A DNA stretch of 64,000 bases from positions 1 to 64,000 of the forward strand of contig PLXE01000105.1 of assembly GCA_003151335.1 (NCBI GenBank), written 5' to 3'. The position numbers and the translations under genes were made by a program. This document shows, in pieces, positions 1-64,000 of the stretch. The notes under the pieces were generated by a model. It was not told the origin of the DNA and ran no database searches. It was given only the letters and a program-made list of their open reading frames with translations. The number at the start of each line of letters is the position of its first letter. Position 1 is the first letter of the stretch. Origin of the DNA: Acidobacteriaceae bacterium. GTDB taxonomy: Bacteria; Acidobacteriota; Terriglobia; Terriglobales; Acidobacteriaceae.

Positions 1-141
1 ATAGATGATAATCAACCATAATATGTGCCCGCTTCTTATCTTTCCTCACATGTTGTTGAAACGGAGCTGGCGTCGGCGCCGGGGCATCCGTTCTACCAGC
101 GGCTGAGCAGTTGTCCCACGTCGACTGGCCGTTGCTAGTGG

Positions 142-369
142 CTAGCCCCCATGCACCTGTTCGTGGCATGCCACGCACAGGGTGATCAGGTTCTGTTCCA
201 CGTCGCCGCCTGACTGGCTTCGGAATTTGAGATGGTGTACCTGGAGGTTTTGCATACTACCACAGACTTGGCAGCGCCAGCCGTCGCGCTCCAGCACCTG
301 CCGATGCAGTTCGCTGTAGCTCTTCGAATCGAGCCTAAGTCGGGGACTTTTGGGGCGGATGGTCTTCAT
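142..369 (-). CDS. Small HNH endonuclease
   Basis: A 75-residue protein that is almost entirely one HNH nuclease domain. Visible are the zinc-knuckle pairs C33/C36 and C65/C68, the central H45-H46 pair, N60 and H73, the order expected for the beta-beta-alpha metal fold. Family knowledge says such proteins cut DNA using one divalent metal. The ATG overlaps the TGA of the upstream gene as ATGA, so it is the last gene of a five-gene leftward operon and probably translationally coupled. A longer reading frame extends upstream, but it only runs antisense-like through the neighbour in another frame, so this internal ATG is preferred. The role is inferred: cutting of recombination or phage-type DNA intermediates. 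Confidence 0.85.
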   Translation of the reverse strand: MKTIRPKSPRLRLDSKSYSELHRQVLERDGWRCQVCGSMQNLQVHHLKFRSQSGGDVEQNLITLCVACHEQVHGG

Positions 370-1064
370 GAAGCCTTCCGGTTGACCTCCGACAGAAAGG
401 CCTCCTGTTGTGGGCTGGGCAGAAACTTGTAATATCGCGAGATGGATTGCAGCAGAATCTCCGGATTGCCGCCGTCGATCGAGGCCCCGGCGAGGAAGTC
501 TGCACAGATCATCTCCAGGCAGTAGCCCCGGGACTTGTCCGTCCCCAGCATCAAGGCCGCAGCCTCGATCGCCCGCTCGATAACCGGCATCTGGCTCCTG
601 TAGACCTTGAAATAGATCAGCTCCGAAGGCTCGCTGTCCTTGCCCGTTAGCTCTTTCTCCACTTCCCGCTGGAACTCCGCCTTGGGCATCTGCCGGGCTT
701 TGTGCAGCCAGGTTGCACTTTCGAAGCGCTGACCCTGCTGACGCGCCAGCTTGGCCAACTCCAGCCCCTTGGTCCATCCCACCTGTTTCAGCTCTTTCCT
801 TACCTGGGGTGGAAGATGTTCGTGAATCGACATCAGGTAGTACGCTTTCCTTCTGGACTCCGGGAACCGCCGCTCCAGAAACTCATCGAACGACTTCAGG
901 TTCTCCAGCCGCCAGTACTGGCCAGCGCGTACTTCGCACAGGTACTTGCCCAGTTCCACAAACCTGGTATCGCGCTCGTTCTCATGCCGGGCCTCCCAGG
1001 CCAGAATCGCGTCGATCTTGCTCAGCACCTCCTGGGCGCGACGGCGATTCATCCTGGGCGGCAT
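366..1064 (-). CDS. Hypothetical protein of the recombination operon
   Basis: A 232-residue protein that I do not recognise. It is charged and mostly helical in appearance, with no signal peptide or membrane segment. A basic N-terminus is followed by a Trp/Glu/Arg-rich stretch (about residues 20-110). It lies between the PD-(D/E)XK nuclease gene (stop at 1075) and the HNH gene, which it overlaps by ATGA. The start at 1064 is chosen because it is just past the upstream stop; an ATG at 1052 is an alternative, and neither has a strong ribosome-binding site. By position it is probably an accessory factor of the recombination system. No catalytic motif is visible. Confidence 0.7.
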   Translation of the reverse strand: MPPRMNRRRAQEVLSKIDAILAWEARHENERDTRFVELGKYLCEVRAGQYWRLENLKSFDEFLERRFPESRRKAYYLMSIHEHLPPQVRKELKQVGWTKGLELAKLARQQGQRFESATWLHKARQMPKAEFQREVEKELTGKDSEPSELIYFKVYRSQMPVIERAIEAAALMLGTDKSRGYCLEMICADFLAGASIDGGNPEILLQSISRYYKFLPSPQQEAFLSEVNRKAS

Positions 1065-1074
1065 GGGCGGATAC

Positions 1075-1875
1075 TTAGTAACCAAGTTCGTCAAACAGAC
1101 CAAGATCGACTCCCGGTTTGCGGATAAGGCCAATCTCCACCAGATCGCGCTGGTCGAGACAGAGCCCGAGAAAAGGACAGGTGGTGCACGGGTTCTGGGG
1201 GAAACGGATGCCGCTGTGGGGCAGGAAAAGTCCAGACTCAATCCGACGTACCGTGTCGTCGACCAGGGTCTCGAACTGCTGCCGCTGTTGGTCGGTGATG
1301 GTAGCCCGGAGATACTGGACTTCCACCATGCGCTTACGCACGAAAACGACCTGCGCGACTTCATTGATCCCCGTCATCCAGGAATAGCAGACCAACTGGG
1401 GATCCAGTGCCGCAATGCCGTCAGGCTCCTCTGGATAGCGGGCAGAGCTGGTCTTCCACTCCAGCACACAGGATGTGCTGTCCAGTTCACCGACAGCATC
1501 GACGAAGGCGACAAAGCTGTTGCCAGAAGTTAACGTGCGTGTGAATCGGATCTGTTGATGGCTGTGCGGCTGTTGAATCTGGACGCGCCCATCCTGGGTG
1601 AAGCGCTCGAGCAACTGAATGCCTTGCTGCAGCATGTGGTCCCAAGTGTCGTTGCCCGAGTACGTCAGCTGCAGGTTCTTACACGGCGCCCACTGCTCGA
1701 ACAGAACTGCCGCTGGATCTTCGCGACGGAATAGAGCCGCCACAGCCTGCTCGAAGCAGCGGCCGAAAAGCATGGCGGCGCGGGTGTCTTTCTCCTGCCA
1801 GCCATCGAGATAGCGATGGCGGTAACGGCGAGGGCAGGTCAGGTACTGGGAAATCTGGGTGTAGCTGTAGTTCAT
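1075..1875 (-). CDS. PD-(D/E)XK exonuclease with predicted Fe-S cluster (RecB/Cas4-like)
   Basis: A 266-residue nuclease of the PD-(D/E)XK superfamily. The active-site set is readable: D126, then E139-W-K141, and the QxxxY motif at Q160/Y164. C14 at the N-terminus together with C230, C233 and C239 at the C-terminus gives the four-cysteine pattern of Cas4/AddB-type 4Fe-4S nucleases. Members of this fold typically resect DNA ends. The ATG overlaps the stop of the upstream gene (ATGA at 1872-1875). With a candidate annealing protein two genes upstream, it would form the exonuclease half of a RecE/RecT-like or lambda Exo/Beta-like pair. That pairing is an inference; the nuclease assignment is well supported. 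Confidence 0.85.
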   Translation of the reverse strand: MNYSYTQISQYLTCPRRYRHRYLDGWQEKDTRAAMLFGRCFEQAVAALFRREDPAAVLFEQWAPCKNLQLTYSGNDTWDHMLQQGIQLLERFTQDGRVQIQQPHSHQQIRFTRTLTSGNSFVAFVDAVGELDSTSCVLEWKTSSARYPEEPDGIAALDPQLVCYSWMTGINEVAQVVFVRKRMVEVQYLRATITDQQRQQFETLVDDTVRRIESGLFLPHSGIRFPQNPCTTCPFLGLCLDQRDLVEIGLIRKPGVDLGLFDELGY

Positions 1876-2333
1876 CGTGATGCTCTTTCCTTCCGCGAGC
1901 CCTTACCGTTGCTGGCCGGCGGAACGCGGACGGAGGTGGCCAGCTCTTCCCACTGGCTGGCAGGGGCGAATCCGTCGAGGTTCACCAGCGAGATGCCGTT
2001 GACCATGGTGTGGCTGATCTTCACCACGCCGACCAGGCCGCGCAGGGCGCGCTCGTCAACCTCGTCCTGGCTCAACAGTTCGGGGTCATACAGGAAATCC
2101 CGTAGGAACCAACCCAGCTTCCACATCGCCTTTGGGGTGCAGTAGAGACGGCTGGCAATCGAGCGCCCGGCGAACGGCTTGGGCTCAAGAACGGAGAGCC
2201 GCAGCAGGTAAAATCGCTTTTGGGCTTGCCAGCGATGCTGCGCACCATCGAGCCGGACGAGAAATACGCCATCCGGAACCTCGGAGTGCGAATCCCGTGC
2301 GGTGTCAGAGAGTCCGGGAACATGACGTTTCAT
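1872..2333 (-). CDS. Small possible ssDNA-binding protein
   Basis: A 153-residue protein with no signal peptide. The central part (about residues 20-125) alternates short hydrophobic strands with basic and aromatic residues and ends in a Gly-Val-Val-Lys-Ile-Ser-His stretch. This is reminiscent of small phage-type single-strand binding (DUF669-like) proteins that accompany annealing proteins and recombination exonucleases, but I cannot confirm the family. It overlaps both neighbours by ATGA, so it is tightly coupled to them. A 57-bp relic of its 5' end, together with the 3' end of the upstream gene, recurs at 4358-4414. The call rests mainly on context and general appearance. Confidence 0.6.
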   Translation of the reverse strand: MKRHVPGLSDTARDSHSEVPDGVFLVRLDGAQHRWQAQKRFYLLRLSVLEPKPFAGRSIASRLYCTPKAMWKLGWFLRDFLYDPELLSQDEVDERALRGLVGVVKISHTMVNGISLVNLDGFAPASQWEELATSVRVPPASNGKGSRKERASR

Positions 2334-2364
2334 CCCGCCACCGCCTGGCTTGGAGGTGCGTAGC
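2308..2364. repeat. 57-bp direct repeat, copy 1 (spans a gene junction)
   Basis: Matches 4358-4414 with about four mismatches. In this copy it covers the 3' end of the candidate annealing-protein gene, the ATGA overlap and the first codons of the next gene. Confidence 0.9.
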
Positions 2365-3142
2365 TGTTGAGCTGACAGAGCAGGCCATCACGGTCCTTCT
2401 TGGCCGCCTCAGCAAGCTGCTGCACGAAGCTTTCGACCTGCTCACGAGTGGCGTCTTTGAGTGCTTTAGTACCGCAGAAGTCGACGGCATAGGCTTTCAC
2501 CAACTCGGGATCGAGTTTGTGCTGGCGGATGATCTGGCAGAGCCGGTCGCGGACCTTGTGACCGGCACCACGATTGCCGTTCCCGTTTCCGTTCGTATTT
2601 TGGGGCGGAAACTTATGTAGATCAGAAGCCGTCGCCAGCGGACCAGGACTCGATCCGATCTCCTCGACCGAGCAGATGCCGATACCATACGCCTTGCGCA
2701 GGGCGCGATTGACGGCTCGGGTTTCCGCGATCCGCATTTCGGCGCCGCGGACCAGCAGAGAAACGTTAGAGGGGTCAGCGTCGCCGTAGCCGACGAAACC
2801 TGAGGAATCTTTGGACGGATAAACCGTGGCCTTGAGGACGAAGCGATTGGCCGCGGAATCACATAGCGAATCGACGGCCTCGACATGTATACCGCGACAT
2901 CGCTTCCGGCGCGCCAGTCGAAGCAGACCCGTGTGGGTCACGTACCAGGAATTGTTCAGGAGTTGAAGTTCGCCTCTACGCAGAGAAAAATCAAAATCCT
3001 GAGATAAATCTTTCAGCGACTTGGCCAATCGAATAGGCAATCTACCGGCAATCAGCCGGTGGGCGAACCGTAAGTTTTCCCGATGCAGAGGGTCTTCTCT
3101 CCGCGGGCGTGCTCTAGAACCTTGTTCTTTATACTCGTCCAT
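2330..3142 (-). CDS. Candidate single-strand annealing protein (Rad52/ERF-like)
   Basis: First gene of the leftward operon, 270 residues. The middle region has a GLLRLARR segment (about 72-79), strands around 100-120, and an AETRAVNRALR helix (about 139-149). Such an Ala/Arg helix is typical of Rad52/ERF-type annealing proteins, where a similar AxTRAxxRAL motif closes the core. An Asn-Gly-rich linker (about 183-192) separates a C-terminal helical domain. A GAGG ribosome-binding site precedes the ATG, and an AT-rich palindromic region divides it from the rightward ribbon-helix-helix gene. The family is inferred from a motif and the nuclease context and needs profile searches. A fragment of a second copy lies near 4.4 kb. 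Confidence 0.55.
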   Translation of the reverse strand: MDEYKEQGSRARPRREDPLHRENLRFAHRLIAGRLPIRLAKSLKDLSQDFDFSLRRGELQLLNNSWYVTHTGLLRLARRKRCRGIHVEAVDSLCDSAANRFVLKATVYPSKDSSGFVGYGDADPSNVSLLVRGAEMRIAETRAVNRALRKAYGIGICSVEEIGSSPGPLATASDLHKFPPQNTNGNGNGNRGAGHKVRDRLCQIIRQHKLDPELVKAYAVDFCGTKALKDATREQVESFVQQLAEAAKKDRDGLLCQLNSYAPPSQAVAG

Positions 3143-3185
3143 AAAACCTCACTAAATATATCGATGCATATAGAAACGATAACAT

Positions 3186-3195
3186 ATGATATCAT
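3186..3195. promoter_or_regulatory. Palindromic operator candidate between divergent genes
   Basis: ATGATATCAT is a perfect 10-bp palindrome in the AT-rich 56-bp gap between the leftward recombination operon and the rightward ribbon-helix-helix gene. A second palindrome-like AT stretch lies at about 3157-3170. The position fits autoregulation by the small ribbon-helix-helix protein, which is an inference. Confidence 0.4.
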
Positions 3196-3198
3196 TAA

Positions 3199-3453
3199 AT
3201 GCAATATGAATTGGTGATTGTTTCTTCTTTTCCGCGCGACTATATTCTTTTCGTGACTGTGAACAAGGAGTTCTTGGCATTTCGGGTCTCGCCCAACTTG
3301 AAGGAGGAGATTCAGGAAATCGCTGCCAGCGAAGCGAGAAGCATTTCCCAGATCTGCGAGTTGCTGTTAGTTGAAGGCGTTGAGGCTTACAAGAAGGATG
3401 GGCCTAAGTTCATGCAGCGCCTGGTCGCCAAGCAGAAGCTGAGGACGAAGTAA
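3199..3453 (+). CDS. Small ribbon-helix-helix-like DNA-binding protein
   Basis: An 84-residue basic protein. After about residue 25 it has the layout of an Arc/CopG-type fold: a short strand (FLAFRVS), then a helix (about 32-43), a turn and a second helix (about 48-65), then a Lys/Arg tail. Such proteins repress transcription as dimers. It is divergent from the recombination operon with palindromes between them, so it may control that operon. The start is uncertain: the ATG at 3199 has no ribosome-binding site and lies three bases after a palindrome, whereas GTG codons at 3253 and 3259 would give a protein limited to the DNA-binding domain. The function is inferred from fold and context. Confidence 0.6.
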   Translation: MQYELVIVSSFPRDYILFVTVNKEFLAFRVSPNLKEEIQEIAASEARSISQICELLLVEGVEAYKKDGPKFMQRLVAKQKLRTK

Positions 3454-3582
3454 AGACTTCCGATCCGGTCATTGTCAGCACTCTGGCTGCGTCGCTGACC
3501 CGTCTTGCCAGCGAAATAAAGCGAACATGCTCCTTGCTGGCGCGATAAGCGCGGACATGAAGTGGATTTTCGGTAAACAGTA

Positions 3583-4011
3583 CTATTTGCCGCTCTCAGC
3601 TTCCTTCAGGATCTCGATCATGGCGGCGGGAGTAATAATTCTGGTGGAGGCGTGCTGTTTCAGGGACAGCAGTTCCTTGTCGCCGGTTACTAAGAACTCG
3701 GCCTGGCTAGCTTCAGCCAGCGCCAGCAGATAACTGTCCTTGGGATCCGGCGCGACCGAGTCGGAGGGTAGGTCCCGGCAAAAAAAAGAAAAGTCTCGAA
3801 GGCCGGCGGCGAGCAACTCAGCCGCGCTGGCGCGAAGCCTCGCCCGGAAAAACGGCCGGGCGGCGACATCGCGGAGTTCCGCGATGAGCGTGTCACAGGC
3901 GACGAGCGTGACCGTCTTGCGTTCCCAAGCGTCGAGAAGCTTGGCTGGCGCGCCCAGAGGAGACAGGAGCGCGGAGAGCAGGATGTTGGTGTCGAGGATG
4001 AGGCGCATCAC
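3583..4011 (-). CDS. PIN-domain toxin (VapC-like ribonuclease)
   Basis: A 142-residue PIN-domain protein of the kind paired with ribbon-helix-helix antitoxins. The catalytic acidic residues can be placed: the LDTNILLSAL motif at the N-terminus, the Glu of IAELRDV, the Asp of DPKDSYLLALAE, and the Asp of VTGDKELL. Family members are Mg-dependent RNases that cut tRNA or other RNA. The frame begins with GTG at 4011 immediately followed by ATG, and this start overlaps the antitoxin stop (GTGA), the usual tight coupling in type II toxin-antitoxin operons. It appears intact. The target is unknown. Confidence 0.88.
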   Translation of the reverse strand: MMRLILDTNILLSALLSPLGAPAKLLDAWERKTVTLVACDTLIAELRDVAARPFFRARLRASAAELLAAGLRDFSFFCRDLPSDSVAPDPKDSYLLALAEASQAEFLVTGDKELLSLKQHASTRIITPAAMIEILKEAESGK

Positions 4012-4295
4012 GACCGTTTGGCGCGCTCCCGGTAGTGTTTCGCGCGGACGTGTTCGACGGACTCGTCAATCATCTTCTGGAGCTCGTCCGGGGAAACGTC
4101 GGCGAAAGCTTTGCGGGCTTCGCGTACTGTCTGATGGAAGATGCGCCAGCGGACAGCCTCCTCGATGAATTTCGAGAGGTCACCCTTCTTCATGCCCTGG
4201 GAACCCAGAAAGGTTCGCAAGGCATGATCGGCCTCCCTGGACCAGGTAATGGTCAAACGGGTGGTTTCTGGTTCTGACAGGTTGTTTCTCGTCAT
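4008..4295 (-). CDS. Antitoxin of the PIN toxin (ribbon-helix-helix)
   Basis: A 95-residue basic protein. A beta strand (TTRLTITWS) is followed by two helices (about 22-32 and 38-50), as expected for a ribbon-helix-helix DNA-binding domain, then a charged C-terminal tail that would wrap the toxin. It lies directly upstream of, and overlaps, the PIN toxin gene. The inverted repeat ATCTAT-TAGT-ATAGAT at 4310-4325, just before its start, is a good autoregulatory operator candidate. Assignment as antitoxin rests on fold and gene order. Confidence 0.82.
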   Translation of the reverse strand: MTRNNLSEPETTRLTITWSREADHALRTFLGSQGMKKGDLSKFIEEAVRWRIFHQTVREARKAFADVSPDELQKMIDESVEHVRAKHYRERAKRS

Positions 4296-4309
4296 ATAAG
4301 CATATATCC

Positions 4310-4325
4310 ATCTATTAGTATAGAT
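4310..4325. promoter_or_regulatory. Operator candidate of the toxin-antitoxin operon
   Basis: A perfect 6-bp inverted repeat (ATCTAT and ATAGAT) with a 4-bp spacer lies 15 bp upstream of the antitoxin start in an AT-rich tract. This is where antitoxin-toxin complexes usually bind to repress their own promoter. Confidence 0.45.
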
Positions 4326-4357
4326 AATTAAGCGGTTCTTGAACAGTAGCGTCTCCG

Positions 4358-4414
4358 GAGAGTCCGGGAACTTGACGTTTCATCCCGCCACCTCCTGGCT
4401 TGGGGGCGCGTAGC
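4358..4414. repeat. 57-bp repeat copy 2: relic of a second recombination operon
   Basis: Read on the minus strand it still encodes the last residues and stop of the annealing-protein gene and, through the same ATGA overlap, the first nine residues of the next gene (MKRQVPGLS here versus MKRHVPGLS at 2333). Similarity ends abruptly on both sides, so this is debris of a paralogous locus. Confidence 0.85.
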
Positions 4415-4486
4415 GCCTTCTGCTCGCTTGCTCTTGGGCAGTCGTCCAAAGAGAGACTAGCGCGGCAGCGATATTGCACGCTTCAC

Positions 4487-4825
4487 ATGAACACTTGGCG
4501 CCACCAATTCACCGCTTCGGTTCTGATCTTGTCGTTGTTGCTGAGCGTGGCCTGCAAAAAGAAGGTGGCTGGCGGACCGCTGCCGGAGAAGGAGGTCCTC
4601 CGTCTGGGCGTGCAACTTGCGGAAGGCTTGGCGGCAGCGTATGACCACGGGGTAGTTCATCGTGACCTCAAGCCCGGCAACTTGCAGGTTACCAGCGAGG
4701 GACGACTGAAGATTCTGGACTTCGGGCTGGCCAAGCTGCGGCTTCCGGTCACGACGAGCGTCGCGACGGAGAGTTTTAGCGAGACGCACCAAGGTCAAGT
4801 CTGGCCTGTCACATGTGAAGTGTAA
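4487..4825 (+). pseudogene. Ser/Thr protein kinase fragment fused to a lipoprotein signal
   Basis: A 112-residue open frame made of two unrelated parts. Residues 1-23 form a lipoprotein signal with a lipobox-like LLSVAC ending at C23. From about residue 31 the sequence is the middle of a bacterial Hanks-type kinase, with the catalytic loop HRDLKPGN and the DFG triad in DFGLAK. The ATP-binding lobe (Gly loop, Lys), the activation segment and the C-lobe are missing, so no kinase activity is possible. The frame ends soon after in unrelated sequence. It looks like a recombination-derived chimera rather than a functional gene, in keeping with the debris around it. Confidence 0.75.
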
Positions 4826-4874
4826 GGGGCTCTCCGTTTGTGTCTTCATCAAGGGTGCGATTATAGTTTGTAGT

Positions 4875-5504
4875 TCATTGTTTTGAATGTTCCTTAGCAG
4901 CTCGTGCCTTGATTACAGCGGCCCTGCGTGCCCAGTCGAGGCGCCCATGCGCTCGGTAGTATTTGATTACAACCTTATGCCACCACAGCGCGTCTGCATA
5001 CTGCCTGGCTTCGACGCGGAAATCAGCCAAGGCTACTTCCACGGAGTGAATCCTTGTCTTCTTCTGCAATGCCCTCTTCCAAAGCCAAACCACCTCGTCA
5101 TCTCCAAGTAACCGTTTCACTTCTCTCTTGTTTCTTGGGCTTAGTTTGTCACTCAACTTTACTTCTTGTAGGTCGAGCCTCTTAACCAATGTCTGGTTGG
5201 TGAGGCTCGGCCTTTTCATCAGCATTTTAATGGCGATCCTGTCGACGATCGGAATCTTCTTCGGTCGCATCCACCGGCCCGCACGCCAGCCCCAATCGAA
5301 GCCCAGCAATATGCCGTCGTAGAAATTCAGCGCGTCAAGAAAAAGGCGCAGCGCACGGTCCCGCTCCCCGGTCGCCTTGCATATCTCGCGGTACACTTCC
5401 CTGATCGCGTGAAGCTCCGTATCGGGGTTGGCCAGCCTGTGCGCGTGTGCCCGCAATAAACGCATAATCTCAGGTTGCTTAAGTTCGGCGGCAGTCTCAC
5501 TCAT
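4875..5504 (-). CDS. Hypothetical protein
   Basis: A 209-residue cytosolic protein, rich in Arg, Lys and Trp and predicted mostly helical. I do not recognise the family. Residues 55-80 form an aromatic, Gly-rich patch (LGFDWGWRAGRW), and the C-terminal 60 residues are strongly basic and helical. A good ribosome-binding site (AGGAG, 8 bp spacing) precedes the ATG at 5504, which argues that the gene is real. It stands alone between the kinase relic and the first 77-bp repeat and is transcribed leftward, away from the repeat-flanked module. Confidence 0.65.
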   Translation of the reverse strand: MSETAAELKQPEIMRLLRAHAHRLANPDTELHAIREVYREICKATGERDRALRLFLDALNFYDGILLGFDWGWRAGRWMRPKKIPIVDRIAIKMLMKRPSLTNQTLVKRLDLQEVKLSDKLSPRNKREVKRLLGDDEVVWLWKRALQKKTRIHSVEVALADFRVEARQYADALWWHKVVIKYYRAHGRLDWARRAAVIKARAAKEHSKQ

Positions 5505-5649
5505 ATTGTGACTCTCCTATGCTTTCCGGCTGTCCAGACGTAAGTTCTTGTTGCCAAGACAGATGCGGCGGTTTCCTCAACTATGTAGCCGGCTTGCTTT
5601 GATTGCTCGAATTTTACGGCTATCGTCTGGAACTGTGAAGCGCGATCGC

Positions 5650-5726
5650 AGGAAGCGCGCACCAAGACTGGGGTGTGAGGTCGACCCAAAGCCTTCGAAA
5701 ACTGGCGTTCTACGAAATGAAGCCAA
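5650..5726. repeat. 77-bp direct repeat, copy A (left flank of module)
   Basis: Matches 8606-8682 at 74 of 77 positions in the same orientation. Together the copies bracket 5727-8605, which contains three rightward genes of unknown function. Confidence 0.92.
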
Positions 5727-5782
5727 AGCTGACTAGGTCACCGAACACTATAAGGAGGAAAGCACTTTAGGACAAAAATGGT

Positions 5783-5800
5783 GCTCAGCATTAACTGAGC
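5783..5800 (+). promoter_or_regulatory. Hairpin next to the ribosome-binding site of the 5816 gene
   Basis: GCTCAG-cattaa-CTGAGC is a perfect 6-bp stem with a 6-base loop, followed at once by GAAAGGAG and the ATG at 5816. It could be an operator or modulate translation; no function is shown. Confidence 0.4.
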
Positions 5801-5815
5801 GAAAGGAGCTAGAAA

Positions 5816-6136
5816 ATGATTATTCCACTGTATATAAAGGGCCTGCCGATCCACGGATGTTCTGAAACTGGTGAGCGCAAAGTCGGATTCTGCCGGTTTG
5901 ATAACTTCGCTGTACAGAATCTGTCCGCCGCGGACCCCACCAGCGGAGAGGGGTGGTCGGAGTTTCGCAGGATGGCAAAGGCCGATGCCGCGAAGAATGG
6001 GCTTGTCATAGAAGACACAGTCGAATTCAAGCGAGCCTTTCTCAGAGCTTCGCTGTCGTATCGTAGCTTCGCAGCCTACTGCGGACTGTGCTTTCGTCCG
6101 ATTACGTTCTTCTCGTCAGAAGTCGGGCAAGACTAA
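5816..6136 (+). CDS. Hypothetical protein, first gene of the repeat-flanked module
   Basis: A 106-residue protein of unknown family. It has a strong ribosome-binding site (GGAG, about 9 bp before the ATG) and a hairpin just upstream, which supports real translation. The C-terminal part contains two cysteines (AYCGLCF, about residues 92-97) in a CxxC arrangement, and the protein is otherwise unremarkable. A 31-bp segment of its coding region (5954-5984) recurs just before the start of the next gene (6275-6305). It may be a small accessory protein or a truncated remnant of a larger gene. Confidence 0.5.
   Translation: MIIPLYIKGLPIHGCSETGERKVGFCRFDNFAVQNLSAADPTSGEGWSEFRRMAKADAAKNGLVIEDTVEFKRAFLRASLSYRSFAAYCGLCFRPITFFSSEVGQD
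5954..5984. repeat. 31-bp direct repeat, copy 1
   Basis: Matches 6275-6305 at 29 of 31 positions; lies inside the coding region of the 5816 gene. Confidence 0.8.
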
Positions 6137-6274
6137 CAATCTTGCACTACTGAACAAAATCCTGTGCAACTTGTGACGATGCCTGTGTTAGGGAGAGCTT
6201 AATCGCATGTCCAGCCCAAGGCTAATGCGTTCTGTGGGAAACAAGCCCACCAGGGCAAAATCGGGCGCGGTACA

Positions 6275-6305
6275 TGGTCGGAGTTTCGCAAGAGGGCAAA
6301 GGCCG
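6275..6305. repeat. 31-bp direct repeat, copy 2 (leader of the 6311 gene)
   Basis: This copy ends five bases before the ATG at 6311 and contains the AAAGG that serves as its likely ribosome-binding site. Confidence 0.8.
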
Positions 6306-6310
6306 TTTAG

Positions 6311-7741
6311 ATGCTTAATCAAGATCTCAATAATAAAGATAGTGATGTAGCCAGGGCCAATGTGACAACCGGCATGGCGCTGCCGGGGGGCGCGATGATC
6401 GAACAACTGGCACGCCAGAGGCTCTTGCTCTACGCTGAGGGACAAGAGTGGATCGGTGCAACCATTGAGTACGGCGACAGGAATTATCGGCCGGTGCCGT
6501 TCGACAACGAGCTGGAGGATGCGCTACACCTGCCTGAGGCAACCGCTGAGTATGAGTGTGTGGGGTCCTTGCTGAAGAAAATCGCCAAGGCGATTGAGTG
6601 CCATGCCCGCCTTGACGCCCCAGCCAATGTGCTGGTCGCCGGCTTTATGTTGGCCTCCTGGGTGCCCGAATTCCTGCCGATGACGCCAGTGCTCAACGTC
6701 TGCGGTGCTCCCGGCACTGAGACTGTCCTGTGGGCTATGCTCACCCATCTCTGCCGCCGCCCGCTCCGGCTTGTCGATCCGTCGCTGCGGCAGTTGTGGC
6801 AACTACCCACAGGGCTGGCGCCTACAATTTTCCTGCGCCACCCTGGTGACGCGGCTCTTCACCGACTTGTCAATGTCTTCGGCGACGAAGATATGCTCTG
6901 CGGCAGCCACCTATCGCGGATTTGCAGCCCCACAGTGGTGTTTACGGCCCGGCCGATCTCTGTCCCGGCTCTCCGTCTGAAACTGCCCACCTGCGGCACG
7001 CCGTTTCGCCGGATCACACCATCGGAAATCCAGGCGCTGCACCAGGTCCAGGGTCAGCTGTTGAAGTACCGTCTCACACGCCATCAACAGGTTGCTGGCT
7101 CTAGCTTCGATGCGCCCAACTTCGGCCCAGACACTCGCGTGATTGCCCGGATCCTGGGTGCGTGTCTTGAAGGCGACGAAATTGTGCAAGAGGAGATCAT
7201 GGCGGCGCTCAAGGGGCACGATGAGGCGGCGAAGGTGGTCGCCTCTCAAAGCCCGGAAGCTGTTGTCCTGGAAGCACTGCTGGTTTCCATCCATGAAAAA
7301 CGCAGCAGCGTACGTGTGAAAGAAATCACGATCTTAACGAACGCGATTTTTTCTCAACGGCGGGAGACCATGGCCTTAAGCTGCAAGGCGGTTGGCGCAA
7401 TAATCAATGACCTATTCGAGCGTCGTACTGACCGCAAGAGTAAGGGCTACGAGATGTCTTTAGATTCCACGCTGTGCGCTGCAATTCACCGCGAGGCGTA
7501 TTCGCGTGGCGTTGTGTCGTTGCTTGAGCCGCGGCCAGATTGTCGCTTTTGTGATGAGGTTGTTCGTGCCGCCGGTCGGTCCATCGCCGACGCATCAAGT
7601 ACATCAAGTGCATTAAGTGCATCAAGTACGCCTCCAGTAAGTACACCTAGTACGTCAAACACACCAAGTACACCCCGTCACAATTGTGAAACAGCAGCCG
7701 AGACGAATCTAGCAGCAGAGGAGATCAAACATCAAAACTGA
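6311..7741 (+). CDS. Large protein of unknown function with a degenerate P-loop-like motif
   Basis: A 476-residue protein, not recognised. Residues 100-260 have the rhythm of a P-loop ATPase core: a helix, a hydrophobic strand (TPVLNVCG), then GAPGTET where a Walker A GxxxxGK[ST] would sit, but the catalytic Lys is absent. Later strands (APTIFLRHP, PTVVFTARP) fall where Walker B and sensor strands would be, without an obvious acidic pair. If related, it is an inactive ATPase-like protein. The C-terminus (about 425-465) is Ser/Thr/Pro-rich and encoded by 9-bp tandem repeats. AAAGG eight bases before the ATG supports the start. It is followed after four bases by the next gene, so the two probably form an operon. 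Confidence 0.7.
   Translation: MLNQDLNNKDSDVARANVTTGMALPGGAMIEQLARQRLLLYAEGQEWIGATIEYGDRNYRPVPFDNELEDALHLPEATAEYECVGSLLKKIAKAIECHARLDAPANVLVAGFMLASWVPEFLPMTPVLNVCGAPGTETVLWAMLTHLCRRPLRLVDPSLRQLWQLPTGLAPTIFLRHPGDAALHRLVNVFGDEDMLCGSHLSRICSPTVVFTARPISVPALRLKLPTCGTPFRRITPSEIQALHQVQGQLLKYRLTRHQQVAGSSFDAPNFGPDTRVIARILGACLEGDEIVQEEIMAALKGHDEAAKVVASQSPEAVVLEALLVSIHEKRSSVRVKEITILTNAIFSQRRETMALSCKAVGAIINDLFERRTDRKSKGYEMSLDSTLCAAIHREAYSRGVVSLLEPRPDCRFCDEVVRAAGRSIADASSTSSALSASSTPPVSTPSTSNTPSTPRHNCETAAETNLAAEEIKHQN
7594..7671. repeat. In-frame 9-bp tandem repeats
   Basis: Four contiguous 9-mers of the form CATyAAGTr (7594-7629) are followed by more degenerate copies to about 7671. They encode the Ser/Thr/Pro-rich tail of the 6311 gene, and the 9-bp unit keeps the frame whatever the copy number. 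Confidence 0.8.
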
Positions 7742-7745
7742 AAAA

Positions 7746-8543
7746 ATGCCCACCACGCCACACCAATGGCACTTGTTCCGAAGGCTGGAAGCTGCGGGCT
7801 GTCCCATCGATTGGGACGGACTCGCAGAGCCTTGCTCCCCTCTGCGCGTTATGCATGAGCCCGCCGCGCTTGGCACTGAGATCTTCCCCCTAGGAGACCG
7901 CACCGCCTTGGTCTTCCGGGTGCGCATCATCGCTGCCGTCCCGTTTACCATCAGCTGGATCGGCTTGAGTACCGATTGGCCACGGGAATCGTTAAGCTTG
8001 CTTGGCACGCAGGATAATGCTGGCTGCTTTCGCACTTGCTGCGGCGGTGAGGTGCGCCTTGCTGCGCGAGGTTTATTGAATAGCAGGATTCGGCACAGGG
8101 GGCTGAGACGTGGGGAATGGATCAGCGGATATATTGCCTTGCTGTCAGGCGCAGCGGCTCCGCCGTGTAGCAAGAAGCGGGAAGCAACCCTATGGATTCT
8201 TGATCCGTTCGACCGCTCGTACCCATACGACTTGGTATTGGATAATAGTCAGCAGATCGCTGGCGATGGTGACAACGAAACCCGCTTCTTGACCGCAGAC
8301 CAGCTTGCACAGGAAAGGGCCGCATACCTGGAGGCGGAAGCCGCAAAAGTGCAACGGGATGCCGAGCTGAAGAGCCGACCAAAGAAAAGTGCCTTCATCG
8401 AATTCCTCGACCAAATGATCCTTGACACAGAGCGCGAAACTGAGGCGGCAGCCAAGAAGGACAGCAAGGAACGTGAGTGCACTCCTGCTGCAGATGCTGG
8501 TCACGGACCGCTCAAGGAGGGAATCTGTGACAAAGCGAGCTAA
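7746..8543 (+). CDS. Hypothetical protein with charged C-terminal coiled coil
   Basis: A 265-residue protein starting four bases after the previous stop. The N-terminal 150 residues look like a compact alpha/beta domain starting with a Trp-His-Leu-Phe segment and including a CFRTCCGG cysteine cluster (about 94-101). Residues 185-245 are Ala/Glu/Lys-rich and likely form a coiled coil (AAYLEAEAAKVQRDAELKS). No family is recognised. It is probably co-transcribed with, and a partner of, the 476-residue protein. The GAGGAG upstream at about 7717 is far (over 20 bases) from the ATG, so coupling to upstream translation is likely. Confidence 0.65.
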   Translation: MPTTPHQWHLFRRLEAAGCPIDWDGLAEPCSPLRVMHEPAALGTEIFPLGDRTALVFRVRIIAAVPFTISWIGLSTDWPRESLSLLGTQDNAGCFRTCCGGEVRLAARGLLNSRIRHRGLRRGEWISGYIALLSGAAAPPCSKKREATLWILDPFDRSYPYDLVLDNSQQIAGDGDNETRFLTADQLAQERAAYLEAEAAKVQRDAELKSRPKKSAFIEFLDQMILDTERETEAAAKKDSKERECTPAADAGHGPLKEGICDKAS

Positions 8544-8605
8544 GGCAAGCCAGGATCACGATCAGAGTGCGATCGGAACTGGGGCGCAGGATGGTTCGCC
8601 TCCAG

Positions 8606-8682
8606 AGGAAGCGCGCACCAAGACTGGGTTATGAGGTCGACCCAAAGCCTTCGAAAACTGGCGTTCTACGAAACGAAGCCAA
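8606..8682. repeat. 77-bp direct repeat, copy B (right flank of module)
   Basis: Same orientation as copy A. The right part of this copy, extended to 8697, is also shared with copy C at 9240-9281, so copy B joins the sequence types of A and C. Confidence 0.92.
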
Positions 8683-8890
8683 CAAGTCTTTTGTTATGAA
8701 TAATAGTTTCCGCACGCCTACACAGCTGAGAACTAACAGTTGGCGAATTCAGGATGACTGGCGCCACGGATTGACGGCAGCTAGAAATCAAGGCCCCGAG
8801 GGGCAGGACATTGAAATCGGTGGCACGGCACACCAAAGGTGCCGCCCGCAGATTCATTGCCCATGAGGTTCCTTGACAACTAAATCAGGC

Positions 8891-8918
8891 AAGGGCAGCC
8901 GTCAGGGCGGCTGCCCTT
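8891..8918. terminator. Perfect 11-bp hairpin, possible terminator
   Basis: AAGGGCAGCCG and its exact complement are separated by a 6-base loop. No long T tract follows on either strand, so it may be a weak or factor-dependent terminator or another structural element between the module and the vapC relic. Confidence 0.4.
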
Positions 8919-8980
8919 CGACCTGCGCAAAGGAAGCGGGTACGTTTGGGTGTTCAAGCTCCCCTGAAGTTGTGGTTGAC

Positions 8981-9235
8981 CTATGCGGGTCTCACAGTCG
9001 CCCGCCAGTTCTTCATGGTCCGGATGGTCCCCAGGCCCAGCAAGAGGTCGTCACTGGTGACCAGCATCAGATCCATGACCTGAGCCGTAGCAGCGAGAAA
9101 CCGGTTAGCCGGGTCGCGGTGTGGCAGTGGCAGCTGATGGGCGGCCAGCACGATCTCGTGGGTGAGAGACGTTCCCCGCAGAGGCGCTGCGGGGCCATCG
9201 AGCGGCAGCGCTTTCCTAGGTCGATCAAGCAGCTG
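8981..9235 (-). pseudogene. Truncated vapC (PIN toxin C-terminal half)
   Basis: The minus-strand frame encodes the C-terminal half of a VapC-type PIN toxin. The motifs THEIVLAA, HRDPANRFLAATA and VTSDDLLL supply the second, third and fourth acidic positions. The N-terminal strand with the first catalytic Asp is missing, and no antitoxin gene is adjacent. Homology stops at about 9235, next to the third copy of the interspersed repeat (9240-9281), so the gene was probably broken by the event that placed the repeat. It cannot encode an active RNase. Confidence 0.75.
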
Positions 9236-9239
9236 CGGG

Positions 9240-9281
9240 AACTGGCGTTCTGCCAAACGAAGCCAATAAGTCTTTTGTTAT
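9240..9281. repeat. 42-bp partial repeat, copy C
   Basis: Matches 8656-8697 at about 39 of 42 positions. It abuts the broken end of the truncated vapC. Confidence 0.82.
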
Positions 9282-9774
9282 CAGTAGAATTTTCTGTTTG
9301 ATTCACAACAGCAGCACACGACATTGGAATACAAGCTCACCATTTATCGCGCAGGACTGGGCAGTACAGACACTGCGCTCGACGGCATCCGGTTTTTCAA
9401 GGAAAAGCCGGCAGTGTAACGGTGGTCGGCATTTATTGCCTTCCCAATAACGCTATTCCGGGAGTCGCTACATCGAACGTCTGCAAGAGATCTCTTTTGC
9501 CTGGGGATCAGCAGTTGTGCACTGCATAGGAGTGGGAACTGCCGAGTCGTACAAGAAGAGCTTGGATCTTTGCCGGGCAGGCCTGGTGGCGGTTCCAGTT
9601 CAGGCTTCGCACTCGCCGGATTGCTGCGCTTTTTGCGCACGCCCGCACTACCCGAGCGCCGCTTTTTCAGCAGCCTGTGCAACCGGGTAGTGGTGTTTGA
9701 CCCCACTACCTGCAACCGCTCGCCTTCTGCTTGAAAAAGCTGTCGGATATAATCCTCCAAACTAGGGAGCACGA
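9282..9774. other. Intergenic region before the tandem TMTC-like genes
   Basis: About 490 bp in which I see no supported gene. A minus-strand open frame (9344-9772) lacks any family resemblance. The region probably carries the promoter of the gene starting at 9775, whose ribosome-binding site AGGGAGC is at 9764-9770. Confidence 0.5.
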
Positions 9775-11418
9775 GTGACTTCTGTTGTTTCTACACCGGC
9801 GAGGGCGGCCCGGTCCCGGCCCGGCCCGGGTTGGCTCGATTGGATCGAGACGCGGACCTGGGTCCTCAGCCTTCTGCTCGCGGTTGCGACCCTCGCACTT
9901 TACTATCCGGTGCATCATCATCCGTTCGTCAACTACGACGACTCGGTTTACGTCACTGAAAACCCGCACGTGCAATCCGGTTTGGACTGGGACACCGTTA
10001 AATGGGCGTTCACGACCTATGATGCGGGGAATTGGCATCCTCTGACCTGGCTCTCGCACACCTTGGATTGCCAGCTTTTTGAGCTGCATCCAGCCGGACA
10101 CCACGACGTAAATCTGCTCTTGCATGGGCTGAATGTCCTGCTCTTGTTCTGGGTGCTGCAAAAGGCGACAGGTTTTGCCGGCCGCAGCTTCATGGTGGCC
10201 GCATTGTTTGCCCTGCATCCCATCAACGTCCAAACCGTGGCTTGGGTGGCCGAACGCAAGAACCTGCTCAGCATGCTATTTTTTCTGCTCGCTCTGGGTG
10301 CTTACCGATGGTATGCGCGCCAGCCTGGAGTTGGGCGCTATGCCCTGGTGGCCTTACTGTTTGCGTTGGGGTTGATGGCCAAACCGCAGGTAATCACCCT
10401 GCCTTGCGTTCTGCTGCTGTGGGATTACTGGCCCTTGCGACGCATGTCTCTGCCCGCTCTGGCCGGTCCGTCCGGCGAAGGTCCGCCGATGGTTCCGGCC
10501 AAAAGCTTTTACTCTCTGTTAGAGGAAAAGTTTCCCCTGTTGGCCATTGCCGGCGTCAACGCGTTCATCACCATGCAAGCGCAGCGCGCCGGGGGCGCCA
10601 GAAATTATTTTCCCCGCTTTATCCGGCTAGGCAACGCGATTATCTGCTACGCACGGTATGTGGGAAAGGCGGTTTGGCCGTCGCATCTGGCGCTTTTTTA
10701 TCCCCATCCCGGCTACTCCCTCAAAGTGTCGCATGTCGTCGCGGCGCTGATTTTCCTGTTGGCGGTCACCGCGCTGGTCATTCATCAGCGGCGCTACCGT
10801 TATCTCGCGGTGGGGTGGTTTTGGTTTCTAGGGACCTTGGTCCCCATGATTGGGTTGATCCAGGTGGGGGTGCAGGCGATGGCTGATCGCTACGCCTATC
10901 TACCTTTCATCGGCTTGTTCATCATGATTTGCTGGGGCGTGGCGGACTGGTCAGAGCAACGGCACATTTCTCCCGTCTGGCTGGCAACTGTCAGTATCGC
11001 GGTGTTGGTGGCGCTGACGGTGACGGCCCGTGTCCAGCTCGGCCACTGGACCGACAATGTCACTCTGTGGTCTCACACTGTACAGGTCACCGGACCTAAC
11101 TTCATAGCTGAGAACAGTCTCGGGATTGCTCTGGCGCGCGCGGGCAGACCGGAGGAAGGCATCACCCACGTCCGAGCGGCGTTAGCGATTAAACCCGACG
11201 ATGCCGCCAGCAATCTGAATCTGGCTGAGTACGACCGGCGGCACGGAAACTTGATTGCTTGCATCGAGCGCTGCAAGAGGGTACCGGCCATGACGCAGTT
11301 GACGCTGGAAAAGGCCTCAGCCTACGCCAAGATGGCCCTGGCCTATCACGAGCTCGGAGATACTGCCCATGAGCGCGAGTGCCTCGAAGAGGTGCAAAAA
11401 ATCCAGCGCGGACAATAG
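9775..11418 (+). CDS. TMTC/GT-C-like membrane protein with C-terminal TPR (paralog 1)
   Basis: A 547-residue polytopic membrane protein with about ten hydrophobic segments followed by a short TPR region (about residues 435-545). Just after the first membrane segment it has FVNYDDSVY, an acidic DD pair where GT-C glycosyltransferases place their catalytic or metal-binding loop. Conserved-looking stretches such as GNWHPLTWLSH and HPINVQTVAWVAERKNLLS resemble the TMTC (protein O-mannosyltransferase-like) family. The GTG start has a good AGGGAGC site. It lies 51 bp upstream of a close paralog in the same orientation, so the pair arose by tandem duplication and may be co-transcribed. Donor and acceptor cannot be predicted. 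Confidence 0.82.
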   Translation: MTSVVSTPARAARSRPGPGWLDWIETRTWVLSLLLAVATLALYYPVHHHPFVNYDDSVYVTENPHVQSGLDWDTVKWAFTTYDAGNWHPLTWLSHTLDCQLFELHPAGHHDVNLLLHGLNVLLLFWVLQKATGFAGRSFMVAALFALHPINVQTVAWVAERKNLLSMLFFLLALGAYRWYARQPGVGRYALVALLFALGLMAKPQVITLPCVLLLWDYWPLRRMSLPALAGPSGEGPPMVPAKSFYSLLEEKFPLLAIAGVNAFITMQAQRAGGARNYFPRFIRLGNAIICYARYVGKAVWPSHLALFYPHPGYSLKVSHVVAALIFLLAVTALVIHQRRYRYLAVGWFWFLGTLVPMIGLIQVGVQAMADRYAYLPFIGLFIMICWGVADWSEQRHISPVWLATVSIAVLVALTVTARVQLGHWTDNVTLWSHTVQVTGPNFIAENSLGIALARAGRPEEGITHVRAALAIKPDDAASNLNLAEYDRRHGNLIACIERCKRVPAMTQLTLEKASAYAKMALAYHELGDTAHERECLEEVQKIQRGQ

Positions 11419-11469
11419 GATCGCTCTGGCTGCAAATTACAAGGCAATCTGCGAAAACAAGGAGAAGTA

Positions 11470-13155
11470 GTGGGTCCCGTTGGCTTGACACCAAAGATGA
11501 CAACGCAAGCCCATCCCGGCACGGCTCCGGGGCATGGGATCGAGAAGTACACTTGGGCCCTGGGCCTTCTGCTGGTGGTTGCGACGGTCGCGTTGTACTA
11601 CCCGGTTAGCGGCCACCCTTTCGTCAATTACGATGACAACGTATATGTAACCGACAATGCGCAGGTCAAGTCCGGCCTGAACTGGGACACCCTGCAGTGG
11701 GCGTTCACTACCACCGAGGCGGGCAACTGGCATCCACTCACCTGGCTATCGCACGCCTTGGACTATCAGCTCTTTCAGGCGGACCCCGCCGGCCACCACA
11801 ACACTAATTTGCTTCTGCACGTCTTCAACGTACTGCTGCTGTTCTGGGTGCTGCGACAGGCGACCGGATTCACTGGCCGCAGTTGGATGGTAGCCGCATT
11901 GTTTGCCCTGCATCCTATCAATGTCGAATCGGTGGCGTGGATTTCCGAGCGCAAGAACCTGCTGAGCATGTTGTTTTTCCTGCTCGCCCTGGGTGCTTAT
12001 CGCTGGTACGTGCGCGAGCCTCGGACCGGCCGCTATGTTGTCGTGGCTGCGTTCTTGGCACTCGGGCTGATGGCCAAACCGCAGGTCATCACCCTTCCGT
12101 TCGTGCTGCTGCTTTGGGATTACTGGCCGTTGCGGCGGATGGCGATCACAGGTCATCCGAGTGCCTTCGATACGCCAGATGACCGCCCTGCCCTAGCCAA
12201 AAACAGGCTAGAGGAGGGCACCCTTCCACAGCGAAGTTTTTCCTGGCTGGCGGCCGAGAAGCTCCCCTTGCTCGCCTTGGGCGGAGCCAGCGCTCTCATC
12301 ACCATGAGAGCGCAGCAGGCGGCGGGCGCGATGCACACCGTGAAGAACACGTTTCCGCTGTACATCCGCCTGGGCAACGCGATTGTCTGCTATGCCCGCT
12401 ACCTGGGAAAGGCATTCTGGCCGTCTCATCTGGCGCTCGTCTATCCGCATCCGGGCACGTCTCTAAAAACCTGGGAGGTATTCGCGGCCTTGGTTCTCTT
12501 GCTGGCTGTAACCGCTCTGGTCCTTGGAGAGCGGCGCCGGCGCTATCTGCTGGTGGGGTGGTCCTGGTTTCTGGGGACCATGGTGCCCATGATCGGCCTG
12601 GTGCAAGTGGGTGAACAAGCCATGGCTGATCGCTATGCCTATCTGCCTTTCATCGGCTTATTCATCATGGCCTGCTGGGGGGTAGCGGACTGGGCCCAGC
12701 AAAGAAGGGTTTCTGCCGCGGTGATGGCCGGCGCCAGCGTAGTGGTCCTGACGGCGCTCAGCCTGGTGGCTTATCGTCAGCTTGGCTACTGGAGCGACAA
12801 TGTCGTCCTGTGGACGCACATCATCGAGGTCACCCCGCCCAACTACATCGCTCAGGATGACTTGGGCGGAGCGCTGCTGAACACCGGACAACTCGAGGAA
12901 GCTATGCAGCATTTCCGCGTGGCCGCGGAGATTTATCCTCTCGACCCGTTCAGCAACCTGAACCTCGCCATTTACGCGCAACAGCATGACGATCCGCAGC
13001 AAGCGATCGCGCGATCGAACATCGTTCTCATCCGCTCGCCCAGCCCCAGGCTGCGATCCAAGGCATATACCACCATGGGGCTTGCCTATCGCGCGCTCGG
13101 AAACCAGGAAGAATCTCGGAAATGCTTGGAGGCGGCGCAGCGGGAGGGCCCGTAA
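11470..13155 (+). CDS. TMTC/GT-C-like membrane protein with C-terminal TPR (paralog 2)
   Basis: A 561-residue paralog of the preceding protein with the same layout: FVNYDDNVY in the first outer loop, GNWHPLTWLSH, HPINVESVAWISERKNLLS, about ten membrane segments, then TPR-like helices from about residue 440. It differs by a longer cytosolic-type insert around residues 225-245. The GTG start is preceded by AAGGAG at 11459-11464. The two copies are clearly homologous but well diverged, so the duplication is not recent. The function is probably transfer of a lipid-linked sugar to proteins or surface glycans. That is inferred from the GT-C fold. Confidence 0.82.
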   Translation: MGPVGLTPKMTTQAHPGTAPGHGIEKYTWALGLLLVVATVALYYPVSGHPFVNYDDNVYVTDNAQVKSGLNWDTLQWAFTTTEAGNWHPLTWLSHALDYQLFQADPAGHHNTNLLLHVFNVLLLFWVLRQATGFTGRSWMVAALFALHPINVESVAWISERKNLLSMLFFLLALGAYRWYVREPRTGRYVVVAAFLALGLMAKPQVITLPFVLLLWDYWPLRRMAITGHPSAFDTPDDRPALAKNRLEEGTLPQRSFSWLAAEKLPLLALGGASALITMRAQQAAGAMHTVKNTFPLYIRLGNAIVCYARYLGKAFWPSHLALVYPHPGTSLKTWEVFAALVLLLAVTALVLGERRRRYLLVGWSWFLGTMVPMIGLVQVGEQAMADRYAYLPFIGLFIMACWGVADWAQQRRVSAAVMAGASVVVLTALSLVAYRQLGYWSDNVVLWTHIIEVTPPNYIAQDDLGGALLNTGQLEEAMQHFRVAAEIYPLDPFSNLNLAIYAQQHDDPQQAIARSNIVLIRSPSPRLRSKAYTTMGLAYRALGNQEESRKCLEAAQREGP

Positions 13156-13207
13156 TTGCCGTGTACGATCCCTTGGCGGTAGTTTGGTTTCGGCAAGAAG
13201 CTTGGCG

Positions 13208-13792
13208 TTAGAGCTCGCCAAACACTTCGGCGGTGAAGGCCTGCAATTGGGCGCCATGCTGCCACGCGTCCGGCGGCAGTCCGGCCTTCAGGCAGGTCTG
13301 TGCCAGAAAGGTTTCGCGGTCCCATTTCCACTCGATGGGAACCTGGGGCAGCAGCAATCCACGGCGATTGCCCTGGGTGACGACAAGGCCGTGCTGGCCA
13401 ACGATGACCTCTTCGGGCCGAATCGGCCGCAAGGGTGACAGCACGCTGATCTCAATCTTCAGGTGTGCCGCCTCCACCGGTGTCACTGGTGGAAAACGCG
13501 GGTCATCCAAGGCGGCAGCCCGGGCCGCCTCCGCAACTGTCGCATGTAGCGACTGGGTGGGCAGCACATATCCGATACATCCGCGTAGTTCACCCTCCAG
13601 GTGCAAAGTGACGAAGGCCCCGCGTGGTTCGGCCAGGTGGGCCGGCGGCGGGGTTGGGTCGATAGCGCGTCCTTCCAGCGCCAATGCAATCGAGCGATGC
13701 GCGAGCCGCAGCAGCAGTTCTCGTTCTTCCTGCGAATACTCGCACGGCTGCACTGCGGTCGCAGTGCGCGGCTCTTCAGAGTACGGGGACAT
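13208..13792 (-). CDS. amrA: AMMECR1-domain protein (AmmeMemoRadiSam system protein A)
   Basis: A 194-residue protein covering the AMMECR1 domain, with its signature LRGCIGYV at about residues 69-76 and the expected flanking segments (GAFVTLHLEG, DPRFPPVTP). Partner Memo and radical-SAM genes of the AmmeMemoRadiSam set are not in this window, so the molecular role remains unknown. It overlaps the 3' end of pgsA by 17 bp and is the last gene of the leftward block. It converges with the TMTC-like genes. Confidence 0.9.
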   Translation of the reverse strand: MSPYSEEPRTATAVQPCEYSQEERELLLRLAHRSIALALEGRAIDPTPPPAHLAEPRGAFVTLHLEGELRGCIGYVLPTQSLHATVAEAARAAALDDPRFPPVTPVEAAHLKIEISVLSPLRPIRPEEVIVGQHGLVVTQGNRRGLLLPQVPIEWKWDRETFLAQTCLKAGLPPDAWQHGAQLQAFTAEVFGEL

Positions 13793-14444
13793 CGTTGCGC
13801 TTCCTGCGCCGGCTTAGCACAAAGGAACGCCGCTTGCGGCGCTTTTCGGCATGGCGGTCAATCTTCTTCCAGAACCCCACGAAGTAGTCGATGGCAGATA
13901 GCAGCGACAACACCACCATCAGCCAGATCGACAGCAGTGCAATGGGATGCACCGGCAAACTCAGGAAGTACCAGGGAAGATGCGCCCAATGGTGATCGAT
14001 AATCGCCGCCACCACCGACACGATCTGCACTACCATCTTGGTTTTGCCCAGCTCGCTGGCCTGGATGGTGAAGCCTTCCGAGGCCGCGATGGATCGCAAG
14101 CCGCTCACCAGGAACTCGCGCCCAATGATGATGACGGCCATCCAGGCGGGCACGGTGCGGGGATTGAATTGCACCAGGGTGATGAAGGCCGCGGCGATCA
14201 GCAACTTGTCGGCCACCGGGTCGAGCAGCATGCCCATGGTGGTCACCTGGGCGCGCTTGCGGGCGAGATAGCCGTCAATAGCGTCGGTCAACGAAGCCGC
14301 AATGAAGACGAACGAGGCCAGCAGTTCACGCTCCCCGTTGGTAGAGCTGAAGCGGTTGCTGGACAAGATCCAAATCAGGACCGGGATGCTGAAGATCCGA
14401 GTGAGCGTGATGTAGTTCGGGAGGTTCACAAAAGAGAGTGCCAC
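13776..14444 (-). CDS. pgsA: CDP-diacylglycerol-glycerol-3-phosphate 3-phosphatidyltransferase
   Basis: A 222-residue integral membrane enzyme that makes phosphatidylglycerophosphate from CDP-diacylglycerol and glycerol-3-phosphate, the committed step to phosphatidylglycerol and cardiolipin. The CDP-alcohol phosphotransferase motif DxxDGxxARxxxxxxxxGxxxDxxxD is complete, running from DAIDGYLAR to GMLLDPVADK. There are about five or six membrane segments. The C-terminal 30 residues are very basic (RRKRRSF, RRRKRND). Start is a GTG at 14444; no strong ribosome-binding site is seen. It precedes the AMMECR1 gene with overlap and lies downstream of ftsK. Confidence 0.92.
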   Translation of the reverse strand: MALSFVNLPNYITLTRIFSIPVLIWILSSNRFSSTNGERELLASFVFIAASLTDAIDGYLARKRAQVTTMGMLLDPVADKLLIAAAFITLVQFNPRTVPAWMAVIIIGREFLVSGLRSIAASEGFTIQASELGKTKMVVQIVSVVAAIIDHHWAHLPWYFLSLPVHPIALLSIWLMVVLSLLSAIDYFVGFWKKIDRHAEKRRKRRSFVLSRRRKRNDVPVL

Positions 14445-14575
14445 ACCACGGCGCTGGCTGCGGGGGCAACAGCCGATTATCCTCCACTGATTCGATTGAA
14501 TGCAATTAGAGAAACGCGGCCGGCTGTCTATTCGTCGTGGTGACGCGCCGTCCTGCCGGAAATTCTGAAATCGCT

Positions 14576-17053
14576 CTAGCGCATCGCGTCTTCCACTTCA
14601 CTCAGCCAGTCAGGGCGCTTCAACACCTCGCGGGGCTTGGGGCCGTCGGCCGCGCCCACCAGTCCATCCCGCTCCATCAGGTCAATCAGATGAGCGGCGC
14701 GTCCGTAACCGATGCGCAGGCGGCGCTGCAGCAGAGAGGTGGACGCCTTGCCGTATTCCAGCACGATGCGCACCGCGTCCTGGTAGAGCTCGTCGTTATC
14801 GTCCTCGGCGCTGCCGTCGCTGCTTTGTGCGAATCCGCTTTCGCCGTCCTCGCGCGGAGCTTGCAGGAAGTGCTCCTGGTAATGGGCTTCGCCCTGGGCG
14901 CGCCAGAACTCCACGACTGCGGCAATTTCCTTCTCCGTCACCAGGGGCGCGTGCAAGCGATGCACCCGGGCCGATCCGTTGGGCAGGTAAAGCATGTCGC
15001 CGCGGCCCAGCAGGGCTTCGGCGCCGTTGGCGTCGAGAATGGTGCGCGAGTCAATCTTGGTGGCCACCCGGAACGACATGCGGGCGGGGAAATTGGCTTT
15101 GATCAAACCGGTGATGACGTCCACGGAAGGCCGTTGCGTGGCCAGTATCAGGTGAATGCCGACGGCGCGCGCCATCTGCGCCAGACGCGTGATGGAAGCT
15201 TCCACGTTTTGCCCATCCAGCATCATCAGGTCGGCCAGCTCATCGATGATGATGACGATGTAAGGCAGCGGATGCGCCTCGCTGCCATCTTCAAACAGGT
15301 TGGGAGTGCTGTTGTCGAAGAGCCGGTTGTACTGGTCGATGTTGCGCACGCCCTTCTCGGCAAGCACCTTCAGCCGCCGCTCCATTTCGCGAACGGCGTT
15401 GCGCAGGGCGTTCGACGCCAGCTTAGGCTCGGTAATGATGGGTGTGTACAAATGCGGCACGCCCTCATAGTTGCCCAACTCCAGCCGCTTCGGATCCACC
15501 AGAATCAGGCGCACCTGCTCGGGTGTGGACTTGTAAAGGATGGACATGATGAACGCATTGATGGCCACGCTCTTCCCTGAGCCGGTCGAACCGGCGATGA
15601 GCAGGTGCGGCATGGTGTTCAACTCGGCGGTTACGATGCGGCCATTGATGTCCTTGCCCATCGCCAACGTGATCTTCGACTTCGACCCCAGAAACTCCTG
15701 CGCTTCCACCACCTCGCGCAGCCAGATGGTTTCGCGCTCGTGGTTCGGCACCTGGATGCCCACGGTGGATTTTCCCGACATGCGTTCGATCAGGATGCTC
15801 TCCGCGCGCAGCGCCAGGCAAAGGTCATCGCAAAGGCTGGTGATGCGACTGTACTTGATGCCGGCTTCCGGCTTGAACTCAAACGTCGTAACCACAGGAC
15901 CGGGATTGATCTGCACCACCTGCCCGCGCACATCGAACTCGCCGCATTTTTCCGCCAGCACTTGCGCCAGGTTCTTCAACTCAAGTTCGTTGATGTCGCT
16001 GTGCTCGTCCGGGCGGTGCAGCAGGGCGGTCGAAGGGAGTTTGTAGCTGCCGGCCAGGCGCGGCATGGTGGTCTTGCCGTGCTGCGTGCTATCGGCGCGC
16101 GAGGTGACGGCGATGTCTTCCGCGACAGCCGCCCCGGACACTTCCTGGCCGTCGCCGTCTGGTTGGACAGCGTCGCCGCCGAATGTGCGCTCAATGCCGC
16201 TTCTTACTCCGTTTGCCGAATGCGCAGTCTGCGGCAGCGGAGGAACCATTCCCGCCGGAGTTGACGTTGCTGGGGCCTCGGCAGCCGGCGCAGCGAACCG
16301 CTTGGGAACCAGTTGGGCGGTCACCACCGGCTTGGCATTCGCAGCGGCAGCGCGCTTCTTCTCCAGCTCCTTGGCTGCCTTCTTGCGGGCGCGTTCGAGT
16401 CGCCAGTCGGCAAACCGGTCCAGCGCCGCATAGGCGAATGCGAATCGCGTCTGTGACCAGATCTGCACGGCTCCGAAGGAAAACGCCGTGGAAAGATACA
16501 GGGCCACCGCGATCACGGCCAGGCAAACCAGATAGGCGCCTACCAGGTTGAAGTAGTGAATCAGCGCGTCCGCCACAATCCGGCCCAGAAGTCCCTCGGA
16601 AGGAACAACTCCCTTCCAGCGAATGCTCCACGGCAAGAGCCCGATGAACCCGGAGAGGAAGGTCACCAATCCAGCCGCACCCACCATCTTGGCGTAAGGG
16701 GCAGTGATGGGCCGCGAGCGGAACCAGCGCAGCGAATACAGCCCCAGAAAAACCGGGACCAGAAACACTGCGACCCCAAACAGTTGCAGCCCAAGATCGC
16801 TGACCATGGCCCCGGCCACTCCAATCCAGTTATGGGCCGGCCTGGAAGCGGGAGGAGTTGACGCCGTATTCAGCGAAGGGTCGAGCGGCGAGTACGATAC
16901 CAGCGCGAGGACAAGGAGGACCGCGAAGACCAACATCAGGAAGCCGATCAGCTCATTGAGCCGCCGGTTGGCCGTCGGAGTAAAAGCGCGCGAGGCGATT
17001 GTCATGTGGGCGTTCGGGCGCGCCACGGAACCACGCCGTTTGCCAGGACTCAT
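14576..17053 (-). CDS. ftsK: DNA translocase FtsK
   Basis: Septal DNA pump that moves chromosome ends apart during division. With the start at 17053 it has 825 residues: four N-terminal membrane segments, a short Ala/Pro-rich linker, the ATPase motor with Walker A GSTGSGKS and Walker B VIIIDELADLMM, and a C-terminal gamma winged-helix domain (from about EDDNDELYQDAVRIV) that reads KOPS sites. The ATG at 17053 is chosen for its GGAG site; the frame is open further upstream to 17149, and 17005 is another candidate. The linker is short compared with enterobacterial FtsK, closer to SpoIIIE. It follows uppP in the same direction. Confidence 0.94.
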   Translation of the reverse strand: MSPGKRRGSVARPNAHMTIASRAFTPTANRRLNELIGFLMLVFAVLLVLALVSYSPLDPSLNTASTPPASRPAHNWIGVAGAMVSDLGLQLFGVAVFLVPVFLGLYSLRWFRSRPITAPYAKMVGAAGLVTFLSGFIGLLPWSIRWKGVVPSEGLLGRIVADALIHYFNLVGAYLVCLAVIAVALYLSTAFSFGAVQIWSQTRFAFAYAALDRFADWRLERARKKAAKELEKKRAAAANAKPVVTAQLVPKRFAAPAAEAPATSTPAGMVPPLPQTAHSANGVRSGIERTFGGDAVQPDGDGQEVSGAAVAEDIAVTSRADSTQHGKTTMPRLAGSYKLPSTALLHRPDEHSDINELELKNLAQVLAEKCGEFDVRGQVVQINPGPVVTTFEFKPEAGIKYSRITSLCDDLCLALRAESILIERMSGKSTVGIQVPNHERETIWLREVVEAQEFLGSKSKITLAMGKDINGRIVTAELNTMPHLLIAGSTGSGKSVAINAFIMSILYKSTPEQVRLILVDPKRLELGNYEGVPHLYTPIITEPKLASNALRNAVREMERRLKVLAEKGVRNIDQYNRLFDNSTPNLFEDGSEAHPLPYIVIIIDELADLMMLDGQNVEASITRLAQMARAVGIHLILATQRPSVDVITGLIKANFPARMSFRVATKIDSRTILDANGAEALLGRGDMLYLPNGSARVHRLHAPLVTEKEIAAVVEFWRAQGEAHYQEHFLQAPREDGESGFAQSSDGSAEDDNDELYQDAVRIVLEYGKASTSLLQRRLRIGYGRAAHLIDLMERDGLVGAADGPKPREVLKRPDWLSEVEDAMR

Positions 17054-17267
17054 GCTGCCTGCTCCGTCCGGCGCAGGCACACATTTACGTCCAATCCGCC
17101 GCAAACGAAAAAGCGTGATGCCGGGAATCGACCGATGCGGGCTCCCCAATGAGCGTCGTTCAGCCGATTGGGGTGCAAATACGCCAGAGCCAAGTAATTA
17201 TCCCAAAAAGGCGGGCTACTGCGGCGGAAAATAACACGCGAAAGGTTGCCGAACTAGTCTCCCCCCA

Positions 17268-18158
17268 TTAACGGACGAGGTGGCCAACCCACCAAAGCAC
17301 GGCCACGCCCAATACGATGCGGTAAATGGCGAATATCGTGAAACCGCGGGTTCGCACCCAACTCATGAACCACGCCACCACGCCGTAGGCGACAATAAAC
17401 GAAACCACGAACCCGATGACCAGAATCACCCAGGAATGGGCATCGCTGGGCATGGAGCCAATGGCGCTGGGCTCGCCGTGATGGGGCCGCAGCGATTTGA
17501 ACAGGTCGTAACAGGTGGCGACCACCATGGTCGGGATGGAAAGGAAGAACGAGAATTCCAACGCCGAAGGACGGCTCATCCCGGCGAGTTCTCCCGCTGT
17601 AATGGTGGACATGGAGCGCGAGGTCCCGGGGAAGACCGCCGAGAAGATCTGGCAGAAGCCGATCCAGACGGCTTGCCGCACCGACATCTGCTCCATATCT
17701 TCGGTGAGTTTGCCGCGCGCGAATACCTTGTGTTTCGAGCGCTCGTAAACCGCGTCCACAATCCACATGATGACACCGCCGATGATCAGGGCCCATGCCA
17801 TGAGAGGCAGGCTCTCCAGGTGTTTGCCGATGATCTTGGTCAGCAGAAAAGCCGGAATCGCCGTCACCACGAAGGCAATCAGGATCAGCGTCAGCGGGTG
17901 ATTGATAACCGTGCGGTCGCCGTTTTTCCCTTGCGGGAAGTCGTGAGCGAATTCGACAATACGGTTCCAGAAATACAGCGGCAGGCAAAGTATCGCACCC
18001 AACTGGATGACGATGGAAAACATCTTCCAGTAACCATTGCCGAGGTCAATGCCCAGAAAGGCCTCTGCGATGCGCAGATGCGCCGTCGAGCTGACAGGAA
18101 GAAATTCGGTTAGGCCTTCAATAACGCCCAGGAGAATAGACAACAGGTAGTCGTTCAA
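17268..18158 (-). CDS. uppP: Undecaprenyl-diphosphatase UppP (BacA type)
   Basis: Membrane phosphatase that recycles undecaprenyl pyrophosphate for peptidoglycan synthesis; it also gives basal bacitracin tolerance. Both signature regions are present: EGLTEFLPVSSTAHL near the N-terminus and PGTSRSMSTITAG with its conserved Ser/Arg. About eight membrane segments; 296 residues, slightly longer than usual because of a hydrophilic stretch (about 230-240). The start is taken as TTG at 18158, preceded by GGAGG, because the frame upstream of it encodes a Cys/Arg/Gly-rich extension with no family resemblance. It is followed by ftsK. Confidence 0.93.
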   Translation of the reverse strand: MNDYLLSILLGVIEGLTEFLPVSSTAHLRIAEAFLGIDLGNGYWKMFSIVIQLGAILCLPLYFWNRIVEFAHDFPQGKNGDRTVINHPLTLILIAFVVTAIPAFLLTKIIGKHLESLPLMAWALIIGGVIMWIVDAVYERSKHKVFARGKLTEDMEQMSVRQAVWIGFCQIFSAVFPGTSRSMSTITAGELAGMSRPSALEFSFFLSIPTMVVATCYDLFKSLRPHHGEPSAIGSMPSDAHSWVILVIGFVVSFIVAYGVVAWFMSWVRTRGFTIFAIYRIVLGVAVLWWVGHLVR

Positions 18159-18239
18159 ATTGCCTCCGCCACGGCGACCCCGGTAGGTGCAAAACCGGCA
18201 CTTCCCGGTGACCGCATTCTTAACGCAGCCTTGCCGCAA

Positions 18240-19214
18240 CTACTCAATATTGTTCCCAAATGTGGGGATTTTGTTCTGCACCATGTATATCAGACGCGCG
18301 GCGCGGTTGGACCAATCTTCATCGTTGGGGTATTGCGAAATGAGTTTCTTGGCGACGCTAATGGCGCGCGCGCCGGAGTCGTCGGCCTTCTTCGGCTGAT
18401 TGTCGGTCTGGTAGATCACGATCAGCGCAGAATATCGCCATGCCGCCTTGTAGAGGGCCTCGGCGGCCTTGGGGGACTGGGAATGTTCGTCGGCGTACTT
18501 CCGATAAATCTCGGCTTCCTTTTCGGGACACTGGGCCTGCGCCTCCCATTCGCCACAGAGTTTATTGTCGATCAGGCGATAGGCGGCCAGATCGGCCCAT
18601 TTGGTGCGCGGAAACTTCTTGATTACCCGCTTCATGTGCTCTTCGTCGATGGGGATGCGCATCGCCGGATCGCGCATTTTCGCGGAAGGACGGGTGGCCT
18701 GGTCTTCCGCCTCGATTTGCCAGCGGACGTCGGCGCTACGATAAAGCGATTCGCCGGCCAGCGGAGAAGCGGGGAAATATTCGGCGATGCGGGCGTAGAT
18801 TCGCATGGCGTCCTGCGCCGCTCCGCGCCGGCCGCCGCGGCGGCTGGCTTCCATCTCGGAATCGACAGCCTCGCCGAATAGGACCTTGTCGCCATCGGGA
18901 GTAGCGGTCGTGATCACTCCCTTGTCCAGAAGCCAGCCGGTAACGTTGCGGTCGTTCTGCTCCTCATCGCCGAACTCAATGGTGGTGCTCACGTCCACCG
19001 TGCCCACCACGTGCACCCAGCCCGGTGCGCGCTCGAGGACGGTAACCTCACGGCCGCGGCTGATATTCGACAACTTCGCCGCAGACGTATTGGGAGAAAT
19101 GTAGATGATGCCTTCGCGCGCCATGACGCCGCGTTCGGCGGCGAACAGCGACGGGGAGAAGAACACCAGGAACCCTAAAACGAAATACCAACACTGTGAA
19201 CGTTTGTGAGGCAC
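18240..19214 (-). CDS. Exported SH3-like/TPR-like protein
   Basis: A 324-residue secreted or periplasmic protein. A signal peptide (WYFVLGFLVFFSPSLFA) is followed by a bacterial SH3-like domain (about 28-110: VMAREGIIYISPN, ISRGREVTVLERAPGW). Then comes a helical region with repeats resembling TPR or BamD-like units (ARIAEYFPASPLAGESLYR, EIYRKYADEHSQSPKAAEALY). Such proteins often bind peptidoglycan or act as scaffolds in the envelope. The start is GTG with an AGGAG site eight bases upstream. Neighbours are the threonine dehydratase (upstream) and uppP (downstream), all leftward. The function is not known. Confidence 0.78.
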   Translation of the reverse strand: MPHKRSQCWYFVLGFLVFFSPSLFAAERGVMAREGIIYISPNTSAAKLSNISRGREVTVLERAPGWVHVVGTVDVSTTIEFGDEEQNDRNVTGWLLDKGVITTATPDGDKVLFGEAVDSEMEASRRGGRRGAAQDAMRIYARIAEYFPASPLAGESLYRSADVRWQIEAEDQATRPSAKMRDPAMRIPIDEEHMKRVIKKFPRTKWADLAAYRLIDNKLCGEWEAQAQCPEKEAEIYRKYADEHSQSPKAAEALYKAAWRYSALIVIYQTDNQPKKADDSGARAISVAKKLISQYPNDEDWSNRAARLIYMVQNKIPTFGNNIE

Positions 19215-19268
19215 CTTATTACTCCTGCCATGCCATGCTAGTCGCTAATTGCTAAGTGCTAGTTGCTA

Positions 19269-20279
19269 TCAGCCCTCTTCCATCAGCACCTGGGCCAGCA
19301 ATTGCGGCTCTACGTTTCCACCGCTGACCACGGCGACCGCCTGCTTCGACTTGGGCAGCTCGTCGCCGTGAAAAAGCCACGCCGCAAACGTGACCGCACC
19401 GCTGGGCTCGGCGACGATGCGCCCGTTCACGATGATCCGCCGCATCGCGCTGCGGATTTCATCTTCTGTCACGCTGATTATGTCATCGACGAATTGCCGC
19501 ATGTGCTCGAAGTTCAGCCGCCCGACCGATTGCGTACGCAGTCCGTCAGCCAGCGTGCTGGAGACGCGCTCGGCGGGCAACTCCACGATCTCGCCCTTGC
19601 GGAAGCTTTGCTGCGCGTCATTGGCCAGCTCAGGCTCGACGCCAATCACTTTCGCTTTGCAGCCGCTCAGCTTCACCGCCGCGGAAACCCCGCTGATCAG
19701 CCCACCGCCGCCGACCGGCGCCAGCACGAGGTCGACGTCGGGGCAGTCTTCCAGGATCTCGATCCCGACTGTGCCTTGTCCGGCGATGATCTGCTCATCA
19801 TTGTACGGGGGCACGATCATGTAGCCGTGCTGATGCGCCAGCTCTTCGGCCTTCTGCAAGCGCTCGGCGCTGGCCGGGCCGACAGTGACAATCTCCGCCC
19901 CCAGTGCGACGGTGCTGTCCATCTTGATTTTGGGCGCGTTGCGTGGCATCACAATGACCGCCTTTACGCCCAGGGCGCGCGCCGCGTAGGCCACTCCCTG
20001 CGCGTGGTTGCCGCTGGAATACGAGATAACCCCGCGCTGCCGTTCTTGTTCTGTGAACGATGCGATCTTGTTGTAGGCCCCGCGCAGCTTAAACGAGCCG
20101 ATGGGCTGAAGACTCTCGGCCTTCAGCCACAACTGCCCGCGCGTCGGTTCGTCAGCGGATTTCGCATCTGCAGGCGCGCTCTGCCCGCGGGCGGGCGGAA
20201 AGTAGCGAATCAGCGGCGTGCGGGCGGCTATGCCGCGCAGCCGCTTCTGCGCAAGTTGGATCTGTTCGAGACTCACCAT
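19269..20279 (-). CDS. Threonine/serine dehydratase (PLP, fold type II)
   Basis: A 336-residue PLP enzyme of the tryptophan-synthase-beta family that deaminates threonine or serine to the 2-oxo acid. The PLP lysine lies in SFKLRGAYN, and the phosphate-binding glycine loop is GGGGLISG. There is no C-terminal ACT-like regulatory domain, so it resembles the short catabolic type or serine racemase rather than biosynthetic IlvA. A Ser/Ala/Asp-rich insertion (about residues 30-45) is unusual. The start is ATG at 20279; the frame is open further upstream, but that part overlaps the hydrolase gene. It lies seven bases after the upstream hydrolase gene, suggesting co-transcription. Confidence 0.88.
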   Translation of the reverse strand: MVSLEQIQLAQKRLRGIAARTPLIRYFPPARGQSAPADAKSADEPTRGQLWLKAESLQPIGSFKLRGAYNKIASFTEQERQRGVISYSSGNHAQGVAYAARALGVKAVIVMPRNAPKIKMDSTVALGAEIVTVGPASAERLQKAEELAHQHGYMIVPPYNDEQIIAGQGTVGIEILEDCPDVDLVLAPVGGGGLISGVSAAVKLSGCKAKVIGVEPELANDAQQSFRKGEIVELPAERVSSTLADGLRTQSVGRLNFEHMRQFVDDIISVTEDEIRSAMRRIIVNGRIVAEPSGAVTFAAWLFHGDELPKSKQAVAVVSGGNVEPQLLAQVLMEEG

Positions 20280-20286
20280 GGCTGGG

Positions 20287-21525
20287 TCATTGCACCATCG
20301 TCGCCACGGACGCAAGCCACAGCCCGGCGGGCAGGTGCATCGAGTCCTGGCCATCGCCGGCGGTCCGCGCCTCGTGGATCATCAATGCCATCCAGTGTAC
20401 AAGTGCCAGCCGATCGCGCAACCTGACTTTGACGTCGAAGTTAACGTGACCGATCGCCGGGCTGATCAGCGCGTCCCGCAAATACTTCTTCGGAATGTCG
20501 CGTTGCAGCCACAACATCTCCGTCGGCGGGATGATCACGTCGTCGGAGCCGTGCAACAACAACACGGGAATATGCAGCGCCTGGAGGTGACCGGCCGGAG
20601 AGGCCGCAGCCAATTCCTCGCGGCGCTTGTCGATTTCGGCAAGAATCGCAGGCGCGAAGCTGGCGCGCTGCTTGTGATAGATGCGCTGCATGATCTCCTG
20701 ATCGGCCGGCGTCATGGTCTTGGTCAGCACTTCGGAAGCTTTTCCGTCTTCGGCAAGCAGCAGCTTGAGGGCCTCGTGTGCCACTTGGACATCCTGCGGG
20801 GCGAAGAAGTCCTGCGGTTCGTCATAGACCACGATCAGGGGACCGTACTCATGTGGCTGCATATGCTCGACTGATCCATCAGGACGGGCCGCTTCGCCGG
20901 TCGCAAAGAAGCGCAGCACATGGGCAAGATCGTAGTATCCGCCGACCGAAGCCACCCATGCGATCGACGGCGAATATTGGGGATCGCTGGCGGCCAGCAA
21001 CGACAAGCCTCCGGAAAAGCTGATGGCCAGTACGCCCACCTTCGGCACATGGAGCTCTTGCGCGAAACTCCGCGCGGTCGCGCCGATAAGCTCGGCCGAC
21101 TCGCCCTCCACGCGATAATCGGCGACGCCCGGAACCAGCGGCGTCATCACAAGGAACCCGCTCGCCGCCACCGCGCGCGCGGAGCTAACCAGCCGAGGAT
21201 CGTCGATCCCCAGCCGGTGCATGCCGTGAATAATGACAATGCCGGGCGCGAAGCTTACTCCGCGTGGCGTGTACACATGCGCCGGGACCGGCATGCCTCG
21301 GAAGGTGAAGGTGGTGTCGCGCACGTCAACCGGATGCACTTCATAGTTGGTCAGCCAGCCCGTGGCCTTGGGATCGGAAATGCGCTGTAGCAGAGAAGCC
21401 GCCTGCAGATAGTCGTTGGCGAGCGGATAAAGCAGAATGACGGCAATGGGAAGCAGCAGCAGAAGCCAGGCGAGGAGGCGCGCCTTGTGCGAGGGATGGC
21501 GGCCTTGCCAGGGGACGATGGTCAT
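20287..21525 (-). CDS. Membrane-anchored alpha/beta hydrolase
   Basis: A 412-residue protein with one N-terminal membrane segment (LLAWLLLLLPIAVILLYPL) and an alpha/beta-hydrolase fold. The oxyanion strand is IVIHGMHRLG, the nucleophile elbow SFSGG, the acid in LLHGSDDVIIPP and the candidate His in AIGHVNFD. The dienelactone-hydrolase or prolyl-oligopeptidase-like arrangement suggests an esterase, but the substrate is unknown. It is 19 bp downstream of the ribonuclease J gene and just upstream of the threonine dehydratase gene, so probably in one operon. Confidence 0.82.
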   Translation of the reverse strand: MTIVPWQGRHPSHKARLLAWLLLLLPIAVILLYPLANDYLQAASLLQRISDPKATGWLTNYEVHPVDVRDTTFTFRGMPVPAHVYTPRGVSFAPGIVIIHGMHRLGIDDPRLVSSARAVAASGFLVMTPLVPGVADYRVEGESAELIGATARSFAQELHVPKVGVLAISFSGGLSLLAASDPQYSPSIAWVASVGGYYDLAHVLRFFATGEAARPDGSVEHMQPHEYGPLIVVYDEPQDFFAPQDVQVAHEALKLLLAEDGKASEVLTKTMTPADQEIMQRIYHKQRASFAPAILAEIDKRREELAAASPAGHLQALHIPVLLLHGSDDVIIPPTEMLWLQRDIPKKYLRDALISPAIGHVNFDVKVRLRDRLALVHWMALMIHEARTAGDGQDSMHLPAGLWLASVATMVQ

Positions 21526-21544
21526 TCGGAACCACGGCGGGGTA

Positions 21545-23215
21545 TCAAATTTCCAGGATCACGGGCATGATCAGCGGCCGCCGCGAGGTGTTTTTCACGA
21601 TGAAGCGCTTCAGGTCCTGGCGGATCTTTTCCTTGATCATGCCGTAGTCGCCCTTCTCTTCATCGCTGGACGACTCCAGGGTGTTCATCACCGATTGCCG
21701 CGCCTGATCGAGGAAACCATCCTCGTTCGCGCTGCCGGAGAAGCCGCGCATCACGATTTCGGGCGGCGCCTCGACCTTGCCCGTCAGCTTGTTGATGGCA
21801 ATGATGGGCAACACAATGCCGTCTTCGCTGAGGTGACGGCGATCGCGAATCACCAGGTCCTCCACCACGTCGCCCATGGAGTTGGAATCGATGCAGACCC
21901 GGCCGACGGCAACGCGTCCCGCCTTGCGCGCGCCCATCTCGTCGAATTCCAGAATGTCGCCGCTCTCGATCATCAGCACTTTGCCGACCGAATTGTGCAT
22001 GGCGCCGGCCATTTCGGCGTGCAACTTGAGCTGGCGATACTCGCCATGGATGGGAATAAAATATTGAGGCTTTACCAGATTGATGATGAGCTTCAACTCT
22101 TCCTGGCTGGCGTGCCCGCTGACGTGAACCGGCGGCGACGAACCATCGTCGTAGATGACATGGGCGTCGCGGCGGAACAGGTGGTCCACCACACGGAAGA
22201 TCGCCTTCTCATTGCCGGGGATGATGCGCGACGAGAGCACCACCGTGTCACCCGGCTGAATGCGCGCGTGCTTGTGATTGTCAACCGCCGCCCGCGACAG
22301 GGCCGACATGGGCTCGCCTTGCGTGCCGCTGATGAGCACGCAAACTTTCTCCGGCGGGAAATCGCGAATCTGGGCGGGATGAATCAGCAATCCCTCGGGC
22401 GCCTCAATGTAGCCGAGGTCCTGCGCGATCTCCGCCGACTCCATCATGGAGCGGCCGACCAGCGCCAGCTTGCGCCCATTTTCGAAGGCCTGCTCCATGG
22501 TCAGCTTGATGCGGTGGATGGAGGAGGAGAAACAGGTGATGAACAGGCGCCGCTCGGCGCGGGAGAAAATCTCCTGAAAGCGCGCCCGTACGGCGCGTTC
22601 GCTGGGCGTGTAACCGCGGCGCTCCACGTTGGTCGAATCCTGAAAGAGCGCCAGCACTCCCTCCTTGCCGTATTCCGCAAAGGAATGCAGATCAAAGAGC
22701 CGATTGTCCGTCGGTGTGGGATCGACTTTGAAGTCGCCGGTGTGGATTATGGTGCCGAGCGGCGTATGAATCGCCAGCGCGACGCAGTCCACCAGGCTGT
22801 GCGTGACCTGGATGGGATTGATGGTGAACGGGCCCACCTTAAAGCGCTCGCCAGCTCTGATCTCGTTGAGCACAGCATCATCCAATTGACCATGCTCTTC
22901 CAACTTGCCTTCCACGTAGGCCAGGGTGAATTCAGTGCCGTAAACCGGAACGTTCAATTCGGAGAGGATCCAGGGCAGCGCGCCGATGTGATCTTCGTGG
23001 CCGTGGGTGAGAATAATGGCGCGCACATGAGCGCGATTCTCGATCAGGTAGGTGATATCGGGGACAACGATGTCCACGCCCAGCAACTCGGCTTCCGGGA
23101 ACATGAGTCCGGCGTCAATGACGATGATGTCGTCGCCCCAGCGAATGGCCATGCAATTCATGCCGAATTCGCCGAGTCCGCCGAGGGGTACAACCTGGAG
23201 TTTTCCTATTGGCAT
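21545..23215 (-). CDS. rnj: Ribonuclease J
   Basis: A 556-residue metallo-beta-lactamase/beta-CASP ribonuclease involved in RNA maturation and decay, with endonuclease and 5'-3' exonuclease activity in characterised homologs. The zinc motif HGHEDHIG lies at about residue 71. Other metal ligands are in GDFKVDPTP and HVSGHASQEEL, and the C-terminal domain follows. The ATG at 23215 is preferred over an upstream TTG because AAGG lies six bases before it. It is divergent from the EcsC-like gene (96 bp between) and heads a long leftward run of genes. The window also encodes RNase E/G, so both decay nucleases coexist. Confidence 0.94.
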   Translation of the reverse strand: MPIGKLQVVPLGGLGEFGMNCMAIRWGDDIIVIDAGLMFPEAELLGVDIVVPDITYLIENRAHVRAIILTHGHEDHIGALPWILSELNVPVYGTEFTLAYVEGKLEEHGQLDDAVLNEIRAGERFKVGPFTINPIQVTHSLVDCVALAIHTPLGTIIHTGDFKVDPTPTDNRLFDLHSFAEYGKEGVLALFQDSTNVERRGYTPSERAVRARFQEIFSRAERRLFITCFSSSIHRIKLTMEQAFENGRKLALVGRSMMESAEIAQDLGYIEAPEGLLIHPAQIRDFPPEKVCVLISGTQGEPMSALSRAAVDNHKHARIQPGDTVVLSSRIIPGNEKAIFRVVDHLFRRDAHVIYDDGSSPPVHVSGHASQEELKLIINLVKPQYFIPIHGEYRQLKLHAEMAGAMHNSVGKVLMIESGDILEFDEMGARKAGRVAVGRVCIDSNSMGDVVEDLVIRDRRHLSEDGIVLPIIAINKLTGKVEAPPEIVMRGFSGSANEDGFLDQARQSVMNTLESSSDEEKGDYGMIKEKIRQDLKRFIVKNTSRRPLIMPVILEI

Positions 23216-23311
23216 CTGCAACCTTCGATGCTAGCACAGGAGTGCCGGGAAAGTTTTACCGCGCAAGAGCTGCGAAGTGGGCAGGGGCGCTTATACTTGA
23301 CTACGAAGAGC

Positions 23312-23998
23312 ATGACAAACCACCCAAGAAAATCGTGGATGAGGCGCGGTGTCGAAGCGGCCGTGTGCTCCGCCTTCATGAAGGCCTACTCCACCGTCAA
23401 GGTCAATCCCGAAAAGTATCTCGAACATCTGCGCATGGCTTACAACCTGCCTGCGGCGACGTATCAGGGTATGTATTCGGTCGATCCCGCCATGCTGGAC
23501 CATATCGCGGAACAGACCATCCGTGCTCACACGCGCCTGGCCACCGTCGAAGGCGCCGGTCTGGGTTTGGGCGGTATGTTTACCATGCTGCCCGATCTCG
23601 GCATCCTGGCGGCCATCACTTTGCGCATGATCCAGAAGCTCAGCCTGATCTACGGCTTCCCCTACAACACCGAGGAAGAAGAGGCGGAACTGTGGGTGGC
23701 CGCGGCCAGTGCGGCGGGCGTGGACATCAGCCGCGAAATACTGGAGAAGCAGCTCGTGTCTAAGTTTGTCCCCCGGGTCATTCAGCGGATCGCGGTAAGC
23801 GCCAGCGCGGAGATCGTGGAGAAGTGGGCAGCGCGTCTCATTCCGCTGGTCAGCTCCGCCATCGGGGCGGGTCTGAACCATTACTTCGTGAAGGTCTGGG
23901 GCGAGCGCGCCATCGGACACTTCCGCGAGAAGCATCTGCAAATGCGGGCGCAGCAGATCAACAGCAATGCCCGGCCCCCGGCTCTTCCAGCGAGTTAG
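23312..23998 (+). CDS. EcsC family protein
   Basis: A 228-residue protein of the EcsC family, named after the third gene of the Bacillus ecsABC locus. It has the Gly-rich hydrophobic segment typical of the family (about residues 83-100, GAGLGLGGMFTMLPDLG), several amphipathic helices, and a second hydrophobic Gly/Ala-rich stretch near the C-terminus (LIPLVSSAIGAGLN). The biochemical role of the family is poorly understood. The ATG at 23312 is chosen; the frame is open far upstream, but only as antisense to rnj. The next gene starts 34 bp downstream on the same strand. Confidence 0.8.
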   Translation: MTNHPRKSWMRRGVEAAVCSAFMKAYSTVKVNPEKYLEHLRMAYNLPAATYQGMYSVDPAMLDHIAEQTIRAHTRLATVEGAGLGLGGMFTMLPDLGILAAITLRMIQKLSLIYGFPYNTEEEEAELWVAAASAAGVDISREILEKQLVSKFVPRVIQRIAVSASAEIVEKWAARLIPLVSSAIGAGLNHYFVKVWGERAIGHFREKHLQMRAQQINSNARPPALPAS

Positions 23999-24032
23999 CA
24001 TCCGCCTTAGAATCACCTCTGGAACCGCAGTG

Positions 24033-24929
24033 ATGGAGAGACCCAGCCCAAGCCGCCGCTTCGAAGTTCTGTTCGATAACGCCGAACCGAGCCTCATTTC
24101 GGATGACGCCTACGCGCCCTACGGCAACTTCGGCTTCCCACCTCCTCCCGCCGGCCGCCCCTGGATCTACAGCAACTTCGTGCAGTCGCTTGACGGCATC
24201 ACCACACTACTGGGCAAGCACGGCTCCGGCGGCGAGATCTCGCAGTCGCCGGAAGACCGCTGGCTGATGGACCTGTTGCGCGCTCACGCCGACGGCCTGC
24301 TGATGGGAATGAACACCCTGCTGGAGGAGCAGCGCATTCGCGGGCCCGAGAGCCGGGGCATCGTCTTCCAGGTCGCCGACCCGCAGCTGCGCAAGCTGCG
24401 TGACCGTCTGGGCAAAGGACGCGAGCGCAACATCTTCGTGACGCGCGCGGTTGATCTCGACCTGTCGCGGCACAAAGTTTTCGATGGCGATGTGGTGGAC
24501 GCGGCGATCCTTACTTCTCCAGCCGGGGCTGAACGCTTGCGCGCGCAGGGCCCTCCTCCGCATGTCGCCGTCGTCGCCGCCGGCGAAGGCGAAACCTTTG
24601 ATTTGCCACGCGCCATCGGCAAGCTGCGCGAGGAGCTGGGCGTGAAGTATCTGCTGTGCGAAGGCGGGCCAACTCTCTACGGCAGTCTGGCGCGTGCCGA
24701 TCTGGTGGATGAAAAATTCATGACCGTCTCGCCGATCGAGGTGGGGCAAGTGGTCCCCCCCGAGCAGGAGCGCCTTGCCAGCGAGCAAACCACTTCGCTG
24801 TTGCTACGTCCCACGGTCTTCGGCGGGCCGGGATATACCAGGGACAACTTGACGCGCTGGACTTGGCTGAGTTGCCGTAAGGCCGGTGACCATCTGTTCA
24901 GTCGCTACCGGCGGAAAGGCAGGGGCTAG
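24033..24929 (+). CDS. RibD C-terminal-domain reductase
   Basis: A 298-residue NADPH-dependent reductase of the RibD C-terminal/dihydrofolate-reductase-like fold. The core is recognisable: SNFVQSLDGITT at the substrate site, ADGLLMGMNTLLEE, and the cofactor-binding CEGGPTLYGSL near the C-terminus. Homologs reduce 5-amino-6-ribosylaminouracil phosphate in riboflavin synthesis or related pyrimidines. There is no deaminase domain and no other rib gene nearby, so the actual substrate is uncertain. It lies downstream of the EcsC-like gene and converges on the peroxiredoxin gene with only three bases between stops. Confidence 0.82.
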   Translation: MERPSPSRRFEVLFDNAEPSLISDDAYAPYGNFGFPPPPAGRPWIYSNFVQSLDGITTLLGKHGSGGEISQSPEDRWLMDLLRAHADGLLMGMNTLLEEQRIRGPESRGIVFQVADPQLRKLRDRLGKGRERNIFVTRAVDLDLSRHKVFDGDVVDAAILTSPAGAERLRAQGPPPHVAVVAAGEGETFDLPRAIGKLREELGVKYLLCEGGPTLYGSLARADLVDEKFMTVSPIEVGQVVPPEQERLASEQTTSLLLRPTVFGGPGYTRDNLTRWTWLSCRKAGDHLFSRYRRKGRG

Positions 24930-24932
24930 GGG

Positions 24933-25544
24933 TCAGGGACTCTGCTGCTCATGCGCTCTTGGCTGGCGCAAGCCGAGGTGCAGCGCGTTGCGGATGGCGC
25001 GCAAGAACGTGGCCAGGTTGGGAATCAGATGCTTGCGGCGTGTTGGCATTGTGTCCTTCTGTCCCTGTAGCATTTTCACAATCTCCGCCGCCGGAACCCG
25101 AGCGCTAACCCCGTCCACCGAGACGAAGCGCACACTGCGATCGGGCGCCAGGATGAATACCGCTGGCTTGGCAATGCCTCCCTTTTCGTTCGGGTTGTAA
25201 ATGTCCCATTCCTGCACGACGCGGCGCTCCCTGTCGGACAGGATGGGGAACGGCAGCCGAAGTTGCCGCCGCACCGCCTCCGACTTCTCCGGGGCATCCA
25301 CGGAAACAGCCACCAGGCTGGCTCCGGCCTCACGAATAGCTTGGTGCTGCTCGCGATAATCCGCCAACTGGCGAAGACAAAACGGTCACCAATGGCCGCG
25401 ATAGAACAGCAGAACCAGCGGACCGCCGACCGCCATATCCGATAACCGCAGTGCCCCGCCGGTGGAGTCTGGAAGCTCAAAATCCGGTGCTTGCTGACCC
25501 ATTTGGGGCAGTCTACCGTGCCTTGGCGGCGTTGGAGTCGTCAT
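24933..25544 (-). CDS. Peroxiredoxin-like protein with in-frame UGA, probable selenoprotein
   Basis: One continuous frame of 203 residues containing a single TGA at codon 53 (25386-25388). The sequence around it is FYRGHW-TGA-PFC, exactly where AhpC/TSA-type (PRX-like 2) thioredoxin-fold proteins have a CPxC redox motif. C56 is the resolving position. Downstream the frame continues in register with normal family features (LVAVSVDAPEKSEA, FPILSDRERRV). The 6-bp stem and AGUU loop beginning 10 bases after the TGA match the general form of bacterial SECIS elements. I therefore read codon 53 as selenocysteine. The alternative is a Cys-to-stop nonsense mutation. It follows the M28 peptidase gene by 71 bp. 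Start ATG 25544 or 25502. Confidence 0.72.
25360..25375 (-). promoter_or_regulatory. Candidate bacterial SECIS hairpin
   Basis: On the coding strand TTCGCC-AGTT-GGCGGA folds into a 6-bp stem (one G-U pair) with a 4-base loop that has G at its second position. The loop begins 16 bases after the in-frame TGA. Distance, stem length and loop G fit the general description of bacterial selenocysteine insertion elements. Confidence 0.6.
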
Positions 25545-25614
25545 GGGTATCGCTTCTATGGATTCCCGATCGCCCGCGCAGGATTCAGGGTCCGACGTCG
25601 CCGGGAGCGATGCT

Positions 25615-27882
25615 TTACTTCGCTCTCTCCAGCAATTCCGCGGCGCGGTTGATGGCATCCGTCAGCAATTGCAACTGCTGCTGCATGGTCGGCAGGTCTT
25701 TCTTGTCGATGGCCTCATTCACTCCCGGAATGACCACCGCGGCATACCCGGTATATTCGCCCGGCGCATAGATCGCATGTCTGAACCACGGACGGTCGGG
25801 CAGACCGTCGATGAGGAATGCACGTTCGGTGTTGCGCAGAATCAGGTTCATGCCTCCTGGATCTCCCAGCGGCTTGTTCTGCAATTGCAACACGGCGGCC
25901 CCGGCTTTCTCCAAGCGCGCCGCCGCTTTCGAAGCTTCGGCAAACGACGGCGCCTGTTCGCCGAAAGCCCTCTTTGCCTTGGGCTCGGCAGCCTTCAAGT
26001 AGTCTGCAATCTCTTTGCCGTAGTCCTGAAAATTGAAAGGCAACACGTCGGCGGAGGCGATGCGCATAACTTCCAGTCCATAGACACGCGCCATCTGCTG
26101 CTCATAGACAAATGTGGGATCGCCAAACTTGGTGAACCAGGCGAAGTTGTCGAAGGCCGAATGATAGACACCGTATGGCCCGCGCGAGCCAATGTCGGCG
26201 GAAGGCACACCCAGGTGCTGCAGGAAGGCGGTGTAGTCGGAACCGCTGCCGAGATTGCCGACGCGAACATCGTGCTGCACCGGGGCTGCCGGTTCGGCTG
26301 CCGGAGCACTCGAGGATTCAGGCTCCGGCGGCTTGCGACGCTCCTGCTCTTTCTTCTCAGCGGTGGCCTTCCACTGATCGTAAACGCTGCCGCCTTTCGG
26401 ACTGGGCACGGACTTGGCCACCTCGCGCAGGTACTGCTTCAAACTTGGCACCGACGAAGCGCCGAAGTCGGGACCGGCAACGGCCACGTCCATGTTGAAG
26501 TAGGCGACGGCCCGGCTGAGTTCCTTGGCGTGCTGCTCGGCAAACTCGGTTGAGCCGATCAGGCCCTCCTCCTCCGCATCCCAACTGGCGAAAACGATGG
26601 TGCGCTTGGGCCGCCATCCGGTCTTGAGCAACTGCCCCACCCCGTGCACCGCTTCCAATTGCGCGGCGGTGCCGCTGCTGGGATCTACCGCGCCGTACAC
26701 CCAGGCATCGCGATGATTGCCCGTGACGACCCACTCGTCGGGAAGCCGCGATCCGCGCACCATGCCGATCACGTCGTAGATGGTGACGAACTGATAGTCC
26801 TGCTTCAGCGCCATGTGAACCTTCACCGGCCCCGGGCCGACGTGATAGGTGAAGGGCAACGCACCCTGCCATTCGCGCGGCGACTCCGGGCCGCCCAGGT
26901 TGGCCAGGATGGGCGTGGCGTCGGCATAGGAGAGCGGAGTGGTCGGGACCTTCGGCATGTCGGTGGCGCTCTCGGGCGCGATGCGCTTGCTGTCGGGCAG
27001 ATCGGGCACCGAGGCAATCCCCGGCGTGGTGGGATCGCCGGGATAGCGGAACAGGTATTGGATGGAACCGCGCTGCACCGCGGTATCGGGGCGCCACGGC
27101 CCCTTGGGATACTTGTCGCCCTTGAAATAGCCGTCGTCCCAGGGATCGGAGTAGATGATGACGCCCGCCGCTCCGTACTGCTCCGCGACAAAGGTTTTCA
27201 CCCCGCGAAAGTTCTCTCCGTAGCGAACGATGACGATCTTGCCCTTCACCTCAACGCCCATCTCCTGCAGCTTCTTGAAGTCCTCCAGACGGCCATAGTT
27301 GGCGTACACGACATCGGCGGTGACGTCGCCCGACGGCGAGAATGCGTTGTACGCCGGCAGAATGCGCGGGTCGTCCTGGAAGGGATCGTCGCTGACATGC
27401 TCGGGCGATGGGCCGATCATGGTGACACCCTTGGGCGCAACCACCTCGACCTTGATGTCGAGAGGCAAATTCATCCAGACCTTGTACTGCTGGATGTAGG
27501 CATCCAGCCCGGCGGCCTTGTATTTCTCCAAAACGTACTCCGCCGTCTTCAGGTCTTCGGGCGATCCCGCAACGTGGGGCGCGGAGGTCAGAAATTGCAG
27601 ATGCTCCCTGGCCAACTGCGGGTCGGGCACCGCCAGAAATGTCTTCTCCGCTTTCAACTCAGGGCCGGGATCACGAAATCCGAATATCGCGGTAGGCGGT
27701 GTGAATGGCCCAGCCTGAGATTTCTCCTGAGTGGGAACCAGCGGTGAATAGAAGAGAGCACAACCGAGCACAGCGATGCAGAAACGGATCAAATCGATAC
27801 CCTCGAAGGAATTGTAGCGGGCTTTCGACATCGATGAGAGATCGTAGATGGTTCCATTCTGGGAAAACTCGGAGATGCTCAT
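25615..27882 (-). CDS. M28 metallopeptidase (glutamate carboxypeptidase II-like)
   Basis: A 755-residue exported zinc peptidase with the GCPII layout: signal or anchor near the N-terminus, a catalytic domain interrupted by a PA domain (about 160-310), and a C-terminal transferrin-receptor-like dimerisation domain. Zinc ligands and catalytic residues are visible in TGNHRDAWVYGAVDPSSG, WDAEEEGLIGS (catalytic Glu, zinc Glu), YFNMDVAV and YHSAFDNF. Such enzymes remove C-terminal acidic or other residues from peptides. An ATG at 27831 is an alternative start that would give a more typical signal peptide. It is divergent from the PEP-CTERM gene (60 bp) and upstream of the peroxiredoxin gene. Confidence 0.9.
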   Translation of the reverse strand: MSISEFSQNGTIYDLSSMSKARYNSFEGIDLIRFCIAVLGCALFYSPLVPTQEKSQAGPFTPPTAIFGFRDPGPELKAEKTFLAVPDPQLAREHLQFLTSAPHVAGSPEDLKTAEYVLEKYKAAGLDAYIQQYKVWMNLPLDIKVEVVAPKGVTMIGPSPEHVSDDPFQDDPRILPAYNAFSPSGDVTADVVYANYGRLEDFKKLQEMGVEVKGKIVIVRYGENFRGVKTFVAEQYGAAGVIIYSDPWDDGYFKGDKYPKGPWRPDTAVQRGSIQYLFRYPGDPTTPGIASVPDLPDSKRIAPESATDMPKVPTTPLSYADATPILANLGGPESPREWQGALPFTYHVGPGPVKVHMALKQDYQFVTIYDVIGMVRGSRLPDEWVVTGNHRDAWVYGAVDPSSGTAAQLEAVHGVGQLLKTGWRPKRTIVFASWDAEEEGLIGSTEFAEQHAKELSRAVAYFNMDVAVAGPDFGASSVPSLKQYLREVAKSVPSPKGGSVYDQWKATAEKKEQERRKPPEPESSSAPAAEPAAPVQHDVRVGNLGSGSDYTAFLQHLGVPSADIGSRGPYGVYHSAFDNFAWFTKFGDPTFVYEQQMARVYGLEVMRIASADVLPFNFQDYGKEIADYLKAAEPKAKRAFGEQAPSFAEASKAAARLEKAGAAVLQLQNKPLGDPGGMNLILRNTERAFLIDGLPDRPWFRHAIYAPGEYTGYAAVVIPGVNEAIDKKDLPTMQQQLQLLTDAINRAAELLERAK

Positions 27883-27942
27883 CACTTTGGCGCCACTCTT
27901 TTCAGCCAGACCGTGGTAAATTCCTGCTGAACGGAGTTGAAC

Positions 27943-28596
27943 ATGAAGAGCAGACTTACGTCGTTACTTATTACGTTGGTACTCTCCGTGATGCTGCCCA
28001 TCGCCGCCAGGGCGAGCACCGTGTACGACAATGAAGCAGACTTTTTTGCTGCTATCGGCACCAAGATTACCGACAACTACACCAACCCGGGATACGTATT
28101 CGTGCAGACAGATGCGCAAATGACGAGCGTGTTAGGCGAGACGCGTTACGAGTCCACTACATTCCCGAATAACGATATCGTTTTCCAGAATGGGCAGCAA
28201 TACAATTACTGCGCAGGTTGCAATGGAGGCTTCAACCTGTATTTCACCTCTACGAGTCTGGGGACTTCCAAGGGTGTTTACGGTGTCGGATTTCTGGTTA
28301 CAATCAACGACGGCTCCCTGTTAGCCTATGACTTGATCACCTTTGGGGACGGAAGCACGGACCTGCTCCCAATGCCGACCCAGGGCTACTTCGGGATTAC
28401 CTCCGACAAGTTAATTGCAGAGATGCAGATGGTTGACTTGAATGGCCAGATTCCGCCCGGCGATGGTAGCTGGAACCTTGCTATCACCGATCTGACAATA
28501 GGAGCCTCACCGATCCCGGAGCCAGGCAGCATCCTTTTGCTGGGTAGCGGGTTCGTGGGAATGGTAGCGGCACTTCGCAAGAAACTGGTGAGCTAG
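27943..28596 (+). CDS. PEP-CTERM sorting-domain protein
   Basis: A 217-residue secreted protein. It has a signal peptide (SLLITLVLSVMLPIAARA), a globular region with a YCAGCNGG cysteine pair, and a C-terminal PEP-CTERM tripartite signal: PEPG, a hydrophobic helix (SILLLGSGFVGMVAAL) and RKK. Family knowledge says these tails are processed by exosortase and the proteins often end up in exopolysaccharide. The ATG at 27943 follows CGGAG by six bases. No exosortase gene is in the window. A strong hairpin at 28615-28639 probably ends its transcript. Confidence 0.88.
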   Translation: MKSRLTSLLITLVLSVMLPIAARASTVYDNEADFFAAIGTKITDNYTNPGYVFVQTDAQMTSVLGETRYESTTFPNNDIVFQNGQQYNYCAGCNGGFNLYFTSTSLGTSKGVYGVGFLVTINDGSLLAYDLITFGDGSTDLLPMPTQGYFGITSDKLIAEMQMVDLNGQIPPGDGSWNLAITDLTIGASPIPEPGSILLLGSGFVGMVAALRKKLVS

Positions 28597-28614
28597 ATTG
28601 CAATGTGAGTTGCA

Positions 28615-28639
28615 ACGCCAGGGCTATGCGCTCTGGCGT
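28615..28639 (+). terminator. Hairpin terminator of the PEP-CTERM gene
   Basis: ACGCCAGGGC and GCTCTGGCGT pair at nine of ten positions around a 5-base loop, 18 bp after the stop, followed by a short T-rich stretch. Confidence 0.6.
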
Positions 28640-28892
28640 TTACTCATATTAGGCTGCAAATGCCGAATGTGTGTCGCAGTAAGGCGGGACTCCAATGTCG
28701 CACGGGCATGCGCCCAGCCAGCTACACCGCCGGACTGGGCTGCGGCTGTGCTGGGGAAACTGGCGGCGCAGTTGCGGCGGCGAGATCAGTCACCGCAGCG
28801 GCGGCATCCACCGCAGGAATGCTAAGCAAGGTCCGCAACTCCGGCAGAGCGGCACGCATGGCGGCCTCGCCGGCGGGATGATGCCGCAAAGT

Positions 28893-28908
28893 GCGGGCTG
28901 AAGCCCGC
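28893..28908. repeat. REP-like palindrome (GCGGGCTGAAGCCCGC)
   Basis: Perfect stem around a CTGAAG centre; member of a family with variable stems and a constant CTRAAG core found five times in the window. Confidence 0.65.
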
Positions 28909-28940
28909 TCCTAATGACAAAAATAAAGGGGGCTCACAAC

Positions 28941-28969
28941 GGCGCACCTAAAGGTGCGCCCCTTCAAAG
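28941..28969. repeat. REP-like palindrome with CCCTTCAAAG tail
   Basis: GGCGCACCTAAAGGTGCGCC followed by CCTTCAAAG. The same tail follows the palindromes at 47742-47770 and, inverted, 47569-47597. Confidence 0.75.
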
Positions 28970-29039
28970 CTGGACTTTTCGGTACCTCCTGAAGCCGAAT
29001 TCATGAGATAGCTTCTGGCTTCTGGCTACTGACTGCTGA

Positions 29040-31091
<2,052 letters not shown>

Positions 31092-31122
31092 TCAGTAGCC
31101 GGTAGTAGCAACTGACTACTGG

Positions 31123-31758
31123 CTACTGGCGACTGCTGTCCATTCCTGCTCGCACAATCGCCTTGGCCTGATTCGCGGATTCGAAGATGTGCGCCTCCAT
31201 GCCTAGATCGCGAGCGGCTTCGACATTATTGGCGCGGTCGTCGAAGAAGAGCGTCCTCTCTGCACGGCAGCCCAGAGCGTCAAGGCAAGCGAGGTAGATG
31301 GCCGGATCAGGCTTCAGGATGCCCAGCTCGCACGACCAGATCTTCACCTCGAATTCACCAAGCCAACTGAATTTGCGCACCTCGGCCAGCAGGTCGTGAG
31401 GAATATTGGAGAGGATGGCGGTCCGCACCCCGTTTGCCTTGATTTCGCGCGCCAGCGCGAGCGCCTCGGGATTGACGCGCAGCCACATCAGCGTTTCCAT
31501 CCCGGCGATGCGCTCCACTTGCGCGGGCCGGAGCTCAACACCGGCGGCATCGGCGAAAGCCCGCCAGTGTTGCCGGAAATCGGCGCGGCCAGCATCGTAG
31601 TCAAGGCGCGTGGTGGAGTAGATCTCAAAGAAGGGCGGCTCGGTGATGCCAACCAGCGCCGCAAATTCCTGCAACTCAGCCTCCGAAGGCGCGAGGCTCA
31701 ACACCCGGCCATAGTCGAAGATGACAGCATCCCAGCGGCTCGATGGCATTGCTTCCAT
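31123..31758 (-). CDS. HAD-superfamily hydrolase (subfamily IA)
   Basis: A 211-residue HAD hydrolase. Motif I is FDYGRVL, so the second Asp of the usual DxD is Gly, as in YihX-like or epoxide-hydrolase-like HADs; the general acid may be altered. Motif II is AILSNI, motif III the Lys in GILKPDPAIY, motif IV FFDDRANN. The cap is small and helical. Likely a phosphatase on a small sugar or nucleotide phosphate; the substrate is unknown. It is divergent from the DUF302 gene and convergent with ligA, with a repeat-rich 31-bp gap. Confidence 0.85.
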   Translation of the reverse strand: MEAMPSSRWDAVIFDYGRVLSLAPSEAELQEFAALVGITEPPFFEIYSTTRLDYDAGRADFRQHWRAFADAAGVELRPAQVERIAGMETLMWLRVNPEALALAREIKANGVRTAILSNIPHDLLAEVRKFSWLGEFEVKIWSCELGILKPDPAIYLACLDALGCRAERTLFFDDRANNVEAARDLGMEAHIFESANQAKAIVRAGMDSSRQ

Positions 31759-31865
31759 TCTTACACGGAGAGAGTGTTCCCAAGCAAGGCTTGCTGACAG
31801 CGATTACCGGCCTCCATAATGGTTCCGCCGCGCGAAGGCAACAGCAACGAAACAGGGGAGTCGAT

Positions 31866-32261
31866 ATGAGTGTGAATGCGCAGAACGGGCTCATCCATCT
31901 GGCGAGTCGACACAGCGTTGAAGAAACCATGCAGCGCCTCGAAACGCTGCTCCATGAGCGCGGCGTCACTATCTTCGCGCGCATCGATCACAGCGGCGAG
32001 GCCGCGAAGGTTGGGCTCGCCATGCGGCCTACCAAGCTGCTCATCTTCGGCAGTCCGAAGGGCGGAACACCGTTGATGCAGGCCGCCCCCAGTGTTGCGA
32101 TCGATCTGCCACTGAAAGCGTTGTTCTGGCAGGACGAGGAGGGGAAGGTTTGGCTCACCTACAACGATCCTGCGTACTTACAGCAGCGCCACAATTTTCC
32201 TGCGGAGCTGCTTCCCAACATCGCAGGGGTGAGTGCGCTGTTCGGGAAAGCGGTGGAATGA
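31866..32261 (+). CDS. DUF302 family protein
   Basis: A 131-residue soluble protein of the DUF302 family. The typical pattern is present: SVEETMQRLETLLHERGVTIFARIDH, and later LLIFGSPKGGTPLM and DLPLKALFWQDEEGKVW (given in pieces as seen at about 13-38, 53-66 and 77-93). The family has a known fold but no settled function. The ATG at 31866 follows GGGAG by six bases and is clearly better than the upstream-open frame. It is divergent from the HAD gene. Confidence 0.86.
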   Translation: MSVNAQNGLIHLASRHSVEETMQRLETLLHERGVTIFARIDHSGEAAKVGLAMRPTKLLIFGSPKGGTPLMQAAPSVAIDLPLKALFWQDEEGKVWLTYNDPAYLQQRHNFPAELLPNIAGVSALFGKAVE

Positions 32262-32321
32262 CGCAAGCAGAGTCGCGGCCAAGCACGCTCCTGACCGCCC
32301 GAACATCGCTGGTGAAGCGAT

Positions 32322-33443
32322 CTAACCGGCACGCAGCAGCATCAGCGTAACGTCATCGTGCTGCGGGGCGTTGGCGACGAATCGATCGAGGTCGCTCAGG
32401 ATGGAATTCAGCAATGCGGCGGGGGCATACGTCAAACCAGCCTGTAGCACTCCGAATAAGCGGGCCTCACCATACTCCTCTTGCTGCTGGTTCTCCGCTT
32501 CAACCACGCCGTCGGTGAAGATCACCAGCCAATCGCCAGACTGCAGAGTCACCGAGCCTGACTCATAAGAAGCATCTTCCAGAATGCCGAGCGGCACGCC
32601 GCCAATCTGCAAGCGCTCTACGCTGCCGGTCTGTCGCCGCAGTATGGGATTGTTATGGCCGGCATTGACGTAGCTCAAGGTCCGCAACCCCGGATCGTAT
32701 TCGGCGATAAACGTAGTGGTGAAACGACGGCCGTTCTGGCTGTTGCTGCAGGCATACCCATTCATGCGGCCCACCAGTTCGACCAGCGGGCCCGGCGTTG
32801 TGGAAAGTGTCTTCAGGCTGGCTTGAAAAGTTGCCATAAGCATGGCGGCCGGGATGCTTTTCCCGGCCACATCAGCCACTGCAATCAGGAATGTCTTGCC
32901 GGACGAAGCTGAACCGGGGCGCGCGAAGACATCGTAGTAGTCGCCGGCCACGGTATTCGCCGGACGGGTGGCAAATGCGATCTCGAGGCCGGGCACGGCG
33001 GGAGGACTCGCCGGCAGCAGCCACGCCTGGATTTCTTTCGCGATCTGGAGATCGCGCTTCATGACTACCCGGTCGGCGACTTCCAGAATCACCAGGACCA
33101 GCAGCAACAGGCCGCCCCAAAAGGAACTGCCGAACCAGAGGGCGTGCACTTCCCCAGTGTTGCCCCGCCCGGAACCTCCTATATCCGTAAAGAGGAAGAA
33201 CAGCGCAAGCAATAGCAGGACGCGGCGCGCCGGAGTCAATTTCTCCAGCATCGCCCAGAAAAACTGGCGCGCGACATTGAAGAAGTGTTTGCGCTTGGAT
33301 ACTCCCGCGGTGCGAGTGGAATCTACGTCCTGGGAGTAGAGGCGATAACTGGAACGAGCGTCGGCCTGGAACTGATTCCAGAGCTCGTTCAGCTTCATGC
33401 CGTCGGTGACGCGCTGCCAAAACTTCTTGAGGCCCGCCATCAC
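32322..33443 (-). CDS. SpoIIE/RsbU-like PP2C serine phosphatase
   Basis: A 373-residue protein with two membrane segments (about residues 70-125) and a C-terminal PP2C-type SpoIIE phosphatase domain. Metal-binding motifs are visible: AGDYYDVF, IAVADVAGKSIPAAMLM and LVIFTDGVVEAEN. Relatives dephosphorylate anti-sigma-factor antagonists in partner-switching cascades. There is no PAS, GAF or receiver domain, so the membrane region may be the sensor. The frame begins GTG-ATG at 33443, with GGAG eight bases before the GTG. No anti-sigma or antagonist gene is adjacent. Confidence 0.88.
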   Translation of the reverse strand: MMAGLKKFWQRVTDGMKLNELWNQFQADARSSYRLYSQDVDSTRTAGVSKRKHFFNVARQFFWAMLEKLTPARRVLLLLALFFLFTDIGGSGRGNTGEVHALWFGSSFWGGLLLLVLVILEVADRVVMKRDLQIAKEIQAWLLPASPPAVPGLEIAFATRPANTVAGDYYDVFARPGSASSGKTFLIAVADVAGKSIPAAMLMATFQASLKTLSTTPGPLVELVGRMNGYACSNSQNGRRFTTTFIAEYDPGLRTLSYVNAGHNNPILRRQTGSVERLQIGGVPLGILEDASYESGSVTLQSGDWLVIFTDGVVEAENQQQEEYGEARLFGVLQAGLTYAPAALLNSILSDLDRFVANAPQHDDVTLMLLRAG

Positions 33444-33586
33444 CGGCTCAACTCCCGCGGTAGATTTCTCCTGCGCGATGGCACAGAACCGGCGCGTTGG
33501 TCGTTCCAGTTCATTCTGTCCATCAGGATTCTAGAAGATGAGACCTCAGGCGAAGAACCATAAAGATTCATCCTGCGGCAAGCCGG

Positions 33587-33889
33587 TCACTGCCGGGTTT
33601 CGGGTTTCACCTGTTCATCGAGAAAGGCCACCGACTGGACCCCCGAGACTTCAAAGCGCTTGCGGCAGCGAATGTTCTTGCAGGCGACCAAGTCGTCGCG
33701 CCGGACCATGTAGGAGCGGGCTTTGGCAAATTTCGCACGGTCACGTTCGTCCGCCCGCGGAGGCAGTTGGCGCTTCTTAGTACGGACGAACCAGCCCAAA
33801 TCGTATTCGGCGGACTGATGGCAATGAGGGCAGTTTAAGGTCGCTTTCCTGGTCTCTTGCCGCTCGTCATACAGCTCGCGCTCGTCCAT
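33587..33889 (-). CDS. Small zinc-ribbon-like protein
   Basis: A 100-residue hydrophilic protein. CPHC near residue 20 and CKNIRC near residue 70 could form one zinc-binding ribbon split by a basic helical insert (LPPRADERDRAKFAKARSY). The GGAGGA ribosome-binding site six bases before the ATG supports expression. I do not recognise a named family. It lies upstream of the phosphatase gene on the same strand, about 145 bp away. Confidence 0.65.
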   Translation of the reverse strand: MDERELYDERQETRKATLNCPHCHQSAEYDLGWFVRTKKRQLPPRADERDRAKFAKARSYMVRRDDLVACKNIRCRKRFEVSGVQSVAFLDEQVKPETRQ

Positions 33890-34338
33890 CAGGTTCCTCC
33901 GCGTGGGCCATCACAGAGCATGGCTCAACCCAGCCATAATATTAGAACACAACCGCCGCTTCGAGGATGTGATACGAGGTGCAGCTTTGCGCAGGACTGT
34001 AGCGGGTCACCGATTTTCGCTCTAGGAACCAAGACCCCAGCGGAGAGTGTCCGCTGGGTCCGCCTGCCTTTGCTGGAAAACCCTGCGGCAGGTGCGTGGG
34101 GTAAGGAGGAGAATGGTCACCTGCGTCGCTTCGCCGCCGATACAGTTTCTTATCTGGGCGGCCGGGTTTCACTGCCATTGCTAAAGACAGAGTGCCATCT
34201 GCGCTCGGTCTGAACATCCCCCAAGGCGGTATTTGTCCTGCCGCTTTCGTCGTATCGGAAACTGGCTGAGCAGTTCGTCCCAATCGCTGCTTCAACCGCC
34301 GGGAACGGTGCTATCCTACGCGCAAGGAGGGCTTGTTT
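33890..34338. other. Gene-free stretch with strong hairpins
   Basis: About 450 bp without a supported gene. A hairpin at 34034-34059 (10 bp around GAGTG) and a second stem (34060-34068 with 34087-34095) follow each other closely, and CGCAGG near 33988 can pair with CCTGCG near 34122. This could be a structured RNA such as a 6S-like RNA, but no family signature is certain. The promoter of the 34339 gene should also be here. Confidence 0.35.
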
Positions 34339-34683
34339 ATGGCTCGCGTCACGCTGTGCTTCATCCTGCTAGCCGCTGCCCTCGGCCACGCCAGTCCGCC
34401 GCCGGCTACACCTGACAGCTCGGTCATGAGCTCGAATCTCGCGGGGCTCAACTCGGCGATGGCAACAGTCAGCGGACAGCGATCGTTGGTAGCGACCGAA
34501 TCGCCGCGTGACATCGCGCGCGCCGGCGCCAACCAAGGAATCTGCTACAAAATTCGCGCTTACATTTTCAAGCGCGATGACGACCATGCGCCTCAGTTTG
34601 TCAGGAGCACGACCTGCGGCCCAGGTCAGCCCCGCGCCAAAGACGCTGTCTGGCCGAAGGCGCGATTCGTCCCGGCCAATTGA
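34339..34683 (+). CDS. Small secreted protein of unknown function
   Basis: A 114-residue protein with a signal peptide (VTLCFILLAAALGHA) followed by a Ser/Pro-rich region and a short C-terminal domain with two cysteines (GICYKIRAYIF and STTCGPGQ) that may form a disulphide. AAGGAGG eight bases before the ATG is a near-perfect ribosome-binding site. No family is recognised; the domain is too short for fold assignment. It converges on citF. Confidence 0.65.
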   Translation: MARVTLCFILLAAALGHASPPPATPDSSVMSSNLAGLNSAMATVSGQRSLVATESPRDIARAGANQGICYKIRAYIFKRDDDHAPQFVRSTTCGPGQPRAKDAVWPKARFVPAN

Positions 34684-34796
34684 GATGTGAAGAGGTGGCC
34701 TAAGGACACACTCCGGAAGATGTGAAGGAGTGGGTTACGCCGTTCCGCGCTGCCGTGCGCGAGCAAGTTGCAGCAAACCGCACGACTACCAATACA

Positions 34797-36404
34797 TCAT
34801 TCTCCGCCGCTCACTTTCGGCGCGTAGGGATTGTCATCCACCACTTGCCACACCGTGTCGAGCACGGTTCCGTCCACCCATTTCACCACGGCCACAGGAC
34901 GGTCAAGCAGCCGGGGCTTGGCCGGTTTGCCGCCGCAGATCTTCTCCACTTCGGCTTGCAGTTCTTCGATGGGACGAATCGGCAGGCCTTTGCCCTTCAC
35001 CGCATCCAGCAAGTCTTGCCGCCGCGGATTGATGGCAATGCCGCGTTCCGTCGCGACGATGTCGATCAGTTCACCCGGCCCGGTCACTGTAGTCACTTCG
35101 TCAACGATCACCGGAATGCGATCGCGGAACGACGGCACCGCAAGAATGGTGCATCCCGCGAACAGGCAATTCTGCCAGCCGCCAATTCCATGCAGCAGCC
35201 GCCCGTCCGAGTGGGTCACGACATTCGCATTGAAGTTGACGTCAACCTCGGTTGCGCCCAACACGGCGGCGTCAACCAGCGACGCGAAGTTGCCCTTGCC
35301 GTGAAAGTTGTACGAAGTGAATGGACTGGTGGCCACATGACGAGGATTGCTGGCGATCGACTTCACTGCATCCAGGTCGAACGTCTGGCCGTCGAGTATG
35401 TACCCGATCAGACCTTCGTTGAGCAGATCAACCAGGTACTTGGTTGAACCTCCGCGCACGAAGCCGGCCTTCACGTTGGCCTGTTTCATCATGCCGGCCA
35501 GGTAATCCACAAACGCCAGGGCGATGCCACCCGCGCCCGCCTGGAAAGAGAAACCGTCGCGCATGATTCCGCTGTCGCGCAGAAAGCGCGCCACCAGCTC
35601 GGAAATTCGCAGGCGATCGGGACTGCGCGTGATCTGCGTGGTGCCGCTGACAATCATCGAAGGATCGCCGATGGAGTCGACCTCGACCACGTAGTCAACG
35701 TTGTTGCCCTGAATCTGCCAGGGAACGCAAGGGAACGGGACCAGATTGTCGGTCACCACGATGACGCGATCGGCATAGACGGAATCGGCAAGGGCAAATC
35801 CCAGCGAACCGCACGCCGACCTTCCGTGCGATCCATCGGCGTTGCCGAAGAAGTCGGCTGTGGGCGCGGCGATCACCGCGATGTCGATGTGGACTTCGCC
35901 ATCCTGCACCGCCTGCCAGCGTCCACCGTGCGAGCGCAACACTCCCAGGCCGCGCATGTGTCCGTGCGAGCAATAATCGCCGAGCGGCCCGTTCATGCTG
36001 CCTTCAATGTGATGCACCGCGCCCGACTTCATCAGGTCGATCACCGGCTCGTGGCACGGAAACGATGCGCTGGGAAACCAGACCAGGTCCTTGGCGCCCA
36101 TGCGGGCGGCGGTCTGTAACGCGGTGAGCGCGACGCGGTCTCCATTGCGCAGGTGGTGATGACTGCTGATGGTCATGCCATCACGCAGTCCGCAGAGACG
36201 CAGCGCGGTTTCCAAGTCGCGGACGCGCTTGTCCCCGTTTGTGGGATAATCGGCGCTGCTGCGGATAGGCGGGGTGGCTTTAGTTCCCGTGGGAGTTTGT
36301 TGATTAACTCCGTTGTACGGCGATTCTTGGCGGCCGTTGACATGAGTTGGCACGCGCCGGCCGGCAGCGTTCGTGACCAAGCTTGTTGCTACGCCCGCAC
36401 TCAT
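34797..36404 (-). CDS. citF: Citrate lyase alpha subunit (CitF-like CoA-transferase)
   Basis: A 535-residue protein similar to CitF, the citrate:acetyl-ACP transferase subunit. Family-like stretches include TISSHHHLRNGD, SHGGRWQAVQDGEVHIDIAV, SFQAGAGGIALA and HSDGRLLHGIGG. An N-terminal extension of about 50 residues, rich in Thr/Pro/Asn, is unusual. It overlaps the CitD-CitE gene by ATGA. With CitDE it should make a complete citrate lyase core, splitting citrate (or a homolog) into oxaloacetate and acetate. CitC, CitX and CitG, needed for the canonical prosthetic group and its acetylation, are not in the window. Confidence 0.88.
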   Translation of the reverse strand: MSAGVATSLVTNAAGRRVPTHVNGRQESPYNGVNQQTPTGTKATPPIRSSADYPTNGDKRVRDLETALRLCGLRDGMTISSHHHLRNGDRVALTALQTAARMGAKDLVWFPSASFPCHEPVIDLMKSGAVHHIEGSMNGPLGDYCSHGHMRGLGVLRSHGGRWQAVQDGEVHIDIAVIAAPTADFFGNADGSHGRSACGSLGFALADSVYADRVIVVTDNLVPFPCVPWQIQGNNVDYVVEVDSIGDPSMIVSGTTQITRSPDRLRISELVARFLRDSGIMRDGFSFQAGAGGIALAFVDYLAGMMKQANVKAGFVRGGSTKYLVDLLNEGLIGYILDGQTFDLDAVKSIASNPRHVATSPFTSYNFHGKGNFASLVDAAVLGATEVDVNFNANVVTHSDGRLLHGIGGWQNCLFAGCTILAVPSFRDRIPVIVDEVTTVTGPGELIDIVATERGIAINPRRQDLLDAVKGKGLPIRPIEELQAEVEKICGGKPAKPRLLDRPVAVVKWVDGTVLDTVWQVVDDNPYAPKVSGGE

Positions 36405-37642
36405 GATGCTTCTCCTGCCGGCGCCTGATCGGCACTGATGCCCATCTTCTTGGCCAGGGCGACCAGCTTCACGGCGCGTTGCACGACCGGGGCGTCAATC
36501 ATCTTGGACCCTAAGCTCACCACGCCAAGTCCGCGAGCTTGCGCCTCGTCGAAGGCTGCAACGATTGCAAGCGCCTTCTCCAGTTCGTTCGGCGCAGGTG
36601 CAAAGGCACGATGAATGATCTCAATTTGCACCGGATGAATGCAGCCCATGCCTTCAAACCCCATGGCGCGTGAAGCCTCGCCCCAATGCAGCAGTCCCTC
36701 GGTGTCGGCGACGTCACCATACACGGAGTCGATCGCCTGCACATGCGCGGCGTGGGCGGCGTTCACCACGCGCATGCGGGCATAGAGCGATTCGCTTCCG
36801 CCTGCTGTCTTGGCCACGCCGAGATCGGCAGTGTAGTCCTCCAATCCGAGAGTGATGGCCGCAATGCGGTCCGACGCCGTGGCGATGGCGAACGCATTCT
36901 CAATGCCCAGCGCCGATTCGAGAATCGGCATCAGCCAAATGGGACGCGTGACGCCCACTCCTTTTGCGATTGAGTCGATAGCTCCCACAACGTCAGATAT
37001 CTGCGCAGCAGTTTCGACTTTCGGAACCAGAATGAGATCGGGCGACTGCGGAACGATTTCTTCCAGATCAGCCAGCCCGAGCGGGAGCTGATTGATTCGG
37101 ACCATGCGCTCTGCCACGCCGAAATCCACCGCCCGCAGCGCATTGCGAACTAGCAGGCGCGCCGCATCTTTCTCGGCATAGTGCACCGAATCTTCCAAGT
37201 CGAGAATGACCGCGTCCGGCCCATGCAGTCCGGCATTAATGAAATACTTGGGTTCGTTGCCGGGCAGATAAAGCCGCGACCGCCGCAGACGGTCTCGCTG
37301 CGACGGCGCCGCCAGCGTCACCGCTTCCGGCAGCACTGACTTGCGTTGTGCGAGCCCGGCGCGGCGCACCGCCGCCTCAATGCGAGCTGCGATCACGAAC
37401 GGCAGCGCGCCTTCATCCACGATCTCGATTAACGCGTGCTCGACGCCCAGCGTGCGCAGGACGTCGTGCACCTGCCGCCGGATGACCTCACCGTAATACA
37501 ATTCAACGCGCGAGCGCAGGCCGATCTCAATCCCGCCGCTGCCGCGTTCCTCGAAGCTGACGTACAAGTCGGAGCGAATGTCGTCGCCGCCGCGTCCCGC
37601 CTCGCCTCGCCGCAATTCGCTAATTTTTGCCACTGCCGGCAT
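36401..37642 (-). CDS. citDE: CitD-CitE fusion (citrate lyase acyl carrier plus citryl-CoA lyase)
   Basis: A 413-residue two-domain protein. Residues 20-95 resemble CitD, the acyl carrier protein (IEIGLRSRVELYYGEVIR, VDEGALPFVIAARIEAAVRRA seen in pieces). Residues 115-400 are CitE of the HpcH/HpaI aldolase fold (SRLYLPGNEPKYF, VILDLEDSVHYAEKD, GFEGMGCIHPVQ). In stand-alone CitD the prosthetic group sits on the Ser of ESxD; here the aligned segment is IRSD, so that Ser appears shifted or replaced. The gene overlaps the dehydrogenase gene by 23 bp and citF by 4 bp. Whether the carrier domain still carries the group is open. Confidence 0.85.
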   Translation of the reverse strand: MPAVAKISELRRGEAGRGGDDIRSDLYVSFEERGSGGIEIGLRSRVELYYGEVIRRQVHDVLRTLGVEHALIEIVDEGALPFVIAARIEAAVRRAGLAQRKSVLPEAVTLAAPSQRDRLRRSRLYLPGNEPKYFINAGLHGPDAVILDLEDSVHYAEKDAARLLVRNALRAVDFGVAERMVRINQLPLGLADLEEIVPQSPDLILVPKVETAAQISDVVGAIDSIAKGVGVTRPIWLMPILESALGIENAFAIATASDRIAAITLGLEDYTADLGVAKTAGGSESLYARMRVVNAAHAAHVQAIDSVYGDVADTEGLLHWGEASRAMGFEGMGCIHPVQIEIIHRAFAPAPNELEKALAIVAAFDEAQARGLGVVSLGSKMIDAPVVQRAVKLVALAKKMGISADQAPAGEAS

Positions 37643-38846
37643 AAGCCTTCTCCACCGTCACCCCAAGCTTCGCCAGGATGGCGTCTGTCATCTGCGTTGT
37701 CGAGGCGGCGCCCTGGGCCAGCGATTTCGCTCCGCCGGGGATGCGCATCATGTCATAGGTGCGCACTTGGCCTTCGGCCACAACCGCCGCGATAGCATCG
37801 CGAATCTTGCGCGCCTTATCGTTCTCTCCAAGATGATCAAGCATCATCGCTGCCGAGAGAATCATAGCAATCGGGTTGACGATCGCCGGATCCAACTCGG
37901 CATACTTCGGAGCCGACCCATGTGTGGGCTCGAACACCGCGACCTCCTGGCCAATGTTGCCCGACGCCGCAAAACCAAGCCCACCAACCAGTCCCGCGAA
38001 TGCGTCGCTGATGACATCGCCGAACAAGTTGCTGGCCACGATCACGCCATACTCTTCCGGGTTCTTGGTCAGCCACATGGTCTGCGCATCGATATTGGTG
38101 GACCACAGCGCAATGTCGCTATATTGCTTGTGCACTTCTTTGGCGGCTTCTTCCATCATGCCCGAAGTTTCGCGCAGCACGTTGGGCTTCTCGCAGATGG
38201 TCACCGATTTGTAGCCGTGCTTGCGCGCATGAAGGAATGCGGCCTCGCAAATCCGGCGCGCCGCCGGACGCGTGATGACGCGCACTGAAATCGCCAGGTC
38301 CTCGCCGGCGACGTTGGCGAACGGCTTGAACTTCGGATGGGTGCGTAATGCGTCACGCACCGGTTGCGGAGGATTCGTCCACTCCACTCCCGCGTACAGT
38401 CCTTCCGTGTTCTGGCGGAAGACCACCACGTCCACCTTGGGCTCCTCGTACCCGCCAGCCGGTTTCTGGCGGATAAAGTTGAGCGGGTTGCCGGGGAACG
38501 ACAGGCACGGCCGCATGCACACATCGAGGTTGAAGATCTGTCGCATGGAAACGATCGGGCTGAAGTATTGGTAGCCTTTGCCGCGTAATGCAGGGCTCAA
38601 CTCGGCCTCGGCCTCCTTCTTCGGCTTCGAGGTGATAGCGCCGAACAGACCGACCTTGTGCTGGCGCAGCAGTTCGATGGTGCGCTCGGGAAGCGCGTCG
38701 CCTTGCTTGATCCAGCACTCCCAGCCGATGTCGGCGTGTACGTACTCAGCCTCGAAACCAACGGCGTCGAGCACCCGAATCGCTTCGGGCAGGACCTGGT
38801 TGCTAATGCCATCGCCCGGCATGGATACGACTTTACGTTTCGCCAT
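37620..38846 (-). CDS. Isocitrate/isopropylmalate dehydrogenase family protein
   Basis: A 408-residue beta-decarboxylating dehydrogenase. The phosphate/substrate region includes MRPCLSFPGNPLNF, FRQNTEGLYAGVEW and VRVITRPAARRICEAAF. The metal Asp residues lie in NLFGDVISDAFAGLVGG, and the cofactor loop is EPTHGSAPKYA, compatible with NAD use. Substrate could be isocitrate, homoisocitrate, 3-isopropylmalate or tartrate; the tricarboxylate neighbours favour isocitrate or a homolog. The ATG at 38846 has GAGGAG eight bases upstream. It begins a sub-operon with citDE and citF behind a 259-bp gap that contains repeated operator-like sites. Confidence 0.87.
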   Translation of the reverse strand: MAKRKVVSMPGDGISNQVLPEAIRVLDAVGFEAEYVHADIGWECWIKQGDALPERTIELLRQHKVGLFGAITSKPKKEAEAELSPALRGKGYQYFSPIVSMRQIFNLDVCMRPCLSFPGNPLNFIRQKPAGGYEEPKVDVVVFRQNTEGLYAGVEWTNPPQPVRDALRTHPKFKPFANVAGEDLAISVRVITRPAARRICEAAFLHARKHGYKSVTICEKPNVLRETSGMMEEAAKEVHKQYSDIALWSTNIDAQTMWLTKNPEEYGVIVASNLFGDVISDAFAGLVGGLGFAASGNIGQEVAVFEPTHGSAPKYAELDPAIVNPIAMILSAAMMLDHLGENDKARKIRDAIAAVVAEGQVRTYDMMRIPGGAKSLAQGAASTTQMTDAILAKLGVTVEKAYAGSGKN

Positions 38847-38970
38847 GAACGCCAACTCCTCTACTTGCCGCTACGCCGTTACCGTACTCCATTCCGCTTG
38901 CCATCCCGGGCGAGTCGAGGGACCTGCTTCGGTACCGTCCCTACGGGACTCAGATTCTCTCTCACGCCCA

Positions 38971-38994
38971 CCCAGCGCTGAAGCGCTGGGCTAA
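38971..38994. repeat. REP-like palindrome (CCCAGCGCTGAAGCGCTGGG)
   Basis: Perfect stem around CTGAAG, same core as the other interspersed palindromes. Confidence 0.65.
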
Positions 38995-39034
38995 GCTCTT
39001 CCACCCCCAAAGCGGGACTCGTGTGTCGCCCCCT

Positions 39035-39100
39035 CACAATGTCCTCCATTGTGGGATCACTTATGTCACATTGTGGGATAGGCATTCTCCGACATTGTGA
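39035..39100. promoter_or_regulatory. Cluster of CATTGTG operator-like repeats
   Basis: Four copies: CACAATG at 39035, CATTGTGGGATCA at 39047, CATTGTGGGATA at 39069 and CATTGTGAG at 39093. The three direct copies are 22 and 24 bp apart, about two helical turns, typical of sites for a cooperatively binding regulator. Confidence 0.5.
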
Positions 39101-39105
39101 GTTTC

Positions 39106-41079
39106 TTATGCATTTTGCACTTGCGCCGCCACCGTGCTCAACCCCAGCTTGCGGCTCACCAAGTTCTCCACTCCGCGGGCAATCACCAACGACTGCGGTA
39201 CCGACCCTAGCGCCGGGAAAGTGAACTGCTCGCCTGCATAGCGAATGGTGCTCGCGGAAAAATCAACCTCGACCTCGTCACCGGGAATGATCGTCTTCTC
39301 CTTGCGCGCGACCGCGTCGGAAAACTTTGCGCGCAGGCGGTTTACCAGGTCGGGCGTCTCGATGCACAGAAATCCGTTATTGAACGCGTTGCGTAGATAG
39401 GTCTGCGAGAAGCTGCCCGCGATCACCAGTGGAATGCCCTTGTATTTTAGCGCCGTCACCGCCTGCTCGCGGCTGGAACCGGTGCCAAAGTTGAAGCTGC
39501 CGACAATAACGTCGCCCTCACGCGCGCGCCCAGCAAACTGCGGATCATAATTTTCCATCACTACGCGCGCCATCATCTCCGGGGTCATGTCTTCACGATA
39601 GGTGTAGTCCTTACCATAGATGCCGTCGGTGTTCAGGTTGTCTTGCGGCAAGAAGATCAGCCTTCCGCGCACGCGCTGCGGAAATCCGGGCAGGATTTCA
39701 ACTCTCTCGGCCGAAGCCGCATCGGTGGCCGGCACTTCAAAATGTTTCTTCAGTTCGCGATACTCAGTCTCAGCAGGTCCACAGATGTAGCCGGCGACGG
39801 CGGAAGCGGCGACGACTTCGGGACTGCCAAGATAGCACTGCGCATCGCGCGAACCCATGCGCCCTTTGAAATTGCGATTGGTGGCGGAGATACCAACCTC
39901 GCCCGCTTCGAGCAATCCCGTACCCAGGCCGATGCACGGTCCGCATCCTGACGGCAGCGGATGCGCGCCCGCTTCGAGCAAGGTTTGCCACACGCCGCGC
40001 TTTTCCGCTTCCTCCTGCACCGCGCGACTGGCCGCCGCAAGATAGAACCGCACACCGTCCGCGACCTTCTTGCCTTGCAGCACCTTCGCCGCGGCCTCCA
40101 GGTCTTCCGGTCGCGAGTTCACGCAGGAAACGAGGTACGCCTTCTGGATGGCGACCTTCTTCTTCGCAATTTCGGCAACCGACTGCATCACCTGCACCGT
40201 ATCCGGACCCGAAACATGCGGCGTGACCTCCGCAAGATTCAGCGTGATCCGGCCCGCGTACGACGCATCTTTGTCCGGAGCCGGAGGATTCGTGCGCCAC
40301 TCCTCAAATCTGTCTTCGGGAATACGCGCGACCCCCTGCGCCCGTAATTCTCGATTGCGCGCTTCGAGGTAACGCAGCGTGACCTCATCCACCGGAAACC
40401 AGCCGACCAGCGTTCCCCACTCGGTGGACATGTTGGCGATGGTCAGCCGCGCGTCGATGCTGAGCGACGCCACGCCGGGCCCGGTGAATTCGACGGCGGC
40501 GTTCAACACTTCTTCCCGGTTGTAGAGTCCGCACAACGTCACGATCACATCTTTGCCGGTCGCACCCGGCGCGAGCCGTCCTTCCAACAAAACCTGCACG
40601 GTCCGCGGAATCTGCCACCAGAATTCCCCCGTCGCCCAGATTGCGGCCGCGTCGGTGCGAACCACCGGCGTGCCGATCGCGCCCAATGCGCCATACATAT
40701 TGGAGTGCGAATCGGAGGCGACGACAAATGTTCCGGGCAGCACGTAGCCCTTCTCCACCATGATCTGATGACCAATGCCGCTGCCCGGCGGATAGAAATC
40801 AGTGCCCTGCTCGCGCGCAAACGCCTCCATGCTGCGATACTTCGCCAGGTTCGACGCTTCCCTGTTCTGAATATCGTGGTCGGCGGTGATGACCGGCTGC
40901 GCCGGATCGTGTACCTTGTTCGCGCCTATGGCCTTGAATTTCTTCATGACCGCAGAAGTGTTGTCGTGGGTCATCACGTGATAAGGCCGGACGGAGAGGA
41001 AGTCACCTGCGCGCAGCGGGCGACCCGGCCCCTCGGCCATATGGGCTTGCGCGATCTTTTCGACGATGGTCTGTCCCAT
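39106..41079 (-). CDS. Aconitase-superfamily hydratase (single chain)
   Basis: A 657-residue protein with the aconitase core followed by the swivel domain in one chain. The three Fe-S cysteines are in LVSCVNSRPED and SGCGPCIGLG. Other family stretches are HVMTHDNTSAV, VASDSHSNMYGALGAIGTPV (pieces) and SFNFGTGSSREQA in the swivel domain, whose wording is closer to homoaconitase or isopropylmalate dehydratase than to AcnA. It should interconvert a 2-hydroxy and 3-hydroxy tricarboxylate. It sits one base after the MmgE/PrpD gene in the same direction, consistent with acting on its product. The exact substrate is not determined by sequence. Confidence 0.88.
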   Translation of the reverse strand: MGQTIVEKIAQAHMAEGPGRPLRAGDFLSVRPYHVMTHDNTSAVMKKFKAIGANKVHDPAQPVITADHDIQNREASNLAKYRSMEAFAREQGTDFYPPGSGIGHQIMVEKGYVLPGTFVVASDSHSNMYGALGAIGTPVVRTDAAAIWATGEFWWQIPRTVQVLLEGRLAPGATGKDVIVTLCGLYNREEVLNAAVEFTGPGVASLSIDARLTIANMSTEWGTLVGWFPVDEVTLRYLEARNRELRAQGVARIPEDRFEEWRTNPPAPDKDASYAGRITLNLAEVTPHVSGPDTVQVMQSVAEIAKKKVAIQKAYLVSCVNSRPEDLEAAAKVLQGKKVADGVRFYLAAASRAVQEEAEKRGVWQTLLEAGAHPLPSGCGPCIGLGTGLLEAGEVGISATNRNFKGRMGSRDAQCYLGSPEVVAASAVAGYICGPAETEYRELKKHFEVPATDAASAERVEILPGFPQRVRGRLIFLPQDNLNTDGIYGKDYTYREDMTPEMMARVVMENYDPQFAGRAREGDVIVGSFNFGTGSSREQAVTALKYKGIPLVIAGSFSQTYLRNAFNNGFLCIETPDLVNRLRAKFSDAVARKEKTIIPGDEVEVDFSASTIRYAGEQFTFPALGSVPQSLVIARGVENLVSRKLGLSTVAAQVQNA

Positions 41080-41080
41080 C

Positions 41081-42523
41081 TCAATGACCTCCCGCCGCCA
41101 GTGCCCGGTCAGCCTTGAACAACTTCATCAGCGCAGTCACGCTCGGCTGCTTTTCGAGACTCCAGATGGCGTCCATGGCGCGGCGACGGGCTTCGCGCGA
41201 CATCACCGGCTCCGCCAGCGCCTCGAATTTCTCTTCCACTTCCTTGTCGGTCAGCGGATTGCGCGGATCGCCCTTAGGATAATCGAGCTGCGTCGTGAAC
41301 TCGCGGCCATCGATGGTGTGAATTCTCACGATCACCCGCTGCAGCGCCGGAAAGACTTTCTCGATCTCGGGATCGGCGGAAACGGCGATCTTGCTGAGCT
41401 GGGCGCGGATTACAGGGTCCATGATCTTCGCCTGAGTGAACTGCAGGGGAGTGACCTGGCGCTCAGCAATGGCAGCGGCAATAACATACGGCAGCGAGTG
41501 GTCGGCGGTCTCCTTGGTGTGCGGATCGTACTTGCTAGGATCGCTCAGAATGTCGGCCCCGCGCGCCGTGGTGCGGATATGCACTTTTGCTATGTCATTG
41601 GGCTTGAGGTCGTGGTCCTTCACCAGCGCAAGCACAGCGGAGATTGGCGTGTGCGTCAGGGCTTCGGTGGGAAATGCCTTCATCCCACATTGTGTGATAC
41701 GCCACGAATCGCCCAGCCCGTCGGTCAGAATATTGAGCTTCCACTCTGGGCCAAAGCAGTGCACCAGTCCCTCTTTGCCATCGATCACATGCTCGGGCCC
41801 GGTATATCCCTTTTCCGCCAGCAAGGCGGCCAGCACACCACTCTGCGTGGCCATGGGATCGACGGTGTTCTTCATCATGGTCAGCTTGCCGGCGGTGACC
41901 GCACCCAGGGTGGCGCGCGCGCTGGCGCTGATGCCGATGGCGTGCTGAATTTGCTCGGCGCTGAGACACAGCATACGTCCAGCCACGATCGGCGAGACGA
42001 ACGCGGTCAACGTGGCATGATGCCAGCCGCGCTCGCGAATGCCGGGGAAGGCCGCTTCGCACAGCCGCATCTCAAATTCGTGGCCCAGCACCAGACCCAC
42101 GATGAGTTCGCACCCATCGCTGCCGGCACGCTCACCGGCAGCCATCGCCGCAGGAAAAATGTCCGACGGGTGCGAAGGGTCCTGCTTCCAGTAAATGTCG
42201 TTATAGTCCATGCAGCGAATCATCAGCGCGTTGGCCAGCGACGCCGACACCACATCCATCTGCCGGCCACTCCCAATCACGGTTGCACCACTCGGGCCTG
42301 CAATCTCGTTCAGCACCTCCAGCGCGATCATGACGTCATGCTGCTGGTAGCCGCCAAGCGCGCAGCCAACGCTGTCAAGCAAGAGGCGCTTAGCCTGATG
42401 CACCGCATCTTTGGAAAGGGAGATCTGCTCGAACTTCACACCGGCGGCCCATTGCGCCATGATCGCCGTGATCGTCGGCTTGGCGGCCGCTTTGCTCGGC
42501 GCTGGCGCAGTTGTGGTTGACAT
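41081..42523 (-). CDS. MmgE/PrpD family protein
   Basis: A 480-residue protein of the MmgE/PrpD family, which includes 2-methylcitrate dehydratase and cis-aconitate decarboxylase. Family-like regions are LLLDSVGCALGG (about residue 50), MDYNDIYW, HPSDIFPAAMA and the C-terminal helical domain. The ATG at 42523 is chosen for its GAGGAGA site; the longer frame overlaps the upstream gene. Between the HD-like gene and the aconitase gene, it probably dehydrates citrate or an alkylated citrate to the corresponding aconitate. Decarboxylation is the main alternative. Confidence 0.88.
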   Translation of the reverse strand: MSTTTAPAPSKAAAKPTITAIMAQWAAGVKFEQISLSKDAVHQAKRLLLDSVGCALGGYQQHDVMIALEVLNEIAGPSGATVIGSGRQMDVVSASLANALMIRCMDYNDIYWKQDPSHPSDIFPAAMAAGERAGSDGCELIVGLVLGHEFEMRLCEAAFPGIRERGWHHATLTAFVSPIVAGRMLCLSAEQIQHAIGISASARATLGAVTAGKLTMMKNTVDPMATQSGVLAALLAEKGYTGPEHVIDGKEGLVHCFGPEWKLNILTDGLGDSWRITQCGMKAFPTEALTHTPISAVLALVKDHDLKPNDIAKVHIRTTARGADILSDPSKYDPHTKETADHSLPYVIAAAIAERQVTPLQFTQAKIMDPVIRAQLSKIAVSADPEIEKVFPALQRVIVRIHTIDGREFTTQLDYPKGDPRNPLTDKEVEEKFEALAEPVMSREARRRAMDAIWSLEKQPSVTALMKLFKADRALAAGGH

Positions 42524-42546
42524 CAGAGTCTTCTCCTCGTTTCCTT

Positions 42547-43089
42547 CTATTTCGCCAGGTTCTTGAACGGCAGAAAGGCCATGAAATCGGCGTGGTGCAC
42601 GATGTAGGCCTCGGTGGTGCGCTTCACCAGATCGCCTTCGGCGGCATGCGCCGCGATGATGTGGCACACCGCGTCAGGCACGCCGCATTCCATCGCCAGC
42701 GCCACCCCGGTAAACGGATGCCGCAGCAACTCGCCGCGCTTGCTTTGGCGGGTCTTGCCGCCGACGTTCTCGTACTCCAGTAATTTCCCGACGTCGGCCA
42801 GAATCGCGCCCGCAATCACGGTGTCCATGTCGATGGGCAGCGCGCGCCCCATAAATTCCTTCATGCTCTCGGCCGCCTTGCGTGCGATGTGTACCACGCA
42901 GCGCTTGTGCTCCATGAACGTCGTAGGGCAGTTCGGCACCAGCAGAGTGAACGGAATGCGATTCAGGTCATCCGGGGTGAGCGGGCTTTGTTCGAAGGCG
43001 TGCTGCCACGTCTCTATGACCTGCTCACGCAGCCCGGGCGACTGAATCCACTCGATCTCCGGCCACAATTTAAGGACTGCTTCGCGCAT
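42547..43089 (-). CDS. HD-domain-like protein with altered metal doublet
   Basis: A 180-residue protein with the helical pattern of an HD phosphohydrolase: an upstream His (EHKRCVVHIA), then AILADVGKLLEYE where LLHDxGK would be, then RHPFTGVALAMECGVPDAV and a later IIAAHAAEG. The diagnostic His of the HD doublet is Ala, so classic metal-dependent hydrolysis may be impaired. The ATG at 43089 has a GGAGGAG site. It is the first gene of the tricarboxylate cluster. Its part in the pathway is unknown; it may bind a nucleotide or a CoA derivative rather than cleave it. Confidence 0.75.
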   Translation of the reverse strand: MREAVLKLWPEIEWIQSPGLREQVIETWQHAFEQSPLTPDDLNRIPFTLLVPNCPTTFMEHKRCVVHIARKAAESMKEFMGRALPIDMDTVIAGAILADVGKLLEYENVGGKTRQSKRGELLRHPFTGVALAMECGVPDAVCHIIAAHAAEGDLVKRTTEAYIVHHADFMAFLPFKNLAK

Positions 43090-43265
43090 CAGTACTCCTC
43101 CGCGAAATCCCCGTTGAAGCAAAACCGGTTTGGATGGGCACCCTCGCACTCTGGGACTAACGGGGCGAAATCCCGTCTGAGGGCTAAACAAGTATTCGTA
43201 TCATTTCTTCCCGTAGAAGAGCTAGGACGCGCGTCACAGAGGGGATCAGTTTCTCAAGGCCCTGT

Positions 43266-45788
43266 TCACATAGTCCAAGTTACGCGCTCCAGCTGGTTGG
43301 TGATTTCCTCGGCTGGCGTTGCGGGCGGAAAGCGCATGGGCTTGCCAATCACGACCGTCAGTTCTCCGGGACGCGCAATCTTGTGCCCGGCCATCTTCAT
43401 CTGGTACAAGCCATCGATCCGCATGGGGACAACCGGGACATTCAGCCGCGACGCCAGCATTCCGACACCCGAGCGGAACGGCGACGGCTTGCCATCCGGC
43501 GTGCGCACACCTTCGGGATAAACCAGAACGCTGTAGCCTCGGTCCACCGATTCACCCGCGTAGGCGAAACTCTCGCGCACGCCCGATCGCTGGGGCAGCG
43601 GAAAGACGTTGAACAGGGCAACTACCAGATAGTAGCCGGCCCGGTACGCCAAGCGCACGACGGGATTCCAGGTTGCCGGCGGCCGCCACATCTCCCACAG
43701 CATCTCTCCCCACATGCCGACCGCGAGCTTGTGCCGCACCCGGGGCGGAAGCGCGATCAGCGCGAAGCCAACATCGATGTAGGTGACGTGATTGCAACTG
43801 ATGAGGAACGGCCCGTCGATACCGCGCAGGTTCTCGCGGCCAACGATCCTGGGGTGCGCCATGATCATGGTCGCCGGCCAGGTGAGCAGGTAGTAGATGA
43901 AGCTACGAATCCACGTGGTGGGCCAGCGCTGCGCCCATCGCGGATACCGATACCCGCTCTGCGGCGACTTCTGCGGCCCGCGCAGCAAACGTTCGAGATC
44001 GCCAACCGTGCTGACGCTGGTGAAGTTCGCCTCGTTGAGATCGACCTGGTAGCGGTCTTCCAGCGCGCTCATCAGCTCGACGCGGTCCATGGAGCTCAGG
44101 TTCAGGTCTCCATCGAGCCTGGCATCGGGAGTGAGTGGGCCGGTGCTGCGTCCAGTAACGCGCGCGATCAGCTCCGCCAAAGCGCCCTGCGGTACGCTGG
44201 CTCCATCGTTGCCCGAGGCGAAGTGTTGCTGCACCGCCTGCTGGATGGCGGCGATCTTGGGTTTCTGCGTGGGAGTGCGCGGGAAGTCTTGCTCGGGCCA
44301 CACCAACCAGCGGCGCATCTGCTGATACTCCGCGAGTTGCTGGTTGGCACGCCTGACCGCTGGCTCTGGATCGACGGAGTCGCGCAGGATGAGCACGGCG
44401 CAAGGCTCGGCGTTGCCTCCCTGCTCCAGGCCGACGACCACGCACTCGCGTATCGCGGGCTGTTGGCGCAGCGCATTCTCGAGGTCCTCGGGATAGATGT
44501 TCATCCCTTCGCGCGTCACGATGATATTTTTCTTGCGGCCCTTGAAATAGAGATTGCCTTCCCCGTCGAGTTCGCCAAGATCGCCAGTGCGAAACCAACC
44601 TGCCTCGCTCAACCCCGGCTTCAGTTCTTTTCCCTGCCAATAACCGGCAGCGACGTTGGCGCCGCGCACCAGGATTTCGCCGTTCTCATCGAGCTTGATC
44701 TCGCGGCCTTCGAGCACTTTGCCGATCGAGCGCCTGCTCATATGAAAGGGGTGGTTCAGGGAAATCAGCGATGTTGTCTCGGTGAGGCCATAGCCCTGAA
44801 TTACGACGAAGCTCAATCGCCGCCAGAACTCTTCGGTCTCGGCGTCGAGCGCCGCGCCCCCCGAGATGAAGGCCCAGAACTTCCATCCGAACTGGCTGTG
44901 AATTTTCCGGAAGCGCCACCAGCGCCGCACGAAGTGCTGGTTGTTTGCGGCTTCGAATTGTCGTTGGAACCACTGCCGCCGGCCCGCCGCATCGAAATCG
45001 CGCAGCAGCTTATCTTTCAGCGACTCCATCAGGCGCGGCACCGCGACCACCACCGATACGCGTTCTCGCTTGATGACATGCAGAACTTCCGTCGGGTTCA
45101 ACGTGTCCTGGAAGATCACGGTGGCTGACAGCAATTGCGGCAGGAAGATTCCCAGGAACTGCCCAAAGACATGGCTTAACGGCAGCAGATTCAAGAATCG
45201 CAGCGGATGAAAAATGCGCTCGTAGCGGAGGTATTTGCCGATCTCGCGCTCCAGCGGCTCCAAGTTGGCCAGGATGTTGCCATGAGTGATGACTACACCG
45301 CGCGGCTCGGCGGTCGTGCCGGAGGTGAAGACAATCTGCACCACATCATCGCGAGTGAGCGGCGGCGGAGCCACGGGCTGATCGGTGAGCGCCGCGAGCT
45401 GCTCGCGCAGGATTTCCAGGTTGATCTCTGCGATGCCCGGGACGTGGTTCTGCATCGAGCCAACACAGAGCCTGGCATCCACCTGTTGCGCGATACGCTG
45501 GGCGAAATCCGGGGCCGCGATCTTGTCGATGGGCACCACGATGGCACCGCGCAGCAGGCACCCGAAAAATGCGACAACCCACTCGGCGCAGTTCTCGCCC
45601 CAGAGGATGACCTTGTCGCCCTTGCCGATGCCGCGCCGTTCCAGCTCGCGCGCAAAGCGATACGCATTGCTCAGCACATCGCCATACGTCCATCGCTGCA
45701 TGCGATAACCGCGATGTTGAGCGTAGGCCGCCTCCCGAGCGTGGCGGCGGAAGTTATCGAGGTAGTCCAGGATGGTGGTGCGTGCCAT
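43266..45788 (-). CDS. Acyl-AMP ligase, acyl carrier and PlsC acyltransferase fusion
   Basis: An 840-residue three-domain enzyme. Residues 1-545 form an AMP-binding ligase with FTSGTTAEPRGVVITHGN, GYGLTET and WFRTGDLGELDG. Residues 560-640 form a carrier domain with the phosphopantetheine Ser in DLNLSSMDRVE. Residues 665-840 form a PlsC-like acyltransferase with the HxxxxD motif NHVTYID and the YPEGVRTPDG motif. It can be read as a self-contained machine that activates a fatty acid, holds it on the carrier and passes it to a lysophospholipid, as in Aas-type recycling. The ATG at 45788 is chosen; the frame extends upstream without family similarity. Its acceptor is unknown. Confidence 0.9.
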   Translation of the reverse strand: MARTTILDYLDNFRRHAREAAYAQHRGYRMQRWTYGDVLSNAYRFARELERRGIGKGDKVILWGENCAEWVVAFFGCLLRGAIVVPIDKIAAPDFAQRIAQQVDARLCVGSMQNHVPGIAEINLEILREQLAALTDQPVAPPPLTRDDVVQIVFTSGTTAEPRGVVITHGNILANLEPLEREIGKYLRYERIFHPLRFLNLLPLSHVFGQFLGIFLPQLLSATVIFQDTLNPTEVLHVIKRERVSVVVAVPRLMESLKDKLLRDFDAAGRRQWFQRQFEAANNQHFVRRWWRFRKIHSQFGWKFWAFISGGAALDAETEEFWRRLSFVVIQGYGLTETTSLISLNHPFHMSRRSIGKVLEGREIKLDENGEILVRGANVAAGYWQGKELKPGLSEAGWFRTGDLGELDGEGNLYFKGRKKNIIVTREGMNIYPEDLENALRQQPAIRECVVVGLEQGGNAEPCAVLILRDSVDPEPAVRRANQQLAEYQQMRRWLVWPEQDFPRTPTQKPKIAAIQQAVQQHFASGNDGASVPQGALAELIARVTGRSTGPLTPDARLDGDLNLSSMDRVELMSALEDRYQVDLNEANFTSVSTVGDLERLLRGPQKSPQSGYRYPRWAQRWPTTWIRSFIYYLLTWPATMIMAHPRIVGRENLRGIDGPFLISCNHVTYIDVGFALIALPPRVRHKLAVGMWGEMLWEMWRPPATWNPVVRLAYRAGYYLVVALFNVFPLPQRSGVRESFAYAGESVDRGYSVLVYPEGVRTPDGKPSPFRSGVGMLASRLNVPVVPMRIDGLYQMKMAGHKIARPGELTVVIGKPMRFPPATPAEEITNQLERVTWTM

Positions 45789-45900
45789 CTGCTGACAGTT
45801 TAACCGTTGGAAGGAGCGGCAGTGCGAGGCTGAGACCACGATTGCACCGAGACCAGACGCCAGCTATCGCGGGCCGCATATCCGTTGAAGTTGCTCTGGC

Positions 45901-45938
45901 CGGGAAAAGCAGGTCCCTCCGCTCGGTCGGGATGACAA
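45901..45938. repeat. Interspersed AGGTCCCTC-type repeat
   Basis: Its reverse complement aligns with 38902-38929 (CATCCCG, then CGAGGGACCTGCTT), and a more distant relative lies near 55470-55510. All are intergenic. Confidence 0.5.
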
Positions 45939-45961
45939 AACAAAAGGGCCTGCTCTGCCAA

Positions 45962-47662
45962 TCATGGAGCGCGGCGTAACTCCAAATCGCGGGCGGCCGC
46001 GTTTTCGACTTTCTCGATCACCACGATGGCCACCCACTCATTGTTGCGATTCAGGTAGCGAATCACCCGGCCGCCGAGAACGTTCGCAACTTGTTGCGGG
46101 GCCAGATCCTGGTGATAGTCGAAGAAGCGTTCCTGAAGTTGCTCGCCGAAGGGCAAACTCCGCAACAGAGGATGCGCTGGCTGCCACTTGGTCGGAAACA
46201 ACAGCGCCACCTCAAACTGATCGGTAGCTTGCGCGGCCCCCTCGATTTCGAGGACCGAGAAGTTCTCGATGGGTACCACCGTGAGCGGCTGTTTGACGTA
46301 TCCCAGGAACGGGCGCGTAAGCTCATCGGAAGCCGGCCACGCCGTGAGCACGCGCGCGTGTGGGAAGCGCATCGCCAATTCATCGGCGGCCTGTTTGTGG
46401 ACGATGACGTAATCGCGATACAGCAACGTATCCTCAGGAGCGATGCGATAGGGCGGCGGAGTGAGCAGCGCGAACCCAAACGCCACGCAAGCCACTGCGA
46501 TCCACGATGCCCAGCGCCGGATGCGACGCCACAGGGTGGAAACGCAAAGCAGGATTACCAATGGCACAACCGGAAGCAGGTAGCGAGCCAGCACCGCGCC
46601 TCCCAGCGCGGACAGGGCCACGACATGTGCCAGGATGACCACCCCAAACACGAACTGCACATTGATGGGAATGCGGGGACGTGGGGTGCCATCGGGCTCC
46701 TGTAGCGGGGGACAACTCATGGCGTAGGCTGCGGCCAGCGTCAGCACAAACAGGTTCAGATAGCCCAGCGCGTGCCAGAGCCGTATCAGGATCGCAAGCA
46801 CGATGCGCAGTGGAGTGAGCGTAGCTTGCAGGTTGTAACGCAGGTACTCCGGATTGCCAAAATAGAAGCCGGTTCGGTGATGGTGATAAAGGAACCACAG
46901 GGCGAGCGGGACCAGGCACAACAGAAACGAGAAGGCGGCCAGCCGTCTCCTACCCATGCACAATGTTTCGGCCCCTCGCACCTTGCCTTGCAGAACGGGA
47001 CACAGCAACTCCCAACCCAGCAGCGCCAGAGGCGTAACAATGGCAGTTTCCTTGGCGAGAGGCGCAAGAGCCAAGAACACGATGGTAGCTGCCGGTCTTC
47101 GCTCCACGTACATTGCCAGTCCCCAAAGCGTCAGCGCGCAAACCATCATGTCGAGGTGGGCCAGCGAGCTCTGCGCAAAGAAAACGGAGTAGACCGAGGT
47201 GCACAAAACGGTTGCGGCAGCCACCTCTTCGTTGGCCACGTCGCACGCGAGCCGCCACAGCCCCAGCAGGGCAAACGCAGCGATCAGCAGCATCGCAGTT
47301 CGCGTCACCGCCGGGGTAAAGCCGCTGAACTTCCACCAGAACGCCAGCCACAGCATCACCAGCGGGGGATGTGCGTTGGAGAGCGTGGTGCTCGGAATCA
47401 GTGAACCGGTGAGTAAGAGATCGCGCGCCGCCGGAATAAAGTAGCCAGCTTCATCCCAGAAGTACGGCAGCCGCAATAAAGGAGCATGCGTGACGAATAG
47501 GAAGGCAAAAATGAGCGCGTAGGCGAAGAGGCATTCGCGCAGGTGCGTTGCGGCGTGAAGGACGCGCGCTTTGAAGGGGCACGCCTTCAGGCGTGTCGCC
47601 GACAATTGAGCATATGCCGGCTTTAGCCGCTGCGGGAACTCGTTCTCTTTGCCCTGTGGCAT
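45962..47662 (-). CDS. GT39-like integral membrane glycosyltransferase
   Basis: A 566-residue protein with about eleven hydrophobic segments and, in the first outer loop, LPYFWDEAGYF, an acidic pair like that of ArnT/PMT-family GT-C enzymes. The C-terminal 150 residues are soluble. Such enzymes move sugars from polyprenyl phosphate to lipids or proteins. The first 40 codons contain an inverted REP-like palindrome (47569-47597), so the true N-terminus may start later, although I find no better start codon. It stands alone between the ligase-acyltransferase and DUF3467 genes. Substrate unknown. Confidence 0.8.
   Translation of the reverse strand: MPQGKENEFPQRLKPAYAQLSATRLKACPFKARVLHAATHLRECLFAYALIFAFLFVTHAPLLRLPYFWDEAGYFIPAARDLLLTGSLIPSTTLSNAHPPLVMLWLAFWWKFSGFTPAVTRTAMLLIAAFALLGLWRLACDVANEEVAAATVLCTSVYSVFFAQSSLAHLDMMVCALTLWGLAMYVERRPAATIVFLALAPLAKETAIVTPLALLGWELLCPVLQGKVRGAETLCMGRRRLAAFSFLLCLVPLALWFLYHHHRTGFYFGNPEYLRYNLQATLTPLRIVLAILIRLWHALGYLNLFVLTLAAAYAMSCPPLQEPDGTPRPRIPINVQFVFGVVILAHVVALSALGGAVLARYLLPVVPLVILLCVSTLWRRIRRWASWIAVACVAFGFALLTPPPYRIAPEDTLLYRDYVIVHKQAADELAMRFPHARVLTAWPASDELTRPFLGYVKQPLTVVPIENFSVLEIEGAAQATDQFEVALLFPTKWQPAHPLLRSLPFGEQLQERFFDYHQDLAPQQVANVLGGRVIRYLNRNNEWVAIVVIEKVENAAARDLELRRAP
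47569..47597. repeat. REP-like palindrome, inverted, inside a coding start
   Basis: CTTTGAAGGGGCACGCC then TTCAGGCGTGTC; the reverse complement has the CCTGAAGG core and CCCTTCAAAG tail of the copy at 28941. Confidence 0.7.
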
Positions 47663-47741
47663 CGCCCGCGCATCTATGCGCCGACCTCACAAAAACCGAA
47701 TTCTCTCAGGGGCCAAAGCCCAACTCTTCCACCGTCGATAC

Positions 47742-47770
47742 GGCACAGCTAAAGCTGTGCCCCTTCAAAG
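47742..47770. repeat. REP-like palindrome with CCCTTCAAAG tail
   Basis: GGCACAGCTAAAGCTGTGCC followed by CCTTCAAAG, intergenic upstream of the GT39-like gene; same architecture as 28941-28969. Confidence 0.75.
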
Positions 47771-47806
47771 ACAAGCCAGCCGGATCCCGCTCTCCCGGAA
47801 ACCACG

Positions 47807-48106
47807 CTAATGAATCGGGCCCATCCCGGGCCCCATGCGCGGATCCAGCTTGATCTCTCCGAAGGTGTTCTCGTAGTTCACCAGGTTCTGCTGCAGGATG
47901 GTGTAAAGCGCCTTGGCCTGCTGCGGACTCAAATAGATTCCCTGAAAGTTGCGCACCTCCACGCGGGTTTCGTCCTGCTGTTGCAGGGTGCCAAAAATCA
48001 GGAAGAAGTCCCACACGTTCACCCGCACTTGCACGCTGTTGGCATAACTTTCGCGGTAGTCGGGGGCATTGGTCAACTGAATCAATGGCTGCGGAGGATT
48101 CGACAT
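47807..48106 (-). CDS. DUF3467 family protein
   Basis: A 99-residue small protein matching the DUF3467 layout: VRVNVWDFFLIFGTL strand pair, EVRNFQGIYLSPQQAKAL and a helix ending in NYENTFGEI. The family is widespread with no defined role. GAGG five bases before the ATG supports the start. The last residues are Met/Gly/Pro-rich. It lies between the TonB-dependent receptor gene and the GT39-like gene, leftward as they are. Confidence 0.88.
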   Translation of the reverse strand: MSNPPQPLIQLTNAPDYRESYANSVQVRVNVWDFFLIFGTLQQQDETRVEVRNFQGIYLSPQQAKALYTILQQNLVNYENTFGEIKLDPRMGPGMGPIH

Positions 48107-48219
48107 GGTGACCTCGAAAATCGCAGTGTAGCAGAACAGTTGCCAGTAGTCAGTCGCCGGTTGTCCGGTTGAGACTCTGGAAACTCAGAACTGCGAACCG
48201 ACAGCTGGCAACTGGGAGC

Positions 48220-48250
48220 AAAAAACGGCGGCCCCGAAAGGGAGCCGCCG
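48220..48250 (-). terminator. Rho-independent terminator of the TonB-dependent receptor gene
   Basis: On the minus strand CGGCGGCTCCC and GGGGCCGCCG form a 10-bp GC-rich stem with a short TTTC-type loop, immediately followed by six T. It lies 23 bp after the stop at 48273. Confidence 0.88.
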
Positions 48251-48272
48251 AAGTGAAGCAGAGTCGAACTGG

Positions 48273-51200
48273 CTAGAAGGTGATCTTGCCCGCGAACTGG
48301 ATGATGCGTCCCGAAGGCAGACCCGGGAAGAACGATCCGTAAGGGCCAGTTGGCGGCGCCGCCGTGGTCGTGATCTGACCAAACGTTCCAGACGCCAGAT
48401 TGAGGTCAGGGTTGGTGAAATTCGGGTGATTGAAAATGTTGTAGAAGTTGGTGCTGAAGTTGAACATGAACCTCTCCGACAGCTTGAAGTTCTTGCCGAA
48501 GGTGACGTCGGAGTCGAAGAAGTGAGGTCCACGGTAACTGTTCCGGCGCTGGTTTGGCCACGCTCCGAACGCGTCCGACACTGTGAAGGCATTGGGGTCG
48601 AGGCACTGGCTGTTGCCATTGACGCAACTACCCGTTTGGCCATTCGGAGCAATCACGTTCGCCACCGTATTGCCCGGGCCATAGTTGGTAATAGCAGTGT
48701 TGCCATCAATGACGGTGAGTGGCAGACCCGAGCGCCAGAAGAAGTTCTCCGACAGAATCCAGCCACCCAAGACCTGGTTAGCAAAGCTGTTGCTGGACTT
48801 ATACGGTATCGTCCACACGTAGGTACCGTTGAAGCTGTTGCGGACATCGTAGTCAGCGTTGCCGTAGTTGTTGCACGACAGACAGAACGGGTTGATCTGA
48901 TATTGTAACGACCCGAACGTCTGAGAGGCGTTGTAGGGCTCGCCGCCCGCGTTGGAGATGTCATCCATCGTGTGACTCCAGGTATAGCTGAACTGGAAGG
49001 TCAACCCATACCGCGCGCGCTGGGATATGTTGGCGGTGATGCCGTTGTAGTTGGAGATGCCGCTGGAAGTGTACTGCTGAACCGCGGTGAATATGGGGGT
49101 GGGCGCCGTAGCAGGGAGCCCCAGCCCGGTGTCACCGTAGGCGTTTAAGCCTTCATTGTAGGTTGGGATATGAACGCCGTGGTTGCCCACGTAAGTCAAT
49201 CCCAGCGTGGTCTTGTCTCCCATCGCCTGTTGCATCCCGAAGCTCCACTGCTCCCAGTACGGAGTGTGGAAGGTCCCGATCTGGTTATGAATGGCCGGGG
49301 TGCGGAACTGGGATCCCAATAGTGCTTTGAGGGTGTTATAGGACGCCCCGCTGTCAAATCCCGCCATAATAGCCGCGGCCGACGCTGCGCCTTGAATATA
49401 CGGACTATTAGAGGTAGTGGTGTCGCCCCACGGCGCACCGGTGATACGGACTTCGACCAATCCAGGCAGGTTGGTCATGAATTGATCACCTATGATCGAA
49501 GGAAAGGCATCGTAGAAGATGCCAAAACCGCCGCGGAAGACGGTGTTCGGACCCAACGGTGACCACGCAAAGCCGAAGCGGGGCGCCAGGTCGATCTTGT
49601 CGGTGGCATTAAAAAGCTGGTGGTTGTGGCCGTTGATGATGGAGTTGTAGGGAGTGCTCTTGCTGAGCATACCCGCGGCCAACAGGTTCTCGAACGAGTT
49701 ATTCAGCAACGCAGAGCAATTGCGCTGGCAGACCGGATTGGAGTTCTTCTCCGCACGCAGGGCCAGGGTGAGTGTCAAGTTGCTGCTGACCTTCCACTCG
49801 TCCTGTGCATAGATGCCGATTCCCCAGAGAGCGACTGGCTGCTCTGTCGCGGACGGAAAGCGCTGCCGGGTCTGGTACGCAATGCCGTTGTAGAAATCGG
49901 TTTGGCCGCCATCGCCGTTGCCCGAAATGTCAAGCCCTAACACCTGAGGATTGTTGAGCACGCTGAAGGTGAAGTCGCTGATGTCATAACGACGGAAGTT
50001 AGCGCCGAACTTGAGGTTGTGCTTTCCCTTGGTCCAGGAGAGATCGTCGAGGAACTGATACTGCGTGACGTTACGTCCTTGTGGGAAGCTGTACACCGAT
50101 CCTCCCACTGTCGTCATGTTATACCCTAGCTCGATGAACCCATACGGGAAAAGGCTAGAGTCAATCTGGTTGAAGATGGCTTGGTAGTGGCTGAGGTCCG
50201 CGCTGAACTGGTTGGTGGTATTGGGGTTGATAATGTGGGTCCACCCAAACTGGCCATCGTATGCGGGCTGTTTGCTGGCAGCACTGAAAGCGGAGTTGAT
50301 GGGATCAGCGTACGTGGCCTGAATGCCGTGATCGATGCGGGTGCGGAAGTAGAACTGGTTGTTTTGCGACGGGTTCCAATCGATCCTGACGGGTAGGATC
50401 CATTCCTTTCCGGGCAAGGCCGGTGTCGCCGAGTATTGCGTGAAGCAGTTGTCCCCAGCTAATGCGGGGACGAAGAAGCCGCTGCCTGGGGTGTTCAGCA
50501 ACCCGCCGCAGTTGCCCCCATTTTGACTGGTATACGTTGCAATATTGACTGGGTTCATGCCTGGGTACCCTTTGGCACCTGCGAACAGGTTGAAATACCT
50601 CTGGTACAACCCAACCTCGGCCGGCGCGGTGGCTGCCAGGTTAGCCAGTGTCGCAGCAGCAAAAGCGGGCGTTGGTGCATAGACCGGCGTAGTCGAAGGA
50701 ACGATGTATTGGACAGCTTCGTAGTCCACGAAGAAGAAGAGTTTGTCCTTCTTGATCGGACCACCAAAATTCGCTCCCCACTGATTGTTGTTGGCAAAGG
50801 GACGCGGGGTTATCGGGCTGGTGTGATTGTTAAACCAGTCGTTGGCATCCAGGGTGCGGCCGGTCCACTCGTAAAAGACATTGCCGTGGTACTGGTTGGT
50901 ACCCGACTTGGTAACGTAGTTGATCTGGGCGCCGGCCTGCTGGCCGTACTGTCCAGAGTACGCGTTGCTAATGACGGTGGCTTCCTGCAGTTCGTTCCTA
51001 CCCAGGGTCAAGTTGGTGGCGCCTGAGTTGTTCAGGTTCAGGTAGGGATCCATATCGTTCTCGCCGTTAACCGTGAACAGGTTCGCAGTGGCGGGAAGTC
51101 CGTAGGCGCTGAAGTTGCCATATCCCTGGCCGGTGTTCATGGTCACGCCGGGCGCCGCCTGCGCAATGGCCGTGAGGTCATTGCCACCGTTTGGCGCGTT

Positions 51201-51641
51201 GGCGATAATGTTCTGGTCAAAATTGGTGGACAGGTTAGCGTTGTCCGTCTGCACCAAGGGCGGAGCACCGGTCACTTCCACCGTCGTTGAGCCAGCGCCT
51301 AGCGCCATCTTCACGTTAGCAACGGTGGTCTGGCCGACGCTTACGGAGTACTGACTCTGCGTCCTACTGAAGCCTTGGGCGGCTACGCCGACAGTATAGC
51401 TTCCCGGACCCAACAGAGAAAACCGGTAAAGACCGCTCGAGTTGGTTGTGGTAGTGCGGGTTTCGCCAGTGTCGACGCTTTTCAGCGTTACCGTGGCGTT
51501 TGCCAAAACAGCGCCAGTGGGGTCAGTGACCGTACCGGTCAAGTCGCCCGAAACGAGCGTCTGTCCGAAAGCTGAGGGTGCCATCAGGCAGGCCGCCAGC
51601 AACAACGCCAAAAGCGCATAAAATGCATGGAATTTTTTCAT
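48273..51641 (-). CDS. Oar-like TonB-dependent receptor with carboxypeptidase regulatory domain
   Basis: A 1122-residue outer-membrane protein. A signal peptide (ALLALLLAACLMAPSAFG) is followed by a carboxypeptidase-regulatory/CNA-B-like domain (about 25-105: GDLTGTVTDPTGAVLANATVTLK in pieces). Then come a plug region (NGGNDLTAIAQAAPG, NGENDMDPYLN) and a long beta-barrel rich in aromatic strands, ending in Phe as outer-membrane barrels usually do (GKITF). Acidobacteria carry many such proteins, thought to import oligosaccharides or other large ligands, but the ligand here is unknown. The ATG at 51641 has GAGG eight bases upstream. Transcription ends at a strong terminator. Confidence 0.9.
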   Translation of the reverse strand: MKKFHAFYALLALLLAACLMAPSAFGQTLVSGDLTGTVTDPTGAVLANATVTLKSVDTGETRTTTTNSSGLYRFSLLGPGSYTVGVAAQGFSRTQSQYSVSVGQTTVANVKMALGAGSTTVEVTGAPPLVQTDNANLSTNFDQNIIANAPNGGNDLTAIAQAAPGVTMNTGQGYGNFSAYGLPATANLFTVNGENDMDPYLNLNNSGATNLTLGRNELQEATVISNAYSGQYGQQAGAQINYVTKSGTNQYHGNVFYEWTGRTLDANDWFNNHTSPITPRPFANNNQWGANFGGPIKKDKLFFFVDYEAVQYIVPSTTPVYAPTPAFAAATLANLAATAPAEVGLYQRYFNLFAGAKGYPGMNPVNIATYTSQNGGNCGGLLNTPGSGFFVPALAGDNCFTQYSATPALPGKEWILPVRIDWNPSQNNQFYFRTRIDHGIQATYADPINSAFSAASKQPAYDGQFGWTHIINPNTTNQFSADLSHYQAIFNQIDSSLFPYGFIELGYNMTTVGGSVYSFPQGRNVTQYQFLDDLSWTKGKHNLKFGANFRRYDISDFTFSVLNNPQVLGLDISGNGDGGQTDFYNGIAYQTRQRFPSATEQPVALWGIGIYAQDEWKVSSNLTLTLALRAEKNSNPVCQRNCSALLNNSFENLLAAGMLSKSTPYNSIINGHNHQLFNATDKIDLAPRFGFAWSPLGPNTVFRGGFGIFYDAFPSIIGDQFMTNLPGLVEVRITGAPWGDTTTSNSPYIQGAASAAAIMAGFDSGASYNTLKALLGSQFRTPAIHNQIGTFHTPYWEQWSFGMQQAMGDKTTLGLTYVGNHGVHIPTYNEGLNAYGDTGLGLPATAPTPIFTAVQQYTSSGISNYNGITANISQRARYGLTFQFSYTWSHTMDDISNAGGEPYNASQTFGSLQYQINPFCLSCNNYGNADYDVRNSFNGTYVWTIPYKSSNSFANQVLGGWILSENFFWRSGLPLTVIDGNTAITNYGPGNTVANVIAPNGQTGSCVNGNSQCLDPNAFTVSDAFGAWPNQRRNSYRGPHFFDSDVTFGKNFKLSERFMFNFSTNFYNIFNHPNFTNPDLNLASGTFGQITTTAAPPTGPYGSFFPGLPSGRIIQFAGKITF

Positions 51642-52235
51642 ATTACGAACCTCTTCTCCTCGCACTACGTTCTTTCAAATCGCCAAGACCCTTCGAGGGG
51701 CATTATTTGGCAATGTCCGAGAAAGGTTAATGCAAGTGGCCTGCCACTCCCCTCCGCCTCAATAAGTAATGTAAATATATGAATACAAATGGGATCGAAA
51801 CAGGAAGACGAGGCTCATCCCATGAAGCTACCACTTTTCACAGATTCCAGCCTGGCAATCTCCAATTTCTTGGAGAATTGCGGCAACCTTGCACTGGGCT
51901 GAAATCATCCCGTCGCTTCGCGGTTAGTGGCTGGTGGCTCTGTCCCGCTCGCGAACCGGGCTATTTGGTGGCGACGCAGTCCCTATTGCCCAGCAAAGGC
52001 TTCCCCTGGTTGCGTAATAACGCGCGGAACCGGGCCGGTGTGCTGACATCATCGCGGCTCCACGCTGTACAAGGTGAAATCCGCCAGAGTCTCTTACTCA
52101 TTACTTTGCTTTCAGACAGAAAAGATTGGTTGACGCGGCGGGATGGGAATAGACTAGCCGGGGACGACTACCAAGCGGCGCAGTGCGAGGACGGAACCAC
52201 CAGGCTGGGCTCGCTGATTTCAAGAGGAGAAAACC
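51642..52235. other. Long intergenic region between divergent genes
   Basis: About 590 bp between the leftward receptor gene and the rightward exported-protein gene. It should contain both promoters. The rightward open frame from 51779 shows no family features and I do not call it. No repeat or structured element is obvious. Confidence 0.5.
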
Positions 52236-52943
52236 ATGGCTCGATTTGCCAATCATCTATTCCTAGTGACGCTCGCCGTAGCGCTCGCTACTTCACTCTG
52301 TCTGGGACAAAGTACAAATGCCGCCCAGCCCGGTCAAGCTTCCACACAGCCTTCTTCCTCACCTGCGCCGCCACAGACCACAACTCCGGCGGGTGCTGCC
52401 AAAGGGCACGGCGTCATGCCGGTGGAATTAACCAAGTCTCTAGACTCGAAGAAGCTGAAGGAAGGTGATCCGGTGACGGGCCGCATCGCTGCCGATTTGC
52501 GCATGAAGGACGGAACAGCGATTCCGCGCGGCAGCAAGGTGACTGGCCACGTGACTGAGGCGAAGGCGCGCTCCAAGGGCGATCCGCAGTCGGCGCTGGG
52601 AATAGTCTTCGACAAGATCAGCCTGCCAGGAGGGAAAGACCTAGCCATCAAGGGCGAGATCCAGGCGGTGGCCTCGAATCCGAATGCCGGCACGCAAGAT
52701 ACCGGGGTTCCTGCCCGTATGCCGTCCGCGGGTGAGGGTACGGGTGCGGGCACGTCGATGCCCCCACCACCCAGCACGCCCACCAGTCAGCAAACGGGCC
52801 GCCCGTTACTGAATGCACAGTCGAAGGGCGTTATCGGGATTCACAATCTTGCGCTGGCGGAGAATTCGGTGCTCATCTCCACCGGCAAGAATGTGAGCCT
52901 GGATAGCGGGACGCAGTTGATGCTTCAGGTAGAGGTCGAGTAA
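52236..52943 (+). CDS. Exported protein of unknown function
   Basis: A 235-residue protein with a signal peptide (FLVTLAVALATSLCLGQ), a Ser/Gln/Pro-rich linker (about 26-52), then a beta-rich domain (about 58-145: GDPVTGRIAADLRMKDG, IPRGSKVTGHVTEAKA in pieces). A Pro/Ser/Thr linker follows and then a last strand pair. The IPRGSKVTGHV segment recalls the beta-barrel of VirB10/TrbI-like proteins, where a similar phrase occurs, but no secretion genes are near. GGAG eight bases before the ATG is a good site. It converges on the VWFA gene. Confidence 0.72.
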   Translation: MARFANHLFLVTLAVALATSLCLGQSTNAAQPGQASTQPSSSPAPPQTTTPAGAAKGHGVMPVELTKSLDSKKLKEGDPVTGRIAADLRMKDGTAIPRGSKVTGHVTEAKARSKGDPQSALGIVFDKISLPGGKDLAIKGEIQAVASNPNAGTQDTGVPARMPSAGEGTGAGTSMPPPPSTPTSQQTGRPLLNAQSKGVIGIHNLALAENSVLISTGKNVSLDSGTQLMLQVEVE

Positions 52944-52986
52944 CTCCGGGCGCTCGCTCAGCTTGGAGGACGAAGTCGCCCGACGC

Positions 52987-54072
52987 TTACTTCCCCGGCA
53001 TGGTGTAGTAACCAGTCCGGTGGCGGACCTGCAGCTCGGCGGGATCGGGGTAATCCTTGGTAGCGGGATCGATCTTGATATCGATGCGGCGAAAGTCCGA
53101 ATCGGAGAGTCGAGTGCTGGGGTAGTAGGCGATCAGATATTGGGTGCGTAATTCGTCGCTAATCTGGCGGAATGCGGCGTCCAGTTGCTCCAATCCGCTG
53201 GCGTAAAAATATTTCCCTCCAGTGTCACGCGCAAGCTGAACCAGCGCGTGTTCACCTCCGATGTCTCGTCCTGCGCTACTTTCAATGGGCACAATGATGA
53301 TGCTGTAGAGAATGACCTCAGCCTCCTGGGCCGCGCGGACGGCCTGCTGGTAGCTGATCTGGCTGACGGTGTCGCCACCATCGGTGATCACGACCATGAC
53401 CTTGCGGCCGCGGCGCTGCTGCAACGCCTGCGACCCCAGGTAAAGAGTGTCGTAGAGGGCCGTCGCCGCCCCCGACCGGATGCGGTTGATGGCGCGCTCA
53501 ATGACTCGAACATCGGCCGTGAAGGGCGTTACCTGGTCAACGACCTCGCTGAACTGGAACAGGGACAGGCCGTCGATCGGACGCAGAATGGCGTGGGCAA
53601 AGCGGCGCGCGGACTCCAGTTCCAGCTTCTGATCTCCGCGAGTGCTGAGGCTGGTGTCCACGGCCACGACGATGGAGAGCGGCAACTCCGACTCCCGATG
53701 GAACACCGCGATCTTCTGCAGCTTGCCGTCTTCGAACACCTGGAAGTCTTCCTCCTTCAAGGATGAAACCGGTGCTCCTCCGCTGTTGGTAACAGTGGTG
53801 AAGACATTGACCAGCTTCACATTGACTTTGAACGTTGTGCTGGGTTGGTCGCTGCCGTCAGTCGTTGTCTGTTGCTTCGGCGAATCAGGGGGATGGGGAA
53901 CGCTGTGTGACTGCTGCTTCTGCGCGTCGGGTGGACGCGGTACGCTGCTTTGCGCGACCGCATCCTGGCCGATGCAGAGAACACCCCACCAGGCGCAACT
54001 CAACGCAGAAATCACCAGCAGCTCGCGCACCGCGACGGCTGCCCGAGCGGAAGTCCGGCAGGTTGAAAACAT
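52987..54072 (-). CDS. VWFA-related acidobacterial domain protein
   Basis: A 361-residue exported protein: signal peptide, a Gln/Pro-rich linker (about 40-75), a small beta domain (FKVNVKLVNVFTTV) and a von Willebrand A domain. The MIDAS metal site DxSxS is intact (VAVDTSLST). The remaining parts of the fold are seen as ATALYDTLYLGSQAL and VVITDGGD. This arrangement is an acidobacterial expansion family; members probably bind proteins or the envelope in a metal-dependent way. It lies 24 bp after the MoaD-MoaE gene on the same strand. Its role is not known. Confidence 0.88.
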   Translation of the reverse strand: MFSTCRTSARAAVAVRELLVISALSCAWWGVLCIGQDAVAQSSVPRPPDAQKQQSHSVPHPPDSPKQQTTTDGSDQPSTTFKVNVKLVNVFTTVTNSGGAPVSSLKEEDFQVFEDGKLQKIAVFHRESELPLSIVVAVDTSLSTRGDQKLELESARRFAHAILRPIDGLSLFQFSEVVDQVTPFTADVRVIERAINRIRSGAATALYDTLYLGSQALQQRRGRKVMVVITDGGDTVSQISYQQAVRAAQEAEVILYSIIIVPIESSAGRDIGGEHALVQLARDTGGKYFYASGLEQLDAAFRQISDELRTQYLIAYYPSTRLSDSDFRRIDIKIDPATKDYPDPAELQVRHRTGYYTMPGK

Positions 54073-54096
54073 TTGTTAGCTCAAACCCCAGTTCAG

Positions 54097-54849
54097 CTAC
54101 TTTGACGCGCTCCCGCTCCCGCCGGCACGCGGAATTTCCGCAGGAAAGGACTCGCCATCCGCCCACACCGCCCCATCCTCGAAGAACTCCTTCTTCCAGA
54201 TGGGCACCGTCTTCTTCAGCGCATCGATCAACCAGTGGCACGCGTCGAACGCAGCCCCGCGATGGGCAGATGCAACCACCATATAGACGCTGGTTTCGCC
54301 AATCTGTAAACGCCCCAGGCGATGCACGATCCGCACGTCGCGGATGGCATAATTCGCCAGCGCTTGCTGCGTTAATTGCTCCATCTGTCGCAACGCCATC
54401 GGCCCATAAGCAGTGTAGTCGAGATAGAGGGTCCGGCGTCCGCGCGAGTGATTGCGCACAATCCCGTCGAAGACAGCGACCGCCCCGTCTTCGGGATGCT
54501 TGATGGCGGCGACGATGGTCGCCGTCTGGATTGGCTCGCCAACCAGGCTGCAGTGCTCGGAAACGAGCGGCAAAGTGATCGCGGCTGTCGAATCCTTGTC
54601 AACCTTACCCCCGCTTACCGGCGGAATCAGCGCTACCTCATCGTTATCGTGCAGGGTCGCAGCCCCATCGGCGTATTCGTAATTGACGGCGAGAGCGATG
54701 GCATTGCGAAAGCTCTGCAACTTCGGAATGCGCTGCTGGAGCTCGGCATAGAGATCGGACAAGCGCGCGCCATCGGAGAGCTGCACGAGTTCACGCTCGC
54801 GCCCAGCGAGGTCCCGCAGCATCCCCAGATAAAGCACGCGCACCTGCAT
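54097..54849 (-). CDS. moaDE: MoaD-MoaE fusion (molybdopterin synthase)
   Basis: A 250-residue fusion of both molybdopterin synthase subunits. Residues 1-83 are MoaD, ending in IPPVSGG with the Gly-Gly normally needed as a free C-terminus for thiocarboxylation. Residues about 95-240 are MoaE, with GIVRNHSRGR, IVHRLGRLQIGE, SAHRGAAFDACHWLID and the catalytic Lys in VPIWKKEFF. Because the Gly-Gly is internal here, cleavage after it would be needed, as known for mycobacterial MoaX. The enzyme makes molybdopterin from precursor Z. The ATG at 54849 is chosen. No other mo- genes are present in the window. Confidence 0.92.
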   Translation of the reverse strand: MQVRVLYLGMLRDLAGRERELVQLSDGARLSDLYAELQQRIPKLQSFRNAIALAVNYEYADGAATLHDNDEVALIPPVSGGKVDKDSTAAITLPLVSEHCSLVGEPIQTATIVAAIKHPEDGAVAVFDGIVRNHSRGRRTLYLDYTAYGPMALRQMEQLTQQALANYAIRDVRIVHRLGRLQIGETSVYMVVASAHRGAAFDACHWLIDALKKTVPIWKKEFFEDGAVWADGESFPAEIPRAGGSGSASK

Positions 54850-54923
54850 GGCTAAAGCATAACCCACCTGTCGACGCTAGTTATGCGACCTTCTTGAATT
54901 CGGGGCGAGGTTGTCGGCGGGAA

Positions 54924-55460
54924 CTATTTCGTGGCGGCACACTCGGGAGATTTGTCCATCGCATCGCGGAGTTTGCTCAGATCGAAAACGCTGGTGGTTG
55001 ACGCACCCGAGAGGAAGGGCTTGAACTCAATAGAAACCTTTCCAGCGTTGAGCACGGACTGGATGAATTTCAAACGCTCAGCGTCAGTCTTGGCGAAATA
55101 ACTAAAGGTCACGGTGTCGCCGTAGCCAACCCACGCCGTTATTTGCTTGGTTCCGCCTATCGTCATCGTGAAAGTCCGTGGTCCACCCTTTGCATCGGCT
55201 TCAAGATCTCCAGCCAGGGTACCGCCAGGCAGAAACATCAGAAGGTGTGCGGTCTTTTTGCCCTTCTGGGTGCATTCCACACTTAACGTGGGCAACCTTT
55301 CCTCGCCCGACATCAAGTGGTAGGGCTTCTGCGCCGCAACGCTCAGAATAACAACGCCGTTGCCTTGGGAGACATGCACCTCTTGCCCCAGGCATAGCGA
55401 CGACCACAACACTATGGCGACGAACCTCGATACATTCAGTGTGGACATTCTCACCAACAT
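54924..55460 (-). CDS. Hypothetical exported protein
   Basis: A 178-residue protein with a likely signal peptide (VSRFVAIVLWSSLCLG) and a beta-rich domain of unknown type (about 30-150). It contains two cysteines (SVECTQKG and SPECAATK) that could pair. AAGG five bases before the ATG at 55460 supports the start; an ATG at 55448 is possible. The frame extends further upstream through an interspersed repeat-like sequence, which I exclude. It lies between the MoaD-MoaE and RNase E/G genes in the same direction. Confidence 0.65.
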   Translation of the reverse strand: MLVRMSTLNVSRFVAIVLWSSLCLGQEVHVSQGNGVVILSVAAQKPYHLMSGEERLPTLSVECTQKGKKTAHLLMFLPGGTLAGDLEADAKGGPRTFTMTIGGTKQITAWVGYGDTVTFSYFAKTDAERLKFIQSVLNAGKVSIEFKPFLSGASTTSVFDLSKLRDAMDKSPECAATK

Positions 55461-55571
55461 AAGGGCCTTCGACTCCCCCTCACGGCGTTCGAGGTCGCTC
55501 AGGATGACAGCATTTGAAGAACGTCCCGCCCTGGCCAAAACCGGGCCTAGAACGAGGCACGCCAGATTTAA

Positions 55572-58463
55572 TCAGTGAATATCGAAGTTTTCCTGGTGCA
55601 GCAGAGGGTCGCTCTTTACCAGCACGGTCTTGCCCGTCAAGTCTTCCATTTCTGAGATCAGCTTGCCGTTGTTGGCCTTCAGGACCTTGGCTACCTCGGG
55701 ATTCACGCGCACCGTGATGTCAGTCTTGTCGTGCACCTTCGCCATCTTGCGCATCTCGATATAAAGCTCGTTGCAGACGGTCGGCACCGACTTCACAAAG
55801 CCCGCGCCCACGCAATAGGGGCAAGTCTCCCCCAGGGTGCGCTCCAGCGATTGCTTCACCCGCTTGCGGGTAATTGCGACCAATCCAAAATCGTTGAACT
55901 GCAGCACCTTGGACGGGGCGCGATCGTAGCGCAAAGCCTCTTCCAGGGCCTGCATCACCTTCTGGCGATTCTTGCGCTCGTCCATGTCAATGAAGTCAAT
56001 GACGATGATGCCGCCCAGGTCGCGCAGCCGGATCTGCCGCACGATTTCCTTGACCGCATCCACGTTGGTCTTGGCGATGGTGTCTTCCAGCCGCTGTGTC
56101 TTGCCAACATATTTGCCGGTGTTGATGTCGATGGCCACCAGCGCTTCGGTCTGGTTGATGACGATATGTCCACCACTCTTCAGCCACACCTTCGACTTCA
56201 GCGAGCGATTGATCTCGTCCTGAATGCCGAACTGCTCGAACAGCGGTGTGTCTTTGGTGTAGAGCTTGATGCGCCGGACCAGCGACGGTTGGAAGCGGCT
56301 GGCAAAGCGCACCACGCGCTCATACTCGTCTTCGGTGTCCACCCAGATCTGCGAGAAGTCGGCATTGACCTGGTCGCGCAATACTCGTTCCACCAGGTTC
56401 AGGTCGTGATAGATCAGCGCCGGCGACTTGCTGTTCTCGGTGCGGCTCTTGATCTCGGCCCACAAATGTTTGAGGAAGCGAATGTCGGCGCGCAGATCTT
56501 CTTCCTTGATGTTGGCGGCAGCGGTACGAACGATGAAGCCGCCTAAGCCGTTCTCCCGTTCGCTGGTCACGATGCGCTTCAGGCGCTGGCGCTCTTCGTC
56601 AGAAGCGATCTTGCGCGAAACTCCCACGTGATTGACCGTGGGCATGTACACCAGAAAACGGCCGGGCAGGGCAATGTGGCTGGTGATGCGCGCGCCCTTC
56701 TTGCCGAGCGGTTCCTTGGCAATCTGAATCAGCACCTCCTGCCCTTCCTTCAGCAGGTCGGTGATGAGCGGCTGGTTGCGATTGGTATTGGGACGCGCGC
56801 GGAAGTTGCGGCGCGGACCACCACGGCGATTGCGATCGCGAAAGCCACGCCGATCGTAGCTGGGACGCTCGGTCTGACGCTGCTGATAGCCTGCGGTGGG
56901 AGACGCAGCCCGCACCTCGGCCCGGCCGTTGGTTTGTTCTTCCTCGCCGGACTCTTCTTCCTCTTCCTCGTCGATATCGGGGCCGTAGATTTGTTCTCCA
57001 CGCTCCTCGGCTGCCACCACTTCGTCCTCGTCTACGTCGGCAATCTTGGGAATCCAACGGTCCGAATCGTCGTTGTCGGCGTCGAGAGTCTCCTCCTCAA
57101 GAACCAGCTCTTCGTCAGCCTCCGCCTCGCTTAACGCATTCAGATCGTCGGGGACAGGATGGAATTCCATCTCCTCGTCTTCCAATACTTCATGCTCCAG
57201 CGTACGTCCTTCGGGAGCGACCGAAGGAGCGGCAAGCGCTGGAAAGCCCGGCGATTCCCGGGTTGCGCCTTCGTGGCGATTTTGTTCCCGATTTTCGCCG
57301 GCCGACGGGAAGTCGTTGCTCCGCGCTTGGGCGGGCAGGTCTTCGATTAGAGCTGGGTTCTCCGCGGTTGCAGTCAGAGCCTCGGTGGCAGATGCTTGTG
57401 ACGTCACTCTCGCTTCGGACCCTGCACCGTGGGCTTCGGAAGTCGCGACGCTCAAGTGCTCCTGCTGTCCCGGCTCATCGTCCTGGTGCGCGGCTTCGGC
57501 CTCTTCCGTTTCCTCATGCTCGATGACAAAGGCGCTCTCGGCTGGTGGCGCAGTTACCCGTTCGGTCTGACCTGGTTCGGACCCGGCGTTTCCGGGTTCG
57601 AACTCGGCATGTGATTCGGGTTCCTTAACTAGAGCATCAACATGAGCGTTCAAATCGACAGAGGGAGTGGAATCTCCAACCGGAGCGAAGGAACCCTGTT
57701 CTGTAGTTTCTTCGTTCTTCGGCTCGGGCGCGGGCTGCTGCGACAGGTTGCGATACTTCGAAATCGATTCGCCAGGCAGAACGATCGGCGTATAGCCTGC
57801 GGGCGGACCATAATCCGCGCGGGGACGCGCGGCCGGACGCGGCTCCGCATGATAAATTGGCGCCTCTTCTACCGGCTTCGCGGTCTCGATCGGCTTCGCG
57901 GTCTCGATCTTTGGCTCGGGCCGGTCGTTGCGCTCATCGCCCTGACCGCGACGTCCGCCGCGACGACGACGGCGTCCGCGCCAGGGCCGTGTTCCTTCCG
58001 CCGGATCCCGGTCCTCCGCGGACGAGGCTTCGGTCCCCTCGCCTGCCGATTGCTCCTCAGCAGGAGCAGAGAAATCTTCTTCTGCAGCTTCGAACTCCTC
58101 CGCGATCTCGGGTTCTGCAACTGCCGACTCGGCTTTGAGCTGCGCCTCCTGCGCGGCATACGCTTTGCTTACGTCGATGGCGTTACGCGGCACAGGAATA
58201 CTGCCGAATTCCTCTTCGTCTTCTTCATCGCCGGTGACTTCGAGGAAATCGGAAACATAGAGGAAGGCATCGCGTTCCAAGCCGATGTCCACAAAAGCGG
58301 ACTGCATGCCGGGAAGCACGCGCGTGACCCGGCCTTTGTAGATTGATCCTGCCAGGGTGTATTCGTTTTCCCGCTCGAAAAAAACTTCGGCGAGTAGGTC
58401 GTCCTCCACCAGCGCCACCTTGGTTTCGTGCGGCGTGGAGGACACATAAAGTTCCTTGTTCAT
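55572..58463 (-). CDS. rng: Ribonuclease E/G with very large insertion in the S1 domain
   Basis: A 963-residue RNase E/G family endoribonuclease for rRNA processing and mRNA decay. Residues 1-78 are the first half of the S1 domain (GSIYKGRVTRVLPGMQ, LERDAFLYVSDF). Then follows a roughly 480-residue acidic, Glu/Pro/Ala-rich insertion with Arg-Gly patches near its end. The S1 domain resumes at about 563 (ITDLLKEGQEVLIQIAKEP). The catalytic Asp residues are D779 (VAIDINTG) and D823 (VIDFIDMDER), and the Zn-link is CPYC at 881-884. The core is RNase G-like without an E. coli-type C-terminal scaffold, so the insertion may play that scaffold part. It follows rodA. Confidence 0.92.
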   Translation of the reverse strand: MNKELYVSSTPHETKVALVEDDLLAEVFFERENEYTLAGSIYKGRVTRVLPGMQSAFVDIGLERDAFLYVSDFLEVTGDEEDEEEFGSIPVPRNAIDVSKAYAAQEAQLKAESAVAEPEIAEEFEAAEEDFSAPAEEQSAGEGTEASSAEDRDPAEGTRPWRGRRRRRGGRRGQGDERNDRPEPKIETAKPIETAKPVEEAPIYHAEPRPAARPRADYGPPAGYTPIVLPGESISKYRNLSQQPAPEPKNEETTEQGSFAPVGDSTPSVDLNAHVDALVKEPESHAEFEPGNAGSEPGQTERVTAPPAESAFVIEHEETEEAEAAHQDDEPGQQEHLSVATSEAHGAGSEARVTSQASATEALTATAENPALIEDLPAQARSNDFPSAGENREQNRHEGATRESPGFPALAAPSVAPEGRTLEHEVLEDEEMEFHPVPDDLNALSEAEADEELVLEEETLDADNDDSDRWIPKIADVDEDEVVAAEERGEQIYGPDIDEEEEEESGEEEQTNGRAEVRAASPTAGYQQRQTERPSYDRRGFRDRNRRGGPRRNFRARPNTNRNQPLITDLLKEGQEVLIQIAKEPLGKKGARITSHIALPGRFLVYMPTVNHVGVSRKIASDEERQRLKRIVTSERENGLGGFIVRTAAANIKEEDLRADIRFLKHLWAEIKSRTENSKSPALIYHDLNLVERVLRDQVNADFSQIWVDTEDEYERVVRFASRFQPSLVRRIKLYTKDTPLFEQFGIQDEINRSLKSKVWLKSGGHIVINQTEALVAIDINTGKYVGKTQRLEDTIAKTNVDAVKEIVRQIRLRDLGGIIVIDFIDMDERKNRQKVMQALEEALRYDRAPSKVLQFNDFGLVAITRKRVKQSLERTLGETCPYCVGAGFVKSVPTVCNELYIEMRKMAKVHDKTDITVRVNPEVAKVLKANNGKLISEMEDLTGKTVLVKSDPLLHQENFDIH

Positions 58464-58878
58464 GGAATGCTCCGGTCTTGCCGGCGCGGTCGATTCGGGA
58501 GGACAGGAAAAACTCTACGGGTGATTAGGCGAGGGCACACCGGAACTTATGCCGGGATGCAAACCAGACCTGATTCGTGAAGCGACAATTTGTGGAATCT
58601 TTAGCACCGTATAGAGCACGCGTTTCGAAGGTTGTGGCCTCACGCTCAGCATCAGCTAAGGGGCCGTTTCCCGCCTCGATCGACGTGCTTTGCAATCCTG
58701 TCCGGCCTATTCTCCTGGCGGCCGGCATGCCCTCGTACGTGGGGGCGGTCGTAATCTTGTTGTCATCCTTCGGAAGCCCGACGTCCAGTCTGTAATGGCT
58801 TCCCCGGCGAATGAAGCCGGCACTTCTGAAGAAGTTCCTAAGGGACGCTAAGAAAGTCCAATACCAAAAGTTTGCAAT
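58464..58878. other. Intergenic region between rodA and the RNase E/G gene
   Basis: About 415 bp with no supported gene; a 72-codon rightward frame at 58577 has no recognisable features. The promoter of the RNase gene probably lies here. Confidence 0.5.
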
Positions 58879-59964
58879 TCAGTTCACAAACCGGCGCATA
58901 CGAATGTTCATCACGATTCCCAGCGCCAGGAACATGAACAATACTGAGGATCCCCCGTAACTCATTAACGGCAAGGGGATACCCGTGACCGGCATGAACC
59001 CTACCACCATGCCTACGTTAACCAGGACGTGGAACGCAAGTACCGCAACCACACCCATGACCACAAAGGCACCAGCCCGATCCGGGGCCGTCTGAGCGTT
59101 CTGGATCAGACGCATCAGTACGATAAAGTATAGCAGGAGCACGCCCATAGCGCCTAGGAATCCGTGTTCCTCGGCAAAGGCGGCAAAGATGAAGTCGGTG
59201 TGCGGTACGGGCAGAAATTGGCCCTGGGTCTGGCTCCCGTGGGTTGTTCCCTTGCCGAAAATCCCCCCTGAACCCACCGCGGTCAACGACTGAAGCACCT
59301 GGTAACCGCGGCCCTGCGAGTCCGCCTCCGGCTCCATGAAGCTGGTCAGCCGGTCGCGTTGGTAAGGCTTGAGAACATGCCATCCCACGGGTGCCAGCAA
59401 CGCCCCCAATACCAAGATGACCAAGGCATGCCGGGCCTTCATTCCACCCAGGAACAAGCCCATCACGGCGATCGGGATGTAGGTAAGCGCCGTTCCCAGG
59501 TCGGGCTGCACGAGCACCATCAGCATGGGAACGCCGACCAGCGCCCCGGCTTTGACGATGTCCTGGGCCGTACATTCGGACTTTGTGTCGGCAAAATACT
59601 TAGCCATGGCCAGAATGAGCACCAGCTTCACCCACTCCGAAGGCTGGAAATGAAACGAGCCCAACTGCACCCAGCGGCGGGCGCCCAGATACTTTTTGCC
59701 GAACACTTCCACCGCAACCAACGATGCGATGGAAATCAAGTACAGCAGCGGCACACGTTCCAACAGGGCCTGATAGTTGAAGAAGCTGACTGCGAACATC
59801 AGGCCTACGCCGCCCAGGATCCAATACACCTGCTTGAGATGTACACCCATGAATTTGGTACTGAGGGTTGCGCTATAGATCTCGAGCACGCCCAGAGAGC
59901 AAATTAGCAGCACCAGCACCAGCAGGACCCAGTCGAAATCGCGGAAGGAGATGTAGCGGCTCAG
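58879..59964 (-). CDS. rodA: Rod-shape SEDS protein RodA (probable CTG start)
   Basis: SEDS-family peptidoglycan glycosyltransferase that works with PBP2 in the elongasome; about ten membrane segments. Family stretches include GARRWVQLGSFHFQPSEWVKL (pieces), QPDLGTALTYIP, PVPHTDFIFAAFAEEHG and MPVTGIPLPLMSYGGSS. The first ordinary start is a GTG at 59919, but the frame upstream encodes SRYISFRDFDWVLL, which completes the first membrane segment in a RodA-like way. The only start-like codon there is CTG at 59964, overlapping the mrdA stop as CTGA. I therefore extend the gene to 59964 (361 residues), with that start tentative. Confidence 0.88.
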   Translation of the reverse strand: MSRYISFRDFDWVLLVLVLLICSLGVLEIYSATLSTKFMGVHLKQVYWILGGVGLMFAVSFFNYQALLERVPLLYLISIASLVAVEVFGKKYLGARRWVQLGSFHFQPSEWVKLVLILAMAKYFADTKSECTAQDIVKAGALVGVPMLMVLVQPDLGTALTYIPIAVMGLFLGGMKARHALVILVLGALLAPVGWHVLKPYQRDRLTSFMEPEADSQGRGYQVLQSLTAVGSGGIFGKGTTHGSQTQGQFLPVPHTDFIFAAFAEEHGFLGAMGVLLLYFIVLMRLIQNAQTAPDRAGAFVVMGVVAVLAFHVLVNVGMVVGFMPVTGIPLPLMSYGGSSVLFMFLALGIVMNIRMRRFVN

Positions 59965-62147
59965 GGCTGCCTCCGGGGAACGACGGCCGCCGCAGGTGCG
60001 ATCGTGGGCTTGGCCGCCGGCTTCTTCCCAGCGGGTGGCGCTTGCAGTTCAGGATTTGTCGCTGGGGGTGTTGGCTGACTCTCGGCGGGAGGTTCAGCTT
60101 CGGGATGGGCCATTTCCACGTGCGACTCGGTGGTTTCGAGATCGGCAGGACGAATAGGCTTGTCCGTTCCTCCCACTCCCGGTGCCGCACTGACCGGCTT
60201 GGTCTTGCCGTCGGCTGAAACCGTGAACCGTCCGGCTTGCATCTTGTCGGGGGTCTTGGCGTCGCCCTCGTGCCACACCGCGGCAACTTCTGCCTGCTTA
60301 GGTCCAGAAGCCGCTCCGCCTGCTTTGGCCACCTGCGTCTGGCGAGTACGCTGTTTCTCAATGTAGGCCTTGATCACTTGCGCAGCGGCACGAGCGGCAT
60401 AGTATCCGTGCTCGCCCTCCTCGAGCAGCACCGTCACTACAATTTCAGGGTTCCGGCGGGGCGTGACGCCCACGAACCAGCCGTTGTCCTTGAACTTGCT
60501 CTTTTCGCTGCTGCCCATCTTCGCCTTGAGTTGGTTGGAGATGGTTTGCGCACTACCAGTTTTCCCAGCGAAGTCAATCCCCGGCAAGCGGGCGCTGGGC
60601 GCGGTGCCCATAGGCGACACCACCAGCGCCAGGGCGTCGGTGATGGTCATCCAGTTCTCCTGGTCGAGGCCAATGTTCGTTCTATCGGTGTAGCTTGCCA
60701 CCTGCTTAAACCCCGGCGGAAACTGGTCCGGAAAGGCCACATGCGGACGCACCAAGACCCCATCGCTGGTGACCGCGCCGACTGCCCGTGCTATTTGAAT
60801 CGGCGTAGTCGCCACCGCGCCTTGCCCGATTCCGACGGAGATGGTTTCGCCGGCATACCACTTCTGCTTGAAGTTCTTGATCTTCCACTCTTCCGATGGC
60901 ATCACACCAGAGACTTCCTGTGGCAGATCGATCCCCGTCTTTTGTCCCAGCCCGAGCATGGTGGCGTACTTGGCGATGCGGCTGATGCCCAGCTTCTCGG
61001 CCAGGGTGTAGAAGTAGGAATCGCAGGACTGGTAAATCGCTTTGCTGATACCCACGGTCCCGTGACTGCCGTGTCCGGCGATCCAACATTTGAAGAAGCG
61101 GCCGTAAAAAGTCTTGCCGCCTCCGCAAGTAATGACGAGATTCTGTGCAATACCTTCCTGCAGTCCGGCGGTGGCCATGATGACCTTGAACACCGAACCC
61201 GGAGCGAGCTGCGCCTGGATGGCCTTGTTGAGCAGCGGCTTACCGGGATCGGTGACCAGCCGGTTCCACTCATCACGCGTGATGCGCACCGCGAATTGGT
61301 TGGGATCGAACGCCGGGCGGCTGACCATCGCCAGAATTTCGCCATTGCGCGGGTCCATGGCGACAATGGCGCCGGGCCTGCCCTCCAGCGCCTCCTCGGC
61401 CGCTATCTGCAGATCGAGATCGATGGTGAGTTTGAGCTGTTTGCCGGGGACCGCCGCCACGTCGCTGAGGGTACCCACTTCCTTGCCGCGACTGTTAACC
61501 AGCACCTGGCGCGAGCCGTTCTTGCCCATCAGAATGTCGTTGTAGTACTGCTCGACCCCCGACATACCGACGATGTCGCCGGGGTTGTACAGCTCCCACT
61601 GCGGCTGGGTCAGCATGTCTTCGCTCACCTGGCCAACGTAGCCGATGATGTGCGCCATGAATCCGTTCTTGGGATAGAGGCGCCGGTGAACGGTAATGGT
61701 GTCGAGCTCGGGCAATTCCTCTTTGTGCGATTCGATAAAGGCCAGCTCGTCGGGAGTGATGTCATCCTTGAGGAACAGCGGCTGATATCCCGGCACCGCG
61801 GCCATGCGCTTCAGGCGGGCGCGCAGCTCGTCGGGCGGGATGTGCAGCCCAGCCGCGATCTTGTCGGCGTCGGCCTGCAGATTGCGGTTCTGGTCGCGCA
61901 GCAGCAGCACCGAGAACGAAGGATAGTTGTCAACGATGATGCGGCCCTCGCGGTCCAGGATCTTGCCGCGCGGAGCCAGGATGGGCACCTGTTTGATGCG
62001 GTTCTGTTCAGCCAGCGTGCTGTAATAACCGCTGCGCGCTACCTGCAAGCGCCACAGCCCGAAAGCAAGCACCAGGAAGACTCCCAACAGGACGTATTGC
62101 ACTGCGGTAAGCCGGAGCTGGGAGACTTTTTCGTCGCGACCGAACAT
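59961..62147 (-). CDS. mrdA: Penicillin-binding protein 2 (elongasome transpeptidase)
   Basis: A 728-residue class B PBP: one N-terminal membrane anchor (LLGVFLVLAFGLWRL), a pedestal domain (ILAPRGKILDREGR, ELPELDTITVHRRLYP in pieces) and the transpeptidase domain. The catalytic Ser is in GSVFK, the second motif is probably SCD (YQSCDSYFY) where SxN/SxD is expected, and KTG is in FAGKTGSAQT. The C-terminal 130 residues are Pro/Ala/Lys-rich and low complexity, an unusual extension. ATG at 62147. With RodA and MreCD it builds the lateral wall. It overlaps rodA. Confidence 0.94.
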   Translation of the reverse strand: MFGRDEKVSQLRLTAVQYVLLGVFLVLAFGLWRLQVARSGYYSTLAEQNRIKQVPILAPRGKILDREGRIIVDNYPSFSVLLLRDQNRNLQADADKIAAGLHIPPDELRARLKRMAAVPGYQPLFLKDDITPDELAFIESHKEELPELDTITVHRRLYPKNGFMAHIIGYVGQVSEDMLTQPQWELYNPGDIVGMSGVEQYYNDILMGKNGSRQVLVNSRGKEVGTLSDVAAVPGKQLKLTIDLDLQIAAEEALEGRPGAIVAMDPRNGEILAMVSRPAFDPNQFAVRITRDEWNRLVTDPGKPLLNKAIQAQLAPGSVFKVIMATAGLQEGIAQNLVITCGGGKTFYGRFFKCWIAGHGSHGTVGISKAIYQSCDSYFYTLAEKLGISRIAKYATMLGLGQKTGIDLPQEVSGVMPSEEWKIKNFKQKWYAGETISVGIGQGAVATTPIQIARAVGAVTSDGVLVRPHVAFPDQFPPGFKQVASYTDRTNIGLDQENWMTITDALALVVSPMGTAPSARLPGIDFAGKTGSAQTISNQLKAKMGSSEKSKFKDNGWFVGVTPRRNPEIVVTVLLEEGEHGYYAARAAAQVIKAYIEKQRTRQTQVAKAGGAASGPKQAEVAAVWHEGDAKTPDKMQAGRFTVSADGKTKPVSAAPGVGGTDKPIRPADLETTESHVEMAHPEAEPPAESQPTPPATNPELQAPPAGKKPAAKPTIAPAAAVVPRRQP

Positions 62148-62361
62148 CAAGAACTACAACTTTCGCTTGGGTCGTATGCTTGCAAAGTTTCGAAACTTAC
62201 GAATCCGTACACAATTGGCAACGGCCAGTTGCCCCATTCTGATGAGATACCGGGGCGAGAATCAGCCTCGCTTGCATCGGGTGAGTGGCGATGAACTCTG
62301 GGGTTCATTGTAGCCCGAATCAGGGCGGGAGCGCAGGGGAAAAAAGCGCGTGAACCGCCCT

Positions 62362-62904
62362 TCACCGCTGTTTGAACCTGTCCAGAAACTTGAAGACCAA
62401 TATGCCGATCACGGCGTTGGCCAGCGCGGAAATGGCCACGTGGCTCCAACTCCACTGCTGCACCTGGCCCAGCAGGCCATGCGCCACGCCGTAATAGATC
62501 CCCTGGTGGGCCACGAAAAAGATGTAGGTGATGATGAAGCGTGAGCCGGGATTCTCCACGTCAATTTTCAGGCCCAGCGAAGACGCCGAGTACCCGATGA
62601 TCGTCAAGGCGATGCCGTACATACCCAACGGATGGCTGGGGCCGGCGAAGAGGTCTTGCATCAGGCCGATCGCGCAGCCGGTGAGGCATCCGCTGATCGG
62701 ATTGCGCCGGGCCACCGCGAAGAAGATGGTGACCATGAAGGGCAAATTGATCGCCGCCAAGAATGGAATCTTCCCCAGAACGAAGATCTGGATCAGCACC
62801 GCAACCAGTGGGATGAAGATGATCGCCGGCCAACCGAACTCGTACACTGCGACTTGGTCGCGCGAGGTGAGGCTTCCCCGGAATGGCATGACTCGGCTGG
62901 TCAC
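62362..62904 (-). CDS. mreD: Rod-shape-determining protein MreD
   Basis: A 180-residue membrane protein with about five hydrophobic segments matching MreD (FMVTIFFAVARRNPISGCLTG, GLMQDLFAGPSHPLGMYG seen in pieces). It anchors the MreB/MreC/PBP2/RodA complex. The GTG at 62904 overlaps the mreC stop as GTGA; an ATG at 62889 is the alternative. About 215 bp separates it from mrdA; I see nothing certain in that gap. Confidence 0.88.
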   Translation of the reverse strand: MTSRVMPFRGSLTSRDQVAVYEFGWPAIIFIPLVAVLIQIFVLGKIPFLAAINLPFMVTIFFAVARRNPISGCLTGCAIGLMQDLFAGPSHPLGMYGIALTIIGYSASSLGLKIDVENPGSRFIITYIFFVAHQGIYYGVAHGLLGQVQQWSWSHVAISALANAVIGILVFKFLDRFKQR

Positions 62905-64000
62905 TGCGGTGGCTGCTCTCCGTTAGGCGGCGTCGAAGGCTGCTGTGGATTGGTATTTGGCGTCTGCTCCGGAGCCGGTTTGGATTGCTTCGACGGAGGC
63001 GGCGTCTGGTTTCCATTCGCGGGGCGGTTCGCCGGCGATGGACCGGGCGCGGGCGCGCTGGTGTTCGCATGTGGCGCAGTTGCCGTTCCAGTACCGTTGA
63101 GTGGTTTCGCAACTGTCCCAGCGGGACGTGTCCCACTGGCCGCCGCAGGTTTCGGCGCTTTCGGCGCTCCTGCACTTCCCGCCGTCGTACCCGACGGCGC
63201 GCCATGCGCAGCCGTCGCTGCTCCGTTGGGCTTGGGAGCAGCCGGGGACAAACCGCCAATCGCTGGCTTGTTCGCGGCTGGAGTTGCCGCCGCACCGGCA
63301 TGAGCAGCGGCTGTTCCTGTCGCGGGAGTAGCTCCAGGTGTGGTTCCACTCGCTGCCCCAGGTTTCGGCTTTCCAGTGGCGTCGACCTCGGGCTTTGCGG
63401 GAACGGTCGGCAGGCGTTCGGCCAAAATATCGGATGCGCGGAGCGGCCCCAAATCCTTGCCGTCCGGCATCCTCTCCGTTATTTTCGTGACGATCAACAC
63501 TTCCTCTACCTGATCGAGTCGGGCCGACGGAACCACGCGAATGTTCAGGAACAGGTCCTTGCCGGGCTCAACCGAGACGACTTTGCCGACCGGCAGCCCT
63601 TTGGGAAAGATTCGGTCTCCCCCGCTGGTAATCACCTCTTCGCCGGGTTCCACCTTCTCGTCGCTCATGACGTATTGCAGGGTAGTCACGCCGTTCGACG
63701 ATCCTCTCAAGATGCCCTGCAGGCGTGAGGATTTCAGCGCAGCGCCCACTCCGCTAAATTGATCGTTGATCGGCAATACCTGCGAGGAGTCGGGAAAGAC
63801 TTGCACGATCTTGCCCACGATACCGGCCGGCGTGATGACCGCCATATCCGGCTTGATGCCATCCTTCAATCCTTTATCCAAGTACAGAATGCGCGATTGC
63901 TCGCTGCCACTGGTGCCGATGACCTGGGCCGCGACCGTGGTATCGACGTACTGCTCCTTGAAGGCGAGCAGGGCCTGGATGCGGCGCGCCATGCGCGCGT
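62901..64000 (-). CDS. mreC: Rod-shape-determining protein MreC (5' end outside window)
   Basis: The C-terminal 366 or so residues of MreC; the frame is open through the right edge, so the signal/anchor and most of the coiled coil are missing here. The visible part has the end of the coiled coil (ALLAFKEQY), the paired beta-domains (SRILYLDKGLKDGI, VITPAGIVGKIVQVFPDSS, GEEVITSGGDRIFPKGLPVG in pieces), and then about 165 residues rich in Pro, Ala, Gly and Thr. The tail is far longer than in model MreC proteins and low in complexity. MreC organises PBP2 in the periplasm. It overlaps mreD. Confidence 0.92.
   Translation of the reverse strand, partial: ARMARRIQALLAFKEQYVDTTVAAQVIGTSGSEQSRILYLDKGLKDGIKPDMAVITPAGIVGKIVQVFPDSSQVLPINDQFSGVGAALKSSRLQGILRGSSNGVTTLQYVMSDEKVEPGEEVITSGGDRIFPKGLPVGKVVSVEPGKDLFLNIRVVPSARLDQVEEVLIVTKITERMPDGKDLGPLRASDILAERLPTVPAKPEVDATGKPKPGAASGTTPGATPATGTAAAHAGAAATPAANKPAIGGLSPAAPKPNGAATAAHGAPSGTTAGSAGAPKAPKPAAASGTRPAGTVAKPLNGTGTATAPHANTSAPAPGPSPANRPANGNQTPPPSKQSKPAPEQTPNTNPQQPSTPPNGEQPPQ

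Follow-up and report, generated by a model that had tools for sequence, protein, structure and literature searches.

The locus and its reading frame

The window (the whole stretch of 64,000 nucleotides analysed here) carries on its minus strand a gene of 203 codons that is interrupted by one in-frame TGA. The features of the locus are the following.

25615 to 27885, minus strand: upstream open reading frame on the same strand, M28 peptidase with PA and TFR dimerisation domains (context only)
24933 to 25544, minus strand: gene of a UxxC peroxiredoxin-like selenoprotein, 203 codons, ATG at 25544-25542, final stop TGA at 24935-24933, AhpC-TSA domain (PF00578)
25386 to 25388, minus strand: in-frame UGA at codon 53, probable selenocysteine (Sec) codon, judged from TGA in homologues and Sec machinery in the genome
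25377 to 25379, minus strand: TGT codon of Cys56, the UxxC partner of Sec53, facing the peroxidatic Cys of peroxiredoxins
25360 to 25375, minus strand: predicted bacterial SECIS element, judged from frozen synonymous sites and compensated pairs
25164 to 25166, minus strand: CCA codon of Pro127, aligned with the Arg of peroxiredoxins and with the second Pro of the ResA PLPTTF stretch
23967 to 24929, plus strand: convergent downstream open reading frame with a RibD C-terminal domain (context only)

The minus strand from 25544 to 24936 is a single open frame except for the TGA at codon 53 (25388-25386), which lies in the context GHW-U-PFC (WUPFC) with the Sec-x-x-Cys motif present. An earlier note on this DNA had described a frame open save for a TGA at codon 53 in GHW-TGA-PFC without giving a strand; the description is borne out, and the strand is minus. 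A mechanical list of open reading frames splits the gene into one frame ending at the UGA and a separate frame of 144 amino acids beyond it, and contains no plus-strand frame spanning 24933-25544. The protein matches AhpC-TSA (PF00578) with 111.5 bits against a cut-off of 26. None of the 16 NCBIfam models listed for it is at or over its cut-off: the match to peroxi_PrxU is weak (41.6 bits, cut-off 270), and the model for the SelL-related redox protein, NF040769, gives 45 bits, below the cut-off of 120.

Codon 53 in related genes

A phylogenetic tree of 97 homologues has UGA at codon 53 in 31 rows (the window gene included), Cys in 64 and Asp in 2. The tree was built from a quick search with column 53 omitted, and leaves out duplicate loci, the fragment L079 that lacks codon 53, the paralogues L001, L002, L003, L008, L030 and L033, and rows with E above 1e-16. 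Altogether TGA was found at codon 53 in 38 loci, 32 of them distinct (one, L030, represents a paralogous family). The alignment of the in-frame UGA with the Cys of homologues, as proposed earlier, thus holds for 64 Cys rows and 31 UGA rows among the 97.

The window gene is found in a group of 24 rows that all have UGA (SH-aLRT 94, not starred). The branching of six further UGA rows, in the tree's other half, is poorly resolved, and L051 is the lone UGA row in a starred set of 20, the others having Cys (17) or Asp (2). The labels UGA, Cys and Asp require 5 changes on the tree compared with 28.4 in shuffles, a count that is blind to gain versus loss.

A homologue at 1e-20 was found in 74 of 200 genomes from the same order, and 18 of the 74 have the UGA form; the codon was read directly in all 18 and is TGA at codon 53. 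A search of the phylum gave matches at 1e-24 in 8 of 396 genomes and four additional UGA genomes, and the absences mean little because at most seven candidates were scored per genome. In a scan of public genomes, from which the best 80 of 122 relatives were kept, the 11 loci that cover codon 53 with at least 61% identity (L066-L076) are all from acidobacterial assemblies and all have TGA. The remaining covering loci among these 80 (L077, L078, L080-L145) have TGC or TGT and come from Thermodesulfobacteriota, Chloroflexota, Cyanobacteriota, Bacteroidota, Pseudomonadota, Bacillota and other phyla. Because only the best 80 of 122 were kept, and because one scan pattern had Cys at residue 53 and so favours Cys genes, the numbers of Cys and UGA loci should not be taken as frequencies.

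Some sequences deviate at the motif. L051 (G080:C125:14978-15292) has its UGA inside a Cys/Asp clade of the wider family and a different hairpin, and is likely to be a separate switch between Cys and Sec. In L063 and L065 (genomes G084 and G136) the Sec53 codon is GAC, giving WDPYC, so that the first redox residue is replaced and the gene kept. L077, from a Desulfobacteraceae assembly, is the mirror case with Cys at 53 and Asp instead of Cys56.

Selection downstream of the UGA

The frame 3' of the UGA is under purifying selection. Compared with the closest relative, L037, pN is 0.075 and pS 0.283 over codons 54-160, and the 78 pairs of 13 orthologues have a median pN/pS of 0.31 and a highest value of 0.58 over codons 62-160. 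Constraint is looser over codons 161-198. Apart from codon 53, no stop occurs where the 32 distinct UGA rows are aligned, and the final stops of the 13 orthologues are TAG, TAA or TGA. An apparent extra TAA in L044 was considered as a sign of decay and rejected, as it is the final stop of L044 itself. The decay in relatives that the earlier note had named as evidence against a selenoprotein was therefore not seen.

The hairpin after codon 53

The UGA is followed by the hairpin UUCGCC-AGUU-GGCGGA (25375-25360), with a stem of 6 bp and an AGUU loop that starts 16 nt after the UGA, a geometry as first described. According to the available text of PMC13188914, a bacterial SECIS has a loop of 3-9 nt, a stem of 4-16 bp, a G in the first two loop positions, a spacing of 16-37 nt and a minimum free energy of at most -7.5 kcal/mol. 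The loop, stem, G position and spacing of the window hairpin are all within these limits. Its minimum free energy is -7.3 kcal/mol for the bare 16 nt, slightly above the energy limit, which is reached only when flanking sequence is included: -8.1 in the 30 nt after the UGA and -11.6 in 49 nt with the UGA.

The argument that such a hairpin would not be expected by chance does not hold for the single sequence and was dropped: of the 1841 TGA triplets on both strands of the window, 7.2% have after them a bSECIS-like hairpin of equal or greater stability, and the 49-nt stretch does not fold better than shuffled sequences (z -0.57). Conservation and covariation carry the case instead. Among 13 close orthologues there are 57 degenerate columns with a conserved amino acid (or stop), and only six of these are written with one codon throughout: F47, the UGA, R58, Q59, L60 and A61. 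The probability of four of the five frozen columns other than the UGA falling on 58-61 is 1.4e-5, and none of 2000 within-gene shuffles of synonymous codons reproduced the frozen codons 58-61. On average 5.92 of the 6 pairs are formed, compared with a shuffled mean of 3.88 and a maximum of 4.69.

Over the 23 sequences of alignment A1 (the 24-row UGA group with L048, near-identical to L046, omitted), 98.6% of cells pair, and at most 68% do so when the partner strand is slid. None of 500 shuffles reached the covariation score. Of the five measures, two were weaker: 17 of 500 shuffles reached the number of pairs changed on both sides and 179 of 500 the number of pair types. A G-C pair has become A-U in L044 and L047, where His replaces Arg and Val replaces Ala together, and a U-A pair has become G-C in L046 and L049. 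The covariation evidence is thin, with two compensated pairs in two near-relative sequences each, and each pair may be one event because its two sequences are closely related in the tree. Outside the main group, L051 and L152 reach -7.5 in a contiguous-stem scan, and the other five of these seven UGA rows (L147, L148, L150, L151 and L153) have no hairpin at or below -7.5 in the same scan.

The position of the UGA codon, the conservation of this codon and the conservation of the hairpin are far beyond chance. A nonsense mutation in a decaying gene, or an assembly error, as a stop interrupting the frame in a draft assembly might suggest, is scarcely credible given that 31 homologues, drawn from many independent assemblies, have TGA at this codon, and given the purifying selection past it, the aligned parts free of further stops and the frozen codons of the hairpin.

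Selenocysteine machinery and the reading of UGA

The genes selA, selB, selC and selD, to which the earlier note had tied its reading, are all present in the genome searched (4.65 Mb, 121 contigs). The tRNA-Sec gene (selC) is at C107:7786-7879 (66.6 bits, anticodon UCA), selA is on contig C71 (E 9e-168), selB on C23 (398 bits) and selD on C41 (370 bits). The selD match has a single TGA inside it, at a UxxK site; the listed selD frame also crosses another TGA, at codon 4, which is probably 5' of the real start.

Among the 18 genomes of the order that have the UGA form, selA is found in 17, compared with 16 of the 56 whose homologues are all non-UGA (Fisher p 7e-7, with no correction for kinship). 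A tRNA-Sec was found at 1e-9 in 19 of 22 UGA genomes. G019 (82% complete, UGA form) gave neither selA at 1e-40 nor tRNA-Sec at 1e-9, and two more UGA genomes, G023 (73% complete) and G100 (100% complete), gave selA and no tRNA-Sec at 1e-9.

It is very improbable that the UGA encodes a standard amino acid, either Trp or Cys through a tRNA-Cys with a UCA anticodon. Such tRNAs exist elsewhere, including selC* in some Deltaproteobacteria (PMC7609411, in the portion of that paper available). In the window, however, UGA terminates 15 of the 34 mechanically chosen open reading frames of at least 200 amino acids, and the genome has the selA/selB/selD set. Furthermore, tRNA-Sec alone has a UCA anticodon among the tRNAs found (44 matches to the general model and tRNA-Sec), tRNA-Trp having CCA and tRNA-Cys GCA, in a list that is incomplete (150 of 157 candidates scored, tRNA-Tyr absent). 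The interrupted gene is real and very probably that of a selenoprotein, and on the sequence evidence the UGA at codon 53 is in all probability decoded as selenocysteine, with insertion in the cell inferred.

The genome also contains a tRNA with a UAU anticodon and a long variable arm (L198 57-147, minus strand; G000:C24:23708-23796), called tRNA-Ile by ARAGORN. A comparable allo-tRNA(UAU) from Edaphobacter is reported in the available part of PMC7609411.

Fold and active site

The AlphaFold (AF2) model has a pLDDT of 83.5, with block means of at least 93 over residues 11-160 except for 80 at 141-150. In Foldseek and VIA-align 2 comparisons the highest-ranked structures are Bcp/PrxQ, AhpE and other peroxiredoxins, and the best PDB match, BcpB (Z 24.7, 1.9 A over 152 residues), shares its rank with the rows that follow. 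The predicted fold is that of a peroxiredoxin.

A classical peroxiredoxin has a PxxxTxxC motif and a conserved Arg, and Pro, Thr/Ser, Cys and Arg are visible in the aligned PDB peroxiredoxin rows. In sequence alignments, Arg49, Sec53, Cys56 and Pro127 face the Pro, Ser/Thr, peroxidatic Cys and Arg of Bcp-type peroxiredoxins. The classical set is thus not found in the window protein, which has R49, U53 and P127 in these places and keeps only Cys56. Alignment A2, with 28 of the 32 distinct UGA rows (L030, L044, L048 and L153 omitted) and 11 of 83 Cys-codon loci, has R49 in 27/28, P127 in 25/28 (Ala in 3) and Cys56 in 28/28 UGA rows, and over all rows Arg49 is kept in 38/39 and Pro127 in 34/39.

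The UGA does fall on the first residue of the motif shared with Cys56. It is not at the peroxidatic Cys of true peroxiredoxins; it is three residues earlier, at Thr/Ser. The proposed name UxxC selenoperoxiredoxin is right as to UxxC and fold. With the classical Pro-Thr-Arg set missing, it names a fold rather than a demonstrated activity. Cys56 is the only Cys of the window protein, so the redox centre would be Sec53 with Cys56, or intermolecular.

Within Sec decoding, the protein might still be a peroxiredoxin of the classical type in which Cys56 is the peroxidatic and Sec53 the resolving residue, in line with the peroxiredoxin fold and with the place of Cys56 opposite the peroxidatic Cys. This is unlikely, since the Pro, Thr and Arg of the peroxiredoxin site are replaced throughout almost all UGA rows and the nucleophile of thioredoxin-type sites is usually the first residue of the CxxC turn. 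With Arg49, Sec53 and Pro127 in place of Pro, Thr and Arg, the site resembles that of thioredoxin or ResA in a peroxiredoxin scaffold. The CxxC of ResA faces UxxC and its PLPTTF stretch faces the Pro127 stretch, although structure comparison puts Bcp/PrxQ, AhpE and other peroxiredoxins on top. The resemblance favours reduction of disulfides by a thiol (selenol), or of hydroperoxides in a broad sense, over classical peroxiredoxin catalysis, and a thioredoxin-like mechanism is reasonably probable for the window protein.

The best reading is a putative selenol-based oxidoreductase that would cycle through a Sec53-Cys56 selenenylsulfide. From the AGUU hairpin, whose loop starts 16 nt after the UGA, bound SelB would bring Sec-tRNA(UCA) to codon 53, and this delivery would result in a protein of 203 residues rather than a stub of 52. 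Sec53, the likely attacking nucleophile, would react with a disulfide or a peroxide and then join Cys56 in the selenenylsulfide, to be reduced by thioredoxin or a donor like it.

No redox partner was linked to the gene by its genomic neighbourhood (unannotated open reading frames from 19 loci, the window's own region accounting for two, with flanks of up to about 3 kb in relatives). Among UGA loci, the M28 peptidase and RibD-domain neighbours are found only at the window's copy, L067, L068 and L069/L146. The neighbourhood was rejected as a clue to the substrate; the other recurring frames overlap the gene or are common to two or three near relatives.

Relation to known selenoproteins

The earlier note had called the gene a probable new selenoprotein. 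As a kind it is not new: in the available parts of these sources, UxxC Prx-like selenoproteins are listed in 2005 from the Sargasso Sea (PMC1088965), the GOS data have 225 'Prx-like 1' UxxC sequences (PMC2398784), and a 2026 selenoprotein table has a Prx-like thiol:disulfide oxidoreductase (PF00578, UxxC/UxxU; PMC13188914), so the kind has been known since at least 2005. What stands is a new branch. Three families with four selenoproteins are counted for Acidobacteria in the accessible text of PMC1794560, and three selenoproteins for Occallatibacter riparius in that of PMC12013277, in both cases without their names. A literature search of open-licence papers, without supplements, which besides those cited here covered PMC9312934 and PMC3514251, found no published report naming this acidobacterial branch, and the branch seems to be uncatalogued.

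The Prx-like thiol:disulfide oxidoreductases, as presented in the available sections of PMC13188914 and PMC1088965, share the AhpC-TSA domain, Sec as the first residue of UxxC and Cys homologues with CxxC. The listed UxxC/UxxU representative is WP_010940744.1. The window's branch, which may be a sub-branch apart from it, has FYRG-x-W-U-P-F-C with Pro127, and its AGUU hairpin keeps a constant distance of 16 nt. The peroxiredoxin-like UxxS selenoprotein of cd02970 likewise has Sec first in its motif (PMC13188914, available part). Its second motif residue is Ser, in contrast to Cys in the window protein. Both presumably belong to the same wide Prx-like2 family. Sec-peroxiredoxins of the PrxU type (TxxU) are in the same Pfam family, but there Sec is at the peroxidatic Cys, and in the window protein it is three residues earlier.

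The chances appear evenly balanced that the gene represents a distinct, uncatalogued acidobacterial family of selenoenzymes with a peroxiredoxin fold, in which the peroxiredoxin site set has been traded for a selenol-based, thioredoxin-like U53-x-x-C56 and Pro127. In such a family Sec would have been kept across two families of the order, the AGUU SECIS would be locked so that the joint change of Arg/Ala to His/Val preserves a base pair, and the codon would have been converted between Cys and Sec more than once (L051).

Other selenoprotein candidates and implications

The genome has a second UxxC Prx-like selenoprotein candidate, L030 (G000:C28:6383-6910, minus strand), which is SelL-related (NF040769, 130 bits, cut-off 120) and has a UGA at codon 42 with an AGUU-loop hairpin 25 nt downstream. 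Its family was found at 1e-20 in 14 of 200 genomes of the order, with one TGA within the match in 14/14. Two TxxU peroxiredoxin genes, L001 (G000:C74:32195-32578) and L002 (G000:C1:51818-52189), have an in-frame TGA at the peroxidatic position; no hairpin was found in them by the same kind of contiguous-stem scan.

This soil acidobacterium thus has several candidate redox selenoproteins. Gene callers that stop at UGA cut a gene of this kind in two. The use of Sec in place of Cys probably makes a sharper redox enzyme, and UGA, TGC and TGT at one codon, together with a strongly constrained SECIS, provide a clean natural set for asking why Sec is kept.
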